Shown here: piece after piece, positions 1-64,000 of the stretch | Layout: each line of letters begins with the position of its first letter | How positions within the stretch are numbered: the first letter of the stretch is position 1 | DNA from: Candidatus Loosdrechtia aerotolerans | GTDB taxonomy: Bacteria; Planctomycetota; Brocadiia; Brocadiales; Brocadiaceae | Length of the DNA stretch: 64,000 nt | Assembly (NCBI GenBank): GCA_021646405.1 | Contig: SOER01000012.1 | Coordinates: forward strand, 1-64,000 | Reading direction: 5' to 3' | Position numbers and translations under genes: made by a program | Notes under the pieces: generated by a model | The model's input: the letters and a program-made list of their open reading frames with translations, nothing else | Database searches by the model: none | Told to the model about the DNA's origin: nothing

Positions 1-162
1 GAACATTTTTGTTTTCGCATAATTTTATGATCCTGAAATTGATTACAAAATACTTTCTCTTTCTTTATATTATCGCATAAAATTATGCTTTTTAAAGATT
101 GGCCATAGGCCAATCGCGTAAGTCCTAAGAGTATTAAGACTTCCATGATGAATTGGTAACTC

Positions 163-535
163 TCCCTCGCAAGGCTTATCCTTACCCACATCTTTCCCTT
201 CCAGAGTGCTGAACAGCACTGTACTTTTTTGGTGTTTGATCGTGAGTATGCGCACCCTAAAGGAATGCGGTTACTTGTCGTTGCCTTCGACAAGTAGCCG
301 CATTCCTTTAGGGTGCGCCTTTCTATGTCCTGCATTATATTTCCACAATATCTGGATCTATTTCCGGGAAAAGTATAGACTATACAATAATGATTACTGT
401 CACAAAGATGTCTGCCTCTCATATTTTAATTATCTGAGGCAGGGCGAAGAGCGTCCCGGAGCACATTCCAACGCGGAGCGTTGGAACGAGATAAGACGAG
501 AAAAACATGTGGGCAAGGATAAGTCCGCAAGGAGG
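163..535. repeat. Inverted-repeat-bounded non-coding element (copy 1)
   Basis: The left end reads ATCCTTACCCACATCTTT (178-195). The right end carries the near-complement around ATGTGGGCAAGGATAAG (506-523), so the segment is flanked by imperfect inverted arms of about 20 bp. Inside lie three hairpins: AGTGCTG/CAGCACT (205-220), a 31-bp-arm palindrome (250-318) and TTCCAACGC/GCGTTGGAA (466-486). A second segment of similar length with the same terminal words lies at 24742-25102. A reading frame spanning 206-679 crosses all these hairpins and resembles nothing I recognise, so I treat the region as non-coding. A non-autonomous mobile element is possible but unproven. Confidence 0.5.
250..318. repeat. 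Long near-perfect palindrome
   Basis: Two 31-base arms (250-280 and 288-318) are complementary except for one position that would form a G-U pair in RNA. They are separated by a 7-base loop (TTGCCTT). It would fold into an extremely stable hairpin or cruciform. There is no run of T after it, so it is not a classic terminator, and no gene starts or ends nearby. Confidence 0.85.
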
Positions 536-830
536 CGAAAGAAGGAGGGCTTTTCACTGATAAAGAGAAAAGTACAAGGACCTATAGTCAGGTACTTAGG
601 AAAAGATATAAATCTCCTATATGGTTATGATATTCACTATAATAATATCTCCGAAAGATTTATAAATTTCTTGTCTTGAAACAGGTAAATTTGATATATA
701 TGAATATTTATTATAAGCGACTGAGGAACAAATTCTATAGGAATTGTTGTTAACAAACACATAGCGATGCATGAATGTAACGAAATATTAATTTTCCATA
801 ATTATACATTACTTTACGGTGGAGGGGTAA
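536..830. other. AT-rich leader upstream of moxR
   Basis: No gene was recognised here. The stretch is AT-rich and ends with a purine-rich ribosome-binding site (GGTGGAGGGG) just before the moxR ATG. A TATAGGAATT word at about 736-745 resembles part of the dispersed repeat described at 6643. I see no convincing -35/-10 pair, so the promoter of the Bat operon is not located. Confidence 0.4.
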
Positions 831-1820
831 ATGGAATCGGATGTTAAAGAAATTACAGAAAGGGTGAAGCAGGAGAGCGATCTTATAAATACCCTGATGT
901 ATGAAGTTGGTAAGGTAATTGTAGGCCAAAAATATCTGGTTGAAAGATTGCTGATCGGGATCCTTTCTAACGGGCATATATTATTAGAAGGTGTACCGGG
1001 CTTGGCAAAAACCATGTCTATCATGACGCTTGCGAAAGTCATGCATGCCAGTTTTCAGAGGATACAATTTACACCAGACCTGTTGCCAGCCGATTTATTA
1101 GGTACACTTATTTACAACCCGAAAAGCGGTGATTTTGCTGTGAAGAAGGGTCCTATCTTTACGAATGTTGTTTTAGCTGATGAAATTAACCGCGCCCCTG
1201 CAAAGGTGCAGAGTGCGCTCCTCGAAGCCATGCAGGACAGACAGGTTACCATCGGTGACCAGACATTTGAATTGGAAGATCCGTTTCTTGTCCTGGCAAC
1301 TCAAAATCCCATAGAGCATGAAGGTACGTATCCCCTGCCCGAGGCCCAGGTAGACCGTTTTATGTTTAAACTGCATATTACGTATCCTGATAAAAAAGAG
1401 GAGCGGGAGATTTTGGATCGTATGGCGCTGACAAAAAAAGATTTGCAGGTAAACACGGTCATCTCACCCCAGGATATCCTCCGTATGCGTACCCTGGTTG
1501 ATAAGATTTATATTGATGATAAAATTAAGGATTATATTGTTGATGTTATATTTGCATCAAGGGATCCGAAGGCATACGGTCTCAAATTGGATGAATTTAT
1601 AGAATACGGCGCATCACCCCGTGCAACAATTTATCTGACACTTGCTGCGAAAGCACACGCCTTTGTTAAAGGGAGGGGGTTTGTAACTCCCCAGGATGTA
1701 AAATCTGTTGGGATGGATATCCTTCGCCACAGGATAATTGTTACCTATGAGGCAGAGGCAGAGGAGATGAAACCCGAGAATATTGTACAGAAAATCTTTG
1801 ATACTGTGGAGGTCCCTTAA
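831..1820 (+). CDS. moxR: MoxR-family AAA+ ATPase
   Basis: MoxR ATPases are AAA+ chaperone-like proteins that usually act with von Willebrand (VWA) partners encoded beside them. The 329-residue protein has the Walker A motif GVPGLAKT at residues 54-61, Walker B with acidic pair DE at 117-118 followed by INRAP, and sensor-1 LATQNP at 155-160. This is the normal MoxR length and architecture. The ATG is preceded by a strong purine-rich ribosome-binding site. It is the first gene of a co-directional run with a DUF58 protein and Bat proteins, the classic MoxR context. The exact client is not readable from the sequence. Confidence 0.95.
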   Translation: MESDVKEITERVKQESDLINTLMYEVGKVIVGQKYLVERLLIGILSNGHILLEGVPGLAKTMSIMTLAKVMHASFQRIQFTPDLLPADLLGTLIYNPKSGDFAVKKGPIFTNVVLADEINRAPAKVQSALLEAMQDRQVTIGDQTFELEDPFLVLATQNPIEHEGTYPLPEAQVDRFMFKLHITYPDKKEEREILDRMALTKKDLQVNTVISPQDILRMRTLVDKIYIDDKIKDYIVDVIFASRDPKAYGLKLDEFIEYGASPRATIYLTLAAKAHAFVKGRGFVTPQDVKSVGMDILRHRIIVTYEAEAEEMKPENIVQKIFDTVEVP

Positions 1821-1828
1821 AAAGGGAC
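1812..1828 (+). repeat. Hairpin overlapping the moxR stop codon
   Basis: GTCCCTT and AAGGGAC form a 7-bp stem with a 3-base loop that contains part of the stop codon. There is no following T run. It may stabilise or attenuate the transcript between moxR and the DUF58 gene, but this is speculation. Confidence 0.4.
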
Positions 1829-1956
1829 TTCTGGGGAATCGCAGGTTGTACAGACAGAGATTTTTGTAATGGATAAGGCCAGCATGAAAATGTTCCGGCT
1901 ATATAATTTACAGTTCCAATGACCTTTACGTATTGAGTACTTATGAGAACATATCT

Positions 1957-2832
1957 ATGATCTCAAAAGAGATATTAAAAAAGATCCAACAGGTGGAGAT
2001 TCATACCCGCCATCTCGTTAATGAGGCATTTATAGGTGAATACCATAGTGTATTCAAGGGGAGGGGTATGGAGTTTGAAGAAGTACGGGAATATCAGCCG
2101 GGGGATGAAATCAGAACTATTGACTGGAATGTGACAGCTCGCATGGGTCGTCCTTTTGTAAAACGTTTTGTGGAAGAACGGGAATTAACGGTAATGCTCC
2201 TTGTGGATGTGAGTGCCTCCGGAAGTTTTGGCTCAGTACGGCAGTTGAAAAAAGAGGTCGCGGTAGAGATTTGCGCCCTCCTGGCATTCTCTGCTATAAA
2301 AAACAATGATAAGGTTGGCTTGATTATGTTCACTGATACCATTGAGAAATTTATCCCTCCTAAAAAGGGGGTAAAACACGTATTGAGAGTCATCCGGGAA
2401 CTACTCTGCCTGGAACCTGCAGGAAAAGGAACAAACATTCCTATCGCTCTGGAATATTTAAGTAAGGTATCCTCCCGCCGTGCGATCTCTTTTATTGTTT
2501 CTGATTTTATTGCAAACGATTACACCCATGCATTACGCATTGCAAATAAAAAACATGATATGATTGCCTTAACTATTGTAGACCCCAGGGAACAGGAATT
2601 ACCCAACGTAGGTTTTCTCGAGTTGATGGATGCAGAGACGGGAGAGGTAATTTTGGTTGATACGGCAAACGCTCTTGCAAGAAAGGAATTTAAGGTTGCA
2701 AATTCCCGGCAGATGCATGAACGATCAGGTTTGTTCAGGTCAATGGGCGTTGATGAGATTATTATCACTACCAATAAACCTTATGTAGACCCTATTATCC
2801 GCTTCTTCCGGATGAGAGAGAAGAGATATTAG
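1957..2832 (+). CDS. DUF58 family protein with VWA-like MIDAS
   Basis: DUF58 proteins are soluble partners of MoxR ATPases in Bat-type operons. From the ATG at 1957 the protein has 291 residues. The DUF58 signature (GRGMEFEEVREYQPGD, about residues 35-50, followed by a conserved DW pair) is present. The metal-binding DxSxS motif is intact as DVSAS at residues 84-88. A TTG eight codons upstream (1933) keeps the frame open, but family alignments from memory favour starting at MISKEIL. Neither start has a strong ribosome-binding site. No signal peptide or membrane segment is seen. The family is clear; the molecular role is not established for this organism. Confidence 0.9.
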   Translation: MISKEILKKIQQVEIHTRHLVNEAFIGEYHSVFKGRGMEFEEVREYQPGDEIRTIDWNVTARMGRPFVKRFVEERELTVMLLVDVSASGSFGSVRQLKKEVAVEICALLAFSAIKNNDKVGLIMFTDTIEKFIPPKKGVKHVLRVIRELLCLEPAGKGTNIPIALEYLSKVSSRRAISFIVSDFIANDYTHALRIANKKHDMIALTIVDPREQELPNVGFLELMDAETGEVILVDTANALARKEFKVANSRQMHERSGLFRSMGVDEIIITTNKPYVDPIIRFFRMREKRY

Positions 2833-2902
2833 AAGATATACCCCTTAATACTATCGGTATATATTCAGTTTTTTAAGATTCATTTTCCTATTGTTTATAA
2901 AT

Positions 2903-3901
2903 ATGCATTATCTATCTCGTGGTGTACTACTCATTTTCCTGTTTGTTTTCTATATCCTGACGGTGCATATACCGATTGTTTTCGCCCGGGAGTCTGAAAG
3001 TCCTAAGGGTCCGGCACCCGTGGAGGTTGTTGCACAGGTAGACAAAGAAGAAGTAACGATTGGTGATAGAATACAACTGAATGTTCGCGTAAAGTATAAA
3101 GGTGATACAACGGTACAATTTCCGGAACTTGATAAACAATTCGGTGTGTTTACTGTAAAAGAAACAAAAATCGTCGAAGGACCAAAGCAGGGAAGTGATG
3201 GGTATTCAATTATTGGACGAGACTATATATTGAGTTCTTATGAGATTGGAAGTGCAACAATCCCGTCATTAAAAATATCCTATAAAGGTACGCAGGGTGA
3301 GGGAGAGGCTACCACCAATGAAATAATAGTCAATATTAAGGGAGTTATGAAGGAGGGTGAGACTGTATCCGATATAAAGGATATTTTTCCGCCTGTAGAT
3401 GTACCTGCAAGTTATAAACGGTTGTTTCAATGGATTCTTACAGGACTTGGGGTGTTGCTGCTAGCTGGTATTGTATATGGGGTACTCTACAAAATTAGAA
3501 GGCGGCAGAAAGAGCCAATACCGGTACTCATAAAAAGACCTCCCCATGAAGTCGCTTATGAGTTACTGGAGGGATTATTGAGAGAAGGCCTTGTTGACAA
3601 GGGTTTAATTAAGGAATATTATTACCGCATAACGGATATTTTACGGCGCTATATTGAGGAACAATTTGGTTTGTTAGCACCGGAGCGTACGACAGAAGAG
3701 TTTCTTGTAGAGATGGTTCATACAAATAGGTTGGGGGATGATCATAAATTACTGATCAAAGAATTCCTTATACACTGCGATATGGTGAAATATGCCAAGT
3801 ACGGACCATCCAAAGGGGAAGTCCAGGAGACGTATACGATAGCAAAAAGGTTGATTGATGAAACGAGAGAACGTCTTAAGAGAGATGAATTCTTTACCTG
3901 A
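2903..3901 (+). CDS. BatD-like membrane protein (DUF4381-type arrangement)
   Basis: An N-terminal hydrophobic signal or anchor (first about 28 residues) is followed by an extracytoplasmic beta-rich domain of about 140 residues resembling the BatD N-terminal domain. Counting from the upstream TTG at 2891, a transmembrane helix lies at about 178-200 and is followed by a basic stop and a helical cytoplasmic tail of about 130 residues. This arrangement matches the small membrane protein found between DUF58 and batA in many Bat operons. The ATG at 2903 is preferred; TTG 2891 is possible, and neither has a clear ribosome-binding site. The larger batD at 7800 is a related but separate protein. Confidence 0.7.
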   Translation: MHYLSRGVLLIFLFVFYILTVHIPIVFARESESPKGPAPVEVVAQVDKEEVTIGDRIQLNVRVKYKGDTTVQFPELDKQFGVFTVKETKIVEGPKQGSDGYSIIGRDYILSSYEIGSATIPSLKISYKGTQGEGEATTNEIIVNIKGVMKEGETVSDIKDIFPPVDVPASYKRLFQWILTGLGVLLLAGIVYGVLYKIRRRQKEPIPVLIKRPPHEVAYELLEGLLREGLVDKGLIKEYYYRITDILRRYIEEQFGLLAPERTTEEFLVEMVHTNRLGDDHKLLIKEFLIHCDMVKYAKYGPSKGEVQETYTIAKRLIDETRERLKRDEFFT

Positions 3902-3984
3902 AAAACATAAGTTCTTTTATAACGAGTATCGTAAAAGCCGAATCGTAATCTCTGTATTTAAATCTTTTCTCAAAGGGTGAAAAT

Positions 3985-4509
3985 ATGGTAAAAGCACCGG
4001 AAAAATTTTTAGATGAGTATTTGGGGCATGAAAAAGGTTCTGCTGATAAGGCAGATACAAAGCTATCAAGGGCGAAAATGTCCCGTCTGCCGGAAGAGGA
4101 GCTTACGAGATTGAAACAAAATCTGCAAACAATATGGGGTATTTATCAGACACCGGAGATTAAAGAGATCCTTTCCAGGAAACGGAAAATCAGTTTTCTC
4201 GCTCTTGAAAGTGTGAATGTAAATATGACGATAAGTTATGTAGACAGCGGTATCGCAGCAGAATATGAAATAGATAGGGGGAGTAAAAAGGACCTTGCAG
4301 GTGCCCGGTTATATCAGCAAGCAGAAATGAGCCTCAATAGGTATATTACCCATGAAAAAGGAATAGAAAATCTCCTGAAGACAACGAATCCCGCCCTCCA
4401 GGTCTTAATAGATAATTTCATACAAAAAGAGCTTTTAGAAGAAGAGGTCTGGTATGCTATTGCAAAAGGGGAACTGGTTCGTCTCTCAACGGTATCATAT
4501 TTTGTTTAA
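3985..4509 (+). CDS. Hypothetical protein in the Bat operon
   Basis: I do not recognise this 174-residue protein. It has no signal peptide and no membrane segment. It is charged and mostly helical in composition, and begins with a lysine/aspartate-rich stretch. The ATG follows CAAAGGGTGAAAAT, a plausible ribosome-binding site. It lies between the BatD-like gene and batA, with an 18-base gap to batA, so it is probably co-transcribed and may be a cytoplasmic Bat partner. Its codon use looks like that of its neighbours, and the open frame fills the gap exactly, which supports a real gene. Confidence 0.7.
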   Translation: MVKAPEKFLDEYLGHEKGSADKADTKLSRAKMSRLPEEELTRLKQNLQTIWGIYQTPEIKEILSRKRKISFLALESVNVNMTISYVDSGIAAEYEIDRGSKKDLAGARLYQQAEMSLNRYITHEKGIENLLKTTNPALQVLIDNFIQKELLEEEVWYAIAKGELVRLSTVSYFV

Positions 4510-4527
4510 GGATAATGGTTTGTTTTC

Positions 4528-5529
4528 ATGATCTTTCGCGACCCGTTAACACTGTTACTCATTATTATTATTCTCCCGCCTTTATACTATTTTCAGTTAC
4601 GTTACAGAGGAGGAAATCAGATTGTTTTTCCTTCACTGGAGATAGTAAAGAATTTAAAGCCCTCATTTTTTCAACGGTATAGACGATATATCATAATGAT
4701 ACTTCGCTCTTTGGCCCTTATTTTACTGATAATTGCCCTTGCACGACCCCAATCCGGGAACGAGCACACAAAAGTACTGACTGAAGGGATAGATATTGTT
4801 CTTGCTATCGATGTTTCGGGAAGTATGCTGGCAGAGGACTTTGATATAGGTGGTAAAAGATATAACCGGCTTCATGTTATTAAGCAAGTGGTAGAGGATT
4901 TTATAAAAAGACGTACAAATGATCGAATCGGTTTAGTTGTTTTTGCCGGCCGGGCATATACGCAATGCCCCATGACCCTTGATTATGGAATGCTTTTACA
5001 GCTTTTGGAAAAAGCTGAGATAGGTATGATTGAAGATGGTACTGCAGTAGGTTCTGCTATTGGATCATCAGTGGACAGACTCAGGAATACGAAAGCAAAG
5101 AGTAAGGTGATTATTCTGTTGACAGACGGAAGGAATAATGCAGGAGAGATAGACCCTTTTACTGCAGCAGAGATCGCCAAGACCTTTGATGTGAAGATTT
5201 ATACGATAGGTGCCGGTACAAAGGGTCTGGCACCATTTCCGGCATTTGATATATTTGGAAATAAAGTAATGAAGCAGGTAAAGATTGATATTGATGATGA
5301 CGCCTTGCGGGAAATTGCGAGAATTACCGGGGGAAGTTATTACAGGGCAACTGATACCGGGTCGTTGAAAGAAATTTATAATCAAATAGACAAGCTCGAA
5401 AAAACTGAAGCTGAGATAACCCAGTACACGGAGTACAAGGAGTTATTCCACTATTTTTTATTGCCTGCTTTTGGTTTGCTATTACTTGAACTGGGATTGA
5501 CAAAAACACGACTTAGAAAAATACCATGA
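4528..5529 (+). CDS. batA: BatA, membrane VWA-domain protein
   Basis: BatA proteins are membrane-anchored von Willebrand A proteins thought to act with MoxR in envelope stress tolerance or complex assembly. The 333-residue protein has two N-terminal hydrophobic helices (about 7-22 and 54-72). The VWA domain has an intact MIDAS: DVSGS at 95-99, a downstream threonine in EDGTAVG and an aspartate in LLTDGRNN. A C-terminal membrane helix (about 310-328) closes it. Topology and length fit BatA. It is followed after 84 bases by a second VWA protein in the usual BatA-BatB order. Confidence 0.92.
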   Translation: MIFRDPLTLLLIIIILPPLYYFQLRYRGGNQIVFPSLEIVKNLKPSFFQRYRRYIIMILRSLALILLIIALARPQSGNEHTKVLTEGIDIVLAIDVSGSMLAEDFDIGGKRYNRLHVIKQVVEDFIKRRTNDRIGLVVFAGRAYTQCPMTLDYGMLLQLLEKAEIGMIEDGTAVGSAIGSSVDRLRNTKAKSKVIILLTDGRNNAGEIDPFTAAEIAKTFDVKIYTIGAGTKGLAPFPAFDIFGNKVMKQVKIDIDDDALREIARITGGSYYRATDTGSLKEIYNQIDKLEKTEAEITQYTEYKELFHYFLLPAFGLLLLELGLTKTRLRKIP

Positions 5530-5552
5530 GTGGTTTTGTGAGAACACCGGTA

Positions 5553-5599
5553 AATACGGATAAGAACACCGTTTGATGATCCGTGTTTATCTGTATTGA
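5553..5599. repeat. Imperfect inverted repeat between batA and batB
   Basis: AATACGGATAAGAACAC and GTGTTTATCTGTATT are imperfect complements separated by a short spacer. The right half resembles the dispersed 'CCGTGT..ATCTGT' words also present at 25226-25313. It could form a weak hairpin in the Bat transcript. Confidence 0.4.
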
Positions 5600-5613
5600 A
5601 ATAGGGACTTTTT

Positions 5614-6636
5614 ATGAGATACGGGGATCTTAACTATCTTTATCTGCTTCCGATAATTCCAGTGTTAATTCTGGGGTATGTCCTTGTCTTGAAAAGGAAG
5701 ATAAAGGATACAAATAGGTTTGCAAATATTGAACTGCTACAAAAAGTTGGATTTTCTGCAGGTCAGAAAAAACAGTGGTGCAGGGCGGGCTTAATGATTG
5801 CAGGGATGCTTTTCCTGATATTTACCCTTATAGAGCCCAAGTGGGGATACCGTTGGGAAGAGGTGGAAAGAAAGGGAATTGACATTGTCGTCGCGATAGA
5901 TACTTCACGAAGCATGTTAGCCGATGACGTAAAGCCGAACCGGTTAGAGGTCGCAAAACGGGAAGTTGAGGATTTATTGAATGTGCTGGAAGGCGACCGT
6001 ATTGGCCTTGTGGCATTTGCAGGGTCGGCATTTACCTATTGTCCGCTGACCTCAGATTATGGCGCCTTTCGTCTTTTTTTAAGCGATATAAATACCAATA
6101 TCATCCCATTAGGCGGTACAGCCATTACCGAAGCAATAAGAAATGGCATCTCTACCTTTGAGGCGAACCAGAAGAACCATAAGGTTATGATACTTATTAC
6201 CGATGGTGAAAATCACGAAGGTGATCCGTTAAGGGCGGCTGCAGAGGCAAAAAAACAGGGTATTGTTATTTATACCGTTGGCGCAGGGAGAAAAGACGGA
6301 TCCTATATAAAAATTAAGGATGAAAGTGGCCGGGAGGTATTGCTGAAAGATAACCAGGGACTCGTTGTTAAATCGAGATTAGATGAGATCACCTTACATA
6401 AAATTGCGCTAGAGACCGGTGGCCTTTATACCCCTGCACATGGAACAAAATGGGGTCTGGAGAAAATTTACAGAGATAGTATTGCAAAGATAGAGGAATC
6501 GACATATAAAACCCAACGGGTAAAAAAATACACAAATCGCTACCAGATTCCACTTATTATTGCAATAATTATTATTACTACAGAGAGTTTTCTTACAGAC
6601 AGAAGAAGGATAATCCGCTCAGTTACTCATCATTAA
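5614..6636 (+). CDS. batB: BatB, membrane VWA-domain protein
   Basis: This is the second membrane VWA protein of the operon, 340 residues long. It has an N-terminal helix (about 9-25), a second helix (about 56-73), the VWA domain with MIDAS DTSRS at 96-100, threonine in LGGTAIT and aspartate in LITDGENH, and a hydrophobic C-terminal segment (about 310-325). All metal-coordinating positions are present, so it should be functional. BatA and BatB probably form a membrane pair linked to the MoxR ATPase. The start ATG follows AGGGACTTTTT, a modest ribosome-binding site. Confidence 0.92.
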   Translation: MRYGDLNYLYLLPIIPVLILGYVLVLKRKIKDTNRFANIELLQKVGFSAGQKKQWCRAGLMIAGMLFLIFTLIEPKWGYRWEEVERKGIDIVVAIDTSRSMLADDVKPNRLEVAKREVEDLLNVLEGDRIGLVAFAGSAFTYCPLTSDYGAFRLFLSDINTNIIPLGGTAITEAIRNGISTFEANQKNHKVMILITDGENHEGDPLRAAAEAKKQGIVIYTVGAGRKDGSYIKIKDESGREVLLKDNQGLVVKSRLDEITLHKIALETGGLYTPAHGTKWGLEKIYRDSIAKIEESTYKTQRVKKYTNRYQIPLIIAIIIITTESFLTDRRRIIRSVTHH

Positions 6637-6642
6637 TTTAAA

Positions 6643-6693
6643 TGTATAGGAATTTTCATGTGTTCAGTATAAGGTGCTCTCTTAACACCATGA
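6643..6693. repeat. Dispersed intergenic repeats A and B
   Basis: Repeat A is TGTATAGGAATTTTCAT (6643-6659). Repeat B begins at 6667 and contains TGCTCTCTTAACACCATGA. Repeat A recurs exactly at 25845-25861 and 47901-47917. The copy at 25843 also shares the following bases up to GTTCAGT. Repeat B recurs at 48281-48307 with one mismatch. All copies lie in gaps upstream of genes (batC, atpD, ligA) in the same orientation. Confidence 0.75.
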
Positions 6694-6701
6694 AAAGACG
6701 A

Positions 6702-6726
6702 GATTCTTCGCGGAGTGAAGAATCTT
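6702..6726 (+). repeat. Hairpin between batB and batC
   Basis: AGATTCTTC and GAAGAATCT form a 9-bp perfect stem with a loop of about 7 bases (GCGGAGT). It directly follows dispersed repeat B. No T run follows, so a strong intrinsic terminator is unlikely; it might modulate the ratio of the batC-E part of the transcript. Confidence 0.5.
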
Positions 6727-6801
6727 GTATATTCGGGTGCTTAATGAAAAAAACTTCCTGAAAGGGCGTTCGGTTCATTGCAGAGGGGTTTTCATAGTAT
6801 C

Positions 6802-7710
6802 ATGGCAAAGATAGGAATGAGTATCATTAACAGAAAAAACTGCTGTTTATTTCTAACATTGGTCCTTGGACTCTTATCAGTAGGATGGGTAGACCCGTTG
6901 GCCGATAGGGTAAGGGAAGGAAACATGCTTTACCATGATGGTAAATATGATGAGGCATTAGATAAATACATAAACGCAGGAATAGACTCACCGGATAAGC
7001 CTCAATTAGACTTTAACATCGGAAATACTCAATATAAAAGGGGTAAGTATAATGAGGCAGCCCAGTTATTTGAGAAGGTTACAAAATCCGGGGACCCAAA
7101 AGTGAGGGCAAAATCGAGTTTTAATATGGGCAACACGTTTTACCGCATGGGGAAAATGGAAGAGGCGCTGGAATGCTATAAGAGGACCGTGGATCTTATC
7201 AAAGAAATGGAACCCCGGAACGACAGTGATCTGGATATGTTGGAAAATAATGCAAAATATAACTACGAATATGTTGAAAAGAAGATGAAGGAACAAGAGC
7301 AAAAGCAACAAAATCAGGAGCAAAAAGACCAACAACAGGAAAAAGATGAGCAAAAAGAAGATGATCAAAAGTCCGATGAGAATAAAGAAGATAAAGGCGA
7401 GGATAAAGAGAAACAAGAGCCGCAAGAAGATCAAGAAGATAAAGAACAGTTAGGACAAGAGAATGAACAGGAGCAGCAACAAGAACAGCAACAGCAAAAA
7501 GACGAACATCCTGATCAGTCTCAGAAGGACAAACAAGAAGATCAACTTTTAGAACAACAGCAACAGCCGCAATCTCAAGCACAGAAACAGATGTCAAAAG
7601 AGGAGGCCGAACAATTACTGGAGGCATTAAATCAGTCGGAGAAGGAGGCCAGGGCAGTGAAAAGAAATGAACAACGTTCACATCACAGGCCTGTTGAAAA
7701 GAATTGGTAA
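6802..7710 (+). CDS. batC: BatC, TPR protein with Gln/Glu/Lys-rich tail
   Basis: From ATG 6802 the product has 302 residues: a signal-like hydrophobic stretch, two to three tetratricopeptide repeats (about residues 45-150, with the typical FNIGN..Y..GKY..A pattern), and a long low-complexity tail rich in Gln, Glu, Lys and Asp. This is the BatC architecture, in which the TPRs are expected to bind other Bat proteins in the periplasm. An in-frame TTG at 6778 is possible, but ATG 6802 is better placed downstream of GCAGAGGGG. The acidic tail is likely disordered. Confidence 0.85.
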   Translation: MAKIGMSIINRKNCCLFLTLVLGLLSVGWVDPLADRVREGNMLYHDGKYDEALDKYINAGIDSPDKPQLDFNIGNTQYKRGKYNEAAQLFEKVTKSGDPKVRAKSSFNMGNTFYRMGKMEEALECYKRTVDLIKEMEPRNDSDLDMLENNAKYNYEYVEKKMKEQEQKQQNQEQKDQQQEKDEQKEDDQKSDENKEDKGEDKEKQEPQEDQEDKEQLGQENEQEQQQEQQQQKDEHPDQSQKDKQEDQLLEQQQQPQSQAQKQMSKEEAEQLLEALNQSEKEARAVKRNEQRSHHRPVEKNW

Positions 7711-7799
7711 TTCAGCCTTTGTTATTTTTTGCAAAAACTCTGTAATCTTTGTATATTCCGCGGTAAGCTAATCTTTTATGCTTTGAGAGGTAGTGTAGG

Positions 7800-9638
7800 A
7801 TGAAAAAGTATGTAAGCTATGTAAGTCTTTCACTTGGAATTATCATATTCCTGGGATGCATTCAGGATGTATATGCCCGGGACATCAGATTAACAGCAAC
7901 GGTCAATAAGAATACCCTGTCAATACATGACCGTTTGGAGCTAACACTGAGTATCCACGGTGTCCAGGACTCATCACCACCTTCTTTCCCTGATATTGAA
8001 GGATTTACCCTGTTATTTGGTCCAAGAATATCAGCCCAGACAAGGATCATTAATGGAGATGTATCTATAAGTAAAGGATATACATACGTATTACAACCTA
8101 CGGCAAAGGGGAGATTTACTATCGGACCATCTACCCTTGAATATAACGGAAAGACATATTCTTCAAGTCCAATAACCGTTGAAGTTGTCGAATCGCAAAA
8201 AGAAGATATACAGATGCCCGATTTCGAAAAACTTGTCTTTGTGGAACTGAGTACCGATAAAGAAGAAGCTTATATATATGAACAGGTTATATTATCCTTT
8301 AAATTCTATTTTCAAAAGGGATTACCAATCAGTGATATTAATTATGTGGCACCAACGACAAAAAATTTTATGGAAGAAAAACTCGGCGACCAAAGGCAGT
8401 ATGAAGAGATTAGGGACGGGATTATCTATAATGTCCTGGAGTTGCGTACCGCCATTTTTCCGATGGTTACCGGCGAACTCACCATATCTCCTGCAAAGTT
8501 AAGTTGTGACTTGATTATTCAACAGCGAAGGGACCGGAGAAGTTCAGCGTATGATAGTTTCTTCGAAGATGCATTTTTTGATAGTTTTTTTGGCAGAGAA
8601 CAGAAAAGGTACCCTATTGACCGATCGACAAAGCCAATTACCATGAGGATTAAACCGCTGCCTGAACAGGGGAAATCGAAGGAGTTTGCCAGTGCAGTGG
8701 GCACATATAATATGAGCGTTTCTATAAAACCGCATCAGGTAAAGGTGGGGGACCCAATTACCCTTTCTATTTCTATTTATGGTGAAGGAAATATTCAGAT
8801 GATCAACGAGCCCTCACTCATGCTGAATAATGAGGATGATTTTAAGTGTTATCCGGCCGAGTCTACCAAACAGATTACGAATCGGGAGGAGCGTATTCGG
8901 GGTCGAAAGGTCTTTAGTAAGGTTATTGAGCCGCTAAAGACAGATCTGAAATTCACACCTGCAGTTGTATTCAGTTATTTTGATCCGGACGAGGGGCAAT
9001 ATAAAACAGTTACAAAAGAACCTATGCCCATTATCGTCGAGGCGGGGCAACAAGAACTACCAATTCAGTTAACGCTTCCACAGGATAATGCGTCATTCAC
9101 GAAGCAGCATGTACCAATATTAACACACGATATCCTTCCCATTATGGCAAATATATCCTCACTGAAAAATCAGGGAAGGTATATCTATAAGAACCCTTTT
9201 ATTATAGCATGCCTTTCTCTTCCAACGCTTGCAGTTGTCGCTTCTCTCTTTATTACAAAGCATAAGGAACGATTACAAACGGATGCCGGCTACGCCCGGG
9301 GCAGGCGGGCACATAATGTGGCAAGAAAGAGATTGGAAATGGCACAAGCGGTACTTTCACAGAATACCCCTGCAGATTTTTACTCAATTCTTTCCAAGGC
9401 AGTAGCTGACTATATTGCAGATAAATTTAATATTCCTGCCGCAACGGTTTCCGGTGAGGGGATTGTTCCTCTGTTACAACAACGAGGGATAGGAGATGAT
9501 ATTGTAGAGGAAATCTCTAACTGTTTTATACAGTTTGATTACCGGCGCTTTTCAAGTGATGGAGGGACAGAGAAAGAGATGGGGCATTCTCTGAAACTTG
9601 CAGAACAGCTTATTACAAGATTGGAGAAACAACTATGA
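7800..9638 (+). CDS. batD: BatD, large periplasmic/membrane Bat protein
   Basis: BatD proteins carry several immunoglobulin-like beta domains outside the inner membrane and a C-terminal helix and tail. This one has 612 residues: a signal peptide (about 1-26, with FLGC that might be a weak lipobox), the BatD beta region (about 28-440, with repeated LSIHGVQ/SISIYGEGN-type strands), a membrane helix at about 467-486, and a helical cytoplasmic C-terminus. A TCC-rich DRRSSAYDSFF segment near 250 looks like a flexible linker. It overlaps batE by four bases, suggesting coupled translation. Confidence 0.88.
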   Translation: MKKYVSYVSLSLGIIIFLGCIQDVYARDIRLTATVNKNTLSIHDRLELTLSIHGVQDSSPPSFPDIEGFTLLFGPRISAQTRIINGDVSISKGYTYVLQPTAKGRFTIGPSTLEYNGKTYSSSPITVEVVESQKEDIQMPDFEKLVFVELSTDKEEAYIYEQVILSFKFYFQKGLPISDINYVAPTTKNFMEEKLGDQRQYEEIRDGIIYNVLELRTAIFPMVTGELTISPAKLSCDLIIQQRRDRRSSAYDSFFEDAFFDSFFGREQKRYPIDRSTKPITMRIKPLPEQGKSKEFASAVGTYNMSVSIKPHQVKVGDPITLSISIYGEGNIQMINEPSLMLNNEDDFKCYPAESTKQITNREERIRGRKVFSKVIEPLKTDLKFTPAVVFSYFDPDEGQYKTVTKEPMPIIVEAGQQELPIQLTLPQDNASFTKQHVPILTHDILPIMANISSLKNQGRYIYKNPFIIACLSLPTLAVVASLFITKHKERLQTDAGYARGRRAHNVARKRLEMAQAVLSQNTPADFYSILSKAVADYIADKFNIPAATVSGEGIVPLLQQRGIGDDIVEEISNCFIQFDYRRFSSDGGTEKEMGHSLKLAEQLITRLEKQL

Positions 9639-10543
9639 TAAAGAAGAAATGTCTTATGCCTCTTTTTCTCTTTATTGTTCTCTTCTGTAATATATTTTTG
9701 ACAGATTATGAGTTGTTGGGTTCCGGAGTCCGGGATTCGGGATCCGAAATGCAAAAGGATGAAGCAATAAGATTATTTACCGATGCGAATGAAAAATATG
9801 TGGAGGCTGCAAAGTTTATTACGGTAAAAAACAATCAGGAAGCGGAGAAAAAACTCCACGATGCTGCATTACAATATGAAAAAATATTGATAAACGGATT
9901 CAAGCACGGCCAAATATACTATAATCTGGGAAATACCTACTATCGTCGGGGAGAACTAGGGAAGGCTATTGTAAATTATCGACGGGCACAGCGTCTGATG
10001 CCAAGAAATACCGATCTCAACGCCAACATGAGATTAGTAAAGAGCATTATTGAGGATAAAGAGTTATCTCATGAAACCCCTGCGGTGATCCAGAAAGTAT
10101 TCTTTTGGCTCTTCTTCTTAAACCAAAATGAGTTGATAGCAACTGCAATGTCAATATACGGAGTGCTAATGGTGTTGCTCCTTCTCCTGATAATTTTCCG
10201 GTATCGATGGTGTAAAAAGATCATACCAGGTTTTATCGTTTGCCTGTGTATTATTGTGATATCCATTGGGATTAAGCTCTATAGGGAGGAAGGTGTAGAC
10301 CGCGGTGTAATTACTTCTGAAAAGTGTTATGTACGGTATGGGCCTGGAGAAGAATACGAACCTAAGTTTGAGATACACGATGGTGCGGAATGCGTAGTCG
10401 AGGATGAAAAAGACGGGTGGTATAGAGTGTATGTATATATTAGTGTTGCAGAGGGTACAGATGTAAAAGTAGGCTCAGGAGAAAAAATAAGCGAGAATAT
10501 AAGAAGAGGGTGGCTGCAAAAAAAAGATATAGATATAATTTGA
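9635..10543 (+). CDS. batE: BatE, TPR and SH3-like membrane protein
   Basis: The 302-residue protein begins with a signal anchor, followed by TPR-type helices (about 50-130, with the motif YNLGNTYYRRGELGKAIVNY), two membrane helices (about 152-192), and a C-terminal bacterial SH3-like domain (about 220-300) ending GWLQKKDIDII. This matches BatE. The start overlaps the batD stop in ATGA. A short stretch near residue 30 (GSGVRDSGSE) is encoded by a repetitive GGGATTCGGGATCC run and looks like an inserted intergenic word. It closes the Bat operon; the next gene has its own promoter. Confidence 0.85.
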   Translation: MIKKKCLMPLFLFIVLFCNIFLTDYELLGSGVRDSGSEMQKDEAIRLFTDANEKYVEAAKFITVKNNQEAEKKLHDAALQYEKILINGFKHGQIYYNLGNTYYRRGELGKAIVNYRRAQRLMPRNTDLNANMRLVKSIIEDKELSHETPAVIQKVFFWLFFLNQNELIATAMSIYGVLMVLLLLLIIFRYRWCKKIIPGFIVCLCIIVISIGIKLYREEGVDRGVITSEKCYVRYGPGEEYEPKFEIHDGAECVVEDEKDGWYRVYVYISVAEGTDVKVGSGEKISENIRRGWLQKKDIDII

Positions 10544-10606
10544 TACCCGGATAAACCTTCAAAAATACAAAAGGGAGAACGGGTATTGTTGTTCGTGTGT
10601 ATTCAC

Positions 10607-10635
10607 TTGACATTCATTACCCTGTTTCTTATAAT
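10607..10635 (+). promoter_or_regulatory. Consensus sigma-70 promoter upstream of purA
   Basis: TTGACA (10607-10612) and TATAAT (10630-10635) are separated by exactly 17 bases, a perfect match to the housekeeping promoter. Transcription would start near 10642, giving a leader of about 48 bases before the purA ATG. No operator or riboswitch-like fold is apparent in the leader. Confidence 0.85.
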
Positions 10636-10680
10636 CGGCTTTGTAAAAGCTTATTTCTCAATGAATTCGGAGGATTTTAG

Positions 10681-12693
<2,013 letters not shown>

Positions 12694-12707
<14 letters not shown>

Positions 12708-13539
12708 AACGAGGATTAAATTTGGCACGGTAATGTTTGCAGTGTTCTTTGGCATTCTGTCGTTCGATTTTATATTCCGTACGGATATAGGGTTTGGATG
12801 TTTGACGATTATCATCGGGGGTATTGGACTGTATGAATTTTATACTATTACCAGCAAAAACGGTTTCTCGCCATTTAAGATATCAGGCATTGCCATAGGG
12901 GAATGCCTGTTTGTAGTATATTGGCTGTCTGCCCGTAAAGATCTTGGTGTACATTCCTATTTCTTTAAGCAAGAGATCATTCTTGCGTCCATTTTCTGGT
13001 TATTTCTCCTTCAGGCATTTACCCGTGGTACCAAAGATGCGATCAGAAATATCTCAGTAACAATTTTTGGTATTTTTTATGTGTTTTTTCTTTTAAGTTT
13101 TGCCATTACTTTGCGTTATCTTCCTCAGGGTATTTGCATATTGCTCCTGATTTTGTTAATATCTAAGTTTGGTGATATTGGAGGTTATCTATTAGGCCGA
13201 AAATATGGGAAGCGCAGGTTTGCAAAACGTATAAGTCCCAATAAAACAATAGAGGGTGCTTGTTTCTCTCTTTTTTTTAGTATCCTTATAGCAGTAATTT
13301 TTAATGAAATTCCTCAAATTAGGGTAATGAACCTGCCGTGGGCAATCCTGTTTGGTGCAACGATAGGTTTCTCTGCTATAATGGGTGATCTTCTGGAGTC
13401 ACTTCTGAAAAGGGATGTCAATGTAAAGGATTCAAGTTACTTAGTGCCCGCCTTTGGTGGTGTCCTCGATATCATTGATTGTTTATTGGTTAGCATGCCA
13501 ATAGCATATTACTTCCTTGTATTTTTTAAATTTGTTTAA
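12694..13539 (+). CDS. cdsA: Phosphatidate cytidylyltransferase
   Basis: CdsA makes CDP-diacylglycerol from phosphatidic acid and CTP in the inner membrane. The 281-residue protein is very hydrophobic with about eight membrane segments. It ends with the family signature (SLLKRDVNVKDS followed by PAFGGVLDIID), where the usual His-Gly-Gly is Phe-Gly-Gly. SPNKTIEG near 190 is also conserved. It starts with GTG inside the end of uppS (14-base overlap), indicating translational coupling. Confidence 0.93.
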
Positions 13540-13573
13540 TTTAAGTCGGGAAACGAAAATTCAGAAACACGTT

Positions 13574-14536
13574 ATGAAAAAGGAATATTTTCAGGAACCG
13601 TCTCTCTATCAAAATACCGTTATTGTTGAAAACGATGAAGAAGCATCCATATTGTATGGGAGCCAGGACCGGCATTTACGCCTTGTAAGAGACGCCTTTC
13701 AAGTACAACTAGTTGCCCGCCAGGGATTATTGAAGCTTGAAGGGGAAAAAGAGCAGGTAGATTCAAGCAGAGAGGTGTTGAATAAATTGCTGGAAATTGT
13801 TCGTACTACAGGAAGGCTTGATTTGGAAGATGTGGAGCAGGTTATCGTAGATGTAAAGAATGAGGCAGGTGGTGAGGTACCGAGCCGTCTTATTGATGTT
13901 TTCCAAAGAGGAACCTTTATAAAACCAAAAACGGAAGGTCAGGCGAGATACATAGAGGCAATAAGGAAAAATGACCTTGTCTTTTGTATAGGCCCTGCCG
14001 GGACAGGGAAAACATATTTGGCAGTAGCTATGGCACTTTCTTTTTTGAAGAGTAATCGCGTAAGAAGGATTGTACTTGCAAGGCCTGCAGTTGAAGCAGG
14101 TGAAAAGCTTGGATTTTTACCAGGTGATATTAAAGCCAAGGTAAACCCTTACCTTCGCCCACTTTACGATGCAATTGCAGATATGATGGATATCGGGCAT
14201 GTAAAGAAGTATCTTGAAAGTGATATTATCGAGATTCTTCCCCTCGCATATATGCGCGGAAGAACATTAAACGAATCATTCATTATTCTTGATGAAGCGC
14301 AGAATTGTACCGTGAAACAGATGAAAACCTTTTTAACAAGGCTTGGTACAAAATCAAGGGTAATAGTCACAGGGGACATTACTCAGGTTGACCTCCCTTC
14401 AGGAGAATTATCCGGTCTCATCGATGTTCAGGAGCGATTAATGAATATAGATAATATTTCTTTTGTATACTTGACCAAGGCCGATATCATTCGCCATAAA
14501 CTGGTTCAGGATATAGTCGATGCTTATGAAGCATAA
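13574..14536 (+). CDS. PhoH-like ATPase
   Basis: PhoH-like proteins are P-loop ATPases related to superfamily I helicases, often next to ybeY and linked to RNA metabolism. From ATG 13574 the protein has 320 residues with a short N-terminal KH-like region. Walker A is GPAGTGKT at 140-147 and Walker B is in ILDEAQNCT. A TTG at 13517 would extend it 19 residues into cdsA, and I consider that unlikely. The downstream neighbour is ybeY, the usual order. Confidence 0.93.
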   Translation: MKKEYFQEPSLYQNTVIVENDEEASILYGSQDRHLRLVRDAFQVQLVARQGLLKLEGEKEQVDSSREVLNKLLEIVRTTGRLDLEDVEQVIVDVKNEAGGEVPSRLIDVFQRGTFIKPKTEGQARYIEAIRKNDLVFCIGPAGTGKTYLAVAMALSFLKSNRVRRIVLARPAVEAGEKLGFLPGDIKAKVNPYLRPLYDAIADMMDIGHVKKYLESDIIEILPLAYMRGRTLNESFIILDEAQNCTVKQMKTFLTRLGTKSRVIVTGDITQVDLPSGELSGLIDVQERLMNIDNISFVYLTKADIIRHKLVQDIVDAYEA

Positions 14537-14650
14537 GAGATAAAAATAGTATTTTTACACGCTCTGCAGAAGGATAGTGGTTTTGGGAGACGTCGCTTAT
14601 ACGAGAGTACCGGGTACCGGATTCCAGAGCTAATAGTGTAAAGGACCCAT

Positions 14651-15214
14651 GTGAAGGTAGAGATAGTAAATCAGCAAAAACTGTATCCGATTGACAGAAA
14701 GAAGATAAGAAGGATTATAAACACAATCCTGAAAGATGAAAAGAAAGATGCCGAACTCAGCGTTGTCTTTCTCGATAACAAGAGGATAAAGGAGATTAAT
14801 AAAATCTTCCTTCACCATGACGATGTTACCGATGTGCTGAGTTTTGCTTATTCAGAACCTTTCCTGAAAGATGCCGGAGTACAACAAAGGCGGCGTGAAA
14901 CTACCCTCCGTCTCCCTTTATCGGAGGAAGTAGAAAAACGTAATATGATGTGTTCCGGCAGGGATGAAGAAAGGAAATTTTTATCAGCAGAAACGGTAAC
15001 AGGTGAAATTATTGTATCTGTTGAAATGGCTGTCCAGATAGCGAAAAAGCAAGGATATTCAATTGAGGGAGAGATTATCCTTTATGTAATCCATGGATTA
15101 CTCCATCTGATTGGATACGATGACAAGCGAAAAAGAGAAGCAAAAAAGATGCATCAGAGAGAAAAAGAATTGTTATTATATTTTGGTTATACCACTATTC
15201 CTGTACCGAATTAG
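14651..15214 (+). CDS. ybeY: Endoribonuclease YbeY, with an insertion and altered metal motif
   Basis: YbeY is a metal-dependent RNase needed for 16S rRNA maturation. This copy has 187 residues against about 150-160 normally. The extra length is an insertion at about residues 68-116 that is rich in charged residues. The C-terminal motif reads HGLLHLIGYDD: His148 and His152 are present, but the third ligand of HGxLHLxGYDH is Asp158. The start is GTG (ATGTGAAGGTAG context). Asp can bind zinc, so activity is still plausible. Confidence 0.88.
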   Translation: MKVEIVNQQKLYPIDRKKIRRIINTILKDEKKDAELSVVFLDNKRIKEINKIFLHHDDVTDVLSFAYSEPFLKDAGVQQRRRETTLRLPLSEEVEKRNMMCSGRDEERKFLSAETVTGEIIVSVEMAVQIAKKQGYSIEGEIILYVIHGLLHLIGYDDKRKREAKKMHQREKELLLYFGYTTIPVPN

Positions 15215-15230
15215 AATTATTTCATAACCT

Positions 15231-16004
15231 ATGCCTGTTTTTAAGACAGAGGCAATTGTGCTGGGAAGGACAGATTATAGTAATTCCAGCCAAATAGTTA
15301 CTTTTTACACCCGCAATCACGGAAAGATTCGTACGATTGCGAAAGGTTTTAAACGCTCATCCGGAAAACGCAGTCCAAAAGCAGTGGATCTTTTAACGCA
15401 CTATCAAATTCTCTTTATAAAGAAAGAACACTCATCACTTCACATTCTTACCGATGCTATTCTGCAGAATAATTACCCTCCATTTCGGAATGATCTGGAT
15501 AAATATTATAAGGCTTCCTGTATCGCCGAACTCCTGAATGAGTTCACTGAAGAGGATGCTTCGAGTGGACCACTCTTTGATATCTGCTTACACGCCTTAT
15601 CCGGGATATCGATACATGCAGATACTATTGTACCTTTACTGGCTTTTGAGATAAAAATGCTCAAGATACTGGGTTACCTGCCCGAATTACGGCATTGTGT
15701 TCATTGTAAAAACAACATTCAATACATATCCAGAACATATTTTAGTGCGAAGGAAGGTGGCGTTATATGCAACGAATGTCAAGAGATGCTGAAAGGCGGA
15801 ATTCTTGTTCCTGTTGGTGCAGTGCTCATTGCCCGTCGATTAGCAGATTTTAATATACAAAGGATGGACCGTGTTAAAATACAATCTTCTATTTGTATTG
15901 AAATAGAGAAAATGCTGAGATATTATATAGTTTTTATACTAAATAAGAAATTAAACTCCTGGAAGTATATGAACCTGGATGAAAATGTACTATGGGTACC
16001 TTAA
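15231..16004 (+). CDS. recO: DNA repair protein RecO
   Basis: RecO anneals single-stranded DNA and helps load RecA in the RecFOR pathway. The 257-residue protein has the N-terminal OB-fold pattern (VFKTEAIVLGRTDYSNSSQI) and the helical C-terminal domain. A four-cysteine zinc site is present at Cys156, Cys159, Cys180 and Cys183. The length is typical. Its end overlaps the start of the next gene by 13 bases. Confidence 0.94.
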   Translation: MPVFKTEAIVLGRTDYSNSSQIVTFYTRNHGKIRTIAKGFKRSSGKRSPKAVDLLTHYQILFIKKEHSSLHILTDAILQNNYPPFRNDLDKYYKASCIAELLNEFTEEDASSGPLFDICLHALSGISIHADTIVPLLAFEIKMLKILGYLPELRHCVHCKNNIQYISRTYFSAKEGGVICNECQEMLKGGILVPVGAVLIARRLADFNIQRMDRVKIQSSICIEIEKMLRYYIVFILNKKLNSWKYMNLDENVLWVP

Positions 16005-16927
16005 CAAAACTTAGCTACGGTATTCTTTTGATAAGTATTACAGGGTGTATGTTGCTGACAACACCAGCGTATGGAAAATGGGTATGGAATAAAGAGACAG
16101 GCTGGATAGAGCCACCTTCGGAAGCTGTTACTACGGTGGAACAGCAATATAAATATGCACTTTCTCTTCTGGTTGAACGAAAATATATAAACGCAATAAA
16201 AGAATTTAAAGCAATTATAAAAAATAATCCAGCTTCTGAATTTGCAGAAATCTCTCAAATAAATATTGGAAGGGCTTATTTTCTTAACGGTGATTATAAA
16301 AGGGCGTTAAAGTCCTACGATGAAGTGTTGCAGAAATATCCCGGCACAAAAAGAGCGCAGGAAGTGCTTGAAAGGAAATTTGAAGTGGGTGTTGCCCAGA
16401 TGGAGAAAGATGAGCTGGCAGCAATACGCATTTTCGAGAAGATTATTGAAAAGCATCCTCTGGGACCACTTGCCCCTGATGCACAAGTGAAAATAGCCGA
16501 TAGTTACTTTCAACATGGTCAATATGAGGAAGCCCTCGATGCTTACGAAAAATTCTTGGAAAATTATCCCAAAAATGAATGGGTTCCTTATGTACAATAC
16601 CGGATTCCTCTTACCAAAGTATATCATGAGAAGCAGCAGGAGCGCAATTACGGCCTCCTCGTTTCTGCTCGTGAGGGATTTGAAGAATATTTGATCTCAA
16701 ACCCGCATGGTGTATATGCCGGTGATGCAGAGAGGATGATAGAGGAGATACGGGTTATTGAGGCAGAACGGGAATTTAACGTTGGAGAATTCTATTTAAG
16801 GGTTAAAAAACCTCTTTCTGCAGCCATGTATTTTGAGTTTGTTATACAGGATTATCCGGGTACCGTCTGGGCGGAGAAGGCGGAAGAAAGATTAGAATTC
16901 CTGAGAATGATAGAAGCGATAAAGTAA
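15992..16927 (+). CDS. BamD-like TPR lipoprotein
   Basis: The 311-residue product starts with a signal peptide ending in the lipobox ITGC (Cys19). It is followed by tetratricopeptide-type repeats of the BamD/YfiO/YbgF kind (IGRAYFLNGDYKRALKSYDEVLQKYP and similar pairs; about residues 45-300). BamD is the lipoprotein that couples BamA to beta-barrel insertion in the outer membrane. Proximity to lptE supports an outer-membrane role, but a YbgF/CpoB-like role is also possible. Confidence 0.8.
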   Translation: MGTLTKLSYGILLISITGCMLLTTPAYGKWVWNKETGWIEPPSEAVTTVEQQYKYALSLLVERKYINAIKEFKAIIKNNPASEFAEISQINIGRAYFLNGDYKRALKSYDEVLQKYPGTKRAQEVLERKFEVGVAQMEKDELAAIRIFEKIIEKHPLGPLAPDAQVKIADSYFQHGQYEEALDAYEKFLENYPKNEWVPYVQYRIPLTKVYHEKQQERNYGLLVSAREGFEEYLISNPHGVYAGDAERMIEEIRVIEAEREFNVGEFYLRVKKPLSAAMYFEFVIQDYPGTVWAEKAEERLEFLRMIEAIK

Positions 16928-17060
16928 GGATTTTCGCCTGACGGTAGAAGTGGGCTTTCATTGTATCTCCTGAGTAACGCAAGACTTTCGTCTTAAGTAA
17001 AACGATAACGTAATGATTTTTTCCTGCTCGTAATTCATAAGGGTAAATACAGTACCAGAA

Positions 17061-17618
17061 ATGTTCTATCGAAAAACCACGGTGAAATATCGCTCTACAT
17101 TAAATACTGATCTGACCCGAAAACTGAGAATACCTTTTATTTGTATCCTGGTATCATTTTTTATTGCCTCTCTCGGAGGTTGCGGATACTCCTCAAAATC
17201 ATTGCTCCGCTCTAATGTTCGAAGCATCTATATTCCCATCTTTGATAATGATACCTTTCGCAGGGGGCTTGAGTTTGAACTTACAAAAGCAGTGATTGAC
17301 CAGATATTGATACGAACACAGCTTAATATTGTGAATAAAGATGAGGCGGATTCTGTTCTACTCGGGAAGATTACGAATGTATTTGAAGATGTATTGATCG
17401 AGGATACCCGGGATAATATAGTCGAGAGCCGTGTAATCGTTGCAGTAGCTGTTCAATGGATTGATAAGAGAACCGGGAGGACTATTATCGAACGGAAGAA
17501 TATCAAGTCAGCAGCAGAATTTATTGTTCTCAGAAACGAGACACTCACCACCGCGGGTAATGAGGCATTTGTGAGGATTGCCCGGGATATCGTAGAAGAA
17601 ATGCAGGAGGACTGGTGA
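17061..17618 (+). CDS. lptE: LptE-like outer-membrane lipoprotein
   Basis: LptE plugs and assembles the LptD lipopolysaccharide translocon. The 185-residue protein has a signal sequence with lipobox LGGC (Cys41) and the family start GCGYSS. It continues with SIYIPIFDNDTFRRGLEFELT, typical of LptE. The N-terminal tail before the hydrophobic core is long (about 22 residues). Its stop overlaps the folP ATG. It suggests a lipopolysaccharide-bearing outer membrane. Confidence 0.85.
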   Translation: MFYRKTTVKYRSTLNTDLTRKLRIPFICILVSFFIASLGGCGYSSKSLLRSNVRSIYIPIFDNDTFRRGLEFELTKAVIDQILIRTQLNIVNKDEADSVLLGKITNVFEDVLIEDTRDNIVESRVIVAVAVQWIDKRTGRTIIERKNIKSAAEFIVLRNETLTTAGNEAFVRIARDIVEEMQEDW

Positions 17619-18556
17619 TGGTTCAGGAGGTTGAGTATATCAGGTCCGGTAAAGAGAAACTGTTGAATGATTTTGCCGGGGATACTGTTCTCAATACGAT
17701 TGATAACTTTGCGAGGGAGTTTTTCGATGTGCCTTATCCCGGGGGTACCCTGCACCTCGGTAACAAGACATATGTTATGGGGATTTTGAACGTTACTCCC
17801 GATTCATTTTATGATGGTAAACGATATTCCCTAATGGAAAATGCCATCTGCCATGCAGTGAAAATGGTAAAAGACGGGGCTGATATTATTGATATCGGTG
17901 GCGAATCTACAAGACCCGGTGCATCTCCTGTATCAGAGACGGAAGAAATAAAAAGAGTAATTCCTGTTATCAAGGCATTGTCGAAACAAATCCAGAAACC
18001 AATTTCTGTTGATACCTATAAAGCTGCGGTTGCGGAGAAAGCAATCCGTGCAGGGGCTTCTATGATAAATGATATTGGTGGATTAGTCATGGACCAAAGA
18101 ATGGCAACGGTTGCTGCAAAGATGAATGTACCTGTTGTAATTATGCACAAAAAAGGTACCCCAAGAACAATGCAAAGATACCCTGTACGGAAAAACGTAT
18201 TACAGGAAATACTTTTGTATCTGAGAAAATCTATCTCAATTGCACTTGATGCTGGAATAGATAAAAATAAGATCATTTTAGATCCGGGTATTGGTTTTGG
18301 GAAAACCGTACAACACAACCTGGAAATTCTTAAGAGATTAAGGGAATTCAAGGGTATGGGATTTCCTCTCCTGATTGGCACATCACGAAAAAAATTCATC
18401 AGTAGTATTCTCAATGTTTCAGCACAGGAAAACCTGCACGGGACACTTGCAACGGTAGCTGTTGCAGTGATGAATGGTGTACATATAGTGCGGGTGCATG
18501 ATGTTTCTGAAACAATCCAGGTTGTAAACATGTGTGATGCAATAAGGAATATCTGA
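17618..18556 (+). CDS. folP: Dihydropteroate synthase
   Basis: FolP condenses p-aminobenzoate with dihydropterin diphosphate in folate synthesis. From ATG 17618 (GCAGGAGG seven bases upstream) it has 312 residues. The core motifs are MGILNVTPDSFYDGKRY, IDIGGESTRPGA, SVDTYKA and GTSRKKFI, ending in VRVHDVSE. An N-terminal extension of about 45 residues precedes the TIM barrel and is longer than in E. coli. The stop overlaps the cdaA start by one base, so translation is coupled. Confidence 0.95.
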   Translation: MVQEVEYIRSGKEKLLNDFAGDTVLNTIDNFAREFFDVPYPGGTLHLGNKTYVMGILNVTPDSFYDGKRYSLMENAICHAVKMVKDGADIIDIGGESTRPGASPVSETEEIKRVIPVIKALSKQIQKPISVDTYKAAVAEKAIRAGASMINDIGGLVMDQRMATVAAKMNVPVVIMHKKGTPRTMQRYPVRKNVLQEILLYLRKSISIALDAGIDKNKIILDPGIGFGKTVQHNLEILKRLREFKGMGFPLLIGTSRKKFISSILNVSAQENLHGTLATVAVAVMNGVHIVRVHDVSETIQVVNMCDAIRNI

Positions 18557-19377
18557 TGCTTGAAAAACTCTTTACCGTATTCGAAAATGTAAACATGTGG
18601 ATGATTGGAAGATCGGTTGGTGAGATATTCCTGATCTATACCATGGTGTACGTTGTATTGAGAATTATGCAGGGGACGCGGGGAACAAGTGTTCTCAGAG
18701 GGCTGGCATTCATTATTGTCATGATTTCCGTTGGTGCACTGTTCTTTGTAAAAAGGCTGCAACTCTATACAATCGATTGGCTGATGACAGAGTTTATGCC
18801 GGTATTTATTATTCCGATAATCATTCTCTTTCAACCTGAATTTCGACGTGCATTATTACAGCTTGGCCAAAATCCAGTTTTTAAAGTATTTCTGAAACCG
18901 GAATACCGGGTGACCAATGAAATTGTAAAGGCAATTGAGGTTTTATCACGAGAGAAGGTTGGTGCATTGATCGCCATTGAGAGGGAAGTCGGGTTGGATA
19001 GTTTTATTGAGACAGGAACAAAGCTGAATGCAGATGTCTCAAGTGAGTTACTCTGCACGATATTTTGGTCTGGTTCCCCCTTACATGACGGGGCTGTTAT
19101 TATTCAAGGGCAGAAAATAAGTGCAGCCGGTTGTTTGTTGCCCCTTACAGAGAATATGGAATTATCAAAGAACCTTGGGACACGTCACAGGGCAGGTATC
19201 GGACTTACAGAGGAGACCGATGCTATCGTTCTTATTGTATCAGAAGAAACAGGCACAATATCAACCGGATTTAAAGGTGGTTTGAACCGAAGCAATGATC
19301 CGAAAGGATTGAAGAAGATCCTTGATGAACTGTTTACCGAGAGATTTGGTATGATAAGAGGTGCCGGTAATGATTAA
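18556..19377 (+). CDS. cdaA: Diadenylate cyclase CdaA
   Basis: CdaA makes the second messenger c-di-AMP from two ATP at the inner membrane. The 273-residue protein has three N-terminal membrane helices (about 20-95) and the DAC domain with its catalytic DGA (178-180) and RHR (210-212) motifs, both intact. The CdaR-type regulator overlaps its stop. c-di-AMP commonly controls potassium and osmolyte balance and cell-wall homeostasis, which fits the envelope genes around it. Confidence 0.96.
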   Translation: MLEKLFTVFENVNMWMIGRSVGEIFLIYTMVYVVLRIMQGTRGTSVLRGLAFIIVMISVGALFFVKRLQLYTIDWLMTEFMPVFIIPIIILFQPEFRRALLQLGQNPVFKVFLKPEYRVTNEIVKAIEVLSREKVGALIAIEREVGLDSFIETGTKLNADVSSELLCTIFWSGSPLHDGAVIIQGQKISAAGCLLPLTENMELSKNLGTRHRAGIGLTEETDAIVLIVSEETGTISTGFKGGLNRSNDPKGLKKILDELFTERFGMIRGAGND

Positions 19378-20362
19378 GGAGATATTTACCGGTAACATTC
19401 TTACAAAACTTATGGCATTCGCTATGGCTTTTGCCCTCTGGCTATACGCAACAAACCGCCATACCGGGGATTTAACAGAGATGGTTAAACTGAATATTTC
19501 CGTACCTGAAGGTGTAACTGTGCTTGAACAGAGCAGAAAAGAGATTATGATACATCTCCGTGGTCCACAGAATATTATTGATAGTCTTAAGAGTATGATA
19601 GAAGAGCAGAAGATCCAGGCAACCTATGTAATACGTGATCCCCTGGATAAAATAGAAGATCAGGAGAAACGGGCTATTTTTGTATCCAGAGAACATTTGA
19701 ATCTACCCAATGATATCAAGTTGATGGCACTATACCCGGATAAGATTAACATCACGCTTGGTAAATTGCACAGGAAAAAATTAAAGGTTGCTATACAGAA
19801 AAAAGGTGAGCCCGCTATCGGGTATGCCATTGCAAATGAATTTGTGTTCCCGGGAGAAGTTGAAGTAATAGGGCCTCTTAATGTGCTAAAAGGAGTTACC
19901 TCTATTCATACTGTTCCAATTGATATCGATGGAATTACCATTGATCAAAACCGTACGTTCCCATGGAAAATCGGAATTGACCAGAAGATAACGGTTATGA
20001 AAGGAGATAAAAATACATCGGTACCGGTTGTATGTAAAGAAGACGTGAGAGTATGGTTACAAGTGGTAGAGCAGCAGGATACAAAATTTTTTGAAAAAGT
20101 AAAAATCAAAGTAATGAGACCTGCAGAGCATCCCTACGAAATTAAATTGCAAGATGAATTTTCTGATGTAAAAGTGAGAGGGCCGAAGCTTGCTTTAGAT
20201 AAGCTAACGAACGAGGATATCCTGTTGTACGTTGATGTTACTTCTTTAAAGCCACCCGGACCTTATAAGCAACCAATGAAATATGTTTTCCCGAAAAACA
20301 TCGAGCTCCTCGATAGATTACCGGAGGTCCGTTTAGATATCCGTGAAGCTGTTCGTCAATGA
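19370..20362 (+). CDS. cdaR: CdaR/YbbR-domain regulator
   Basis: YbbR-domain proteins sit in the membrane next to CdaA and modulate it. The protein (330 residues from ATG 19370; GTG 19361 is an alternative) has one N-terminal membrane helix (ILTKLMAFAMAFALWLYA). An extracytoplasmic region of repeated YbbR beta domains follows, with DIDGITIDQNRTF and VKVRGPKLALDKL type boundaries. The overlap with cdaA supports a complex. Confidence 0.9.
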   Translation: MIKEIFTGNILTKLMAFAMAFALWLYATNRHTGDLTEMVKLNISVPEGVTVLEQSRKEIMIHLRGPQNIIDSLKSMIEEQKIQATYVIRDPLDKIEDQEKRAIFVSREHLNLPNDIKLMALYPDKINITLGKLHRKKLKVAIQKKGEPAIGYAIANEFVFPGEVEVIGPLNVLKGVTSIHTVPIDIDGITIDQNRTFPWKIGIDQKITVMKGDKNTSVPVVCKEDVRVWLQVVEQQDTKFFEKVKIKVMRPAEHPYEIKLQDEFSDVKVRGPKLALDKLTNEDILLYVDVTSLKPPGPYKQPMKYVFPKNIELLDRLPEVRLDIREAVRQ

Positions 20363-20374
20363 AAGAGGAAAAAC

Positions 20375-21130
20375 ATGATACAATTAGGTGTGAATGTTGA
20401 CCATGTTGCTACTATCCGGCAGGCAAGAAGAACATTCGAACCCGATCCGGTGGCTGCAGCATCTCTTGCTACTCTCGGAGGTGCTGATATTATTACCGTT
20501 CATCTGAGAGAGGACCGGAGGCACATACAGGACCGTGATGTAAGATTGCTGAAAGGGATGGTATTTACCAAGCTAAACCTTGAAATGTCCATTGCACAGG
20601 AAATTGTTGATATTGCAACTGATATAAAGCCGGATCAGGTTACTCTTGTTCCTGAAAAAAGACAGGAAGTTACAACAGAGGGTGGCCTGGATGTTGTATC
20701 GTATAAAAAAATCCTTGTGGATGTTATAAAAAGGTTCCGGGATGCAGGTATAGCAGTTAGTCTTTTTATTGATCCTGAGGAGGACCAGATATCCGCAGCA
20801 AAGGATGTCGGTGCGCATTATATTGAATTGCATACAGGGAATTATGCCTTGGCAAAAGAAGATGCAGTACGGAGTAAGGCGGTTGAGAAACTTCAGGAGG
20901 GGGTAAGGATTGCCCGGCAGGCAGGACTAAGAATAAACGCAGGACATGGACTAACGTATCATAATGTTGGATGTATTGTAAAATCTTTGGAAGTTGAAGA
21001 ACTCCATATCGGACATAGTATTATCTCCCGGGCGGTCTTTGTTGGCATCGAGAAGGCTGTTGCTGAAATGAAAGAGTTAATATCCCGGTACAGTTTAGAA
21101 AAACAACTGGCCGGGGAGAGTGTACGATGA
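20375..21130 (+). CDS. pdxJ: Pyridoxine 5'-phosphate synthase
   Basis: PdxJ closes the pyridoxine ring from 1-deoxyxylulose 5-phosphate and aminoacetone phosphate in the DXP-dependent vitamin B6 route. The 251-residue protein has [29 protein letters not shown], the catalytic glutamate region [14 protein letters not shown], and the C-terminal GHGLTYHN and [12 protein letters not shown] phosphate-binding segments. The length is standard. The start follows AAGAGGAAAAAC. Confidence 0.96.
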
Positions 21131-21212
21131 TTTCTGGCTCTTGCATGTCTCTGTAATAGATGAGTTGATTGAGTGTATATGCAATCTTAGATGGAATGAA
21201 GGAGAAAAGAGT

Positions 21213-22082
21213 ATGTTTGAAGGTTCCTTTGTAGCACTGGTTACGCCTTTTGTGAACGGACAGGTCGATTATAAGAAACTGAAAGAACTTGTTGAATTTC
21301 ATATTGAGAATGGGACCAGTGGGATCGTTCCCTGTGGAACAACGGGCGAGTCTGCAACGCTCTCTTTTGAGGATCACGAGCGGATAGTAGCTGAGGTTGT
21401 TGATGTCGTGAACGGGAGGATCCCTGTCCTTGCAGGAACTGGTTCAAATAATACCATGGAAGCCTTACGTCTTACGAAGCATGCCAAAAAAGTAGGAGCA
21501 AACGGAGCCTTGCTGATTACTCCCTATTATAATAAGCCAACTGCGGAAGGCCTTTATCGTCACTACCGGTTAATTGCTGAAGAGGCTGATATCCCTGTGG
21601 TAATATATAACGTTCCGTCCAGAACAGGGATATCTATTCTTCCGGAGACGGTAGCAAGACTGTCTGAAGTAAAAAATATTGTTGGAATAAAAGAGGCGAG
21701 TGGTAGTATTGACCAAACAACTCAAATATTACAATTATGTAATATTACGGTTCTTTCCGGAGATGATTCTCTTACCTTACCACTAATGTCAGTAGGCGGG
21801 AAGGGGGTTATATCAGTTGTCGCCAATATCGTTCCTGCCGATGTGGCTGCCCTGACGCGCTCCTGGTTAGAAGGCAATCCTGATGAAGCCAAAAAATATC
21901 ACTATAAGCTTTTTCCGCTCTGCAAGAGTATGTTTATTGAAACAAATCCTATTCCGGTAAAAACTGCCATGAGATTCCTTGGGAGAATAAACGGGGAATT
22001 ACGTTTACCCCTATGTGAGATGACAAAAGAAAATGAGCATAAATTAAGTAATGTGCTGAAAAACTATGGATTACTGTCGTAG
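21213..22082 (+). CDS. dapA: 4-Hydroxy-tetrahydrodipicolinate synthase
   Basis: DapA condenses pyruvate and aspartate semialdehyde, leading to diaminopimelate and lysine. From ATG 21213 it has 289 residues with GTTGES (Thr44), the catalytic tyrosine in IYNVPSRTG (Tyr132), and the Schiff-base lysine in VGIKEASG (Lys160). The open frame extends upstream to 21120, but AAGGAGAAAAG precedes ATG 21213 and the normal DapA start is there. Diaminopimelate supply fits a peptidoglycan-bearing planctomycete. Confidence 0.96.
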   Translation: MFEGSFVALVTPFVNGQVDYKKLKELVEFHIENGTSGIVPCGTTGESATLSFEDHERIVAEVVDVVNGRIPVLAGTGSNNTMEALRLTKHAKKVGANGALLITPYYNKPTAEGLYRHYRLIAEEADIPVVIYNVPSRTGISILPETVARLSEVKNIVGIKEASGSIDQTTQILQLCNITVLSGDDSLTLPLMSVGGKGVISVVANIVPADVAALTRSWLEGNPDEAKKYHYKLFPLCKSMFIETNPIPVKTAMRFLGRINGELRLPLCEMTKENEHKLSNVLKNYGLLS

Positions 22083-22156
22083 GAGAAAATGATACTCAGG
22101 AATAGAGAAGAAAATAGGATAAATAATTAATACTGAGAGAATAGAGGGTTTTTTAT

Positions 22157-22717
22157 TTGGTGGATAAACAAAAGATTAAAGATGCTATTCGCTTATTACT
22201 GGAAGGTATTGGCGATGACCCGAGCCGTGAAGGACTTCTGGAGACACCGGAAAGGGTTGCTGATATGTGTGAAGAGATATTTGCGGGAATCGGAAAAGAT
22301 TCATATACAGAAATAAAAGTATTGAAATCAGAAAAATACGATGAAATTGTGCTTTTGAAGGATATTCCTTTTTATTCAATATGTGAACATCACCTCCTCC
22401 CGTTCAGCGGAGTTGCACATGTTGCCTATATCCCTCAGGGGAACCGTGTGACCGGTATCAGCAAGCTTGCGAGGGTTGTTGAGATAGAGGCAAAACGTCC
22501 CCAGGTCCAGGAAAGACTTACTACAGACATTGCGGAAGCTATCATGAGAGCATTACATCCCAAAGGGGTGCTTGCGATCATTGAGGCTGAACATCTCTGT
22601 ATGACGATGAGAGGTATTAAAAAGCCAGGCACAAGGGTGCAAACATCAGTAATGCGTGGCATCTTTCGGGATAATCCGGCTACCCGCGCAGAGGCAATGG
22701 CACTTATTAAAGGATAG
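22157..22717 (+). CDS. folE: GTP cyclohydrolase I
   Basis: FolE opens GTP to dihydroneopterin triphosphate for folate or modified-base synthesis. The 186-residue protein has the zinc site SICEHHLLP (Cys76, His79) and the second cysteine in [11 protein letters not shown], plus the GRxxRP-equivalent region ETPERVA. TTG 22157 or GTG 22160 may be the start; AGAGGG lies about ten bases upstream. With folP upstream it supplies pterins to the same pathway. Confidence 0.95.
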
Positions 22718-22765
22718 TTATTCTGATACGATAAAATATGTTTTCAGAAAGGAGTATGTGCAGTA

Positions 22766-24391
22766 GTGATAGAGAAGATTGTAAAAAAAAGAAGTCTTTT
22801 GTATAGAGGAACACTCTTTGTGTCCCTCCTGTTATCTTTTATTCTGAATTATCAAAAGGTTTCTTTTGGTAGCGAAGATAAATCAACGATGCAGATTCCT
22901 TCCCCGATATCACCGGAGAATACGATAGAAATAACCTCAAATATGGAATTTCTGAGTCTCGGTGTAAGGGAGAGTATCCTCTTTGCCTTACGGAATAATT
23001 TAGATATTGAAATATCAAGGTTAAATTTAATAGCAAGTGATTATGATATTACAGTAGAAAAAGCAATATATGATCCTATCCTGTTATTAACCGGCAGTAT
23101 CCAGAATTCCGAAGTGCCCATTAATAGTGAGTTAGTTGGTGGTTTCGTCGGAGGTATTGTTTTTGATCCCTTTATTGAACGGGGAAGAACCGCAGACGCG
23201 GTAATTCAATCATTAATACCTACCGGTGCAACCATAGCACTGGAGTATAATATATTCAGGGATTTTGTTGACCCGAATCGTTTCCGGTTCTTAAACCCAT
23301 CCTTTACAAATTTTATTGAGGCACGGATTACTCAGCCTTTATTGAGGGGCGCCGGTTTATTTTATAATAGAAGCCTTATCTTTATTGCCCAGAATAATAA
23401 GAAGATTTCTCTCGCCCAGTTTAAAACTACGGTAATGGATGTTTCTAATTTTGTTCAGGAAGCGTATTGGAATTTCATTGGAGCACTCGAGGACTTAAAG
23501 GTCGCAAAGAAGTCCTTAGAGCGCGCAGAAGATTTGCTGAGAAAGAACAAGATACAGGTAGAAGCTGGTACCCTTGCGCCAATTGAGATCATTGATGCGG
23601 AAGCCGGTGTTGCATCGCGGGTCGAAGCGGTAATTTCTGCAAAAAATTTTATTAAAGATAGTGAAGATGAGCTGAAAAGGATTATGAACCTCGAAAATAA
23701 TGAAATCATTTCCGATGCAACTATTATTCCTGTTGATGCGCCTGTTTTCGAACCAAAAGCAGTTGAAATGAAAGATGCTATTAAGACAGCTATGAGGAGA
23801 CGGTCTGAATTGGAAGAGTTTCAACTCAGGGTAGAAAACGCAGGTATACAGACAAGGAGGCGGAGGAATGAGTTATATCCGCAGCTTGATTTTACGGGTG
23901 GTATACGGTATACAGGTCTCGGGGGGACGGCAAGCGAAGCCAATGACTCTACGTTTTCTGAAGATTTTCAGGGAGAGTTTTTTGAACTTACGCTATCCTT
24001 TCCTCTGGGGAACCGTTCTGCACGGGCCCTCTATAAAAGATCGAAACTCGAACGACGGCAAGCCCAAATGGATGTTCAAAGACAGGAATTGGATATCGTG
24101 GTAGAGGTACGCAACTCGGTTCGTGCCGTAATGACAAATATAGAGAGGGTAAGAGCTACAAGAAAGGCCCGTGAACTAGCCGAGGAAAGGCTGGCGGCAG
24201 AGGAGAAGAAGTTTGAAGTGGGCCGTACAACAAGCCTGGAGGTTTTACGTGCTCAGGAAGATCTGGCTACCGCAGAAGGGAATGAGATAAGGGCTATCGT
24301 TGATTATAAAATATCTGTAGGTAATCTTGAACGGGCGAAAGGGACCATCCTTGATGCTTATGATATCAAGATAGATGCAGAATCTGCTTAA
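22766..24391 (+). CDS. TolC-family outer-membrane protein
   Basis: TolC-type proteins form trimeric outer-membrane channels for efflux or secretion. The 541-residue protein has a signal peptide (about 1-36). The two-fold repeated outer-membrane efflux domain has long heptad-rich helices (for example residues 215-300 and 350-500, with AEERLAAEEKKFEVGRTTSLEVL near the end). No inner-membrane pump gene adjoins, so the substrate is unknown. The start is GTG after GAAAGGAG. It ends the housekeeping run; repeats follow. Confidence 0.9.
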   Translation: MIEKIVKKRSLLYRGTLFVSLLLSFILNYQKVSFGSEDKSTMQIPSPISPENTIEITSNMEFLSLGVRESILFALRNNLDIEISRLNLIASDYDITVEKAIYDPILLLTGSIQNSEVPINSELVGGFVGGIVFDPFIERGRTADAVIQSLIPTGATIALEYNIFRDFVDPNRFRFLNPSFTNFIEARITQPLLRGAGLFYNRSLIFIAQNNKKISLAQFKTTVMDVSNFVQEAYWNFIGALEDLKVAKKSLERAEDLLRKNKIQVEAGTLAPIEIIDAEAGVASRVEAVISAKNFIKDSEDELKRIMNLENNEIISDATIIPVDAPVFEPKAVEMKDAIKTAMRRRSELEEFQLRVENAGIQTRRRRNELYPQLDFTGGIRYTGLGGTASEANDSTFSEDFQGEFFELTLSFPLGNRSARALYKRSKLERRQAQMDVQRQELDIVVEVRNSVRAVMTNIERVRATRKARELAEERLAAEEKKFEVGRTTSLEVLRAQEDLATAEGNEIRAIVDYKISVGNLERAKGTILDAYDIKIDAESA

Positions 24392-24417
24392 AGCATAAAT
24401 TCCAAATATCAAATTTA

Positions 24418-24616
24418 AAGCCCAAAGGGCTTTTCTCTGATAGCCCAGGGTAAATTTTTACCCTGGGATAATGAAAAAACAAGAGAATTCACCCTGAAAG
24501 GGTGACATAAAACTAGATGAATCCCATCTATACCGCTCTTTCAGAGCTAAAAAAGTATTTACCTGTATACCCAGGGCGCGTTGCCCTGGGCTTTCGTATA
24601 TAAGCCCTTCGGGCTT
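24418..24616. repeat. Cluster of five hairpin repeats
   Basis: In about 200 bases there are five perfect or near-perfect hairpins: AAGCCC/GGGCTT (24418-24432), an 11-bp stem CCCAGGGTAAA/TTTACCCTGGG (24444-24467), CACCCT/AGGGTG (24490-24504), CCCAGGGC/GCCCTGGG (24570-24590) and AAGCCC/GGGCTT (24602-24616). The outermost stems have the same sequence, and the two CCCAGGG stems are also related, so the cluster is itself symmetrical. These resemble REP-type sites. The first hairpin follows the TolC gene and may also end its transcript. Confidence 0.8.
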
Positions 24617-24741
24617 TGTTTGAAAATAGTAACGGCGTTTTTACCAGAAGTATAAAGATTTACCCACACAAAACTGAGAAGACCCGTATTTCTTACACCA
24701 TAAAATATTGTGCAAAAACTTACGGTCAGGTACTTATACTT

Positions 24742-25102
24742 CCCCTCCGGAGCTCATCCTTACCCACATCTTTAAAATACTGTAAAACAGAGTACAAGTC
24801 GCCCCTCCGGAGCTTTCGTTGTGTTGTGTTTTCTTCTACAAACAGATCGCCCCTAACGGAGCTGTGTCAATAAAGGGAAACGTAATCCTTTGGGAGATAT
24901 TGATAAAGAATAGCGATAACCATGATAAAAGCACACATGCACCCGGCTCCACCGGAGCCGGCTGTTTGTAGCATTGAATGCGAAGAGTCTCTTAAGCTCC
25001 AGAGGAGCGGCCTGTTTCTTCCCCATCATCATTCACATGAAACATCTTGGTCATTCTTTTGCACTCTATCCGACTTGTGGGTAAGGATGAGCTCCGGAGG
25101 GG
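24742..25102. repeat. Inverted-repeat-bounded non-coding element (copy 2)
   Basis: A 27-bp perfect inverted repeat bounds this segment: the left arm (24742-24768) starts CCCCTCCGGAGCTCATCC and the right arm is 25076-25102. Inside are further GGAGC-type hairpins, including CGGCTCC/GGAGCCG (24944-24960) and GCCCCTAACGGAGC (24849 onward), each next to CTGTTTGTAG-like words or their complement. Reading frames across it are not convincing. The related segment at 163-535 shares the ATCCTTACCCACATCTTT end. It could be a non-autonomous transposable element. Confidence 0.65.
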
Positions 25103-25169
25103 GATTAAGGTGGAGGGAAAAGGATGAGGTATCGGCGTTGGAATCCTTGGCTGCATGAAAAAACACGCA

Positions 25170-25375
25170 GAAAAAACAAGAAGTTGATGGATTGTAGTAC
25201 GGATGGAGAAAGGAAAATTATTCTCTGTTTTTATCCGTGTGCATCCGTGGTTAATTAATACGGTTTTTAGGAAAGGTTTATAAAATCTGCGTTCATCTGC
25301 GCCAATCTGCGTCCTATTTTTTGAATTTGTTTGTTGTTATTTATTTGTTATTTGGATATTGTGATTTGGAATTTC
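25170..25375. repeat. Tandem-like intergenic words
   Basis: This stretch holds short repeated words: ATCCGTG twice in TTATCCGTGTGCATCCGTGG (25231-25250), TCTGCG three times in 25286-25312, and TTTGTTATTTGGATATTGTG followed by ATTTGGAATTT. A variant of the last (AATTCCAAATATCAAATT) follows the TolC gene at 24398. Such words are common between genes in unrelated bacteria; no coding sense was found. Confidence 0.6.
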
Positions 25376-25439
25376 TTTTTTCAATAACCCGAGGACAGGT
25401 AGCTGCACGGCTTTAATCTGCTCATATCCATGCTTAAAT

Positions 25440-25501
25440 CTGACATTCAGGAAATTCCTTAATTGAGTTTCGCCTGATATGAAAAACCCTTTGAATGTCA
25501 G
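25440..25501. repeat. Dispersed repeat C with CTGACATTCA termini
   Basis: CTGACATTCA (25440-25449) and TGAATGTCAG (25492-25501) are perfect inverted ends. The interior holds CAGGAAATTCCTTAA and AAAAACCC. A related copy lies at 41501-41544 and a short inverted copy at 53091-53112. Confidence 0.7.
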
Positions 25502-25519
25502 AATCAGATGAATTATAGG

Positions 25520-25569
25520 GTGTGCCATGTCGCAGCCCTGCCATGTCGCACTTGTGTGACATGGCACAC
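25520..25569. repeat. 12-bp inverted repeat with internal direct repeats
   Basis: GTGTGCCATGTC (25520-25531) and GACATGGCACAC (25558-25569) are perfect complements. Between and overlapping them TGCCATGTCGCA occurs twice (25523-25534 and 25539-25550). It could act as a protein-binding site or hairpin; function unknown. Confidence 0.65.
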
Positions 25570-27711
<2,142 letters not shown>

Positions 27712-27713
27712 TT

Positions 27714-28022
27714 ATGGCTAAGGACAGGATAAAAGAAGGCGAGCACCTGGAAGAGTTTAAAAAAAAGATTCAGGTAAAAGAGATTCGCAAGGTAAAGGGT
27801 CGCCAGGAAAAGAAGCGCGGGATCTTATATGGTTTGGGAATGTTTGGTATGGTTGGATGGTCCGTGGCAATTCCTACCGTTATTCTTGCGGCGATAGGAT
27901 TATGGATTGACAGGACATGGCCAGGCAGATTTTCCTGGACGCTCATGCTTCTTACCTTTGGCCTGGCTATCGGATGCCTGAATGCATGGTACTGGGTTCG
28001 AAGAGAAAGCAGGGGTGATTAA
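27714..28022 (+). CDS. atpQ: AtpQ, AtpI-like N-ATPase membrane protein
   Basis: N-ATPase operons carry two extra small membrane genes, atpQ and atpR. This 102-residue protein has a charged N-terminal half (about 1-42) and two membrane helices (about 43-65 and 72-92). The second half resembles the AtpI/AtpZ family (putative F0F1-ATPase subunit, Mg2+/Ca2+ transport or c-ring assembly). Position directly after atpC supports the call. Confidence 0.85.
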   Translation: MAKDRIKEGEHLEEFKKKIQVKEIRKVKGRQEKKRGILYGLGMFGMVGWSVAIPTVILAAIGLWIDRTWPGRFSWTLMLLTFGLAIGCLNAWYWVRRESRGD

Positions 28023-28025
28023 CTT

Positions 28026-29243
28026 GTGGAAACTATCACAAAGGAGATTTTGCTTGCAGGCACTGCAATTATTCTTGCTATCCTTGTTAAACACGGGTTT
28101 CTGAAAACCAGAGTCTCCCCCATTGTTGGATATCTGGTACTGGGATTCCTCTTACGCTTGTCGGCACAATATTGGGATTTTTTAACGGTAGAGGTACGGG
28201 GGGTCTTTGAGTTTTTAGCACATATTGGTTTAGTTGCCCTGTTATTCCGTATCGGGTTAGAAAGTAATCTAGCAGGGCTTATCCGCCAACTCCGTTATGC
28301 AAGTATCGTTTGGATAGGCGACGTTTTTGTCAGTGGTGTATTAGGATTTTTTGTTCCGTATTATTTACTCTCTATACCCCTAATCCCCAGCCTTTTTATA
28401 GGAACTGCATTTACTGCAACGAGTATTGGGGTATCTGTAGCAATATGGCAGGAGTTAAATGCCCTTAACTCGCCGAATGGAGGGTTACTCGTTGATGTAG
28501 CAGAAATGGACGATATTTCCGGTGTGCTCCTTATGTCATTACTGCTCGCAGTAGTTCCGATCCTGAGAGGTAGTACCGGGGCCTCCTTGCCATTCGTTAT
28601 TGGGAAAACATCGGGAATGTTTTTCCTTAAGGCAATACTCTTTGGGGCCTTCTGCATCGTATTTTCCCGGTATGCAGAAGAACGGATAACACGGTTTTTC
28701 AGGAAAATTAAGCCTGCCCCGGATCAAATGCTTTTGATTGCAGGTATCGGTTTCGTAATTGCGGCACTGGCAAACTGGCTCGGATTCTCAGTCGCCGTTG
28801 GTGCATTATTTGCCGGCTTAGTGTTTAGTCGCGATCCCGATGCCGTGAAGATCGATGCATCGTTTGGTTCGCTATTTGAGTTTTTTACTCCTTTCTTCTT
28901 CATTAATATCGGTCTGAAGATCGATCCTGATTCCCTGGTTGCGGCATTGAGCTTAGGTATGGTGTTACTTGCTTTAGCTGTAGTAACAAAGACAATAGGT
29001 CACGGGGCACCATTATTCTTTATGAAAGGGTGGAAGAGCGCGGTACTGCTGGGTGTGAGTATGATACCGAGGGCAGAGATTGCTATGGTGATAATGCAGC
29101 AAGGGCGTAAGCTTGGAGATTGGGCAGTACCTCCCTATGTATTTTCAGCAATGGTTTTGGTATCTGCTGCAACATGCATAATTTCGCCGCTCTTCCTTCG
29201 GTCTCTTCTGATACGCTGGCCCCAGAAAGAAAAGGAAACATGA
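28026..29243 (+). CDS. CPA2-family cation/proton antiporter inside the N-ATPase operon
   Basis: A 405-residue membrane protein with about 12-13 helices of the Kef/Nap/CPA2 type. Motif MDDISGVLL carries an adjacent Asp-Asp pair (162-163). In characterised antiporters this pair marks electrogenic Na+/H+ exchangers, whereas Kef-type K+ exchangers have a single Asp in QD. No C-terminal NAD-binding RCK domain is present. GTG start; it begins four bases after atpQ and ends four bases before atpR, so it is co-transcribed with the ATPase. Ion choice is inferred. Confidence 0.88.
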   Translation: METITKEILLAGTAIILAILVKHGFLKTRVSPIVGYLVLGFLLRLSAQYWDFLTVEVRGVFEFLAHIGLVALLFRIGLESNLAGLIRQLRYASIVWIGDVFVSGVLGFFVPYYLLSIPLIPSLFIGTAFTATSIGVSVAIWQELNALNSPNGGLLVDVAEMDDISGVLLMSLLLAVVPILRGSTGASLPFVIGKTSGMFFLKAILFGAFCIVFSRYAEERITRFFRKIKPAPDQMLLIAGIGFVIAALANWLGFSVAVGALFAGLVFSRDPDAVKIDASFGSLFEFFTPFFFINIGLKIDPDSLVAALSLGMVLLALAVVTKTIGHGAPLFFMKGWKSAVLLGVSMIPRAEIAMVIMQQGRKLGDWAVPPYVFSAMVLVSAATCIISPLFLRSLLIRWPQKEKET

Positions 29244-29246
29244 GGT

Positions 29247-29573
29247 ATGGAGTACCTGCTATTGGTAGTCACCTATGATAACCTTTTTATTATCCTCCTG
29301 CTTGTCGCAGGGAGCGGGCTCAGTGTCTTTTACTATGGTAGTTTATGGTTAGTTGTCAGAAACCTTATGCTGGTACGCCGGCCTAAGTTCTTAATCTTAG
29401 GGAGCTTCTTCGGACGCATAATAAGTACTGTAGGTGTTTTCTGCCTTATTGGCATAACAATGAGTAACCACTGGGAACGGCTTATAGCGTGTATGGCAGG
29501 GTTCCTTCTCATGCGAATGTATCTCATTCAGTACTATTCCCGTCCCTTAAGATTTTCCATGAAGGATAAATAG
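29247..29573 (+). CDS. atpR: AtpR, N-ATPase membrane protein
   Basis: The 108-residue protein has three hydrophobic segments (about 9-35, 48-70 and 72-92) and an arginine-bearing second helix (FFGRIISTVGVF). This is the composition of AtpR, the N-ATPase-specific small subunit thought to help c-ring assembly. It follows the antiporter and precedes atpB, where AtpR normally sits. Confidence 0.82.
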   Translation: MEYLLLVVTYDNLFIILLLVAGSGLSVFYYGSLWLVVRNLMLVRRPKFLILGSFFGRIISTVGVFCLIGITMSNHWERLIACMAGFLLMRMYLIQYYSRPLRFSMKDK

Positions 29574-29574
29574 T

Positions 29575-30243
29575 ATGGAGATAAATCCCGATTCTATTGT
29601 ATTCTGGAAATGGGTATATTTTAAGATAAATGCGACCCTTTTCTATAGTTGGATCGTGATGTTGATTTTAATTCTTGTTGCCTGTCTTGCCACGTGGAAT
29701 CTTACTGCAGGGTACCGGATATCGCGCTGGCAGAATATCCTTGAGACGATTGTAAGTTACATGAGAACCCAGATACGGGAGACTACGCAGGAGAAACCGG
29801 ATCCTTTTCTGCCTTTTTTAGGAACCTTATTTTTATTTATTTCAGTTTCGAACTTTTTAAGCTTTGTACCTGTTTATCATCCTCCAACAGGTTCGGTCTC
29901 TACTACTGCGGCGCTCGCTATCTGTGTTTTCTTTGCAGTTCCTGTATATGGCATCCGGCAACTGGGATTCACCCGATATTTTCAACACTATATAAAATCC
30001 ACGGTTTTTTTGTTGCCGTTCAATATTATTGGGAGGTTTTCACGTACCCTGGCACTTGCCATCCGTCTCTTTGGGAATATAATGAGCGGGACCATGATTG
30101 GTGCCGTTCTGGTATCTATTGTACCGTTGTTTGTTCCTATCGTAATGCATGCGTTAGGATTATTGATCGGACAAATCCAGGCGTATATCTTTGCTGTGCT
30201 TGCAGCAGTATACATTGGATCAGCAATCCGGGCAGTTCAGTAA
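29575..30243 (+). CDS. atpB: N-type ATPase subunit a
   Basis: Subunit a forms the ion half-channels of F0. The 222-residue protein has five to six membrane helices and the essential arginine in the conserved LALAIRLFGNIMSG segment (about residue 163). The C-terminal helices end in GQIQAYIFAVLAAVYIGSA. It is shorter than E. coli AtpB (271), as usual in N-ATPases. It starts one base after the atpR stop. Confidence 0.93.
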   Translation: MEINPDSIVFWKWVYFKINATLFYSWIVMLILILVACLATWNLTAGYRISRWQNILETIVSYMRTQIRETTQEKPDPFLPFLGTLFLFISVSNFLSFVPVYHPPTGSVSTTAALAICVFFAVPVYGIRQLGFTRYFQHYIKSTVFLLPFNIIGRFSRTLALAIRLFGNIMSGTMIGAVLVSIVPLFVPIVMHALGLLIGQIQAYIFAVLAAVYIGSAIRAVQ

Positions 30244-30297
30244 GAAAACTGAGCAAAGAATAGAGTATGAGAAAATGGGAGAAAGGAGATATGTGGA

Positions 30298-30576
30298 ATG
30301 GAAGGGATAAATTACGTTAGTTTAATATCAATTATTATTGCAGGAATAACGATTGCCATAGGTTCCATTGGTCCGGCTCTGGGAGAGGCAAGGGCATTAT
30401 CACAGGCGTTAAGCGCTATTGCGCAGCAACCCGATGAAGCGGGCACTATTACCCGAACCCTATTCGTTGGATTGGCTATGATAGAATCAACAGCTATCTA
30501 TTGTTTCGTTATATCGGTGATTCTCATCTTTGCGAATCCGTTCTGGAATTATGTCGTTGGACAGGCGGGAAAATAA
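30298..30576 (+). CDS. atpE: N-type ATPase c-ring subunit
   Basis: The 92-residue c subunit forms the rotor ring. Helix 1 contains GSIGPALGEA with Glu30 at the position where Na+-type rings have Gln, and helix 2 contains MIESTAIYCF with Glu63-Ser64-Thr65 and Tyr68. The Glu-Ser-Thr-Tyr set resembles sodium-binding rings, while a second carboxylate in helix 1 is typical of N-type rings and has been linked to proton use in at least one of them. Ion choice is therefore undecided. The ATG follows GAAAGGAG. Confidence 0.93.
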   Translation: MEGINYVSLISIIIAGITIAIGSIGPALGEARALSQALSAIAQQPDEAGTITRTLFVGLAMIESTAIYCFVISVILIFANPFWNYVVGQAGK

Positions 30577-30579
30577 TGT

Positions 30580-31371
30580 ATGGAAATTGATCTGTTCACG
30601 CTCGTAGCCCAGATTATCAATTTCATTATCCTCGTCGTTGTATTGAAATACTTATTGTACAACCGCATTACAAAAGTTATGGACGAACGCCAGGAGAGGA
30701 TTGCCTCTCAGCTAAAGGAAGCAGAGCAGAAGAAAAAAGAAGCAGAACAGAACGCTGAGCTGCATCAAAAAAAACTTAAGGAGCTGGACAGCAAACGTGA
30801 AGAGATGCTGGCGAAGATAAGAGAAGAGGCTGAATCTCAACGGAAAGAGTTGATACAAAAGGCAAGCGACGAAGTAAAGGATATTCGGGATAAATGGTAT
30901 GAATCCATACAGCGTGAGAAACAAACATTCATGAATAACCTTCGCATGAAAGCTGGTAAAGAGGTTTTCGCAATTGCACGCCGTTCCTTAACGGACCTGG
31001 CAAATGCTGATCTGGGCCGGCAAATAGCCGACGTTTTTCTGGAAAGAATCCAAAAACTAGATGAGTGTGAGAAGCAGATATTGAAAGAATCGGTTCGTAA
31101 ATCAGAATATGAAGTTGATATATCCAGTGCGTTTGAAATCCCGCAAGAAATACGGCAAAAAATGGTTCAGGAAATACGAGATCAGATTGCAAGTAATGTT
31201 CATGTACAATTTAAGATATCATCCGATTTAATTTGTGGAATTGAACTGGTGGCAAATGGAAGAAAAATTGCATGGAGTTTGAACAATTATCTGCATTCTT
31301 TAGAAGAAAGTTTGTCCAGTGCCATTGAAGAAAAGATAAAAAGGAAACAGGACGAAATTCAGGAAGAATGA
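30580..31371 (+). CDS. atpF: N-type ATPase subunit b with delta-like C-terminus
   Basis: The 263-residue protein has an N-terminal membrane helix (about 5-26) and a long coiled-coil stalk rich in Lys, Glu and Gln (about 30-130). Its C-terminus (about 180-250) ends in ISSDLICGIELVANGRKIAW, which looks like the C-terminal domain of the F1 delta subunit. No separate atpH gene is present, as in N-ATPases. A b-delta-type fusion would join the peripheral stalk to F1. Confidence 0.88.
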   Translation: MEIDLFTLVAQIINFIILVVVLKYLLYNRITKVMDERQERIASQLKEAEQKKKEAEQNAELHQKKLKELDSKREEMLAKIREEAESQRKELIQKASDEVKDIRDKWYESIQREKQTFMNNLRMKAGKEVFAIARRSLTDLANADLGRQIADVFLERIQKLDECEKQILKESVRKSEYEVDISSAFEIPQEIRQKMVQEIRDQIASNVHVQFKISSDLICGIELVANGRKIAWSLNNYLHSLEESLSSAIEEKIKRKQDEIQEE

Positions 31372-31380
31372 AAAAGGAAG

Positions 31381-32946
31381 ATGGCAAATACGAATAGGAA
31401 TACTGAAGAATTGCAAACAGCTTTGGGTGATACGTTAAAGACCCTTGACAGGATACTACAGGAGCACAGGGTAAAACTGAAATCTCAGGAGGTTGGTACG
31501 GTAAGTTATGTAGGGAAAGGTATTGTTCATGTGAAAGGACTATCTACCGTTAAATATGATGAATTAATACGGTTCCCTGGCAATAAGATGGGGATTGCAT
31601 TTAATCTCGATCCGGAAGAGATAGGAATCGTTTTGCTTGACAAATCGGAGGCGATACAGGCACGTAGCGAGGCATATCGTACAGGACGGGTTTTGGATGT
31701 ACCGGTGGGTGAAGAACTACTCGGACGCGTGATTGATTCTCTGGGCCGCCCTTTAGATGAACGAGGACCGATCCACACCTCAGAACGGAAACCTGTTGAA
31801 CGGGAAGCACCGGGTGTACTTGAGCGCGATCCGGTAAGTATCCCGCTCCAAACGGGTATTCTGGCAATAGATGCCCTGATCCCTATCGGGAGAGGGCAGC
31901 GGGAATTAATTCTTGGTGATCGCCAAACGGGCAAGACATCCATTGCCGTGGATGCCATTATTAACCAGAGGGACAAAAATGTCTTTTGTGTTTACTGTGC
32001 TATAGCACAGAGAAGTGCCGGAGTTGCAAAGGTCATTGATGATTTGGAAAAGTACAGGGTAATGGAAAAATGCATTGTGGTAGTAGCAAGCGGAGAAGAT
32101 CCTCCTGGTTTACGATTTATTGCCCCCTATGCTGCTACTACGATGGCGGAGTATTTCATGGGACAGGGAAAAGATGCCCTCATTGTGTACGATGATTTAA
32201 CCCGCCATGCCCGTGCTTACCGGGAACTATCTTTGCTTCTCCGCAGACCCCCTGCCCGGGAGGCATATCCAGGAGATATATTTTATATTCATTCACGTAT
32301 GCTTGAGCGATCTACCCACCTACGCAAGGAGTATGGCGGTGGTTCTCTAACTGCACTGCCGATTATTGAAACCGAGGCGCAAAATATATCGGCCTATATC
32401 CCAACCAATCTTATTTCTATCACTGATGGTCAAATCTATCTCTCTCCCGGATTATTTCAGAGGGGGGCTTTACCGCCAATTGATATTGGAAAATCAGTTT
32501 CCCGTGTAGGAGGGAAAGCGCAATTACCGGCATATCACAGAGTAGCTGGCAACCTGCGTCTTTCATATTCTCAATTTGAAGAGCTGGAATCATTTGCCCG
32601 TTTTGGCACCAGACTCGATGAGAAGACCCGGAGAACGCTGGAACGAGGTCGTCGCATCCGGGAGGTATTAAAACAGTCGAAATACGACCTTATGTCAGCT
32701 CCGGAGCAGATGGTTGTTCTTATATCAGTGACAGAAGGACTCTTTGATACTGTACCCGCTCATAAAGTAGATGACGCTGAAAAGGCGGTTCGAAAGGTAA
32801 TTCGAGAAGGGTTATCTGTTGTACGTCAGCGGATCCTGGAAGGAGAAAAGTTGAACGATGATGATAGAAATGCGATTCTTCAAGCGGCTGAAAAAGCGAT
32901 ACAACCTCTTCTGAAAAGGGAAGAAGAGTCGGAACAGAAGGAGTAA
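31381..32946 (+). CDS. atpA: N-type ATPase alpha subunit
   Basis: The 521-residue alpha subunit has Walker A GDRQTGKT (179-186) and the conserved [22 protein letters not shown] and [18 protein letters not shown] regions. It binds nucleotide without major turnover and forms the hexamer with beta. The length is normal. It starts 9 bases after the atpF stop and is followed by atpG, the last gene of the operon. Confidence 0.96.
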
Positions 32947-32978
32947 ACACTCATTCACGAGAGGAGAAACGGATCAGG

Positions 32979-33854
32979 ATGGAGACACTGGAATCATTAC
33001 AGGAAAAACTGAGAAGCGCACAAGAATTACAATCCGTCGTTAAGACGATGAAAACGATGGCGGCTGTTAATATCCGGCAGTATGAGAAGGCAGTAAAATC
33101 GCTTGCAGAATTTAATCGGGCTGTGGAATTTGGATTTCAATTTCTCTTGAAGCGAGAACCGGAGAGAATAGTAGAAGGCACGCAAGTACCGGGGGGTAAT
33201 CTCTGTGCAGTGGTTTTCGGTTCTGATCAGGGTATGTGCGGGCAATTTAACGATAAAATCACATTGTTTGCAATGGATAAAATGAGAAAACTTCGAGAAT
33301 CAGAAAATAGGATAGTTCTGGGGGTCGGTGTACGGGTAACTGCACGACTCGAAGGAGAAGGCCAACAAGTAGAGGAGCAATTTTTCGTCCCTGGATCAGT
33401 CGATGGTATTACATCAGCGGTTCAGGAAATACTAATTAAACTGGAAGATTTACGTTCCCGGAGGGATGTTGATCATGTTGTCGTTTTTTACCACGAGCGG
33501 CTATCTGGTTCGACATATAATCCCCGTATGGTATCTCTTCTCCCTCTCAGTATAGAATGGCTTCGCAGCCTGGAAAAAAAAGAATGGCCCACACACACCC
33601 GGCCGATGTATACCATGGATTGGAATCAGTTATTCTCTGCGTTGGTTCGCCATTACCTCTTCTTTTTGTTATACCGCGCTTTTGCTGAATCCCTGGCGAG
33701 TGAGAATACGAGTCGTTTATCATCAATGCAAGCTGCAGAAAAAAACATTGAAGACCGCCTCGAACAGCTCAGAAATCAATTTAATCAGCAACGCCAGAAT
33801 TCAATTACTTCAGAAATTATGGATATTATTGCAGGGTTCGAGGCATTAACCTGA
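32979..33854 (+). CDS. atpG: N-type ATPase gamma subunit
   Basis: The 291-residue gamma subunit makes the rotating central shaft. N- and C-terminal coiled-coil helices (about 1-55 and 215-290) flank a Rossmann-like middle. The N-terminal VVKTMKTMAAVNIRQYEKA segment is typical. Its ATG follows GAGGAGAAACGGATCAGG. A hairpin after its stop (33869-33887) may end the operon. Confidence 0.94.
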   Translation: METLESLQEKLRSAQELQSVVKTMKTMAAVNIRQYEKAVKSLAEFNRAVEFGFQFLLKREPERIVEGTQVPGGNLCAVVFGSDQGMCGQFNDKITLFAMDKMRKLRESENRIVLGVGVRVTARLEGEGQQVEEQFFVPGSVDGITSAVQEILIKLEDLRSRRDVDHVVVFYHERLSGSTYNPRMVSLLPLSIEWLRSLEKKEWPTHTRPMYTMDWNQLFSALVRHYLFFLLYRAFAESLASENTSRLSSMQAAEKNIEDRLEQLRNQFNQQRQNSITSEIMDIIAGFEALT

Positions 33855-33868
33855 GTATGAAGGAAGCT

Positions 33869-33887
33869 CTATCCCGAACAGGGATAG
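33869..33887 (+). terminator. Hairpin after atpG
   Basis: CTATCCC and GGGATAG form a 7-bp stem with a 5-base loop (GAACA) 15 bases after the atpG stop. There is no T run, so termination would be weak or Rho-assisted. Confidence 0.35.
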
Positions 33888-33941
33888 ACAGGGTAAAACA
33901 GAATAGTTTATCGTGCTGCTGCTGAAAATAGTGGAGAATGT

Positions 33942-34889
33942 ATGCAGACAATTGTTACCGTAACAATAAATCCTACAATTGATGCAAGTTGTAGTGTAGA
34001 CTACGTTGTTGCTGACCGAAAATTACGGGGGAAATCTCCTCATCGTGAACCCGGAGGCGGGGGGATTAATGTCTCCCGGGCGATAAAAAAACTGGGAGGA
34101 GAGTCGGTAGCCATATATACCTCCGGAGGTCCGATTGGTCAGATGCTGCAAGCCTTGCTTGACCAGGAGAATATTAATCATTATCCCATCTCCATTGAAG
34201 AAATAACGCGGGAAAACTTTATTGTATCTGAGGAATCAACAGGGCGCCAATTTCGTTTCGGAATGCCGGGGCCGACCCTCCGCAATACAGAATGGAAGAG
34301 ATGTCTGGACGTAGTATCCGGCATAGACCCAAAACCGGATTATATTGTTGCCAGCGGGAGTCTCCCACCAGGTGTACCTCACGATTTTTATGCCCGCATT
34401 GCGAGGAGAGCAGGGGAGATAGGCAGCCGAATGATAGTTGATACATCGGGTGAGGCATTACGTCTGGCGTCGGAGGAACATGTATATTTGCTGAAACCGA
34501 ATAGAAATGAGCTTCAATATTTGGTGAAAGAGGAGATAAAGAATGAGCAGCATATGGTATTGATGGCAAAGAAAATTCTTGAACGAGGATACTGTGAGGC
34601 GCTTATTATTTCCCTGGGTGAGGCTGGTGCTTTATTCGTATCGAAAGACCGATATGAGTTTATGCGGACACCTGTTGTACCAAAGGTAAGCAGGGTTGGT
34701 GCCGGTGATAGTATGGTCGCGGGCATGGTACTTAACTTGGCAAAGGGGAATTCTGTGTACGATTCAGTTCGTTTTGGTATAGCAGCCGGGACTGCTGCTG
34801 TAATGACCCCGGGTACAGAATTATGCCGCAGAGAAGACACAGAGCGCTTATATAGTCAAATGATGAGAAATAAGAGAGGTGTGAAGTGA
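33942..34889 (+). CDS. pfkB: PfkB-type 6-phosphofructokinase family kinase
   Basis: The 315-residue protein belongs to the ribokinase/PfkB sugar kinase family and looks close to E. coli PfkB (isozyme 2). It has the EPGGGGINVSRAI sugar-binding region, SGSLPPGVP, DTSGEAL and the catalytic-base loop VGAGDSMVAGM. It most likely phosphorylates fructose 6-phosphate with ATP, though tagatose- or fructose-1-phosphate kinases share these motifs. It overlaps the next glycosyltransferase by four bases (GTGA). Confidence 0.85.
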   Translation: MQTIVTVTINPTIDASCSVDYVVADRKLRGKSPHREPGGGGINVSRAIKKLGGESVAIYTSGGPIGQMLQALLDQENINHYPISIEEITRENFIVSEESTGRQFRFGMPGPTLRNTEWKRCLDVVSGIDPKPDYIVASGSLPPGVPHDFYARIARRAGEIGSRMIVDTSGEALRLASEEHVYLLKPNRNELQYLVKEEIKNEQHMVLMAKKILERGYCEALIISLGEAGALFVSKDRYEFMRTPVVPKVSRVGAGDSMVAGMVLNLAKGNSVYDSVRFGIAAGTAAVMTPGTELCRREDTERLYSQMMRNKRGVK

Positions 34890-36103
34890 GAGATGGTCAC
34901 AGGCTGGTGAAAATTGATGAATATGAAAATCTTATTGGAAGCGAGGCAGTCGAACGTATTATAAAAAAGGCTGATGCATTAAAAGACCTTCACGTGGTTC
35001 ATATAAATTCAACGTATTATGGTGGTGGTGTTGCTGAGATATTATCATCGATGTCACTCTTGATGAATAGTGCGGGTATTAAGACCGGATGGAGGATAAT
35101 TCAGGGATCCCCTGATTTTTTTTCAGTAACCAAGAAGATGCACAACGCCCTCCAGGGAGGGGAGATAAACCTTACCAAGCGTAAGCTGGATATTTATGAG
35201 GATGTCGTATATGAGAATGCCGTTCGAAACCATTTGGATCATAATATGGTAGTTATTCATGATCCACAGCCGCTGCCCATGATCAGACATTATAAGAAAC
35301 ACGGTCCGTGGATATGGCGATGTCATGTTGAGTTAACAAATCCAAACAGGGAACTCTGGAACTATTTAAGTCCCATCATAGAAAAATATGATGCATCAAT
35401 CTTTAGCATCAGGGAATACATGCAAAAATTGAAGACCCCGCAATTATTTTTCCTGCCGGCGATTAATCCCTTTTCAATTAAAAACCAGGAAATGTCAGAA
35501 GAAGAAATACAGGAAAGGTTGGATCACTACCATATCCCAACGGACCTTCCGTTGGTAGCACAAATTTCCCGGTTTGATCGCTGGAAAGACCCGGAAGGTG
35601 TTATTCAGGCGTTTAAAATAGCAAGAAAAGAGGTAGACAGCACTCTTGTGTTGCTGGGTAATATCGCAACGGATGGCCCGGAAGGGGAAAAGGTGTATGA
35701 TTCACTCATTAAGCAGAGAGAGGACCGTATTATAATTATTTCCCGCCAGGATACAGCACTGGTAAATGCTCTTCAAAGGAGGGCTGCGGTTATTATGCAA
35801 AAATCAATTCGTGAGGGTTTTGGCCTGACAGTTGCGGAAGCTATGTGGAAGGGTGCTGCAGTTATCGGTGGAAATGTGGGTGGAATACGGTATCAGATAG
35901 AGGATGGAGTAAATGGGTTCCTGGTATCGTCGATAGAAGAAGCTGCTGAACGGCTTGTTACGTTGCTTAAGGATAGGAAGTTACGGGAAGAAATGGGACA
36001 AAAGGCACGAGAGACCGTTAAAGAAAAGTTTCTCATGAGCCGTCTTTTAGAGCAGTATCTTGATCTGTTTGGGTCGGTTGAGACGATTTATCTTCTTAGA
36101 TAA
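34886..36103 (+). CDS. treT: GT4 glycosyltransferase, TreT-like trehalose synthase
   Basis: The 405-residue protein has a two-Rossmann GT-B fold of family GT4. Its N-terminus (HVVHINSTYYGGGVAEIL), WRCHVELTNPN segment and C-terminal EGFGLTVAEA (Glu-x7-Glu retaining motif) match trehalose glycosyltransferring synthases, which join glucose from ADP- or UDP-glucose to glucose. Sucrose-phosphate-type transferases are a second possibility. GTG start inside the pfkB stop; the two are probably co-transcribed. Confidence 0.75.
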   Translation: MRDGHRLVKIDEYENLIGSEAVERIIKKADALKDLHVVHINSTYYGGGVAEILSSMSLLMNSAGIKTGWRIIQGSPDFFSVTKKMHNALQGGEINLTKRKLDIYEDVVYENAVRNHLDHNMVVIHDPQPLPMIRHYKKHGPWIWRCHVELTNPNRELWNYLSPIIEKYDASIFSIREYMQKLKTPQLFFLPAINPFSIKNQEMSEEEIQERLDHYHIPTDLPLVAQISRFDRWKDPEGVIQAFKIARKEVDSTLVLLGNIATDGPEGEKVYDSLIKQREDRIIIISRQDTALVNALQRRAAVIMQKSIREGFGLTVAEAMWKGAAVIGGNVGGIRYQIEDGVNGFLVSSIEEAAERLVTLLKDRKLREEMGQKARETVKEKFLMSRLLEQYLDLFGSVETIYLLR

Positions 36104-36474
36104 GGGGATTATGCTGTAGGATAAAATTACAATATGGAGGTATTTTCCTTGAAGCTGAACTAGAGTTGTGTAGCATTTTTCGAAATAAATATCACGTAAT
36201 ACATAATTGATAGAGTATTGAATATTCTTTCCCAATTAACGAACAACAAAGTTTATTAACGCACAATTCCGGAATCCTCAACGGCCCGCTCTGCAGAGCA
36301 TCTCTTTCAGTGTAAAGCACTCCGATACTTAATTACTATACGGGTGCTTTCATTTTCATATGGTATCGAAATTATAATACGGTATTTCTTTTATCAAAAA
36401 TTACGGAAAGGTAATGATGAAGGTTTTTGGCGTCCGGGGATAAGAAATTATGAAAAATCCAGAGGAGGTGGATA
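36104..36474. other. Intergenic region before the site-2 protease gene
   Basis: No gene was found in these 371 bases. A perfect TATAAT (36373-36378) lies about 97 bases before the next ATG but lacks a good -35 at 16-18 bases; TTTCAT lies 19 bases upstream. A very strong ribosome-binding site (GAGGAGGTGG) precedes the protease start, suggesting high expression. Confidence 0.4.
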
Positions 36475-37614
36475 ATGTTTGGAAGTCGGTATAAACTGTT
36501 TAAGTTATTTGGGTTTGAAGTAAGGATTGACACGAGCTGGCTTATTATTGCGTTTCTCCTTATCTTTACCCTCGCCCGGGGATTTTTCCCGTACTATTAC
36601 AGGGGATTACCGGGTATTACCTATTGGTGGATGGGAGTTGTTGGTGCTTTAGGTTTTTTTGGTTCAATCATTTTTCATGAGTTTTGGCATTCTTTTGTTG
36701 CAAGGAGATACGGAATGCCTATGAAAGGAATTACCTTGTTTATCTTTGGTGGGGTTGCAGAAATGGAAGATGAGCCTCCCAATGCAAAAACGGAGTTTCT
36801 GATGTCTATTGCAGGCCCTCTTTCGAGTGTTTTCCTTGGTTTTGCATTTTTTGGGGTCAAAATGCTTATTCCCGCTACCGCCTCTCTCATACCGGCGAGA
36901 GGTATCGTTTCATATCTTTCGTATATTAATCTTATCCTGGCTGCCTTTAATATGCTCCCTGCTTTTCCTCTGGATGGAGGACGTGTTTTCCGGTCGGCTG
37001 TCTGGGGATTTACCGATAACATCCGCAAGGCAACGAAAATAGCATCGTGGATAGGGTCAGGATTCGGTATTACCCTTATGATTTTAGGGATTTTGGGTAT
37101 TTTTCAGGGGAATTTTATTGGCGGAATATGGTTTTTTGCGATTGGCATGTTTTTAAAAAGTGCAGCTCAAATGTCCTATCAGCAGGTGCTTCTCCGTAAT
37201 GTACTTGAAGGGAAAAAAGTCGGTTATTTTATGAATACTAATCCTATTACTGTACCACCTTCAATATCTATAGAACAATTTGTAGAGGATTATTTCTACA
37301 AATTTCACTTTAAAATGTTTCCTGTTGTGGAGGATGGGCATCTCCTGGGGTGTGTTACGATCAGCCATGTAAAGGATATTCCCCGGAATGAGTGGAATCA
37401 GCATGTTGTGAAAGAGGTTGTTCAAAAATGTATGCCGAACAACACGGTTAAATCATCAACTGATTCCTTAAAAGCCCTGTCCCTTATGAGGAACACAGGG
37501 AATAACAGACTCATGGTCATTGATGGTGGAACCCTTTCAGGTGTTGTTACATATAAGGACATCCTCCAGTATTTTTCTGCAAGGATGGATCTCGAAGATT
37601 ATGTAAAAAAATAG
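36475..37614 (+). CDS. Site-2-type M50 metalloprotease with CBS domains
   Basis: Site-2 proteases cleave within membranes, often to release regulators. The 379-residue protein has about six membrane helices, the zinc motif HEFWH (68-72), and the third-ligand motif NMLPAFPLDGG (about 160-170). Two CBS domains follow in the C-terminal 140 residues (about 245-375). This membrane-protease-plus-CBS layout is the FtsH-like or Rv2869-related SpoIVFB-type group 3 arrangement. Substrates are unknown; the neighbours are envelope BON and PRC proteins. Confidence 0.9.
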   Translation: MFGSRYKLFKLFGFEVRIDTSWLIIAFLLIFTLARGFFPYYYRGLPGITYWWMGVVGALGFFGSIIFHEFWHSFVARRYGMPMKGITLFIFGGVAEMEDEPPNAKTEFLMSIAGPLSSVFLGFAFFGVKMLIPATASLIPARGIVSYLSYINLILAAFNMLPAFPLDGGRVFRSAVWGFTDNIRKATKIASWIGSGFGITLMILGILGIFQGNFIGGIWFFAIGMFLKSAAQMSYQQVLLRNVLEGKKVGYFMNTNPITVPPSISIEQFVEDYFYKFHFKMFPVVEDGHLLGCVTISHVKDIPRNEWNQHVVKEVVQKCMPNNTVKSSTDSLKALSLMRNTGNNRLMVIDGGTLSGVVTYKDILQYFSARMDLEDYVKK

Positions 37615-37642
37615 TATCTGCAATACACACGAGGAATAGGAT

Positions 37643-39007
37643 ATGAGAGTAGTGAAATTACAGACAACGTATTTGACAGTTCGAAAAAGAGTATCTTTTC
37701 AATGGTATTTACCTCTGCCGGGTATCCTTTTCGCAGCTCTATTGTACATGAGTGTTATTGTACCACCATATGTTTATGCAAAAGACCGGAGTAGTGCAGA
37801 TAGTAGCATCACGTTTGCTGTTGAAACCAAATTGTTAATGGATGAAATGCTTTCTCATTATCTTATAGATGTGAAGACAAATAATAGCATTGTTACCCTT
37901 TCAGGGTTTGTGAATAACTCTTTTACTCGTGAACGAGCAGCCAGAATTGCAGAAACAGTTAAAGGTATTCAACTCGTTGTTAACACAATTTCTTTATCCC
38001 CTCTGTCTGCCTCGGAAATTAAAACATATGGTAGCAGCATTCCCGATCCAGGTGTATACCGGGATAAAAGGTTAAGCAACACTGTAATAAGAGAGGACGA
38101 AAGAATCATAAGCAGCTCTGGAAAAAGCGCTGCAAAGAAATCTTATCATACTTACAGGCCTGTAACCAGAATTGGTAGTACGACAAATGCCACCCCCCTG
38201 AAAATTACAAAAGAGGTGTATGATACAATACGTGAATCAGGAAACAGATCTGATGAGGAGATTCGGAGGGTAATCAAAACAGATATCTCTAAGGATACAA
38301 GGATACTCTCACTTTATATCGATGTAGAAGTACACGAAGGGGTGGTAACGTTAACGGGTGTCGTTGATAATCTTAAAGCAAAGAAAGTGGCAGAAGAAAT
38401 TGCGAAGAATACAGCAGGTGTACTCACTGTTAAAAACGATCTGAAGGTACGCCCTGGTAAATTGCCAGAATACTCCACCCTTGCTGAACATGTTCATGAT
38501 CTATTATCTAAGGATTCTAAAATAAGTTACCTCAATATTAAGGTTAAAGTTCAGAATAGCAGGGTATATCTCTCTGGTATGGTGAACTCCCTCTATGAAA
38601 AAGAGTATATTGAGGATATGGTATTGAAGATCGCAGGGGTGACGGATGTTGCAAATAAATTAACCGTTGCTCCGACACTGAGGGATGATGAAAAACTTAA
38701 GGAGAGGGTAGAAACAGAACTTACTTTTAGTGTTTTTGTTCATGGTTCTGAGGTTTCTATAGATGCGAAAAATGGCATCGTATATCTTACCGGTACAGTT
38801 CACGACCACTTGGAAGCCCTTGCAGCCATAGAAGGTGCATTTAAAGGAGGTGCAAGAGAAGTGCGAAATTTTTTAAAAACTAGCCGGGAAGAAGATGAGG
38901 GTTTAAAGGAATTAAGGACCCCGGAACTTCTATATACGGAAATCGATTACCCGGATTTTTTTGAGGACTTTTATTTCAGACCATATTACTTTTATTTATT
39001 GCCGTAG
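37643..39007 (+). CDS. Secreted four-BON-domain protein
   Basis: BON domains bind phospholipid or other envelope components and occur in OsmY-like periplasmic stress proteins. The 454-residue protein has a signal peptide (hydrophobic core about 26-46) and four BON repeats near residues 55-115, 209-272, 281-345 and 350-410, each with the VTLSGxVxN-type core (VTLSGFVNN, VTLTGVVDN, VYLSGMVNS, VYLTGTVHD). A low-complexity linker separates the first from the rest. A degraded duplicate of its first BON unit follows immediately downstream. Confidence 0.9.
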   Translation: MRVVKLQTTYLTVRKRVSFQWYLPLPGILFAALLYMSVIVPPYVYAKDRSSADSSITFAVETKLLMDEMLSHYLIDVKTNNSIVTLSGFVNNSFTRERAARIAETVKGIQLVVNTISLSPLSASEIKTYGSSIPDPGVYRDKRLSNTVIREDERIISSSGKSAAKKSYHTYRPVTRIGSTTNATPLKITKEVYDTIRESGNRSDEEIRRVIKTDISKDTRILSLYIDVEVHEGVVTLTGVVDNLKAKKVAEEIAKNTAGVLTVKNDLKVRPGKLPEYSTLAEHVHDLLSKDSKISYLNIKVKVQNSRVYLSGMVNSLYEKEYIEDMVLKIAGVTDVANKLTVAPTLRDDEKLKERVETELTFSVFVHGSEVSIDAKNGIVYLTGTVHDHLEALAAIEGAFKGGAREVRNFLKTSREEDEGLKELRTPELLYTEIDYPDFFEDFYFRPYYFYLLP

Positions 39008-39009
39008 GT

Positions 39010-39302
39010 TTGTTTCTGTTCCCGCATCTGAATATTAATGAGATAACCCTGACTGTTGAAATGGAATTGCTTACTGATGAAGCAGCGACATCGCACCTGA
39101 TAGATGTTCGCACAGAAAATGGAATAGTTACCCTTTCCGGATCAGTGAACAATCTTCTTGCCCGCGGGAACGAGCAGTCAGAGTTGCAGAAACGGTTAAA
39201 GGTGCCCGGTCTGTTGTTAATAACATCAGAGTAACCCCATTTCCCCGGCCAGATACTCAAACTACTCTTGATGTAAAAAAGTCCTGGCCCTCGATCCTGT
39301 AA
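39010..39302 (+). pseudogene. Frameshifted BON-domain remnant
   Basis: The frame from 39010 encodes a BON half (MELLTDEAATSHLIDVRT.. VTLSGSVNNLLAR). The frame then shifts near 39161-39168, and another frame continues with ERAVRVAETVKGARSVVNN up to a stop at 39300. Together they match residues about 57-120 of the preceding protein (ETKLLMDEMLSHYLIDVKT.. ERAARIAETVKGIQLVVN). The shift equals a one-base loss or two-base gain in CCCGCGGG. It is a decayed duplicate without a good start or signal peptide. Confidence 0.85.
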
Positions 39303-39389
39303 CAGATCCCTTTTCGGTATTGTAAATAACCAAAAAGAACTCCTTGGACATAAACTGAGAAGTCTTGATGTAATTATCAAGTATTCATA

Positions 39390-39417
39390 TATCTTTGATA
39401 ACGTATCTTTGATAACG
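39390..39417. repeat. Two tandem 14-bp repeats before the PRC-barrel gene
   Basis: TATCTTTGATAACG occurs twice back to back (39390-39403, 39404-39417), about 20 bases before the PRC gene start. A small palindrome CTTGAT/ATCAAG lies just upstream (39364-39381). The pair could be a regulator-binding site or a slippage product. Confidence 0.6.
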
Positions 39418-39437
39418 GTAATAAAAAGGAGAAATGA

Positions 39438-40142
39438 ATGTTAAGAAGCATTAAGTCCTTGTACGGGTACAGAATCCATGCTGTCGACGGAGATATTGGC
39501 AGAGTATGTGAATTTCTTTTTGATGATAAGGCATGGATTATACGATACCTTGTTGTTGATACCAGTTCATGGCTTCCCGGCAGGAAGGTTCTTATTCCAC
39601 CTGGCATTGTTAAACAATCGGATCTGGCATCAGAAATATTCCCTGTAGTGTTGAATAAAGAGGAGGTCGAAAATAGTCCTGATATTACTACAGAGAAGCC
39701 GGTATCTCTTCAGCATCAGATGGAATTGTACAAATATTATGGCCCCCTGAACCGCCCGAGAGAAGGATACTACAATGTCCCTCCTTTTCCCCCTCCAGAA
39801 AGAGAAGGCGATCCGCACCTTCGAAGCACTGAGGAGATTATTGGTTATCGTATTCATGCTACGGATGGTGATATCGGACATGTCGATGATTTTATCCTGG
39901 ATGTTAAAGATTGGATTATTCGTCATATGGTCGTAGATACAGGGAGCTGGCTGCCCGGGAGGAAGGTGTTGATTTCATCTGACTGGATTACCCATATACG
40001 ATGGCGGGATGAGAGGGTGTATGTAGATATTCCTAAGGATATTATTAAGGATAGTCCCGAATATGATCCTTCGGTTCCTGCAAACCGGCAATATGAGATC
40101 CGTCTCTATGATTACTACGGCAGGCCAAAATACTGGAGTTAA
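39438..40142 (+). CDS. Protein with two PRC-barrel domains
   Basis: PRC-barrel domains are small beta barrels found in photosystem reaction-centre H subunits and RimM, and in many stress or adaptor proteins. The 234-residue protein contains two similar halves. The pattern GYRIHAVDGDIGRVCEFLFD (about 11-30) and WLPGRKVLI (about 52-60) repeats as GYRIHATDGDIGHVDDFILD and the same WLPGRKVLI, near residues 134-153 and 175-183. No signal peptide. It may respond to membrane or oxidative stress together with the BON protein; this is inferred from context. Confidence 0.88.
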   Translation: MLRSIKSLYGYRIHAVDGDIGRVCEFLFDDKAWIIRYLVVDTSSWLPGRKVLIPPGIVKQSDLASEIFPVVLNKEEVENSPDITTEKPVSLQHQMELYKYYGPLNRPREGYYNVPPFPPPEREGDPHLRSTEEIIGYRIHATDGDIGHVDDFILDVKDWIIRHMVVDTGSWLPGRKVLISSDWITHIRWRDERVYVDIPKDIIKDSPEYDPSVPANRQYEIRLYDYYGRPKYWS

Positions 40143-40233
40143 ACTTTCATAAAAAATATCAGACTTATTGTCACGGCTTAACAAGTAAAAAATGTAATTA
40201 TCTATAATGAGTGAAGGAGAAAGGAGTGAATTT

Positions 40234-41244
40234 ATGGCAAAAGTAGCAATTAATGGTATGGGAAGAATAGGGAGGGCGACTTTTAAAATCATTCTCGATA
40301 CCCAGGAACTGGAATTGGTAGCGATTAATGACCTGATCCCACCCGATGATCTTGCTTATTTAATACAGTACGATTCGGTATATGGCAGGTATGAGAAGAG
40401 GGTAGAGAGTGATGGCCAGAATCTCATTATTGATGGTAAAAAATATCAAATGATGAGCAAAAAAGACCCCTCACAACTCCCCTGGAGGGATCTCGGTGTT
40501 GATGTCGTCTTTGAATGTACAGGTATTTTTACCAAAAGGGAAGACCTGGAAAAACATATCACGGCAGGTGCAAAATATGCAATCCTGTCTGCTCCGTCAA
40601 AGAGTCCGGATATGCCTACCGTTGTGTATGGTGTGAATAGGGCAGATTCTTCTGCTCAAATTATCTCATGTGCAAGTTGCACCACCAATTGTATTACTCC
40701 GGTTGTTGAAATCATGGGAAGGAGAATAGGAATTAAAAAGGCTACCATGACAACTGTTCACGCCTATACCTCTACTCAAAATTTAGTTGATGGGTTTAGT
40801 AAAAAGATCAGAAGGGGAAGGGCTGCTGCAGTTAATTTAGTACCTACCTCTACCGGTGCTGCTATAGCCACAACAAAATCCCTTCCTCAATACGAAGGGA
40901 GATTTGACGGAGTGGCAATCCGTGCCCCTGTTCCTTCAGGATCCATTGCTGATATTGTTTTTCTCGCAGAAAGGGAAACAACGGCAGACGAAGTAAACAC
41001 CATATTCAGAGAAGAAGCAGAAAGTGACAGGTACAGAGGCGTACTGAAGGTTGCGGAGGCCCCGCTTGTCTCATCGGATATTATAAAAGACCCGCACGCT
41101 TCTGTTATTGACGCTGAAATGACACAAGTGGTAGATAAAGATTTAGTAAAGATTATGAGCTGGTATGATAATGAATGGGGATACTCGTGCCAGATGGTAA
41201 AAGAAGGCGTGCGTGTGTCTGAAAAAGTATATGCAGAGGTATAA
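40234..41244 (+). CDS. gap: Glyceraldehyde-3-phosphate dehydrogenase
   Basis: GapA converts glyceraldehyde 3-phosphate to 1,3-bisphosphoglycerate with NAD. From ATG 40234 (GAAGGAGAAAGGAG upstream) the protein has 336 residues. An upstream ATG at 40207 only adds residues encoded by the ribosome-binding stretch. It has NGMGRIGR near the N-terminus, the catalytic cysteine in ASCTTNCITP and the WYDNEWGY C-terminal motif. The Asp of AINDLIPPD indicates NAD preference. With ppsA and pgk it forms a glycolysis/gluconeogenesis group. Confidence 0.95.
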   Translation: MAKVAINGMGRIGRATFKIILDTQELELVAINDLIPPDDLAYLIQYDSVYGRYEKRVESDGQNLIIDGKKYQMMSKKDPSQLPWRDLGVDVVFECTGIFTKREDLEKHITAGAKYAILSAPSKSPDMPTVVYGVNRADSSAQIISCASCTTNCITPVVEIMGRRIGIKKATMTTVHAYTSTQNLVDGFSKKIRRGRAAAVNLVPTSTGAAIATTKSLPQYEGRFDGVAIRAPVPSGSIADIVFLAERETTADEVNTIFREEAESDRYRGVLKVAEAPLVSSDIIKDPHASVIDAEMTQVVDKDLVKIMSWYDNEWGYSCQMVKEGVRVSEKVYAEV

Positions 41245-41634
41245 TTCATGTACTATTTTTCGTTTTTTTTCTTATCTTTTTGTTTGTTGGCCTGGCAATA
41301 GCAATTGCCGTTGCTTATCTTGTATAGCTCATTTTCCCCTTGGTTCAGGCCCCGGTGTCTTCTTGAAGTAACGAAAAAAGCAAACTATCACCTCCGCAAG
41401 GAGGTTGTCCCCCTCCGGAGGGAGATGAAGGGGGAGGGAAGAGGAGATCTTTTCTTACCAGGTCTCATGGTAACTTTGATGTTAAACTCTATCAACTTTT
41501 ACAGGAAATTTCCTTAACTTGATAAAAAACCTCTTGAATGTCAGATGTATGGTTACTCCCTGCGTTCTTAGGCAGACAAACAGGAAACAGGGTTTCTGAA
41601 TGCAGATCAGTTATTTTAACTATGGAGGATAAGC
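41245..41634. other. Intergenic repeat region before ppsA
   Basis: No convincing gene. It contains a hairpin CCTCC/GGAGG (41391-41404), a perfect palindrome CCCTCCGGAGGG (41411-41422), and dispersed repeat C (41501-41544). A short hydrophobic stretch in one frame right after gap lacks a standard start. The ppsA start has the ribosome-binding site TATGGAGGATAAGC. Confidence 0.5.
41501..41544. repeat. Dispersed repeat C (second copy)
   Basis: ACAGGAAATTTCCTTAACTTG, then GATAAAAAACCTCTTGAATG and TCAG (joined, 41501-41544) match the repeat at 25446-25501 with a few base changes and a missing stretch of about 10 bases. The left terminal CTGACATT is absent here. An opposite-strand fragment lies at 53091-53112. 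Confidence 0.7.
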
Positions 41635-44016
41635 ATGGCGAATACGTATAAATATATCCGCTGGTTTGAAAGCTTGAGTTCTCAGGATGTGCCGCTGGTG
41701 GGAGGAAAAAACGCCTCTTTGGGAGAAATGATTAGAACACTGAAAAGCGAAGGAATACGGGTACCCGACGGATTTGCTACTACAGCCGAAGCGTATCAGA
41801 AGTTTATCGATGAAAATCATCTTCAGGAGAGGATGCACTCCATTCTTGACGATTTTAGAAACAAGAAAAGGACACTTGAGGATACCGGGGAATCCATACG
41901 GAATTTATTTTATCAGGGGACATTTTCGGAGGAGATTGCCCGGGAGATTCAAGATGCCTATGAAGAACTCAGTAAACGATATCAGACGGATACTGTTGAT
42001 GTAGCAGTGAGAAGCAGTGCAACAGCGGAAGATTTACCAGAGGCGAGTTTTGCAGGACAGCAGGAGACATATTTAAATGTGGTTGGTAAAGAAGCCCTTC
42101 TCAAATCATGTCGTAAATGTTATGCCTCTCTTTTTACCAACCGGGCGATATCTTACCGCGAAAATTTGAATTATGAGCATATGAAAGTCGCATTATCGGC
42201 CGGGATACAGAAGATGGTACGCGCAGATAAAGCCAGTGCGGGGGTCATATTTTCCATTGATACAGAAACGGGTTTTCCGAATATTGTTGTTATTAATGCT
42301 TCCTGGGGATTAGGCGAGAATGTCGTAAAAGGTGCTGTAACACCTGATGAGTATAAGGTCTTTAAGCCATTGCTCGGTAATGAAAAATTGAGACCTATCA
42401 TAGAGAAGGTATTAGGTGTTAAAGAGAAAAAGATGATTTACATGGAGGGTGGACATACGAAGAATGTTGATACAACGAAAGAAGAACGTGTGTCTTTTAC
42501 TTTACATGATGAAGAGATCCTGAAACTGGCCCGGTGGGCGTGCGTTATTGAAAAACATTATGAAAAACCCATGGATATGGAATGGGCCAAAGACGGTGAA
42601 AGCGGGGAGTTATTTATCGTACAAGCTCGCCCGGAAACAGTTCAATCCCGTAAAGTTGCGGCAGAACTGAAAACATATACTCTTAAAGAAAGTGGGAAAC
42701 GCCTGCTGAGCGGCATTGCTATTGGTGATTCTATTGTTACCGGTAAAGTATCTATAATTAAAAGTGCAGATGAAATGGAAAAATTTGTAGAGGATAGTAT
42801 TTTAGCTACAGGAATGACAGATCCGGATTGGGTACCGATTATGAGAAGGTCAAAGGGTATTATTACTAATTATGGAGGACGCACTTCCCATGCCGCTATT
42901 GTGAGCAGAGAGTTAGGCATTCCTGCTGTTATAGGCACGGGAAATGCAACTGAAACTCTACAGGATGGACAGGAAATAACCCTCTCATGTGCAGAGGGTG
43001 ATCATGGTTATATTTATGAAGGTGCTCTTGAGTTTGAGGAATCGGAAATAAATTTAGAAGAGATTCCTGAGACGAAGACACAAATTATGATGAACATTGC
43101 CAGTCCTGAAGCATCCTTTCGATGGTGGCGTCTGCCCTGTAAAGGGATAGGATTGGCACGTATGGAATTTATTATCAATAATATTATCAAGATCCATCCG
43201 ATGGCCCTCGCCCATTTTGACAGGGTAGAGGATAAGAAAGCCCGCGAACAGATAGAGAAACTTACTGAACGGTATGAGGATAAAGCAGAGTATTTTGTAG
43301 ACCTTCTTGCACGCGGTATCGCGAAAATTGCTGCTCCTCAGTACCCCAATGAGGTTATCGTTCGTATGAGCGATTTTAAGACAAATGAATATGCAAATCT
43401 TATTGGAGGGAAACAGTTCGAACCAAAAGAGGATAACCCCATGCTTGGTTTCCGGGGGGCATCACGATATTACAGTCCCCGTTACCAGGAAGGATTTGCG
43501 CTGGAATGCCAGGCAATCAAACGGGTCCGTGAAGAGATCGGTATGGCAAATGTAGTTATCATGATACCCTTTTGCCGGACATTGGCAGAGGCAGACCGGG
43601 TGCTCGAGGTCTTAGCAAAAAACGGACTTAAGAGACATGAGAACGGTCTCAAGGTATATGTTATGAGTGAGATTCCATCCAATGTAATACTAGCAGAAAA
43701 ATTTGCAGAGCGGTTCGATGGTTTTTCTATCGGTTCTAACGATCTTACCCAACTTGTCCTTGGAGTTGACCGGGATTCTGCAGAGCTTGCAGAACTCTTT
43801 GATGAACGGAATGATGCTGTTAAGATGATGATACAGAAACAGATTGAATTGGCCCATAAAACCCATACGAAGGTTGGTATCTGCGGTCAGGCACCAAGTG
43901 ACTATCCGGAATTTGCCGAGTTCCTGGTGAGGGTTGGTATTGATTCCATGTCATTGAATCCTGACAGTGTAGTTGAAGTGAAGCAGCGTGTTGCTCATAT
44001 TGAAAAGCAGAAGTAG
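41635..44016 (+). CDS. ppsA: Phosphoenolpyruvate synthase
   Basis: PpsA converts pyruvate and ATP to phosphoenolpyruvate, AMP and phosphate for gluconeogenesis. The 793-residue protein has the N-terminal ATP-grasp-like domain (GGKNASLGEM near 22, SSATAEDLPEASFAGQ near 126) and the phosphohistidine swivel (GGRTSHAAIVSRELG, about 417). The PEP-binding barrel ends with the catalytic cysteine segment GICGQAPSD. The usual size supports PpsA rather than pyruvate phosphate dikinase, which is about 100 residues longer. Next comes pgk after 25 bases. Confidence 0.96.
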   Translation: MANTYKYIRWFESLSSQDVPLVGGKNASLGEMIRTLKSEGIRVPDGFATTAEAYQKFIDENHLQERMHSILDDFRNKKRTLEDTGESIRNLFYQGTFSEEIAREIQDAYEELSKRYQTDTVDVAVRSSATAEDLPEASFAGQQETYLNVVGKEALLKSCRKCYASLFTNRAISYRENLNYEHMKVALSAGIQKMVRADKASAGVIFSIDTETGFPNIVVINASWGLGENVVKGAVTPDEYKVFKPLLGNEKLRPIIEKVLGVKEKKMIYMEGGHTKNVDTTKEERVSFTLHDEEILKLARWACVIEKHYEKPMDMEWAKDGESGELFIVQARPETVQSRKVAAELKTYTLKESGKRLLSGIAIGDSIVTGKVSIIKSADEMEKFVEDSILATGMTDPDWVPIMRRSKGIITNYGGRTSHAAIVSRELGIPAVIGTGNATETLQDGQEITLSCAEGDHGYIYEGALEFEESEINLEEIPETKTQIMMNIASPEASFRWWRLPCKGIGLARMEFIINNIIKIHPMALAHFDRVEDKKAREQIEKLTERYEDKAEYFVDLLARGIAKIAAPQYPNEVIVRMSDFKTNEYANLIGGKQFEPKEDNPMLGFRGASRYYSPRYQEGFALECQAIKRVREEIGMANVVIMIPFCRTLAEADRVLEVLAKNGLKRHENGLKVYVMSEIPSNVILAEKFAERFDGFSIGSNDLTQLVLGVDRDSAELAELFDERNDAVKMMIQKQIELAHKTHTKVGICGQAPSDYPEFAEFLVRVGIDSMSLNPDSVVEVKQRVAHIEKQK

Positions 44017-44041
44017 GATAAAAAGCGGAAAGGGAGTTGAA

Positions 44042-45253
44042 ATGATAAAAACCTTGGTTTCTGAAGAAAAGTTTGCAAAAAAAACAATAAAAGATGTGGA
44101 TGTTGCCGGGAAACGGGTATTAGTTCGTGCCGACTTCAATGTTCCTTTAAATAATGGGGTTGTAGCAGACGATACCCGTATTCATGCCGCTCTCCCAACA
44201 ATGCAGTACTTAATTGATCGTGGTGCACGTACTATTCTTTGTTCACATCTGGGACGGCCAAAAGGAAAGATAGTGGATGAACTGCGCCTCGACCCTGTTG
44301 CAAAACGGCTTTCTGAGTTCCTGGGAAGAACGGTAACGAAGCTTGATGATTGTATAGGGCCGGAGGTTGAGGATGCTGTTGAACGAATGAAACCGGGAGA
44401 GGTTCTCCTGCTGGAGAATACGCGTTTCCACAAGGAAGAAAGGGAAAATGACCCTGGTTTTGCTGCACAATTAGCAAAATTAGCAGACCTGTATGTTAAT
44501 GATGCCTTTGGTTCAGTCCACCGTGCTCATGCCTCTACTGAAGGCGTAACCCATTATTTACCATCGGTTGCTGGTTTCCTCATTGAACGTGAAGTGAACG
44601 CCCTCGAGCGTGTACTGAAAAGCCCTGAACACCCGTTTGCCGCTATTTTTGGCGGAATAAAAATCTCGGATAAGATCAGTGCTATTAAACAACTGGATCA
44701 GGTAGATATACTGTTAGCCGGCGGAGGGATGGCATATACACTCTTAAAAGCAAAAGGGATTGAAATTGGACAATCTCCTATAAATGAAGAGAGTTTAGAG
44801 ATTGCTCAGCAGGTTATTGATGATGTCGGTGAAAAATTAGTTCTGCCTGTAGACGTTGCAGTTGCCGATGCAATGGATGCGAAAGCAAATTGGAAAATAG
44901 TTTCCATCGATAAGATACCTTCCGAATGGTATATCATGGATGTTGGACCGCAAACCGTGGATCTTTTTCAGGAGAAACTCAGGCAGGCGAAAATGGTTAT
45001 ATGGAATGGCCCGCTTGGTGCCTTTGAAATAAAACCATTTCAGGAAGGAACATATGCTATTGCCCGTTCCATTGCTGAGTTGGATGCTGTAACTATTATT
45101 GGCGGTGGTGATTTGGCTGCTGCTGTACAAGAGGCGGGAGTTGCGGATAAAATGTCTCATGTTTCTACCGGGGGAGGTGCATTTTTAGATTACCTGGCAG
45201 GAAAAGTGCTTCCGGGAATAGAGACGTTACAGGAAAAGTGCTTCCGGGAATAG
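44042..45253 (+). CDS. pgk: Phosphoglycerate kinase, with an altered C-terminus
   Basis: Pgk exchanges phosphate between 1,3-bisphosphoglycerate and ADP. From ATG 44042 (AAAGGGAG upstream) it has 403 residues: RADFNVPL, LCSHLGRPKG and the C-terminal GGGDLAAAVQEAG and STGGGAFLDYLAG. The gene's end carries a 32-bp tandem duplication (45198-45229, 45230-45261). Without it the protein would end GIETLEDK; with it the end becomes GIETLQEKCFRE. The last few residues are outside the active site, so activity is probably intact. Confidence 0.94.
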   Translation: MIKTLVSEEKFAKKTIKDVDVAGKRVLVRADFNVPLNNGVVADDTRIHAALPTMQYLIDRGARTILCSHLGRPKGKIVDELRLDPVAKRLSEFLGRTVTKLDDCIGPEVEDAVERMKPGEVLLLENTRFHKEERENDPGFAAQLAKLADLYVNDAFGSVHRAHASTEGVTHYLPSVAGFLIEREVNALERVLKSPEHPFAAIFGGIKISDKISAIKQLDQVDILLAGGGMAYTLLKAKGIEIGQSPINEESLEIAQQVIDDVGEKLVLPVDVAVADAMDAKANWKIVSIDKIPSEWYIMDVGPQTVDLFQEKLRQAKMVIWNGPLGAFEIKPFQEGTYAIARSIAELDAVTIIGGGDLAAAVQEAGVADKMSHVSTGGGAFLDYLAGKVLPGIETLQEKCFRE

Positions 45254-45261
45254 AGACGTTA
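45198..45261 (+). repeat. 32-bp tandem duplication at the end of pgk
   Basis: Two identical 32-base units, each starting CAGGAAAAGTGCTTCC, lie head to tail. Because 32 is not a multiple of three, the second copy shifts the reading frame and brings in an early stop (45251-45253); the ancestral stop would be TGA at 45271. Confidence 0.92.
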
Positions 45262-45348
45262 GAGGATAAATGAGAACAATACCGGCCTAATGCGATATTC
45301 CTTGATTCCGGATATCAAGACGGTCCAATTCATGTACGGAGGATGATA

Positions 45349-46794
45349 ATGAGAAAGATAAGATTTTTTCATCGTATCATGTATGTTCTTATGCCCACGA
45401 TACTGTTAGGATTATTTTTCGGCTCTCAAGCAGGTTGTACAAATAAGAAAGGTGACAATATTGAGGTTATTGGCTTTCCACAATCTTTTGCGGATCTGGC
45501 AGAAGAAGTAAAACCTGCTGTAGTGAATATTAGTGCCATAACGACGGTTACCGTTCCCGGCCATCCTTTTCGGCAGTTTTTTGGACGGGATGAAGGCGGA
45601 CCTCTCGAAGACTTTTTCCGCCGGTTTTTTGGAGATTTACCTGACAGGGAATTACGGCAGCGGAGCCTTGGCTCAGGGTTTATTGTTGACAAGGACGGCT
45701 TTATTATAACCAACAACCATGTAGTAGGAAGGGCTGATGAAATTAGCGTTGTATTAGCTGATGGAAGGGAGTACAAGGCAAAGGTTATTGGAAGAGACCC
45801 TAAGACAGATCTTGCCCTGATAAAAATAACATCAATATTCAGAAGCCTTCCGGTTCTCCGGATAGGTGATTCAGACAGGATGAGGGTTGGGGACTGGGTG
45901 CTTGCTGTCGGAAATCCTTTTGGACTGGAACATACGGTAACCCAGGGGATAATCAGTGCTACAGGACGGGTAATTGGTGCAGGTCCCTATGACAATTTTC
46001 TCCAAACAGATGCCCCGATTAATCCGGGTAACAGCGGAGGCCCTCTTGTGAATTTGAAAGGAGAGGTTATTGGTATAAATACAGCCATAGTTGCTACAGG
46101 GCAGGGGATCAGTTTTGCAATTCCTGTTAACCTGGCAAGGTCGGTGATATCTCAACTCAGGGAAAAAGGCGAGGTTGTTCGCGGCTGGATTGGGGTATCT
46201 ATCCAGACGATAACACCGGAAATGGCTGATTATTTTGGATTGAAGGAACTAAAAGGGGCGTTGATTGGAGACGTTTTGCCGGGTGGACCTGCAGATAAAG
46301 CGGGGCTAAAGAGGGGAGATGTTATTATCAGTTTTGGCAGAAAAGAAATTAAGGATGCATCGGACCTCTCCCGGATAGTGGCTGAGACACCGGTAGGGGA
46401 GGAGGCTGAGGTTACGATAATAAGGGAAGGAGATAAGAAGATCCTTACCCTGAAAGTAGAAGAGTTGAAGGAGGAAAGAGTACGAAGACAGTCACAGGTG
46501 CAAACGCCTGAATCGATACTGGGAATGCGGGTAGATACTATAACCCGGCGCTGGCAGATGGAGTTTGGGATTACGCATGAATCCGGAGTCGTTATTACCA
46601 GGGTAATACCAAATAGTCCGGCAGCCCTTGCCGGCCTGCAAATGGGTGATGTTATTACTGAAGTCAATGGAAAACCTGTTAAAGATAAGGAAGATTATGA
46701 ATCGGCTCTACAACAAACAGAGAAAGGTAAACCACTGCTCTTTTTGATAAATCGAAGGGGACAAACATTCTATGCAACAATGCAACTTTCATGA
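45349..46794 (+). CDS. HtrA/DegP-type periplasmic serine protease
   Basis: HtrA proteases degrade or refold damaged envelope proteins. From ATG 45349 (ACGGAGG six bases upstream) there are 481 residues: a signal sequence ending near Cys30 (SQAGC, not a canonical lipobox), the trypsin-like domain with His124, Asp154 and Ser229 (NPGNSGGP), and two PDZ domains (about 260-350 and 370-475). A DegP/DegQ-like role is expected. The stop TGA is in frame with a downstream DUF2267 remnant. Confidence 0.93.
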   Translation: MRKIRFFHRIMYVLMPTILLGLFFGSQAGCTNKKGDNIEVIGFPQSFADLAEEVKPAVVNISAITTVTVPGHPFRQFFGRDEGGPLEDFFRRFFGDLPDRELRQRSLGSGFIVDKDGFIITNNHVVGRADEISVVLADGREYKAKVIGRDPKTDLALIKITSIFRSLPVLRIGDSDRMRVGDWVLAVGNPFGLEHTVTQGIISATGRVIGAGPYDNFLQTDAPINPGNSGGPLVNLKGEVIGINTAIVATGQGISFAIPVNLARSVISQLREKGEVVRGWIGVSIQTITPEMADYFGLKELKGALIGDVLPGGPADKAGLKRGDVIISFGRKEIKDASDLSRIVAETPVGEEAEVTIIREGDKKILTLKVEELKEERVRRQSQVQTPESILGMRVDTITRRWQMEFGITHESGVVITRVIPNSPAALAGLQMGDVITEVNGKPVKDKEDYESALQQTEKGKPLLFLINRRGQTFYATMQLS

Positions 46795-46968
46795 GCAACT
46801 AACCATGTCCGTGCAGTAATCTCTGTCCTCTGTGATGCTGTTTCAATGGGCCAGCTCAGAGACGTTCTTGGTGAACTTCCGGAAGAATACGACAGACTAT
46901 TTGAATTAGCGGGCGGAGGGACTGTATTAAGAGGGACCATGCGAAAACGGGAACGGGAAACGAGATAA
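46795..46968 (+). pseudogene. DUF2267 C-terminal remnant
   Basis: In the same frame as the protease and directly after its stop, the sequence reads NHVRAVISVLCDAVSMGQ and continues RDVLGELPEEYDRLFELAGG to a stop at 46966-46968. This matches the C-terminal third of the DUF2267 protein encoded at 47115-47528 (HHARAVIAVLCDAVSAGEI.. LPAEYDDLFEAG). No start codon or N-terminal part is present, so a deletion probably fused the remnant to the end of the protease gene. Confidence 0.88.
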
Positions 46969-47114
46969 TAAGGTCTGGCTGGGGTGAGTGTCAATAGCAG
47001 TTATTTGTGCCAGTATAAAAATATCCTACCATACTGACACAGACCGCAGCTACTGACACTGACAACGGAGGAGTATGAAGTTTTGAAAGAGTTTTTCTTA
47101 AGAAGGAGTTTGTT
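46969..47114. other. Short spacer with ACTGACAC words
   Basis: A spacer of about 150 bases contains several TACTGACAC-type words (about 47026-47064) and a strong ribosome-binding site AAGAAGGAG before the next ATG. Confidence 0.5.
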
Positions 47115-47528
47115 ATGAATTATGATGAATTTATAGGGCAGGTACAGAGCCGTGCCCGACTTGCTACACAGAGTGAGGCGATAAAGGCAACCCGTGCTAC
47201 TCTGGAGACACTTGGAGAACGTTTATTCGGGAATGAGGCAGAGCACCTTGCATCACAGCTTCCAACAGAAATCAAAACGTATCTCACACAGGCGACGAAT
47301 AAAGAGAGCTTTGATTTGAACGAGTTTTTTCAACGTGTTTTGAAAAAAGAAGGCGGAAGTGTTGAACTTCCGGATGCCGTTCATCATGCCCGTGCTGTTA
47401 TTGCTGTACTCTGTGATGCCGTTTCAGCCGGCGAGATTAATGATGCCCTTGCACAGCTTCCGGCAGAATATGATGACCTCTTTGAGGCAGGGAGTGAAGG
47501 AACAATGCAGCGGCGAAGGGCTAAATAA
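47115..47528 (+). CDS. DUF2267 domain protein
   Basis: DUF2267 proteins are small soluble proteins of unknown function, often near stress or membrane genes. The 137-residue protein has the domain across its length: MNYDEFIGQVQSRARL at the start, ATLETLGERLFGNEAEHLASQLP in the middle, and AVLCDAVSAGEINDALAQLP at the end. It has a strong ribosome-binding site. An older paralogous fragment lies directly upstream after the protease gene. Confidence 0.88.
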   Translation: MNYDEFIGQVQSRARLATQSEAIKATRATLETLGERLFGNEAEHLASQLPTEIKTYLTQATNKESFDLNEFFQRVLKKEGGSVELPDAVHHARAVIAVLCDAVSAGEINDALAQLPAEYDDLFEAGSEGTMQRRRAK

Positions 47529-47577
47529 TGATGAAGGATTGTCCCGTTGGATGAGGGAGGGGTATAACCCATATGCA

Positions 47578-47899
47578 TCAAGCTAAGCTTCAGTTTGCTG
47601 GCCTGTTCCCAAACCATGTGCTGACACTGCTTCTTCCTCTTGTTCCCAAACTCTCAGGCTGGGTCAAATGGATTTTTTATCTTAGAAGTGGGGAATAACC
47701 CTTATAAATTATCCATTTTATCTTCAATGTATTGCCTTTTAACCCTGAAAGTGGGGAAGAAACATCTCAAAATGTACTAAAATTGTTCATTTGACCCAGC
47801 CTGAGATGCTTCGGCAGGCTCAGCACATGTTTGGGAACAAGCATGTGGCAGGCCAGGTAGAGATGCAAGATTTTGCGTTTCTACTAAGGCTTAGCTTGA
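47578..47899. repeat. MITE-like element with nested inverted repeats
   Basis: The ends TCAAGCTAAGCTTCAG (47578-) and its near complement (ending 47899) are inverted. Further inside are matching pairs: TGTTCCCAAAC (47604-47614) with GTTTGGGAACA (47829-47839), and TCTCAGGCTGGGTCAAATG (47652-47670) with its exact complement (47788-47806). The 117-base centre holds AGTGGGGAA twice. There is no transposase frame. Dispersed repeat A starts one base after its right end. Confidence 0.75.
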
Positions 47900-47900
47900 T

Positions 47901-47917
47901 TGTATAGGAATTTTCAT
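47901..47917. repeat. Dispersed repeat A (third copy)
   Basis: TGTATAGGAATTTTCAT here is identical to copies at 6643-6659 and 25845-25861. The companion repeat B of the 6667 copy is not adjacent but lies about 360 bases further at 48281-48307, as if an insertion had split the pair. Confidence 0.7.
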
Positions 47918-48006
47918 TTTATGTAAGCGGGTTTGCGGGGAGGTATTGTTATAAGGTTAATGATGTTACTATGATGCAACAGTGATTCTTTATGTTCAAT
48001 TGTTTT

Positions 48007-48212
48007 TCATCCCGAAGGGATGCCATGATTATAGCAAAAGACCTCAGAAGAATTGTAAACCCCGAAGGGGTGACATACTTGTAAATAAAAAATGAAAATA
48101 ACAGCTAACCCGGAACGGTGGTGCCAAAACACAGCTTCATAATATCATCCCTTCGGGGTTATTAGTCTGTGGTTTATTCTTTTGCTATAATCATTTCACC
48201 CCTTCGGGGTTA
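48007..48212. repeat. REP-like repeat pair in opposite orientation
   Basis: Short hairpins CATCCC/GGGATG (48009-48023) and ACCCC/GGGGT with GAA centres (48058-48075, and complements at 48145-48160 and 48197-48212) are arranged as two arms. ATGATTATAGCAAAAG (48025-48040) is exactly complementary to 48179-48194. The pattern of GGGGTGA next to ATGATTATAGC recurs on both sides. Similar palindromes in other bacteria are spread by REP-associated transposases. Confidence 0.7.
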
Positions 48213-48280
48213 AGTACACTATAGAAGAGAAGGTTATTGTGCATTAGAATGAAAGCAAGGAGTACAAATACCGTTGTTTC

Positions 48281-48307
48281 GTATAAGATGCTCTCTTAAC
48301 ACCATGA
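48281..48307. repeat. Dispersed repeat B (second copy)
   Basis: A 27-base segment containing TGCTCTCTTAACACCATGA differs at one position from the copy at 6667-6693. It lies 28 bases before the ligA GTG, possibly in its promoter region. Confidence 0.7.
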
Positions 48308-48334
48308 GAAATATTTTCCCTGAACAATAAATAA

Positions 48335-50389
48335 GTGGAAATAGATTTTAAAAGGAATCTGCTATCAACATTTCAAGATAAAGAGAAACTCACACCGGAA
48401 GAAGCTCATGAAGAAGTGGAAGCGCTTCGTGATGCTATCGAATACCATAATTACCTGTATTATGTGAAAAACCAACCGGCAATTTCCGATGCTGCCTACG
48501 ACCGGCTTTTTCAAAGGCTCCGGGAATTGGAAGAGGCCTTTCCGGAACTGCAGTCCGCTGCTTCACCTACCCGGCGGGTAGGTGCCCCGCCATTAGAGAA
48601 ACTCAGGAAGATGAAACATACCGCCCCTATGCTGAGTTTAAATGCCTCCAGAGATGAGGAGGAAGTAAAACGATTTGATGAATTTATTCACCGCAGTACT
48701 GGTATGCAAAAAGTGATATACGTGGTGGAGCCAAAGTTTGATGGTCTGTCGGTAGAGATCGTATATAAGGATGGCGTATTCCAGTACGGGGCAACACGCG
48801 GAGATGGGGAAACCGGTGAGGATATCTCGGAGAATCTTAAGACCATAGGGACCGTTCCACTCCGGCTTCAAAAAGACGATATACCATCCTTTATTTCTGT
48901 CCATGGTGAAGTGTTCATGTCCAAGAAGGGCTTCTTTCAAATAAATAAGGACCGGATTGAAAAGGGTGAGAAACCGTTTGCCAATCCCCGCAATGCTGCT
49001 GCCGGTATTGTCAGGTTGCTCGATCCGAAGAAGGTTGCGGGCAAGCCTTTGAGTATTGTCTTTTATGAAATTATCAGAATTGAAGGAAAGAAATTTACAT
49101 CCCATTGGGAGACATTAAAGAAATTTCCTCAATGGGGTTTGAGAACCGACCTGCACAATGAAAGGTGTACCTCATTTAAGGAAATGAAAAAGTATCATGA
49201 AAAACTTTCATCGTTGAGATACGATCTTGATTATGAAATTGATGGAATTGTGGTTAAACTGGACGATTATAAACTGAGGGCAGCATTAGGGACACGCCAG
49301 CGCAGTCCCCGCTGGGCCTTTGCGTGGAAATTTCCCCCGCAAGAAGAGATTACCACGGTTGAAGATATTGTAATCCAGGTTGGAAGAACGGGTATATTGA
49401 CACCGGTAGCTCTTTTACAACCGGTGGATGTTGGAGGGGTTACCATCAGCCGGGCTACACTTCATAATGAGGAAGAGGTTTTTAGAAAAGACATACGGGT
49501 TGGGGACACGGTAAAGGTTGTTCGGGCTGGCGATGTTATTCCGGAAGTCATTGAGCGGATCGAACGGACGGGGAAGAGAAAGGCAGAGAGATTCTCCATG
49601 CCGGAGAAGTGTCCGGTATGTGGTTCCGGGGTGTATAAAGAAGGGGCGTACTATTTCTGTACCGCAGATCTTTCATGCCCTGCACAGCAGGTGGGCCGTA
49701 TCGTTCATTATGCCTCCCGGAGGGCTGTAAATATTGACGGCCTTGGAGAGAAAACCGTAAAGCAGCTTGTTGAAAAAGATATGGTCCATACCATTGCTGA
49801 TCTGTACCGGCTCTCTGTTGAAGATTTTCTTACCCTGGAAGGGTTTGCTGAGAAATTGGCGAAAAAATTGTATCGTGCCATCCAGTCATCAAAAAAAATC
49901 CGGTTAGACCGTTTTCTTTTTGCCCTTGGTGTACACCATGTGGGAGAACACGTAGCGCAGGTTCTGGCACAGAAGTACAGAAGTCTCAATGCCCTTTGGA
50001 ATGCCAGTCAGGAAGATGTAGAGAAAACGGAAGGGGTAGGACCTGAAATTGCCCGAAGTATCCGCCATTTTTTTGAACAGAAGGAGAATGTACGGGTCCT
50101 GGAACAGCTGAGAAAAGCAGGGGTTGAGGTGCTTGATATGCCGGCATTTGAGAAAGGTTTGCCTTTAAAGGGAAAAACCTTTGTATTTACCGGGACACTG
50201 GAAAAGTATACCCGTGATGAGGCGGAAAGAAAGGTAGAAGCACTCGGTGGTGAGGCAGTTTCAAGTGTGAGCGGAAAAACTGATTTTCTCGTTACCGGTG
50301 AGAACCCCGGCAGCAAACTTAAGGATGCCCGCAAGCATGGAATAAAAATCCTTGACGAGAAAGAATTTGAGGAGTTATTGAAAAAGTGA
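48335..50389 (+). CDS. ligA: NAD-dependent DNA ligase
   Basis: LigA seals nicks in DNA during replication and repair. The 684-residue protein has the Ia domain, the adenylation lysine in KFDG (Lys134), and the OB fold. A four-cysteine zinc finger follows (CPVCGSG.. CTADLSC, about 426-449), then helix-hairpin-helix repeats and a C-terminal BRCT domain (about 605-680, GKTFVFTGTL). The start is GTG. The stop overlaps the following gene. Confidence 0.96.
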   Translation: MEIDFKRNLLSTFQDKEKLTPEEAHEEVEALRDAIEYHNYLYYVKNQPAISDAAYDRLFQRLRELEEAFPELQSAASPTRRVGAPPLEKLRKMKHTAPMLSLNASRDEEEVKRFDEFIHRSTGMQKVIYVVEPKFDGLSVEIVYKDGVFQYGATRGDGETGEDISENLKTIGTVPLRLQKDDIPSFISVHGEVFMSKKGFFQINKDRIEKGEKPFANPRNAAAGIVRLLDPKKVAGKPLSIVFYEIIRIEGKKFTSHWETLKKFPQWGLRTDLHNERCTSFKEMKKYHEKLSSLRYDLDYEIDGIVVKLDDYKLRAALGTRQRSPRWAFAWKFPPQEEITTVEDIVIQVGRTGILTPVALLQPVDVGGVTISRATLHNEEEVFRKDIRVGDTVKVVRAGDVIPEVIERIERTGKRKAERFSMPEKCPVCGSGVYKEGAYYFCTADLSCPAQQVGRIVHYASRRAVNIDGLGEKTVKQLVEKDMVHTIADLYRLSVEDFLTLEGFAEKLAKKLYRAIQSSKKIRLDRFLFALGVHHVGEHVAQVLAQKYRSLNALWNASQEDVEKTEGVGPEIARSIRHFFEQKENVRVLEQLRKAGVEVLDMPAFEKGLPLKGKTFVFTGTLEKYTRDEAERKVEALGGEAVSSVSGKTDFLVTGENPGSKLKDARKHGIKILDEKEFEELLKK

Positions 50390-53091
50390 GAATGGATATG
50401 AAAGAATTACCGAAAGAACCGTGGGCACTCTCATGGCAAGATATTACTCAAAAGCTTGACGTTTCTCCGGATAAAGGATTACATGCCAGTGAGGTAAAAA
50501 GACGACAAAAACATTATGGTCCGAACAGTCTTAAGCAGATTGAAAAGAAAAGCATATGGCGAATCCTTTATAATCAGCTTAAGAGCCTCATTATTCTTAT
50601 TCTGGTAATTGCAACAGGTGTCTCCTTTGCCTTCGATGAATGGGTTGAGGGTATTGCGATTGCCATAGTTATCGTTATTAATACTGCTATCGGTTTCTTT
50701 ATGGAACTGAAGGCAATCCGTTCAATGGAGGCACTTCGTAAACTGGAGAAGGTTACTGCAAAGGTCATCCGTGGTGGAGAGACCGAAGAAGTTTCAGCGG
50801 ATGAAATTGTTCCGGGGGATATTGTAATACTTGATGGAGGCGATATTGTTCCTGCAGACCTCCGCTTACAAGAGGCATCAAAGCTCCAAACCGATGAATC
50901 TACTTTGACGGGGGAATCGACACCGGTAGGCAAACAGGTAGAACCCCTCGGGAGAGACACTTCACTAGCAGAAAGAGAAAATATGGTGTTTAAAGGGACA
51001 TTTGTGACCCGCGGATCGGCGAAGGGTATTACGGTCGCAACCGGGATGGATACTGAATTTGGCCAGATATCAGCCCTTGCTGAAAGTGCGGAAGAAGAGA
51101 TTACCCCTTTGGAAAAACGGTTGAATAAGCTGGGAAGCAAGCTGGTCTGGATAACCCTCGGTATTGCACCTGTGGTAGCGGCAGCGGGTATTCTTACTGG
51201 CAGGGGAATATATCTTATGATTGAGACATCAATTGCCCTTGCTGTTGCCACCATACCGGAAGGATTGCCAATTGTTGCTACGATTGCACTTGCGCGCGGG
51301 ATGTGGCGTATGGCAAGGCGTGATGCGTTAATTAACAAACTTTCCTCTGTAGAGACCCTTGGTGCAACAAATGTTATTTGTACAGATAAGACGGGTACAC
51401 TTACCGAAAACAAGATGACTGTTACGAGGATAATTACCGATGCTGGTGAAATACACGTTACCGGTGAAGGACTGAAGACAGAGGGTGAATTCATAAAAAA
51501 AGAAAAGCCTTTTGATCCTTCTCATGAAGAGGTACTTCAGACGTTGTTGAAGGTAGGTGTGCTTTGCAATAATGCATCCTTGCCGCGGTATGAATCAGAA
51601 ACGGTACATCGGGCAGTTGGCGATCCTATGGAAATTGCGCTTCTCATTGCAGGAAGAAAAGCAGGTATTGATCGTAATGTGCTTTTGCAAGATATGCCGG
51701 AGGTACGCGAAGAAGCCTTTGATCCGGATGTGAAAATGATGGCCACCTTTCACCAGCATAACGACCGGTACTTTGTTGCAGTAAAAGGTGCTGCCGAACC
51801 GATACTCCGTGCTTGTTCCCATCTGTTAACTGAATCGGGAAAGAAGGAACTAAGTGATGAAGACCGAACACGATGGTTAGAACAGGGTAATACCATGGCC
51901 GAAGAGGGTCTCCGCATTCTTGCCTTTGCTGAAAAGACCGTTGCGACCCCTGACGTGAATCCGTATGAACAGCTCACCTTTCTTGGTATGACAGGACTTA
52001 TGGACCCTCCACGAAGGGATGTGGCTCCGGCGATTGATAAATGCAGAGACGCCGGTATAAAGGTGGTAATGGTTACGGGGGATCAGGCGGTTACTGCCCG
52101 AAGTGTCGGATCGGCTGTAAAATTGGTTCAGGAAGATAAGGCTGAGGTAATCCTGGGTAAGGACCTGAAAAGTCCTGATGAGTTATCTGAGGAAGAACTC
52201 CGGCATGTTTTACAGGTACCCATTTTTGCCCGGGTCAGTCCGAAACAGAAACTCGATTTAACTACCATTTATCAAAAAAAAGGTTTTGTCGTTGCAATGA
52301 CAGGTGACGGGGTAAATGATGCACCTGCATTGAAAAAAGCTGATATTGGTATTGCTATGGGTCAGCGAGGCACTCAGGTGGCACGTGAGGCCTCTGATAT
52401 GATTCTTCTGGATGATAATTTTTCGAGCATTGTAGATGCAGTAGAACAGGGCCGGGTTATCTTTAACAATATCCGGAAATTCGTCCTTTACCTTATGTCC
52501 TGTAATATAAGTGAAATTATGGTAATCGCACTCTACTCGGCAATTGACGCACCCTTACCGCTCCTTCCCCTTCAAATCTTATATCTGAACCTTATTACAG
52601 ACGTGTTTCCTGCGCTTTCTCTTGGCGTTGGTAAAGGAGATCCGCACATCATGAGGCAGCCACCCCGGAGTGGTAAAGAACCTATTCTGGCTCGTTATCA
52701 TCTGTTAGCCATAGGCATATATGGTCTGATCATGTCCGCTTCCGTTCTCTGTGCCTTTGAATTGGCCTTACGGTGGGAAAGAATTGAAGAAGAGGAAGCT
52801 GTTTCTGTTTCTTTTATCACTCTGGCATTTGCCCAGCTCTGGCATGTTTTCAATATGCGGGATGTTGGCTCCTCTTTTTTCCGGAATGATATAACGGGTA
52901 ATCCTTTCATTTGGGGTTCTCTGGTTTTGTGTTCGGGGCTGATTGCCGCCGCTGTTTACGTACCAGGCCTGTCTACCGTATTAAAGGTACATAATCCGGA
53001 AATGGACGGCTGGATCTTAGCACTCGTGATGAGCACAATACCATGGGTGATAGGACAAATAGTAAAAGCATTCAAAATCAAGATCTTATAA
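50386..53091 (+). CDS. P-type IIA cation ATPase, probable calcium pump
   Basis: The 901-residue protein is a P-type ATPase: TGES in the actuator domain (LTGESTPVG), phosphorylated aspartate Asp334 in [12 protein letters not shown], and the hinge motif [20 protein letters not shown]. Ten membrane helices are expected. M4 contains PEGLP and M6 contains [11 protein letters not shown], the Asn and Asp of a type IIA Ca2+ site, so calcium or manganese transport is likely. The GTG start overlaps the ligA stop (GTGA); ATGs at 50392 and 50398 are alternatives. Confidence 0.92.
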
Positions 53092-53112
53092 CTGACATTC
53101 AAGAGATTTTCA
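53091..53112. repeat. Dispersed repeat C fragment, opposite orientation
   Basis: CTGACATTCAAGAGATTTTC (starting at 53092) is the complement of the right half of the repeat at 41524-41544. It begins at the stop codon of the P-type ATPase gene and lies about 40 bases before galT. Confidence 0.6.
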
Positions 53113-53151
53113 GAGGGGACAATTTTCCTGCTGAGCAAGGAGAAACGTATT

Positions 53152-54159
53152 ATGAATGAAAGCGAGGTACGTCAGAATAAAATAACCAAGGAATGGGTTA
53201 TTTATGCACCGGCAAGGAGAAAAAGGCCATGGGACTTCCAAAAGCCTGAACAGGAAAGGGCACAACCACCACCTCCTCATGATGCAAACTGCCCGTTTTG
53301 CCCGGGGAATGATCATATGCTCGAATCGATTACGATGGAGATAAAAGATGAAAATGATAATGGCCTCTGGGGAGCTCGTCTGGTGCCAAATAAATATCCT
53401 GCCCTGACTCCCAGCGATGGTATCAACAGATATACCAAAGGGATCTATCTTGCCATGAAAGGATTTGGATACCATGACGTTGTTCTTGAGACCCCGTATC
53501 ATAACCGGCAGATAGGGCAGATGTCAGTACAGGAAGTAGAACGTATTGTAGATGTTTACCATAAGCGTTATAGAGAGCTTATGGAGGAAAAGGCAAATAT
53601 GATGATTATCATCTTTCGTAATTACGGCCGGCGGGCTGGCACCTCGCTTATTCACCCTCATTCACAGATTATATCTACCAGTATGGTTCCTGTTTATATA
53701 CGATGGCGGGAAGAAATGGCTCTGCGCTATTTTGATGAATGGGGACGTTGTGTTTATTGTGAAATTCTTGAATATGAGATGAAAGATGGAAGGCGTATTA
53801 TTTACGAGAATGATCACTTTGTCGCATTTGTTCCGTTTGCTGCAGAGGTTCCCTTTGAAATTTTAATTATGCCTAAGATCCATAAGGCCAATTTTGGTAA
53901 AACATCGGATAACGAGAAATCGGACCTCGCTCTTGCATTGAAAAGTATCCTGGAACGATTGAGAAAGAAATTAAACGACCCGGATTATAATTACATCATT
54001 AATACTTCTGTACGGTATAGAGCCGAAGAGCCGCAATTACATTGGCATTTACTGATACGGCCGCGGCTCACTACCATGGCTGGTTTTGAGATAGGTTCCG
54101 GTATAAATATCAATCCTTCGATACCGGAGGACGATGCTGAATTCTTGAAAAATGATTAG
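53152..54159 (+). CDS. galT: Galactose-1-phosphate uridylyltransferase family
   Basis: GalT exchanges UMP between UDP-glucose and galactose 1-phosphate; related enzymes act on other sugar phosphates or as Ap4A phosphorylases. The 335-residue protein has the zinc cysteines Cys47 and Cys50 (CPFCPG) and the active-site HPHSQ (168-172, nucleophile His170). A second HxHxH-like triad HWHLLIRP occurs near the C-terminus. The length is a little below E. coli GalT (348). No other gal gene adjoins, so the natural sugar is uncertain. Confidence 0.88.
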   Translation: MNESEVRQNKITKEWVIYAPARRKRPWDFQKPEQERAQPPPPHDANCPFCPGNDHMLESITMEIKDENDNGLWGARLVPNKYPALTPSDGINRYTKGIYLAMKGFGYHDVVLETPYHNRQIGQMSVQEVERIVDVYHKRYRELMEEKANMMIIIFRNYGRRAGTSLIHPHSQIISTSMVPVYIRWREEMALRYFDEWGRCVYCEILEYEMKDGRRIIYENDHFVAFVPFAAEVPFEILIMPKIHKANFGKTSDNEKSDLALALKSILERLRKKLNDPDYNYIINTSVRYRAEEPQLHWHLLIRPRLTTMAGFEIGSGININPSIPEDDAEFLKND

Positions 54160-54271
54160 CGGACATTTCTGTCTTTCCTGCAGGGGCAGATACTCTCTTC
54201 TCCTGTTTCCCTGGGGACCGTCTGTAAAGTTTGGTATGAAACAGGGGAAAAAGTGTTCTCCTGTTTATGAA

Positions 54272-54355
54272 TGCCAGAGAAGGGAGTCGAACCCTTACTC
54301 CCTTTCGGGAACCAGATTTTGAGTCTGGCGTGTCTGCCAATTCCACCACTCTGGC
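54272..54355 (-). tRNA. tRNA-Leu (anticodon CAA)
   Basis: On the minus strand an 84-base cloverleaf fits: the acceptor stem GCCAGAG pairs with CTCTGGC, then a D arm, the anticodon stem CCAGA/TCTGG with loop CTCAAAA (anticodon CAA, reading UUG), and a class II long variable arm (CCCGAAAGGG). The T arm is AGGGTTCGACTCCCT and the discriminator base is A. The CCA end is not encoded. Confidence 0.95.
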
Positions 54356-54356
54356 G

Positions 54357-54664
54357 TATCGTTATTTACAGGTATGATATATATGAATGCCGTTCTAAAC
54401 CTGCAGAAGATTTTTAATACCTCATACTATACCCGATAGGTATATTTTTGCAAGGAAAAACAAGGATTAAGCGAAGTTTTGTTGTATGAATCACCAGGTA
54501 CGTGTACTTTTTCCCTTTTTGTCACCCTGAGTGGAACGATGGGTCTCGTTTTTTGGAGTGAGAAACCTCCCGCTTTGGGACTCTTCGTTTTCAAGATTCT
54601 TCGCTGTCATTCAGAACGACAACGATATTTCACTTTCCAAGCAGTAAAACAGGTACGAATTTTT
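54357..54664. other. Intergenic region with repeats between tRNA-Leu and floA
   Basis: No protein gene was seen. On the minus strand TTGCAA (54448-54453) and TATAGT (54426-54431), 16 bases apart, could form a promoter for the tRNA. The part 54521-54640 contains words such as GTCACCCTGAGTGGAACGA and CTGTCATTCAGAACGACA, close to repeats common between bacterial genes. A 9-bp inverted repeat (54641-54649 with 54668-54676) touches the floA stop and may end its transcript. Confidence 0.4.
54426..54453 (-). promoter_or_regulatory. Candidate promoter for tRNA-Leu
   Basis: Read on the minus strand, TTGCAA and TATAGT are 16 bases apart and lie about 70 bases before the tRNA 5' end. The match to the consensus is moderate, and the leader would be processed away by RNase P. 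Confidence 0.3.
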
Positions 54665-55693
54665 CTATTTTACTGCAGGTGTCACACTAGTTTTTGAGAT
54701 TGATGTGCGCATGTCTGTGTCTGCCTTGACATTTTTCAGGTGATAATAATCCATGATACCCAGGTTTCCCTCACGAAATGCCTGTGCAATAGCCTTTGGT
54801 ACTTCAGCTTCTGCTGCAAGCATTTTCGCCATATTTTCTTCTGCAAGCGCCTTCATTTCCTCTTTCCGCGCAATAGCCAGTCCCTGTCGTTTTTCAGCCT
54901 CTACCTGTGCTAAACGCCTGTCTGCTTCTGCTTGTTCTGCAAGAAGTCGTAATGCAATGTTGTCGCCTACAACGATATCGACAATATTAATCGAAAGGAT
55001 CTGGAATGCCGTGTCCTTGTCGAGGCCTTTTTCCATGACAAGTCTTGATATAAGATCAGGACTTTCCAGCACTTTTTTACACGTGTCAATGGAGCTAATC
55101 GCAGCGATGATACTCTCACCTACCCGTACAATAATAGTGTCCTCTGTTGCCCCGCCGATAAGGGTATCGATTTTTGTCCGGATCGTTACACGGGCCTTAA
55201 CTTTTAGTTGTATGCCATCCTTCGTTATGGCATTGAGTGTAGGGCTGCCTTTGGAAAGGTTTGTACAGTCAATTACCTTCGGATTGATGCACGTTTTCAC
55301 AGCATCGAATACATCCCTTCCCGCGAGGTTTATTGCACAGGCATGATCGAAGCTTAACTCAATGTTTGCCTTTAATGCAGTAATCATGGCACGCACGACA
55401 TTCTTGATATCTCCACCCGCCAGGCAGTGTGATTCCAGAGAAGCGGCTGCGATATCGATACCGGCCTTTTTTGCCATAATACGATATTCCACAATAGAGC
55501 GGGTATCGGCGTGCCGAAGGGCCATACCGATCATTTGTAAGAGGGATACGCGTGCGCCGGATGTAATCGATTTGATATAGAGCCGGCTGTATTTGAAGAG
55601 TATAAATATAAATACCGCCATGAATAGAACGACAGTAATGAGTATATAGGTTGAGGTATCTGAGAGTGCCATAAGAAATAATAGGTATTGCAT
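54665..55693 (-). CDS. floA: Flotillin-like protein FloA
   Basis: FloA proteins organise membrane microdomains and affect membrane fluidity and secretion. The 342-residue protein has an N-terminal membrane helix (about 17-35), the SPFH-like region with GARVSLLQMIGMALRHADTR and LESHCLAGGDI, and the helical coiled C-terminus rich in Ala, Glu and Lys (AEQAEADRRLAQVEAEKRQ). This is the UPF0365 family. The start at 55693 has GAGGAGAG six bases upstream. It follows mutS after 17 bases and is probably in the same transcript. Confidence 0.93.
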   Translation of the reverse strand: MQYLLFLMALSDTSTYILITVVLFMAVFIFILFKYSRLYIKSITSGARVSLLQMIGMALRHADTRSIVEYRIMAKKAGIDIAAASLESHCLAGGDIKNVVRAMITALKANIELSFDHACAINLAGRDVFDAVKTCINPKVIDCTNLSKGSPTLNAITKDGIQLKVKARVTIRTKIDTLIGGATEDTIIVRVGESIIAAISSIDTCKKVLESPDLISRLVMEKGLDKDTAFQILSINIVDIVVGDNIALRLLAEQAEADRRLAQVEAEKRQGLAIARKEEMKALAEENMAKMLAAEAEVPKAIAQAFREGNLGIMDYYHLKNVKADTDMRTSISKTSVTPAVK

Positions 55694-55710
55694 GTTCTCT
55701 CCTCTGTAAA

Positions 55711-58344
55711 TTACTGGTTTTTTTGATCTTGTTGATTATTATTCCCTAACTTCTTTTTTAACTCTTCAAGTTTTACAAGGGCCTCAATGGGTGATATCCT
55801 GGATACATCAAGTTTTTTAATCTCCTCAATAACCATATCGTGTTTTGGTACAAAGAGCTTTAATTGTGCAGGCATGTTGTCCTGAGCTGTTTTTATCGGT
55901 GCAAATTTGGGTTTACCGTTTACATCCAGGGTTGCAGCCTCGAGATTATTCAGGATGATACGGGCCCTTTGAATAATCTCCTTTGGTATGCCTGCCAGGC
56001 GCGCAACATGTATTCCATAACTTTTATCCGTACCACCTTCTATGATTTTCCGCAAGAATATAATTTCATCACCCCACTCCTTAACAGCGACATTAAAATT
56101 TACTATTCCGGGAAAGAGGAGGGCCAGTTCGGTAAGTTCATGATAATGAGTAGCAAAGAGCGTTCGGGCGTGAATATGCTGGTAAATATATTCGGTAATG
56201 GCCCAGGCAATACTGATTCCATCAAAGGTACTGGTACCGCGCCCCACTTCATCCAGGATAATCAGGCTTCGTTCCGTGGCGTTATTGAGAATATTTGCCG
56301 TTTCATTCATTTCCACCATAAACGTACTTTGACCTCTTGAAAGTTCATCCGATGCGCCCACTCGTGTAAAAATCCGGTCTACCGTTCCGATCACTGCTTC
56401 TTTGGCAGGTATAAAGCTTCCTATTTGTGCCATGAGGACCAGGAGTGCTACCTGCCGGATGTAGGTACTTTTTCCTGCCATATTAGGTCCCGTGATTATC
56501 ATAACAGTATTCTGAACCCCGTCTAAATGAATATCATTCGGAACAAAACCCCCGACCGCAAATTTTGAATACAACACGGGATGGCGTCCGTCGATTATTT
56601 TTAATTCCAGGTCATCGGTAATCTCTGGCATGATATACCGGTTCTCTGCGGCAAGGTTTGCCAGGGCGGATAGCACGTCAATCAGCGCGATTGCTCCGGA
56701 TGTCCTTTGCAGTCTCGGCGTAAAGGTACTTATCTGTTCACGTATTTTCATAAAGAGATCGTATTCTAAATCTCTTGCACGTTCATCGGCTGTGAGTACC
56801 TTTGTCTCGTAGTCCTTGAGTTCTGGTGTAATAAAACGCTCTGCATTCTTAAGTGTCTGTTTCCGGATATAGGTCTTCGGTATTGTATCCTTATGGGCGT
56901 TCGTGACTTCTATATAGTATCCGAATACTTTATTGTAGCCTACTTTAAGGGAATTAATACCGGTACGTGTAATCTCACCCGCCTCAAAATTAGCAATCCA
57001 CATCTTACCGTTTTTACTTATGTACCGTAACTCATCAAGTGCCGGATCATATCCTTCCCGGATGATGCCTCCGTCCTTAATTGTCGGAGGCGGGTCCGGT
57101 ACAATAGCGGTGTTGATGAGTGCTTGTACCTCATCAAGGGTATCTAATCCTTCTTCTATGGATACCAGGATATCCGAAATGCAAAATCCCAACTGATTCC
57201 TGAGTTCCGGTAGTTTTGAAAGAGATTGTTTTAAAGCAACGAGATCACGGGCATTTGCCCGGCCGCAACTTATCTTGGTCGTAATTCGTTCAATATCATA
57301 AACATTTTGTAAAATCGTACGTATCTCCCGTCGTAACTCAGGTTTTTCGAATAACTCAAATATACCAACCTGGCGATATTTAATGTCAGCAGATACCCGA
57401 AGCGGGCTGATAACCCATTCCCTGAGTAACCGGGCACCCATAGGGGTCCTTGTCTGGTCAATTACGGACAGGAGAGATCCCTCCCGGTTATTGGTTCTCA
57501 TGGTCTGGGTAAGTTCAAGACTCTGCTGTGTCGATTTGTCGATAAGTACCCTGTTATCCGTCCGGTATCGTTGAATTTTAATGATATGTTTCAGTGACGT
57601 TTTTTGGGTTTCCTTTAGATAATGGATTACAGCGCCTGCAGCACCGAGGGCCGGGCCTATATCTTCACAGCCAAACCCTTCCAGAGATGTTGTTCCGAAG
57701 TGCTCTGTGAGGACCTGGTATGCGGTATCTTTTGAGAACTCCCAATCGGGTCGGGGAGTAACCATAGTAGTATATTCTGCCTGAATTCTTTCAAGAAAGG
57801 CGGCATTGTTTCTTGTGGTTTCTTCCGGGAGCAGAACTTCTGATGGATTGAGTCTTGCAAATTCATCAAAAAGCCTATTCCGGTGAATATCCTCGACTTC
57901 AAATCTGCCGGTAGAGAGGTCGATCCATGATAATCCTATCGTGTTATGAGTTTCTCGTAATGCTATTAAGTAATTATTACTTTTATCTTCAAGGAGAGTA
58001 TCCTCGGTGACCGTACCTGGCGTTATAACCCGTGTGACGCCACGCTCAACAATACCTCTTGCCTCTGCAGGGTTTTGTAATTGGTCGCAGATGGCAACCT
58101 TATACCCGGCCTTAATGAGCCTCCGAATATAGGATTCAGCGGCATGATGCGGTACACCCGCCATAGGTATTGACCCTTCACCCTTTGAACGGGAGGTGAG
58201 GGTAATTCCTAATACCTGAGATGCAAGTTTCGCGTCTTCAAAAAATAATTCATAAAAATCCCCCATCCGAAAAAAGAGCAGTGCATCTTTATGCCGCTTT
58301 TTAATTTCATTATATTGACGCATCATGGGTGTTTCATGTATCAT
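55711..58344 (-). CDS. mutS: DNA mismatch repair protein MutS
   Basis: MutS recognises mismatches and starts repair with MutL. From ATG 58344 it has 877 residues. The Phe-x-Glu mismatch-binding motif lies in FFRMGDFYELFFEDA near the N-terminus. The core helices and clamp follow, and the ATPase domain has GPNMAGKST (about residue 615) and the conserved DEVGRGTSTFDG. The C-terminus (KLDVSRISPIEALVKLEELKKKL) is normal. A TTG at 58359 is an alternative start; AAGGTG precedes the ATG. No mutL is in this window. Confidence 0.96.
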   Translation of the reverse strand: MIHETPMMRQYNEIKKRHKDALLFFRMGDFYELFFEDAKLASQVLGITLTSRSKGEGSIPMAGVPHHAAESYIRRLIKAGYKVAICDQLQNPAEARGIVERGVTRVITPGTVTEDTLLEDKSNNYLIALRETHNTIGLSWIDLSTGRFEVEDIHRNRLFDEFARLNPSEVLLPEETTRNNAAFLERIQAEYTTMVTPRPDWEFSKDTAYQVLTEHFGTTSLEGFGCEDIGPALGAAGAVIHYLKETQKTSLKHIIKIQRYRTDNRVLIDKSTQQSLELTQTMRTNNREGSLLSVIDQTRTPMGARLLREWVISPLRVSADIKYRQVGIFELFEKPELRREIRTILQNVYDIERITTKISCGRANARDLVALKQSLSKLPELRNQLGFCISDILVSIEEGLDTLDEVQALINTAIVPDPPPTIKDGGIIREGYDPALDELRYISKNGKMWIANFEAGEITRTGINSLKVGYNKVFGYYIEVTNAHKDTIPKTYIRKQTLKNAERFITPELKDYETKVLTADERARDLEYDLFMKIREQISTFTPRLQRTSGAIALIDVLSALANLAAENRYIMPEITDDLELKIIDGRHPVLYSKFAVGGFVPNDIHLDGVQNTVMIITGPNMAGKSTYIRQVALLVLMAQIGSFIPAKEAVIGTVDRIFTRVGASDELSRGQSTFMVEMNETANILNNATERSLIILDEVGRGTSTFDGISIAWAITEYIYQHIHARTLFATHYHELTELALLFPGIVNFNVAVKEWGDEIIFLRKIIEGGTDKSYGIHVARLAGIPKEIIQRARIILNNLEAATLDVNGKPKFAPIKTAQDNMPAQLKLFVPKHDMVIEEIKKLDVSRISPIEALVKLEELKKKLGNNNQQDQKNQ

Positions 58345-58434
58345 ATAGTACACCTTCAATTTGAGTAATACTACAATGCAACCGAAATCGGTATGGAATT
58401 TGTAAGATATGGTATTTTGTTCTTATAAGTGATC

Positions 58435-58869
58435 TCATTTTACTGAGATATTGTGTAATTGAACACTATAATTCCGGATAGTATTTTTAGGGTTACTCCG
58501 GAAAAAGTATAAGTGAGAAATGCATGAACAGTCTGATGAACCGAAGCCCTTTACAGGTATTGCGGCATTTTTTATAGTACTGATTTTGTGACTTAATGTA
58601 CATTCCATGGCTTTATTACCCTCATGTTCAGAGACGGCAACTACTTCTGCATACTGTAAAAGATAGTCAATGTGCCAGTGAAGTCCCTTTTTCTTTTGCA
58701 GATGTCTTTTGACTCTCTGTTTCAGGTTGTTCTGTGCACTTCCTATATAAATATAAAAACCTGCCGGAAAACAAAAGGTACCAAGACGCCCAATTTTTAT
58801 TGCATGTTCCCGGGGTAACGTAATGATAAGATGATATATACCTCTATCTAATGTGAGATCTGTATTCAT
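58435..58869 (-). CDS. DUF123 family protein (GIY-YIG-like)
   Basis: DUF123 proteins are small GIY-YIG-related domains, sometimes fused to endonuclease III in archaea, and are possible nucleases. The 144-residue protein (from ATG 58869; 58893 adds eight hydrophobic residues) has GIYHLIITLPR, the GIY-YIG variant GFYIYIGSAQNNLKQRVKRH, and a conserved HWHIDYLL segment. The C-terminus has a Cys-x-Cys and conserved histidine (SDCSCISHL). Placement beside mutS suggests a DNA-processing role, but this is not demonstrated. Confidence 0.8.
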   Translation of the reverse strand: MNTDLTLDRGIYHLIITLPREHAIKIGRLGTFCFPAGFYIYIGSAQNNLKQRVKRHLQKKKGLHWHIDYLLQYAEVVAVSEHEGNKAMECTLSHKISTIKNAAIPVKGFGSSDCSCISHLYFFRSNPKNTIRNYSVQLHNISVK

Positions 58870-58957
58870 GAGTAATAGTATAAAAAATTTCATGATAAAT
58901 GGAAAGGCTATATTTTAATAAGTTTGGAGTTGAAGTTTTTTAGAAAATCAATTATCC

Positions 58958-58987
58958 TTGACTATTTCTATTTTCCTGTGTTAGTAT
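58958..58987 (+). promoter_or_regulatory. Candidate promoter for the GcvH-like gene
   Basis: TTGACT (58958-58963) and TAGTAT (58982-58987) are 18 bases apart in the divergent spacer between the DUF123 gene and the GcvH-like gene. Matches are 5/6 and 4/6. It is the only plausible pair I saw there. Confidence 0.35.
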
Positions 58988-59033
58988 TCATATTAATATC
59001 CAGTATCTACAATTTATTGTGAGGTATAGTGTT

Positions 59034-59459
59034 ATGATTCCTGAACACTTAAAATACGCACAAACACATGAATGGTATTTCCATGATAATAAATTGGTTA
59101 CCATCGGTTTAACGAGATTTGTTATTGAAAAACTTGACAAATTATTATTCCTGGATCTGCCAAAAATTGGAGAAGAGATACTTGCAGGTATATCTTTTGG
59201 AGAATTAGAATCACTGAACACCCTTGTGGATATTACATCGCCTATAAGTGGTGAAGTTGTTGCGGTAAATGAACGCCTTTATGAAAATCTGGACATCTTA
59301 AACCGGGATCCCTATAAACAAGGTTGGCTTATCAAATTTGCAACACCGGAGATTACCTTCCTGGATCAGCTCATGAGTGCTCAGGAATATAAAACATACA
59401 TCAATAAACATGAATCTTCTATCCCAAAATATCATGCCAGAGGAAAAAGACGGAAATAA
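59034..59459 (+). CDS. GcvH-like protein lacking the lipoyl lysine
   Basis: The 141-residue protein aligns along its length with glycine cleavage H protein: PEHLKYAQTHEW, VTIGLTRFVIEKLDKLLFLDLPKIGEE and SPISGEVVAVNE. H protein normally carries lipoate on a lysine in ESVKAxxD. Here that segment is ESLNTLVD, with Asn62 instead. It therefore cannot be lipoylated at the known site. A basic tail (about 124-141) extends past the usual end. GAGGT precedes the ATG. No gcvP or gcvT lies nearby, so classical glycine cleavage is unlikely. Confidence 0.88.
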   Translation: MIPEHLKYAQTHEWYFHDNKLVTIGLTRFVIEKLDKLLFLDLPKIGEEILAGISFGELESLNTLVDITSPISGEVVAVNERLYENLDILNRDPYKQGWLIKFATPEITFLDQLMSAQEYKTYINKHESSIPKYHARGKRRK

Positions 59460-59475
59460 CCTTTTTGTAAATCCA

Positions 59476-60510
59476 ATGGCTAAACGCAGGATTATCGTAT
59501 TAGCAGATGGTAGATTTGATATTTTTAATGCGAAAACGGCTGTTGGGGTTATTCGGTACTGCAGGGAAGAGGTTATTGCACTTATCGACCGTTACCATGT
59601 TGGAAAAGACCCGAGTGAAATCATTGGTATAGGTAAGGGAATTCCCATTGCAGATAGTATTGAAGAAATATTACCATTACAACCTACAGACCTCCTTATT
59701 GGAATTGCCCCTCCCGGTGGGGTACTGCCTCCCGAGTGGCGGAAATATCTTGTTGATGCTCTAAAAAACAGGATCAATATTATCAGCGGTCTTCATTATC
59801 ATATAGGTGAAGACCCTGAGTTTTCTCAATTGGCCCGGGATTACCGGGTAAAGATCCTTGATATTCGTAAATCACCTGAAGATCTCGGTATCGGGACTGG
59901 TAAGGCAAAAGAAACAAAGGCAGTACGTATCCTTACGGTTGGTTCAGATTGCAATGTAGGTAAAATGGTAACCTCTCTTGAAATTACCAGGGCAGCAAAG
60001 AGACGTGGTGTGAGTGCTTGTTTTGTTGCCACCGGGCAAACGGGTATTATGATCGAAGGGGCCGGAATTGCTGTAGATCATGTTCTCTCTGATTTCATTT
60101 CCGGAGCGGCTGAAAAACTTATGCTTGAACGTGCTCATTATCAACTTTTGAGTGTTGAAGGACAGGGTTCCCTTGTTCATCCGGCATATTCCGGTGTAAC
60201 CCTTGGTTTACTTCATGGTATAGTCCCGCAGGGTCTGATCCTGTGTCATCAACCGACACGAAAAATGGTGCGTCATACCAATTTTCCGCTTCTGCCGCTT
60301 CCACGCCTGATTGAACTCTACGAGGGCATAGCACACCCTGTTCATCCTTGTAAAGTGCTCGGGATTTCGCTCAATTGTTTTGGCATGTCCGATCAGGAAG
60401 CACGAGAGGAGATTCAAAATACGGAGAAAGAGACAAAACTTCCTGCTACTGACCCTTTGAAATTTGGTGTGGACAAATTTATTGACACTATCCGTCCTCT
60501 GTTACCATGA
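59476..60510 (+). CDS. DUF1611 family protein (DgcN-like)
   Basis: DUF1611 members include DgcN, reported to acetylate D-glutamate. From ATG 59476 the protein has 344 residues: an N-terminal Rossmann-like domain starting RRIIVLADGRFDIFNAKTAVG, then a P-loop-like domain with GSDCNVGKM (156-164) and SVEGQGSLVHPAYSGVTLGL near 231. The C-terminus contains HQPTRKMV. The frame is open upstream to 59377, overlapping the GcvH-like gene, but the family start fits 59476. It overlaps the next gene by four bases. Its function here is inferred from family and neighbours. Confidence 0.82.
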   Translation: MAKRRIIVLADGRFDIFNAKTAVGVIRYCREEVIALIDRYHVGKDPSEIIGIGKGIPIADSIEEILPLQPTDLLIGIAPPGGVLPPEWRKYLVDALKNRINIISGLHYHIGEDPEFSQLARDYRVKILDIRKSPEDLGIGTGKAKETKAVRILTVGSDCNVGKMVTSLEITRAAKRRGVSACFVATGQTGIMIEGAGIAVDHVLSDFISGAAEKLMLERAHYQLLSVEGQGSLVHPAYSGVTLGLLHGIVPQGLILCHQPTRKMVRHTNFPLLPLPRLIELYEGIAHPVHPCKVLGISLNCFGMSDQEAREEIQNTEKETKLPATDPLKFGVDKFIDTIRPLLP

Positions 60511-61529
60511 AACTCTCCTTTCATCCCATTGCCCTACACTTGAAACATACCTTCCGGATTGCCAGAGAGATCCGTGATGTTCAAAATACGGTTATTATTC
60601 AACTTAACGATGAAGACGGAATATGCGGGTATGGAGAAGCTGCTCCTACGACCTTTTTTGGTGAAGACAGCAACAGTGTTATGGAAACGTTTGGCAGGGC
60701 CGCCGGTTTACTGGAAAATGCCGATCCTTTCCAGATAGAAGATATAACTGCCCGCCTGGCATATACATTTCCTCAGGATACTGCCGCACGGGCGGCAATT
60801 GATATGGCGCTTCATGATCTGGTTGCCAGGAAGCTGAAAATACCCCTCTATAAACTTTTTGGTTTAAACCAACACGATACCAGGGTAACATCATTCACAA
60901 TAGGAATCGATACGATAGAAAAGATGTGTGAAAAGGTTGAGGAGGCTAAGGATTTTCCCGTTCTTAAGATAAAGGCAGGAACGAGGAATGATATAGAAAT
61001 CCTTGAGGAACTGCGTAAGATTACGAAAGCCGTCTTCCGTGTTGATGCCAATACCGGTTGGACGGTAAATGAGGCAATAGAGAAGTTGCATATCATGGAA
61101 GAACTCGGGGTTGAGCTTGTAGAGCAGCCATTTCCCGCCGGTGATATTGAATCCTTGAGAAAAATACGAGGCCAGGTAAAGATTCCGGTATTTGCTGATG
61201 AAGATGTGAAAATCTCAGCCGATATACCGGGACTTTTGGGAGTGGTGGACGGAATTAATATTAAACTGATGAAATGCGGCGGTATCCGGGAGGCTGTCCG
61301 GATGATTCATACGGCCCGGGTCCATGGCCTTAAGATAATGATCGGCTGTAATATCGAAAGCTCTCTGTCCGTCACGGCGGCCGCTCATATCATGTCCCTG
61401 GTTGATTATGTCGACCTTGATGGACATTTGCTTATTACAAATGATCCATATGCCGGGGTAATGGTTAATAAGGGAAGACTACTGTTGCCGGAGGGTAATG
61501 GCCTGGGGGTTTTTCAAAAGACAGAGTGA
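60507..61529 (+). CDS. Dipeptide epimerase family enzyme (DgcA/YcjG-like)
   Basis: Enolase-superfamily member of the muconate-lactonising/dipeptide epimerase group. The 340-residue protein has the KxK pair Lys154 and Lys156 (LKIKAG), metal ligands Asp180, Glu206 and Asp231, and the second lysine Lys253 (NIKLMK). All catalytic positions for 1,1-proton transfer are present. Likely substrates are L-Ala-D/L-Glu or N-acyl glutamate. It starts within the DUF1611 stop (ATGA) and precedes an M20 amidohydrolase. Confidence 0.88.
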   Translation: MKLSFHPIALHLKHTFRIAREIRDVQNTVIIQLNDEDGICGYGEAAPTTFFGEDSNSVMETFGRAAGLLENADPFQIEDITARLAYTFPQDTAARAAIDMALHDLVARKLKIPLYKLFGLNQHDTRVTSFTIGIDTIEKMCEKVEEAKDFPVLKIKAGTRNDIEILEELRKITKAVFRVDANTGWTVNEAIEKLHIMEELGVELVEQPFPAGDIESLRKIRGQVKIPVFADEDVKISADIPGLLGVVDGINIKLMKCGGIREAVRMIHTARVHGLKIMIGCNIESSLSVTAAAHIMSLVDYVDLDGHLLITNDPYAGVMVNKGRLLLPEGNGLGVFQKTE

Positions 61530-61560
61530 CACGATTACCAGAGAAAATGTAAAAGAGAGT

Positions 61561-62742
61561 ATGCAGGACAAAACGCTTACACAAGAAATAGTAGTGGGTG
61601 CCAAAAAGATACACGATTATGTTATCCGGCTGCGCAGGAATTTTCATGAGTATCCCGAGACCGGATTTCACGAGGTTCGCACATCACATGTTATTGCAGA
61701 GGAATTAAAACGATTAGGGCTTCACGTGCAGACCGGTATTGCAAAAACAGGCGTTGTTGGTACCCTGCCGGTACACGGTGCATCGCGTACGGTAGCCTTC
61801 AGGGCTGACATGGATGCATTACCTATAGCAGAGGAAAATGACTGCGAATTTAAATCAAAACATGAAGGAATATCGCATGCCTGCGGGCATGATGCGAACA
61901 TGGCAATGCTCCTTGGTGCCGCGAGGCTCATGGTACAATTCAAGGATAAACTGAAGAGACAGGTAAAATTTATCTTTCAACCGTGTGAGGAGCAACATCC
62001 CGGTGGCGCAAAACTCATGGTAGAGCAGGGTGTGCTGCACGGTGTTGATGAGATTTATGGAATGCATATTGAACCGAATATGCCAGCCGGTGTCTTTGGG
62101 GTACGGTACGGTGCTACTATGGCAGCAACAGACCGTATTGTTATTACTATTATCGGAAAGGGCGGACATGCATCAACTCCTCATTTATGTGTGGACCCTG
62201 TTGTTATAGCTGCAGAAGTAATCCTGGCTATTCAAACCATTGTTTCCCGGATGATAAACCCCCTGTCTCCCTGCGTGATCTCATTATGCCAACTGTCAGG
62301 AGGAACGGCATTTAATATTATTCCTGAGAAAGTAACAATGACAGGTACGGTGAGGACCCTTTGCAAGGAATTGAGATACAGAATGCCAATCGTAATAGAA
62401 GACACAATAAAGGGGATCACTTCACGCTATAATGCAGCATATCACTTTGAGTATCTTAAGGGGCATCCCCTCCTGAATAATCCTCAGCCCCAATTGAATT
62501 TCATACAGGACAAAATTATTGAACTTTTCGGTAGTAAATCAGTAGAAAGGATAGATCCCAGGATGGGGGGAGAAGATTTTTCTTATTACCTGGAGAAAAT
62601 ACAGGGAGCGTATGTTTTTTTAGGCGCAGGGAATCCTGAAAAGGGTATTGATCAGCCTTTACACAGCCCCCGGTTTCAGTTAGATGAAGAGGTATTGTAC
62701 AGAGGCCCGGCGCTCTTCTCTTATATTGCATGTAATCCATAG
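61561..62742 (+). CDS. M20 family amidohydrolase
   Basis: M20D-type metal enzymes remove acyl groups from amino acids or cleave amidated amino acids. From ATG 61561 the protein has 393 residues with RADMDALPI (Asp83), HACGHDANM (Cys108, His110), FQPCEEQHPGGAKLM with catalytic Glu-Glu, and MGGEDFSYYLE for the second metal. The position after Gln-Pro is Cys instead of the usual Ala. The frame opens 32 bases inside the epimerase gene at 61498, but the ribosome-binding site AAGAGAG favours 61561. An N-acetyl-glutamate deacylase role fits the neighbours. Confidence 0.85.
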   Translation: MQDKTLTQEIVVGAKKIHDYVIRLRRNFHEYPETGFHEVRTSHVIAEELKRLGLHVQTGIAKTGVVGTLPVHGASRTVAFRADMDALPIAEENDCEFKSKHEGISHACGHDANMAMLLGAARLMVQFKDKLKRQVKFIFQPCEEQHPGGAKLMVEQGVLHGVDEIYGMHIEPNMPAGVFGVRYGATMAATDRIVITIIGKGGHASTPHLCVDPVVIAAEVILAIQTIVSRMINPLSPCVISLCQLSGGTAFNIIPEKVTMTGTVRTLCKELRYRMPIVIEDTIKGITSRYNAAYHFEYLKGHPLLNNPQPQLNFIQDKIIELFGSKSVERIDPRMGGEDFSYYLEKIQGAYVFLGAGNPEKGIDQPLHSPRFQLDEEVLYRGPALFSYIACNP

Positions 62743-63121
62743 TACGACATATATAGTACTAAGCATATGAAATCGGACAGAAAATGAAATTGTTTAAAAG
62801 GATACTTCTGTAAGGAAGTTATGAAAATTTGTAAACAAGTTATAAAAGATAGCATCTAAGGAAAGCAGGAAATTCAGGAAAAAAGATTTTTTTTCTACAA
62901 GGGCTTAAAAAAGGTTCTTTGCATAGGTGGTACGGAGGACATATCCATATTTTATTATCATTGAATTCAACTACCCCAATTGCAAAGACAATACAATTCA
63001 TTAAAGGCGGCTCATCGAAATGGATTCATGATATAATACAGGCAATGAATTGCCTGCCTGTTAGCGTATACCCCTATCGGGGTTAAATGATTAAAATAAG
63101 CAAACATTTATGCTAGGTACT
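62743..63121. other. Intergenic region before the cstA-side repeat
   Basis: No gene was seen. It is AT-rich and contains a short hairpin ACCCC/GGGGT (63070-63083) related to the REP-like hairpins at 48058. Confidence 0.45.
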
Positions 63122-63266
63122 TATAGTATCTACCAGATGAAACCGAACAGAATATAATAAAAACCAAACAAAATGAACCAGGATTAATTACACCATCACG
63201 GACAAACAAGTTTGTCCGTGCCACCCGGTCTAAAATTCGGTTCGGTTTCATCCCTTGGATACTATA
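63122..63266. repeat. Nested palindromic element upstream of cstA
   Basis: Outer arms TATAGTATCTACCAGATGAA (63122-) and the complement ending at 63266 match over about 32 bases with a few differences. An inner perfect hairpin CACGGACAAAC/GTTTGTCCGTG (63197-63220) lies in the middle. The 145-bp element has no coding frame and ends 22 bases before the next ATG, so it occupies the promoter region of cstA. Confidence 0.7.
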
Positions 63267-63288
63267 GCTGTGCAGAACTACACAAAAT

Positions 63289-64000
63289 ATGAACCCAGTT
63301 TTCATACTACTTATATCTCTTGTTTGCCTCTTTTTAGCAGGACGTTTTTATGCCCGGTTTCTGTCGAAATCGGTAGGGATTGATTCAAAACGAGCCACTC
63401 CTGCGGTAAAAATAAATGATAAACGCGACTACGTCCCTACTGCAACTCCCATTGTTTTTGCACACCATTTTGCCACGATAGCAGGTGCGGGACCCATTAT
63501 TGGCCCTGTTATGGCTTTGATTTATGGATGGGGACCTGCCTGGCTGTGGATTGTACTCGGGGGGATATTCTTCGGGGCTGTACATGATTTTTCTGCCCTG
63601 TTTGTCAGTGTGCGTGAGGGGGGGAAGTCCATCGCGGAGGTTGCCAGAAAATCTTTGGGTACCCCTGGCTTTCTTATGGTGATCTCATTCACCATTGTAA
63701 TGCTGATTCTTGTGAATGCCACATTTCTTAATGCATCAGCGGCAGCCCTGACGTCTGTCATTGACAGCGTACAAATGGGTCTGGATAAAAGTCAGGTTTT
63801 TTTTCGCTGGGCTGATGAGGCCGGCGGCAGGGTTATAGTAGGTGGAATTGCTTCCATGTCTGTTGTTATTATAACTCTCTTTGCCCCGCTTATTGGATAT
63901 CTTTATATCAAAAGACACATTTCTGTTATACGGTGTTCACTCTTTGCCGTTCTCATTTGTATCATATCGGTCGTTATAGGTTTCTTTGTACCAATTTCTC
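63289..64000 (+). CDS. cstA: Carbon starvation protein CstA (partial)
   Basis: CstA proteins are multi-pass membrane transporters for peptides or pyruvate, induced at carbon limitation. The first 237 residues are present; the gene runs past the window end. The signatures are clear: TPIVFAHHFATIAGAGPIIG (about 47-66), GGIFFGAVHDFSALFVSVREGGKS, and several membrane helices. The context of glutamate or dipeptide-processing genes upstream suits peptide uptake. The palindromic element lies directly upstream. Confidence 0.92.
   Translation, partial: MNPVFILLISLVCLFLAGRFYARFLSKSVGIDSKRATPAVKINDKRDYVPTATPIVFAHHFATIAGAGPIIGPVMALIYGWGPAWLWIVLGGIFFGAVHDFSALFVSVREGGKSIAEVARKSLGTPGFLMVISFTIVMLILVNATFLNASAAALTSVIDSVQMGLDKSQVFFRWADEAGGRVIVGGIASMSVVIITLFAPLIGYLYIKRHISVIRCSLFAVLICIISVVIGFFVPIS

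Follow-up and report, generated by a model that had tools for sequence, protein, structure and literature searches.

A compact run of genes in the genome of Candidatus Loosdrechtia aerotolerans raises the question of whether it encodes a route from D-glutamate to L-glutamate or serves the recycling of murein peptides, both of which had been put forward in an earlier note on this DNA. The stretch analysed (64,000 nt, hereafter the window) comes from a genome that is 99.4% complete and in which hydrazine synthase alpha (PF18582) was detected, identifying the host as an anammox bacterium; the same domain was found in most of the relatives searched (27/39 in the tally). The genes for a DUF1611 protein, an epimerase and an M20 enzyme, previously read from the sequence at 59476-62742, are borne out at the same coordinates on the + strand by matches to Pfam and NCBIfam models, and lie in the following setting.

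54665-58893, - strand: divergent block of FloA, MutS and DUF123/GIY-YIG genes, kept beside the operon in many genomes of the family
59034..59459, + strand: GcvH-like protein, 141 aa (PF01597, 6.3e-30; alignment to solved H proteins)
59476..60510, + strand: DUF1611 protein, DgcN-like, 344 aa (PF07755, E 2.8e-71, and PF17396; DgcN model NF041892, E 9.5e-81, under cut-off)
60507..61529, + strand: epimerase/racemase of the enolase superfamily (MR/MLE), 340 aa (PF13378/PF02746)
61561..62742, + strand: M20D amidohydrolase/aminoacylase-type peptidase, 393 aa (TIGR01891, above cut-off), a loosely linked member
63289..63999, + strand: CstA-family transporter, 5' part only, running off the end of the window (PF02554, 1.7e-59)

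In the window the GcvH-like gene lies 16 bp upstream of the DUF1611 gene, which overlaps the epimerase gene by 4 bp; the M20 gene follows after 31 bp, and cstA begins 546 bp downstream of it. An earlier in-frame start (GTG at 59019) is possible for the GcvH-like gene, and the M20 ORF could open at 61498, although homology begins only at 61561. Promoter and terminator scans of the locus gave results no better than shuffled sequences. The explanation we consider best, with a chance of being correct that we put at about even, is a translationally coupled operon led by the GcvH-like gene and built around a diverged pair of the DgcN/DgcA type.

The arrangement was compared across 32 further genomes from the family. 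A full-length epimerase is encoded in 28 of these and a fragment, at a contig end, in one more; the three genomes that have none are 86%, 95% and 58% complete. In all 28 full loci the epimerase is preceded by the GcvH-like and DUF1611 genes. The gap between these two is 14-19 bp in 21/21 measured loci, over a range of about 57-69% protein identity, and the spacing from DUF1611 to epimerase is -4 bp, again in 21/21. Since adjacency of the pair is retained together with the upstream gene in every full locus, and at constant spacing, it is more than a chance association. The gaps from epimerase to M20 (31-488 bp) and from M20 to CstA (5-546 bp) vary widely, and M20 is adjacent in 17 of 20 wide family loci, CstA in only five. 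The locked unit in this family is therefore GcvH-like > DUF1611 > epimerase, with M20 and cstA outside the constant core; cstA probably does not belong to the operon core at all. The M20 gene is retained in most of the family but is unlinked in one complete genome (G010). Among other Brocadiales families a close epimerase is missing from most genomes, and the single one found (G034, 59% identity) lies in an operon that is likewise led by a GcvH-like gene (L096). The tight packing of three genes described in the earlier note thus holds for the first two and is looser for M20, and of the five-gene order proposed there only the first three genes are constant; the extension to cstA is weak, given its distance in the window and its rarity as a neighbour.

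How far conserved order reflects function is less clear. The unrelated, divergent DUF123 gene adjoins the operon in 17/20 wide loci and MutS in 14/20, so that the FloA/MutS/DUF123 block provides a useful yardstick for background synteny. As DUF123 is as conserved a neighbour as M20, the linkage of M20 is no stronger than this background. It is quite possible, if short of probable, that the gene order is inherited synteny only and that M20, CstA and the GcvH-like protein are functionally unlinked to the pair, a reading compatible with either substrate. It agrees with the behaviour of lysine-less GcvH genes in other anammox families, which adjoin unrelated genes (described below), and with a scan of GTDB genomes using the DUF1611 alignment, where a GcvH-like or M20 neighbour was seen in 0/78 loci outside the order (among the best-scoring 80 of more than 585). 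Against it stand the near-invariant spacing of the GcvH-like and DUF1611 genes across diverged proteins and the identical order in the sister family.

The DUF1611-epimerase pair itself is widespread. In 38/78 of the DUF1611 loci from other orders an epimerase gene lies next to DUF1611 on the same strand, at a median distance of about 2 bp, and the arrangement is DUF1611>epimerase in 32 of those 38, these fractions coming from the best-scoring 80 of more than 585 loci and so not being unbiased. Within the same set, hosts of the pair include Chloroflexota, other Planctomycetota, Actinomycetota, Melainabacteria/cyanobacteria and haloarchaea. A DUF1611 gene is also present in Haloferax volcanii. 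Pfam scans of the DUF1611 neighbours in other phyla found no consistent partner; ArgJ occurs twice and serine beta-lactamase/PBP-type hydrolases several times, which is suggestive only. Genes for DUF1611 with no adjacent epimerase occur in Poribacteria (L102-L108, L179) and Gemmatimonadota (L111-L131), several of the poribacterial ones having an upstream gene of a xylose-isomerase-like TIM-barrel family. Annotated dgcN-dgcA loci share the architecture and lie beside a D-amino-acid transaminase, peptide ABC transporter or dicarboxylate symporter. One such pair, in Klebsiella pneumoniae, is carried with a peptide/glutathione-type ABC transporter on the conjugative plasmid pKPN_CZ (L181), and dgcN is recurrent on many Klebsiella and Enterobacter plasmids.

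The surprising part of the operon is the GcvH-like protein. The GCV_H domain covers its whole length, as in the GcvH/LbpA lipoyl carriers, but in alignment to solved H proteins ESLNT replaces ESVKA, placing Asn62 at the position of the lipoyl lysine, a loss that the earlier note had overlooked. Across the family this site is occupied by E, D, N, H or S, never K, and a lysine-less copy (N/D/S/E) is present in 12/12 further Brocadiales genomes outside the family. Examples of this order-wide paralogue are found at 59034-59459 and at L085, L086, L087, L090, L091 and L096. Canonical GcvHs with the lysine are encoded elsewhere in Brocadiales genomes, including that of the host (C31:31280), and K is likewise present in every best GcvH match from 19 planctomycetes that do not belong to the order. 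Some Brocadiales genomes encode a third class of GcvH-like protein, which keeps its lysine and has the motif SLEAGKYIGP (L082, L094, L095 and L097, from G042, G033, G034 and G040); at a guess it is LbpA-like and lipoate-binding. A basic C-terminal tail further separates the protein of the window (KYHARGKRRK) from the known carriers. In most of the family the tail is KGKRRK-like, and two other families have a long one rich in Lys; the high purine content at the end of the gene may in part stem from signals for translating the gene downstream. The protein scores 104 bits to PF01597, narrowly over the cut-off of NF002270 (118.7 vs 117 bits) and under that of TIGR00527 (107.2 vs 115.85).

In other anammox families the neighbours of the lysine-less gene, named from their translations, are miaA/YhaM-like, ThpR/gltX/argC/tyrS, or NifU/pcnB, and the tie between GcvH and DUF1611 is therefore specific to the family of the window and one sister. 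As the paralogue cannot carry lipoate, its role, if any, would be structural or regulatory and not in glycine cleavage. The idea that this gene extends the module is accordingly borne out by the order of the genes but not in terms of lipoate chemistry. It is conceivable but very improbable that the paralogue has been turned from a cofactor carrier into a protein component of a pathway for D-amino acids or N-acyl amino acids, in which it would serve the acyltransferase-like DUF1611 enzyme as a dedicated scaffold, regulator or substrate-presenting partner that bears no lipoate.

The DUF1611 protein is spanned over its full length by an N-terminal PF17396 and a C-terminal PF07755 domain, and has a non-canonical P-loop (GSDCNVGKM). 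Its AlphaFold model (pLDDT 95.3) gave full-length Foldseek matches only to DUF1611 structures (2obn, 7xrj and 2g0t), with TM 0.91-0.95 to 2obn and TM 0.85/0.88 (E 3.5e-33) to 7xrj, 'N-acetyltransferase DgcN-25328'. The score to the DgcN equivalog NF041892 is 271.3 bits, below the cut-off of 480, and four annotated DgcNs form a clade apart from the anammox proteins. The two groups agree at 58 fixed positions, among them the P-loop region and the TGQTG/EGQG motifs, and differ at nine others that are fixed within each group (e.g. R184>V, W224>L, D225>L).

For the epimerase, the motifs KxK, DAN, EQP, ADE and IKLMK are present, as well as DLDG (DxD), and the catalytic residues of the enolase superfamily are conserved (K154/K156, D180, E206, D231 and the lysine of IKLMK). 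The nearest structures to its model (pLDDT 96.2) are 3iji/3ijq, a Bacteroides dipeptide epimerase with L-Ala-D-Glu (TM 0.94-0.95). The protein is 42% identical to this dipeptide epimerase, whereas its identity to E. coli YcjG is 31% and to the annotated DgcAs 29-34%. The best NCBIfam model is DgcA (NF042940), but at 238.7 bits the protein falls short of the cut-off of 400, and it lies outside the annotated DgcA clade; scores to the dipeptide epimerase equivalogs are 176.2 bits for NF041118 (cut-off 500) and 152.6 for NF011708 (cut-off 343). Within the family GCM has become GCN (N282) in 22/22 sequences, while M is found in nearly all others shown, including the copy in the sister family; N282 would lie in the active site.

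Compared with known DgcN-DgcA systems (e.g. Ruegeria TM1040_RS01230/RS01235), the locus has the same DUF1611 gene and adjacent enolase-superfamily racemase on one strand, the folds are the same, and the DgcN signature segments are retained. It differs in sequence (identity about 36% to the 7xrj sequence for the DUF1611 protein, and the low values given above for the epimerase), in that both proteins fall under the equivalog cut-offs and into separate clades, and in its neighbours, where a GcvH without the lysine and a hydrolase of the M20 family take the place of a D-amino-acid transaminase or transporter. The pair is thus a diverged variant of the known one: the DgcN/DgcA-like reading of the earlier note stands at the level of fold and family, on the 7xrj match, the NF041892 E-value and the choice of NF042940 as best model, but not at that of the equivalogs.

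The M20 enzyme scores 369.5 bits to TIGR01891 (cut-off 153.75) and below the cut-off of the CpsA model, and its best PDB match is YxeP (1ysj). It shares the metal-ligand motifs HACGHD, EE, HIxP and LHS with M20D amidohydrolases (YxeP, CpsA, IAA-amino acid hydrolases), but reads HACGHDAN where HDAH is usual in M20D, the N being kept in nearly all family members. Release of L-glutamate by this enzyme, the third step proposed earlier, is plausible, although its linkage is loose.

The route that these features suggest would begin with N-acylation, most likely N-acetylation, of what is presumed to be D-glutamate by the DUF1611 protein. The epimerase would then invert the N-acyl compound at its alpha-carbon, using the metal-assisted chemistry with two lysines that characterises its superfamily, and the M20 enzyme, where present, would strip the acyl group to give L-glutamate; alternatively, N-acetyl-L-glutamate may enter an ArgJ-type arginine pathway. 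We regard this pathway, with a diverged DgcN/DgcA-type pair making and epimerising an N-acyl D-Glu that is deacylated or passed on, as finely balanced between right and wrong. What the data establish is which genes are present, how the operon is laid out and conserved, that the catalytic residues are intact and that the lipoyl lysine is gone; the substrates, the passage of intermediates between the enzymes and the part played by the GcvH-like protein are inferred. In favour of the pathway count the adjacency of the pair across several phyla, the shared architecture of annotated dgcN-dgcA loci, the occurrence of the pair in haloarchaea, which have no murein, the presence of ArgJ in the host, the DgcN fold match with its 58 shared positions, DgcA as the best model for the epimerase and the invariant 4 bp overlap; against it count the sub-cut-off scores, the separate clades, the nine differing positions, the higher identity of the epimerase to a dipeptide epimerase than to DgcAs, the presence of MurI, which already interconverts L- and D-Glu, and the background level of M20 linkage. 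In Shewanella, DgcN and DgcA have been described as converting D-Glu to L-Glu (PMC10845958), and both reactions have been named (EC 2.3.1.312 / 5.1.1.25; PMC11747546). Two other accounts were rejected: DUF1611 and M20 do not substitute for an absent ArgJ, as 13/14 genomes checked have it, and loss of MurI is not the reason for the pair, as MurI is encoded.

It is rather unlikely that the pair acts on some other substrate than Glu, whether a dipeptide or an amino acid in N-acylated form. Specificity shifts among epimerases of the enolase superfamily, N282 of the family replaces an M that is near-constant elsewhere, and M20D enzymes have broad acyl specificity; however, every DUF1611-epimerase pair characterised to our knowledge acts on D-Glu. 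A relative in T. maritima prefers L-Ala-D/L-Phe, Tyr and His (PMC5808125), and AEE-family enzymes have been noted in archaea and plants that have no peptidoglycan (PMC3605383), both of which favour another substrate.

Recycling of murein peptides, in which the epimerase would be a true L-Ala-D/L-Glu dipeptide epimerase, M20 would cleave L-Ala-L-Glu, and DUF1611 would be accessory or have a separate role, is distinctly unlikely. All catalytic and metal-binding residues of the epimerase, along with the DxD (D303/D305, invariant across the set), are shared with the L-Ala-D/L-Glu epimerases (B. thetaiotaomicron 3iji, E. coli YcjG, B. subtilis YkfB), which also provide the closest structures overall; the M20D enzyme resembles the carboxypeptidase CpsA, and with MurI the host makes D-Glu. 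The DxD was rejected as a marker of dipeptide epimerases, since annotated DgcAs have it too, and the M of IKLMK with the E of NIESS was dropped as a discriminator from DgcA, since YcjG shows the DgcA-like letters. As YcjG is a proven dipeptide epimerase, neither N-acetyl-D-Glu nor L-Ala-D-Glu can be preferred as substrate from the sequence, and the closest solved relative is a dipeptide epimerase with L-Ala-D-Glu. The locus differs from those of such enzymes in the DUF1611 linkage, the change to GCN and the lack of the usual partners: neither an LD-carboxypeptidase (S66) nor an NlpC/P60 or M14 (MpaA) peptidase that would yield L-Ala-D-Glu was found in the host genome, whereas E. coli ycjG adjoins mpaA and mppA. 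YcjG and YkfB are assigned to murein recycling on account of endopeptidases encoded next to them (PMC5808125), and the absence of such enzymes here weakens the murein alternative of the earlier note, although a peptidase of an unnamed family may exist. Also against it are the rarity of a close epimerase in other anammox families and the presence of the pair in haloarchaea, which have no murein.

The comparison brings out a broad DUF1611-epimerase family that extends to haloarchaea; its members cannot clearly be assigned either to DgcN/DgcA or to murein enzymes, and automatic names given to them may therefore be wrong. Similarly, as the lysine-less GcvH passes NF002270, annotation pipelines may label it a functional H protein although that site cannot be lipoylated. 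Anammox bacteria are taken as narrow chemolithoautotrophs; if the pair does act on D-glutamate, they would gain a step for its salvage or scavenging besides MurI.
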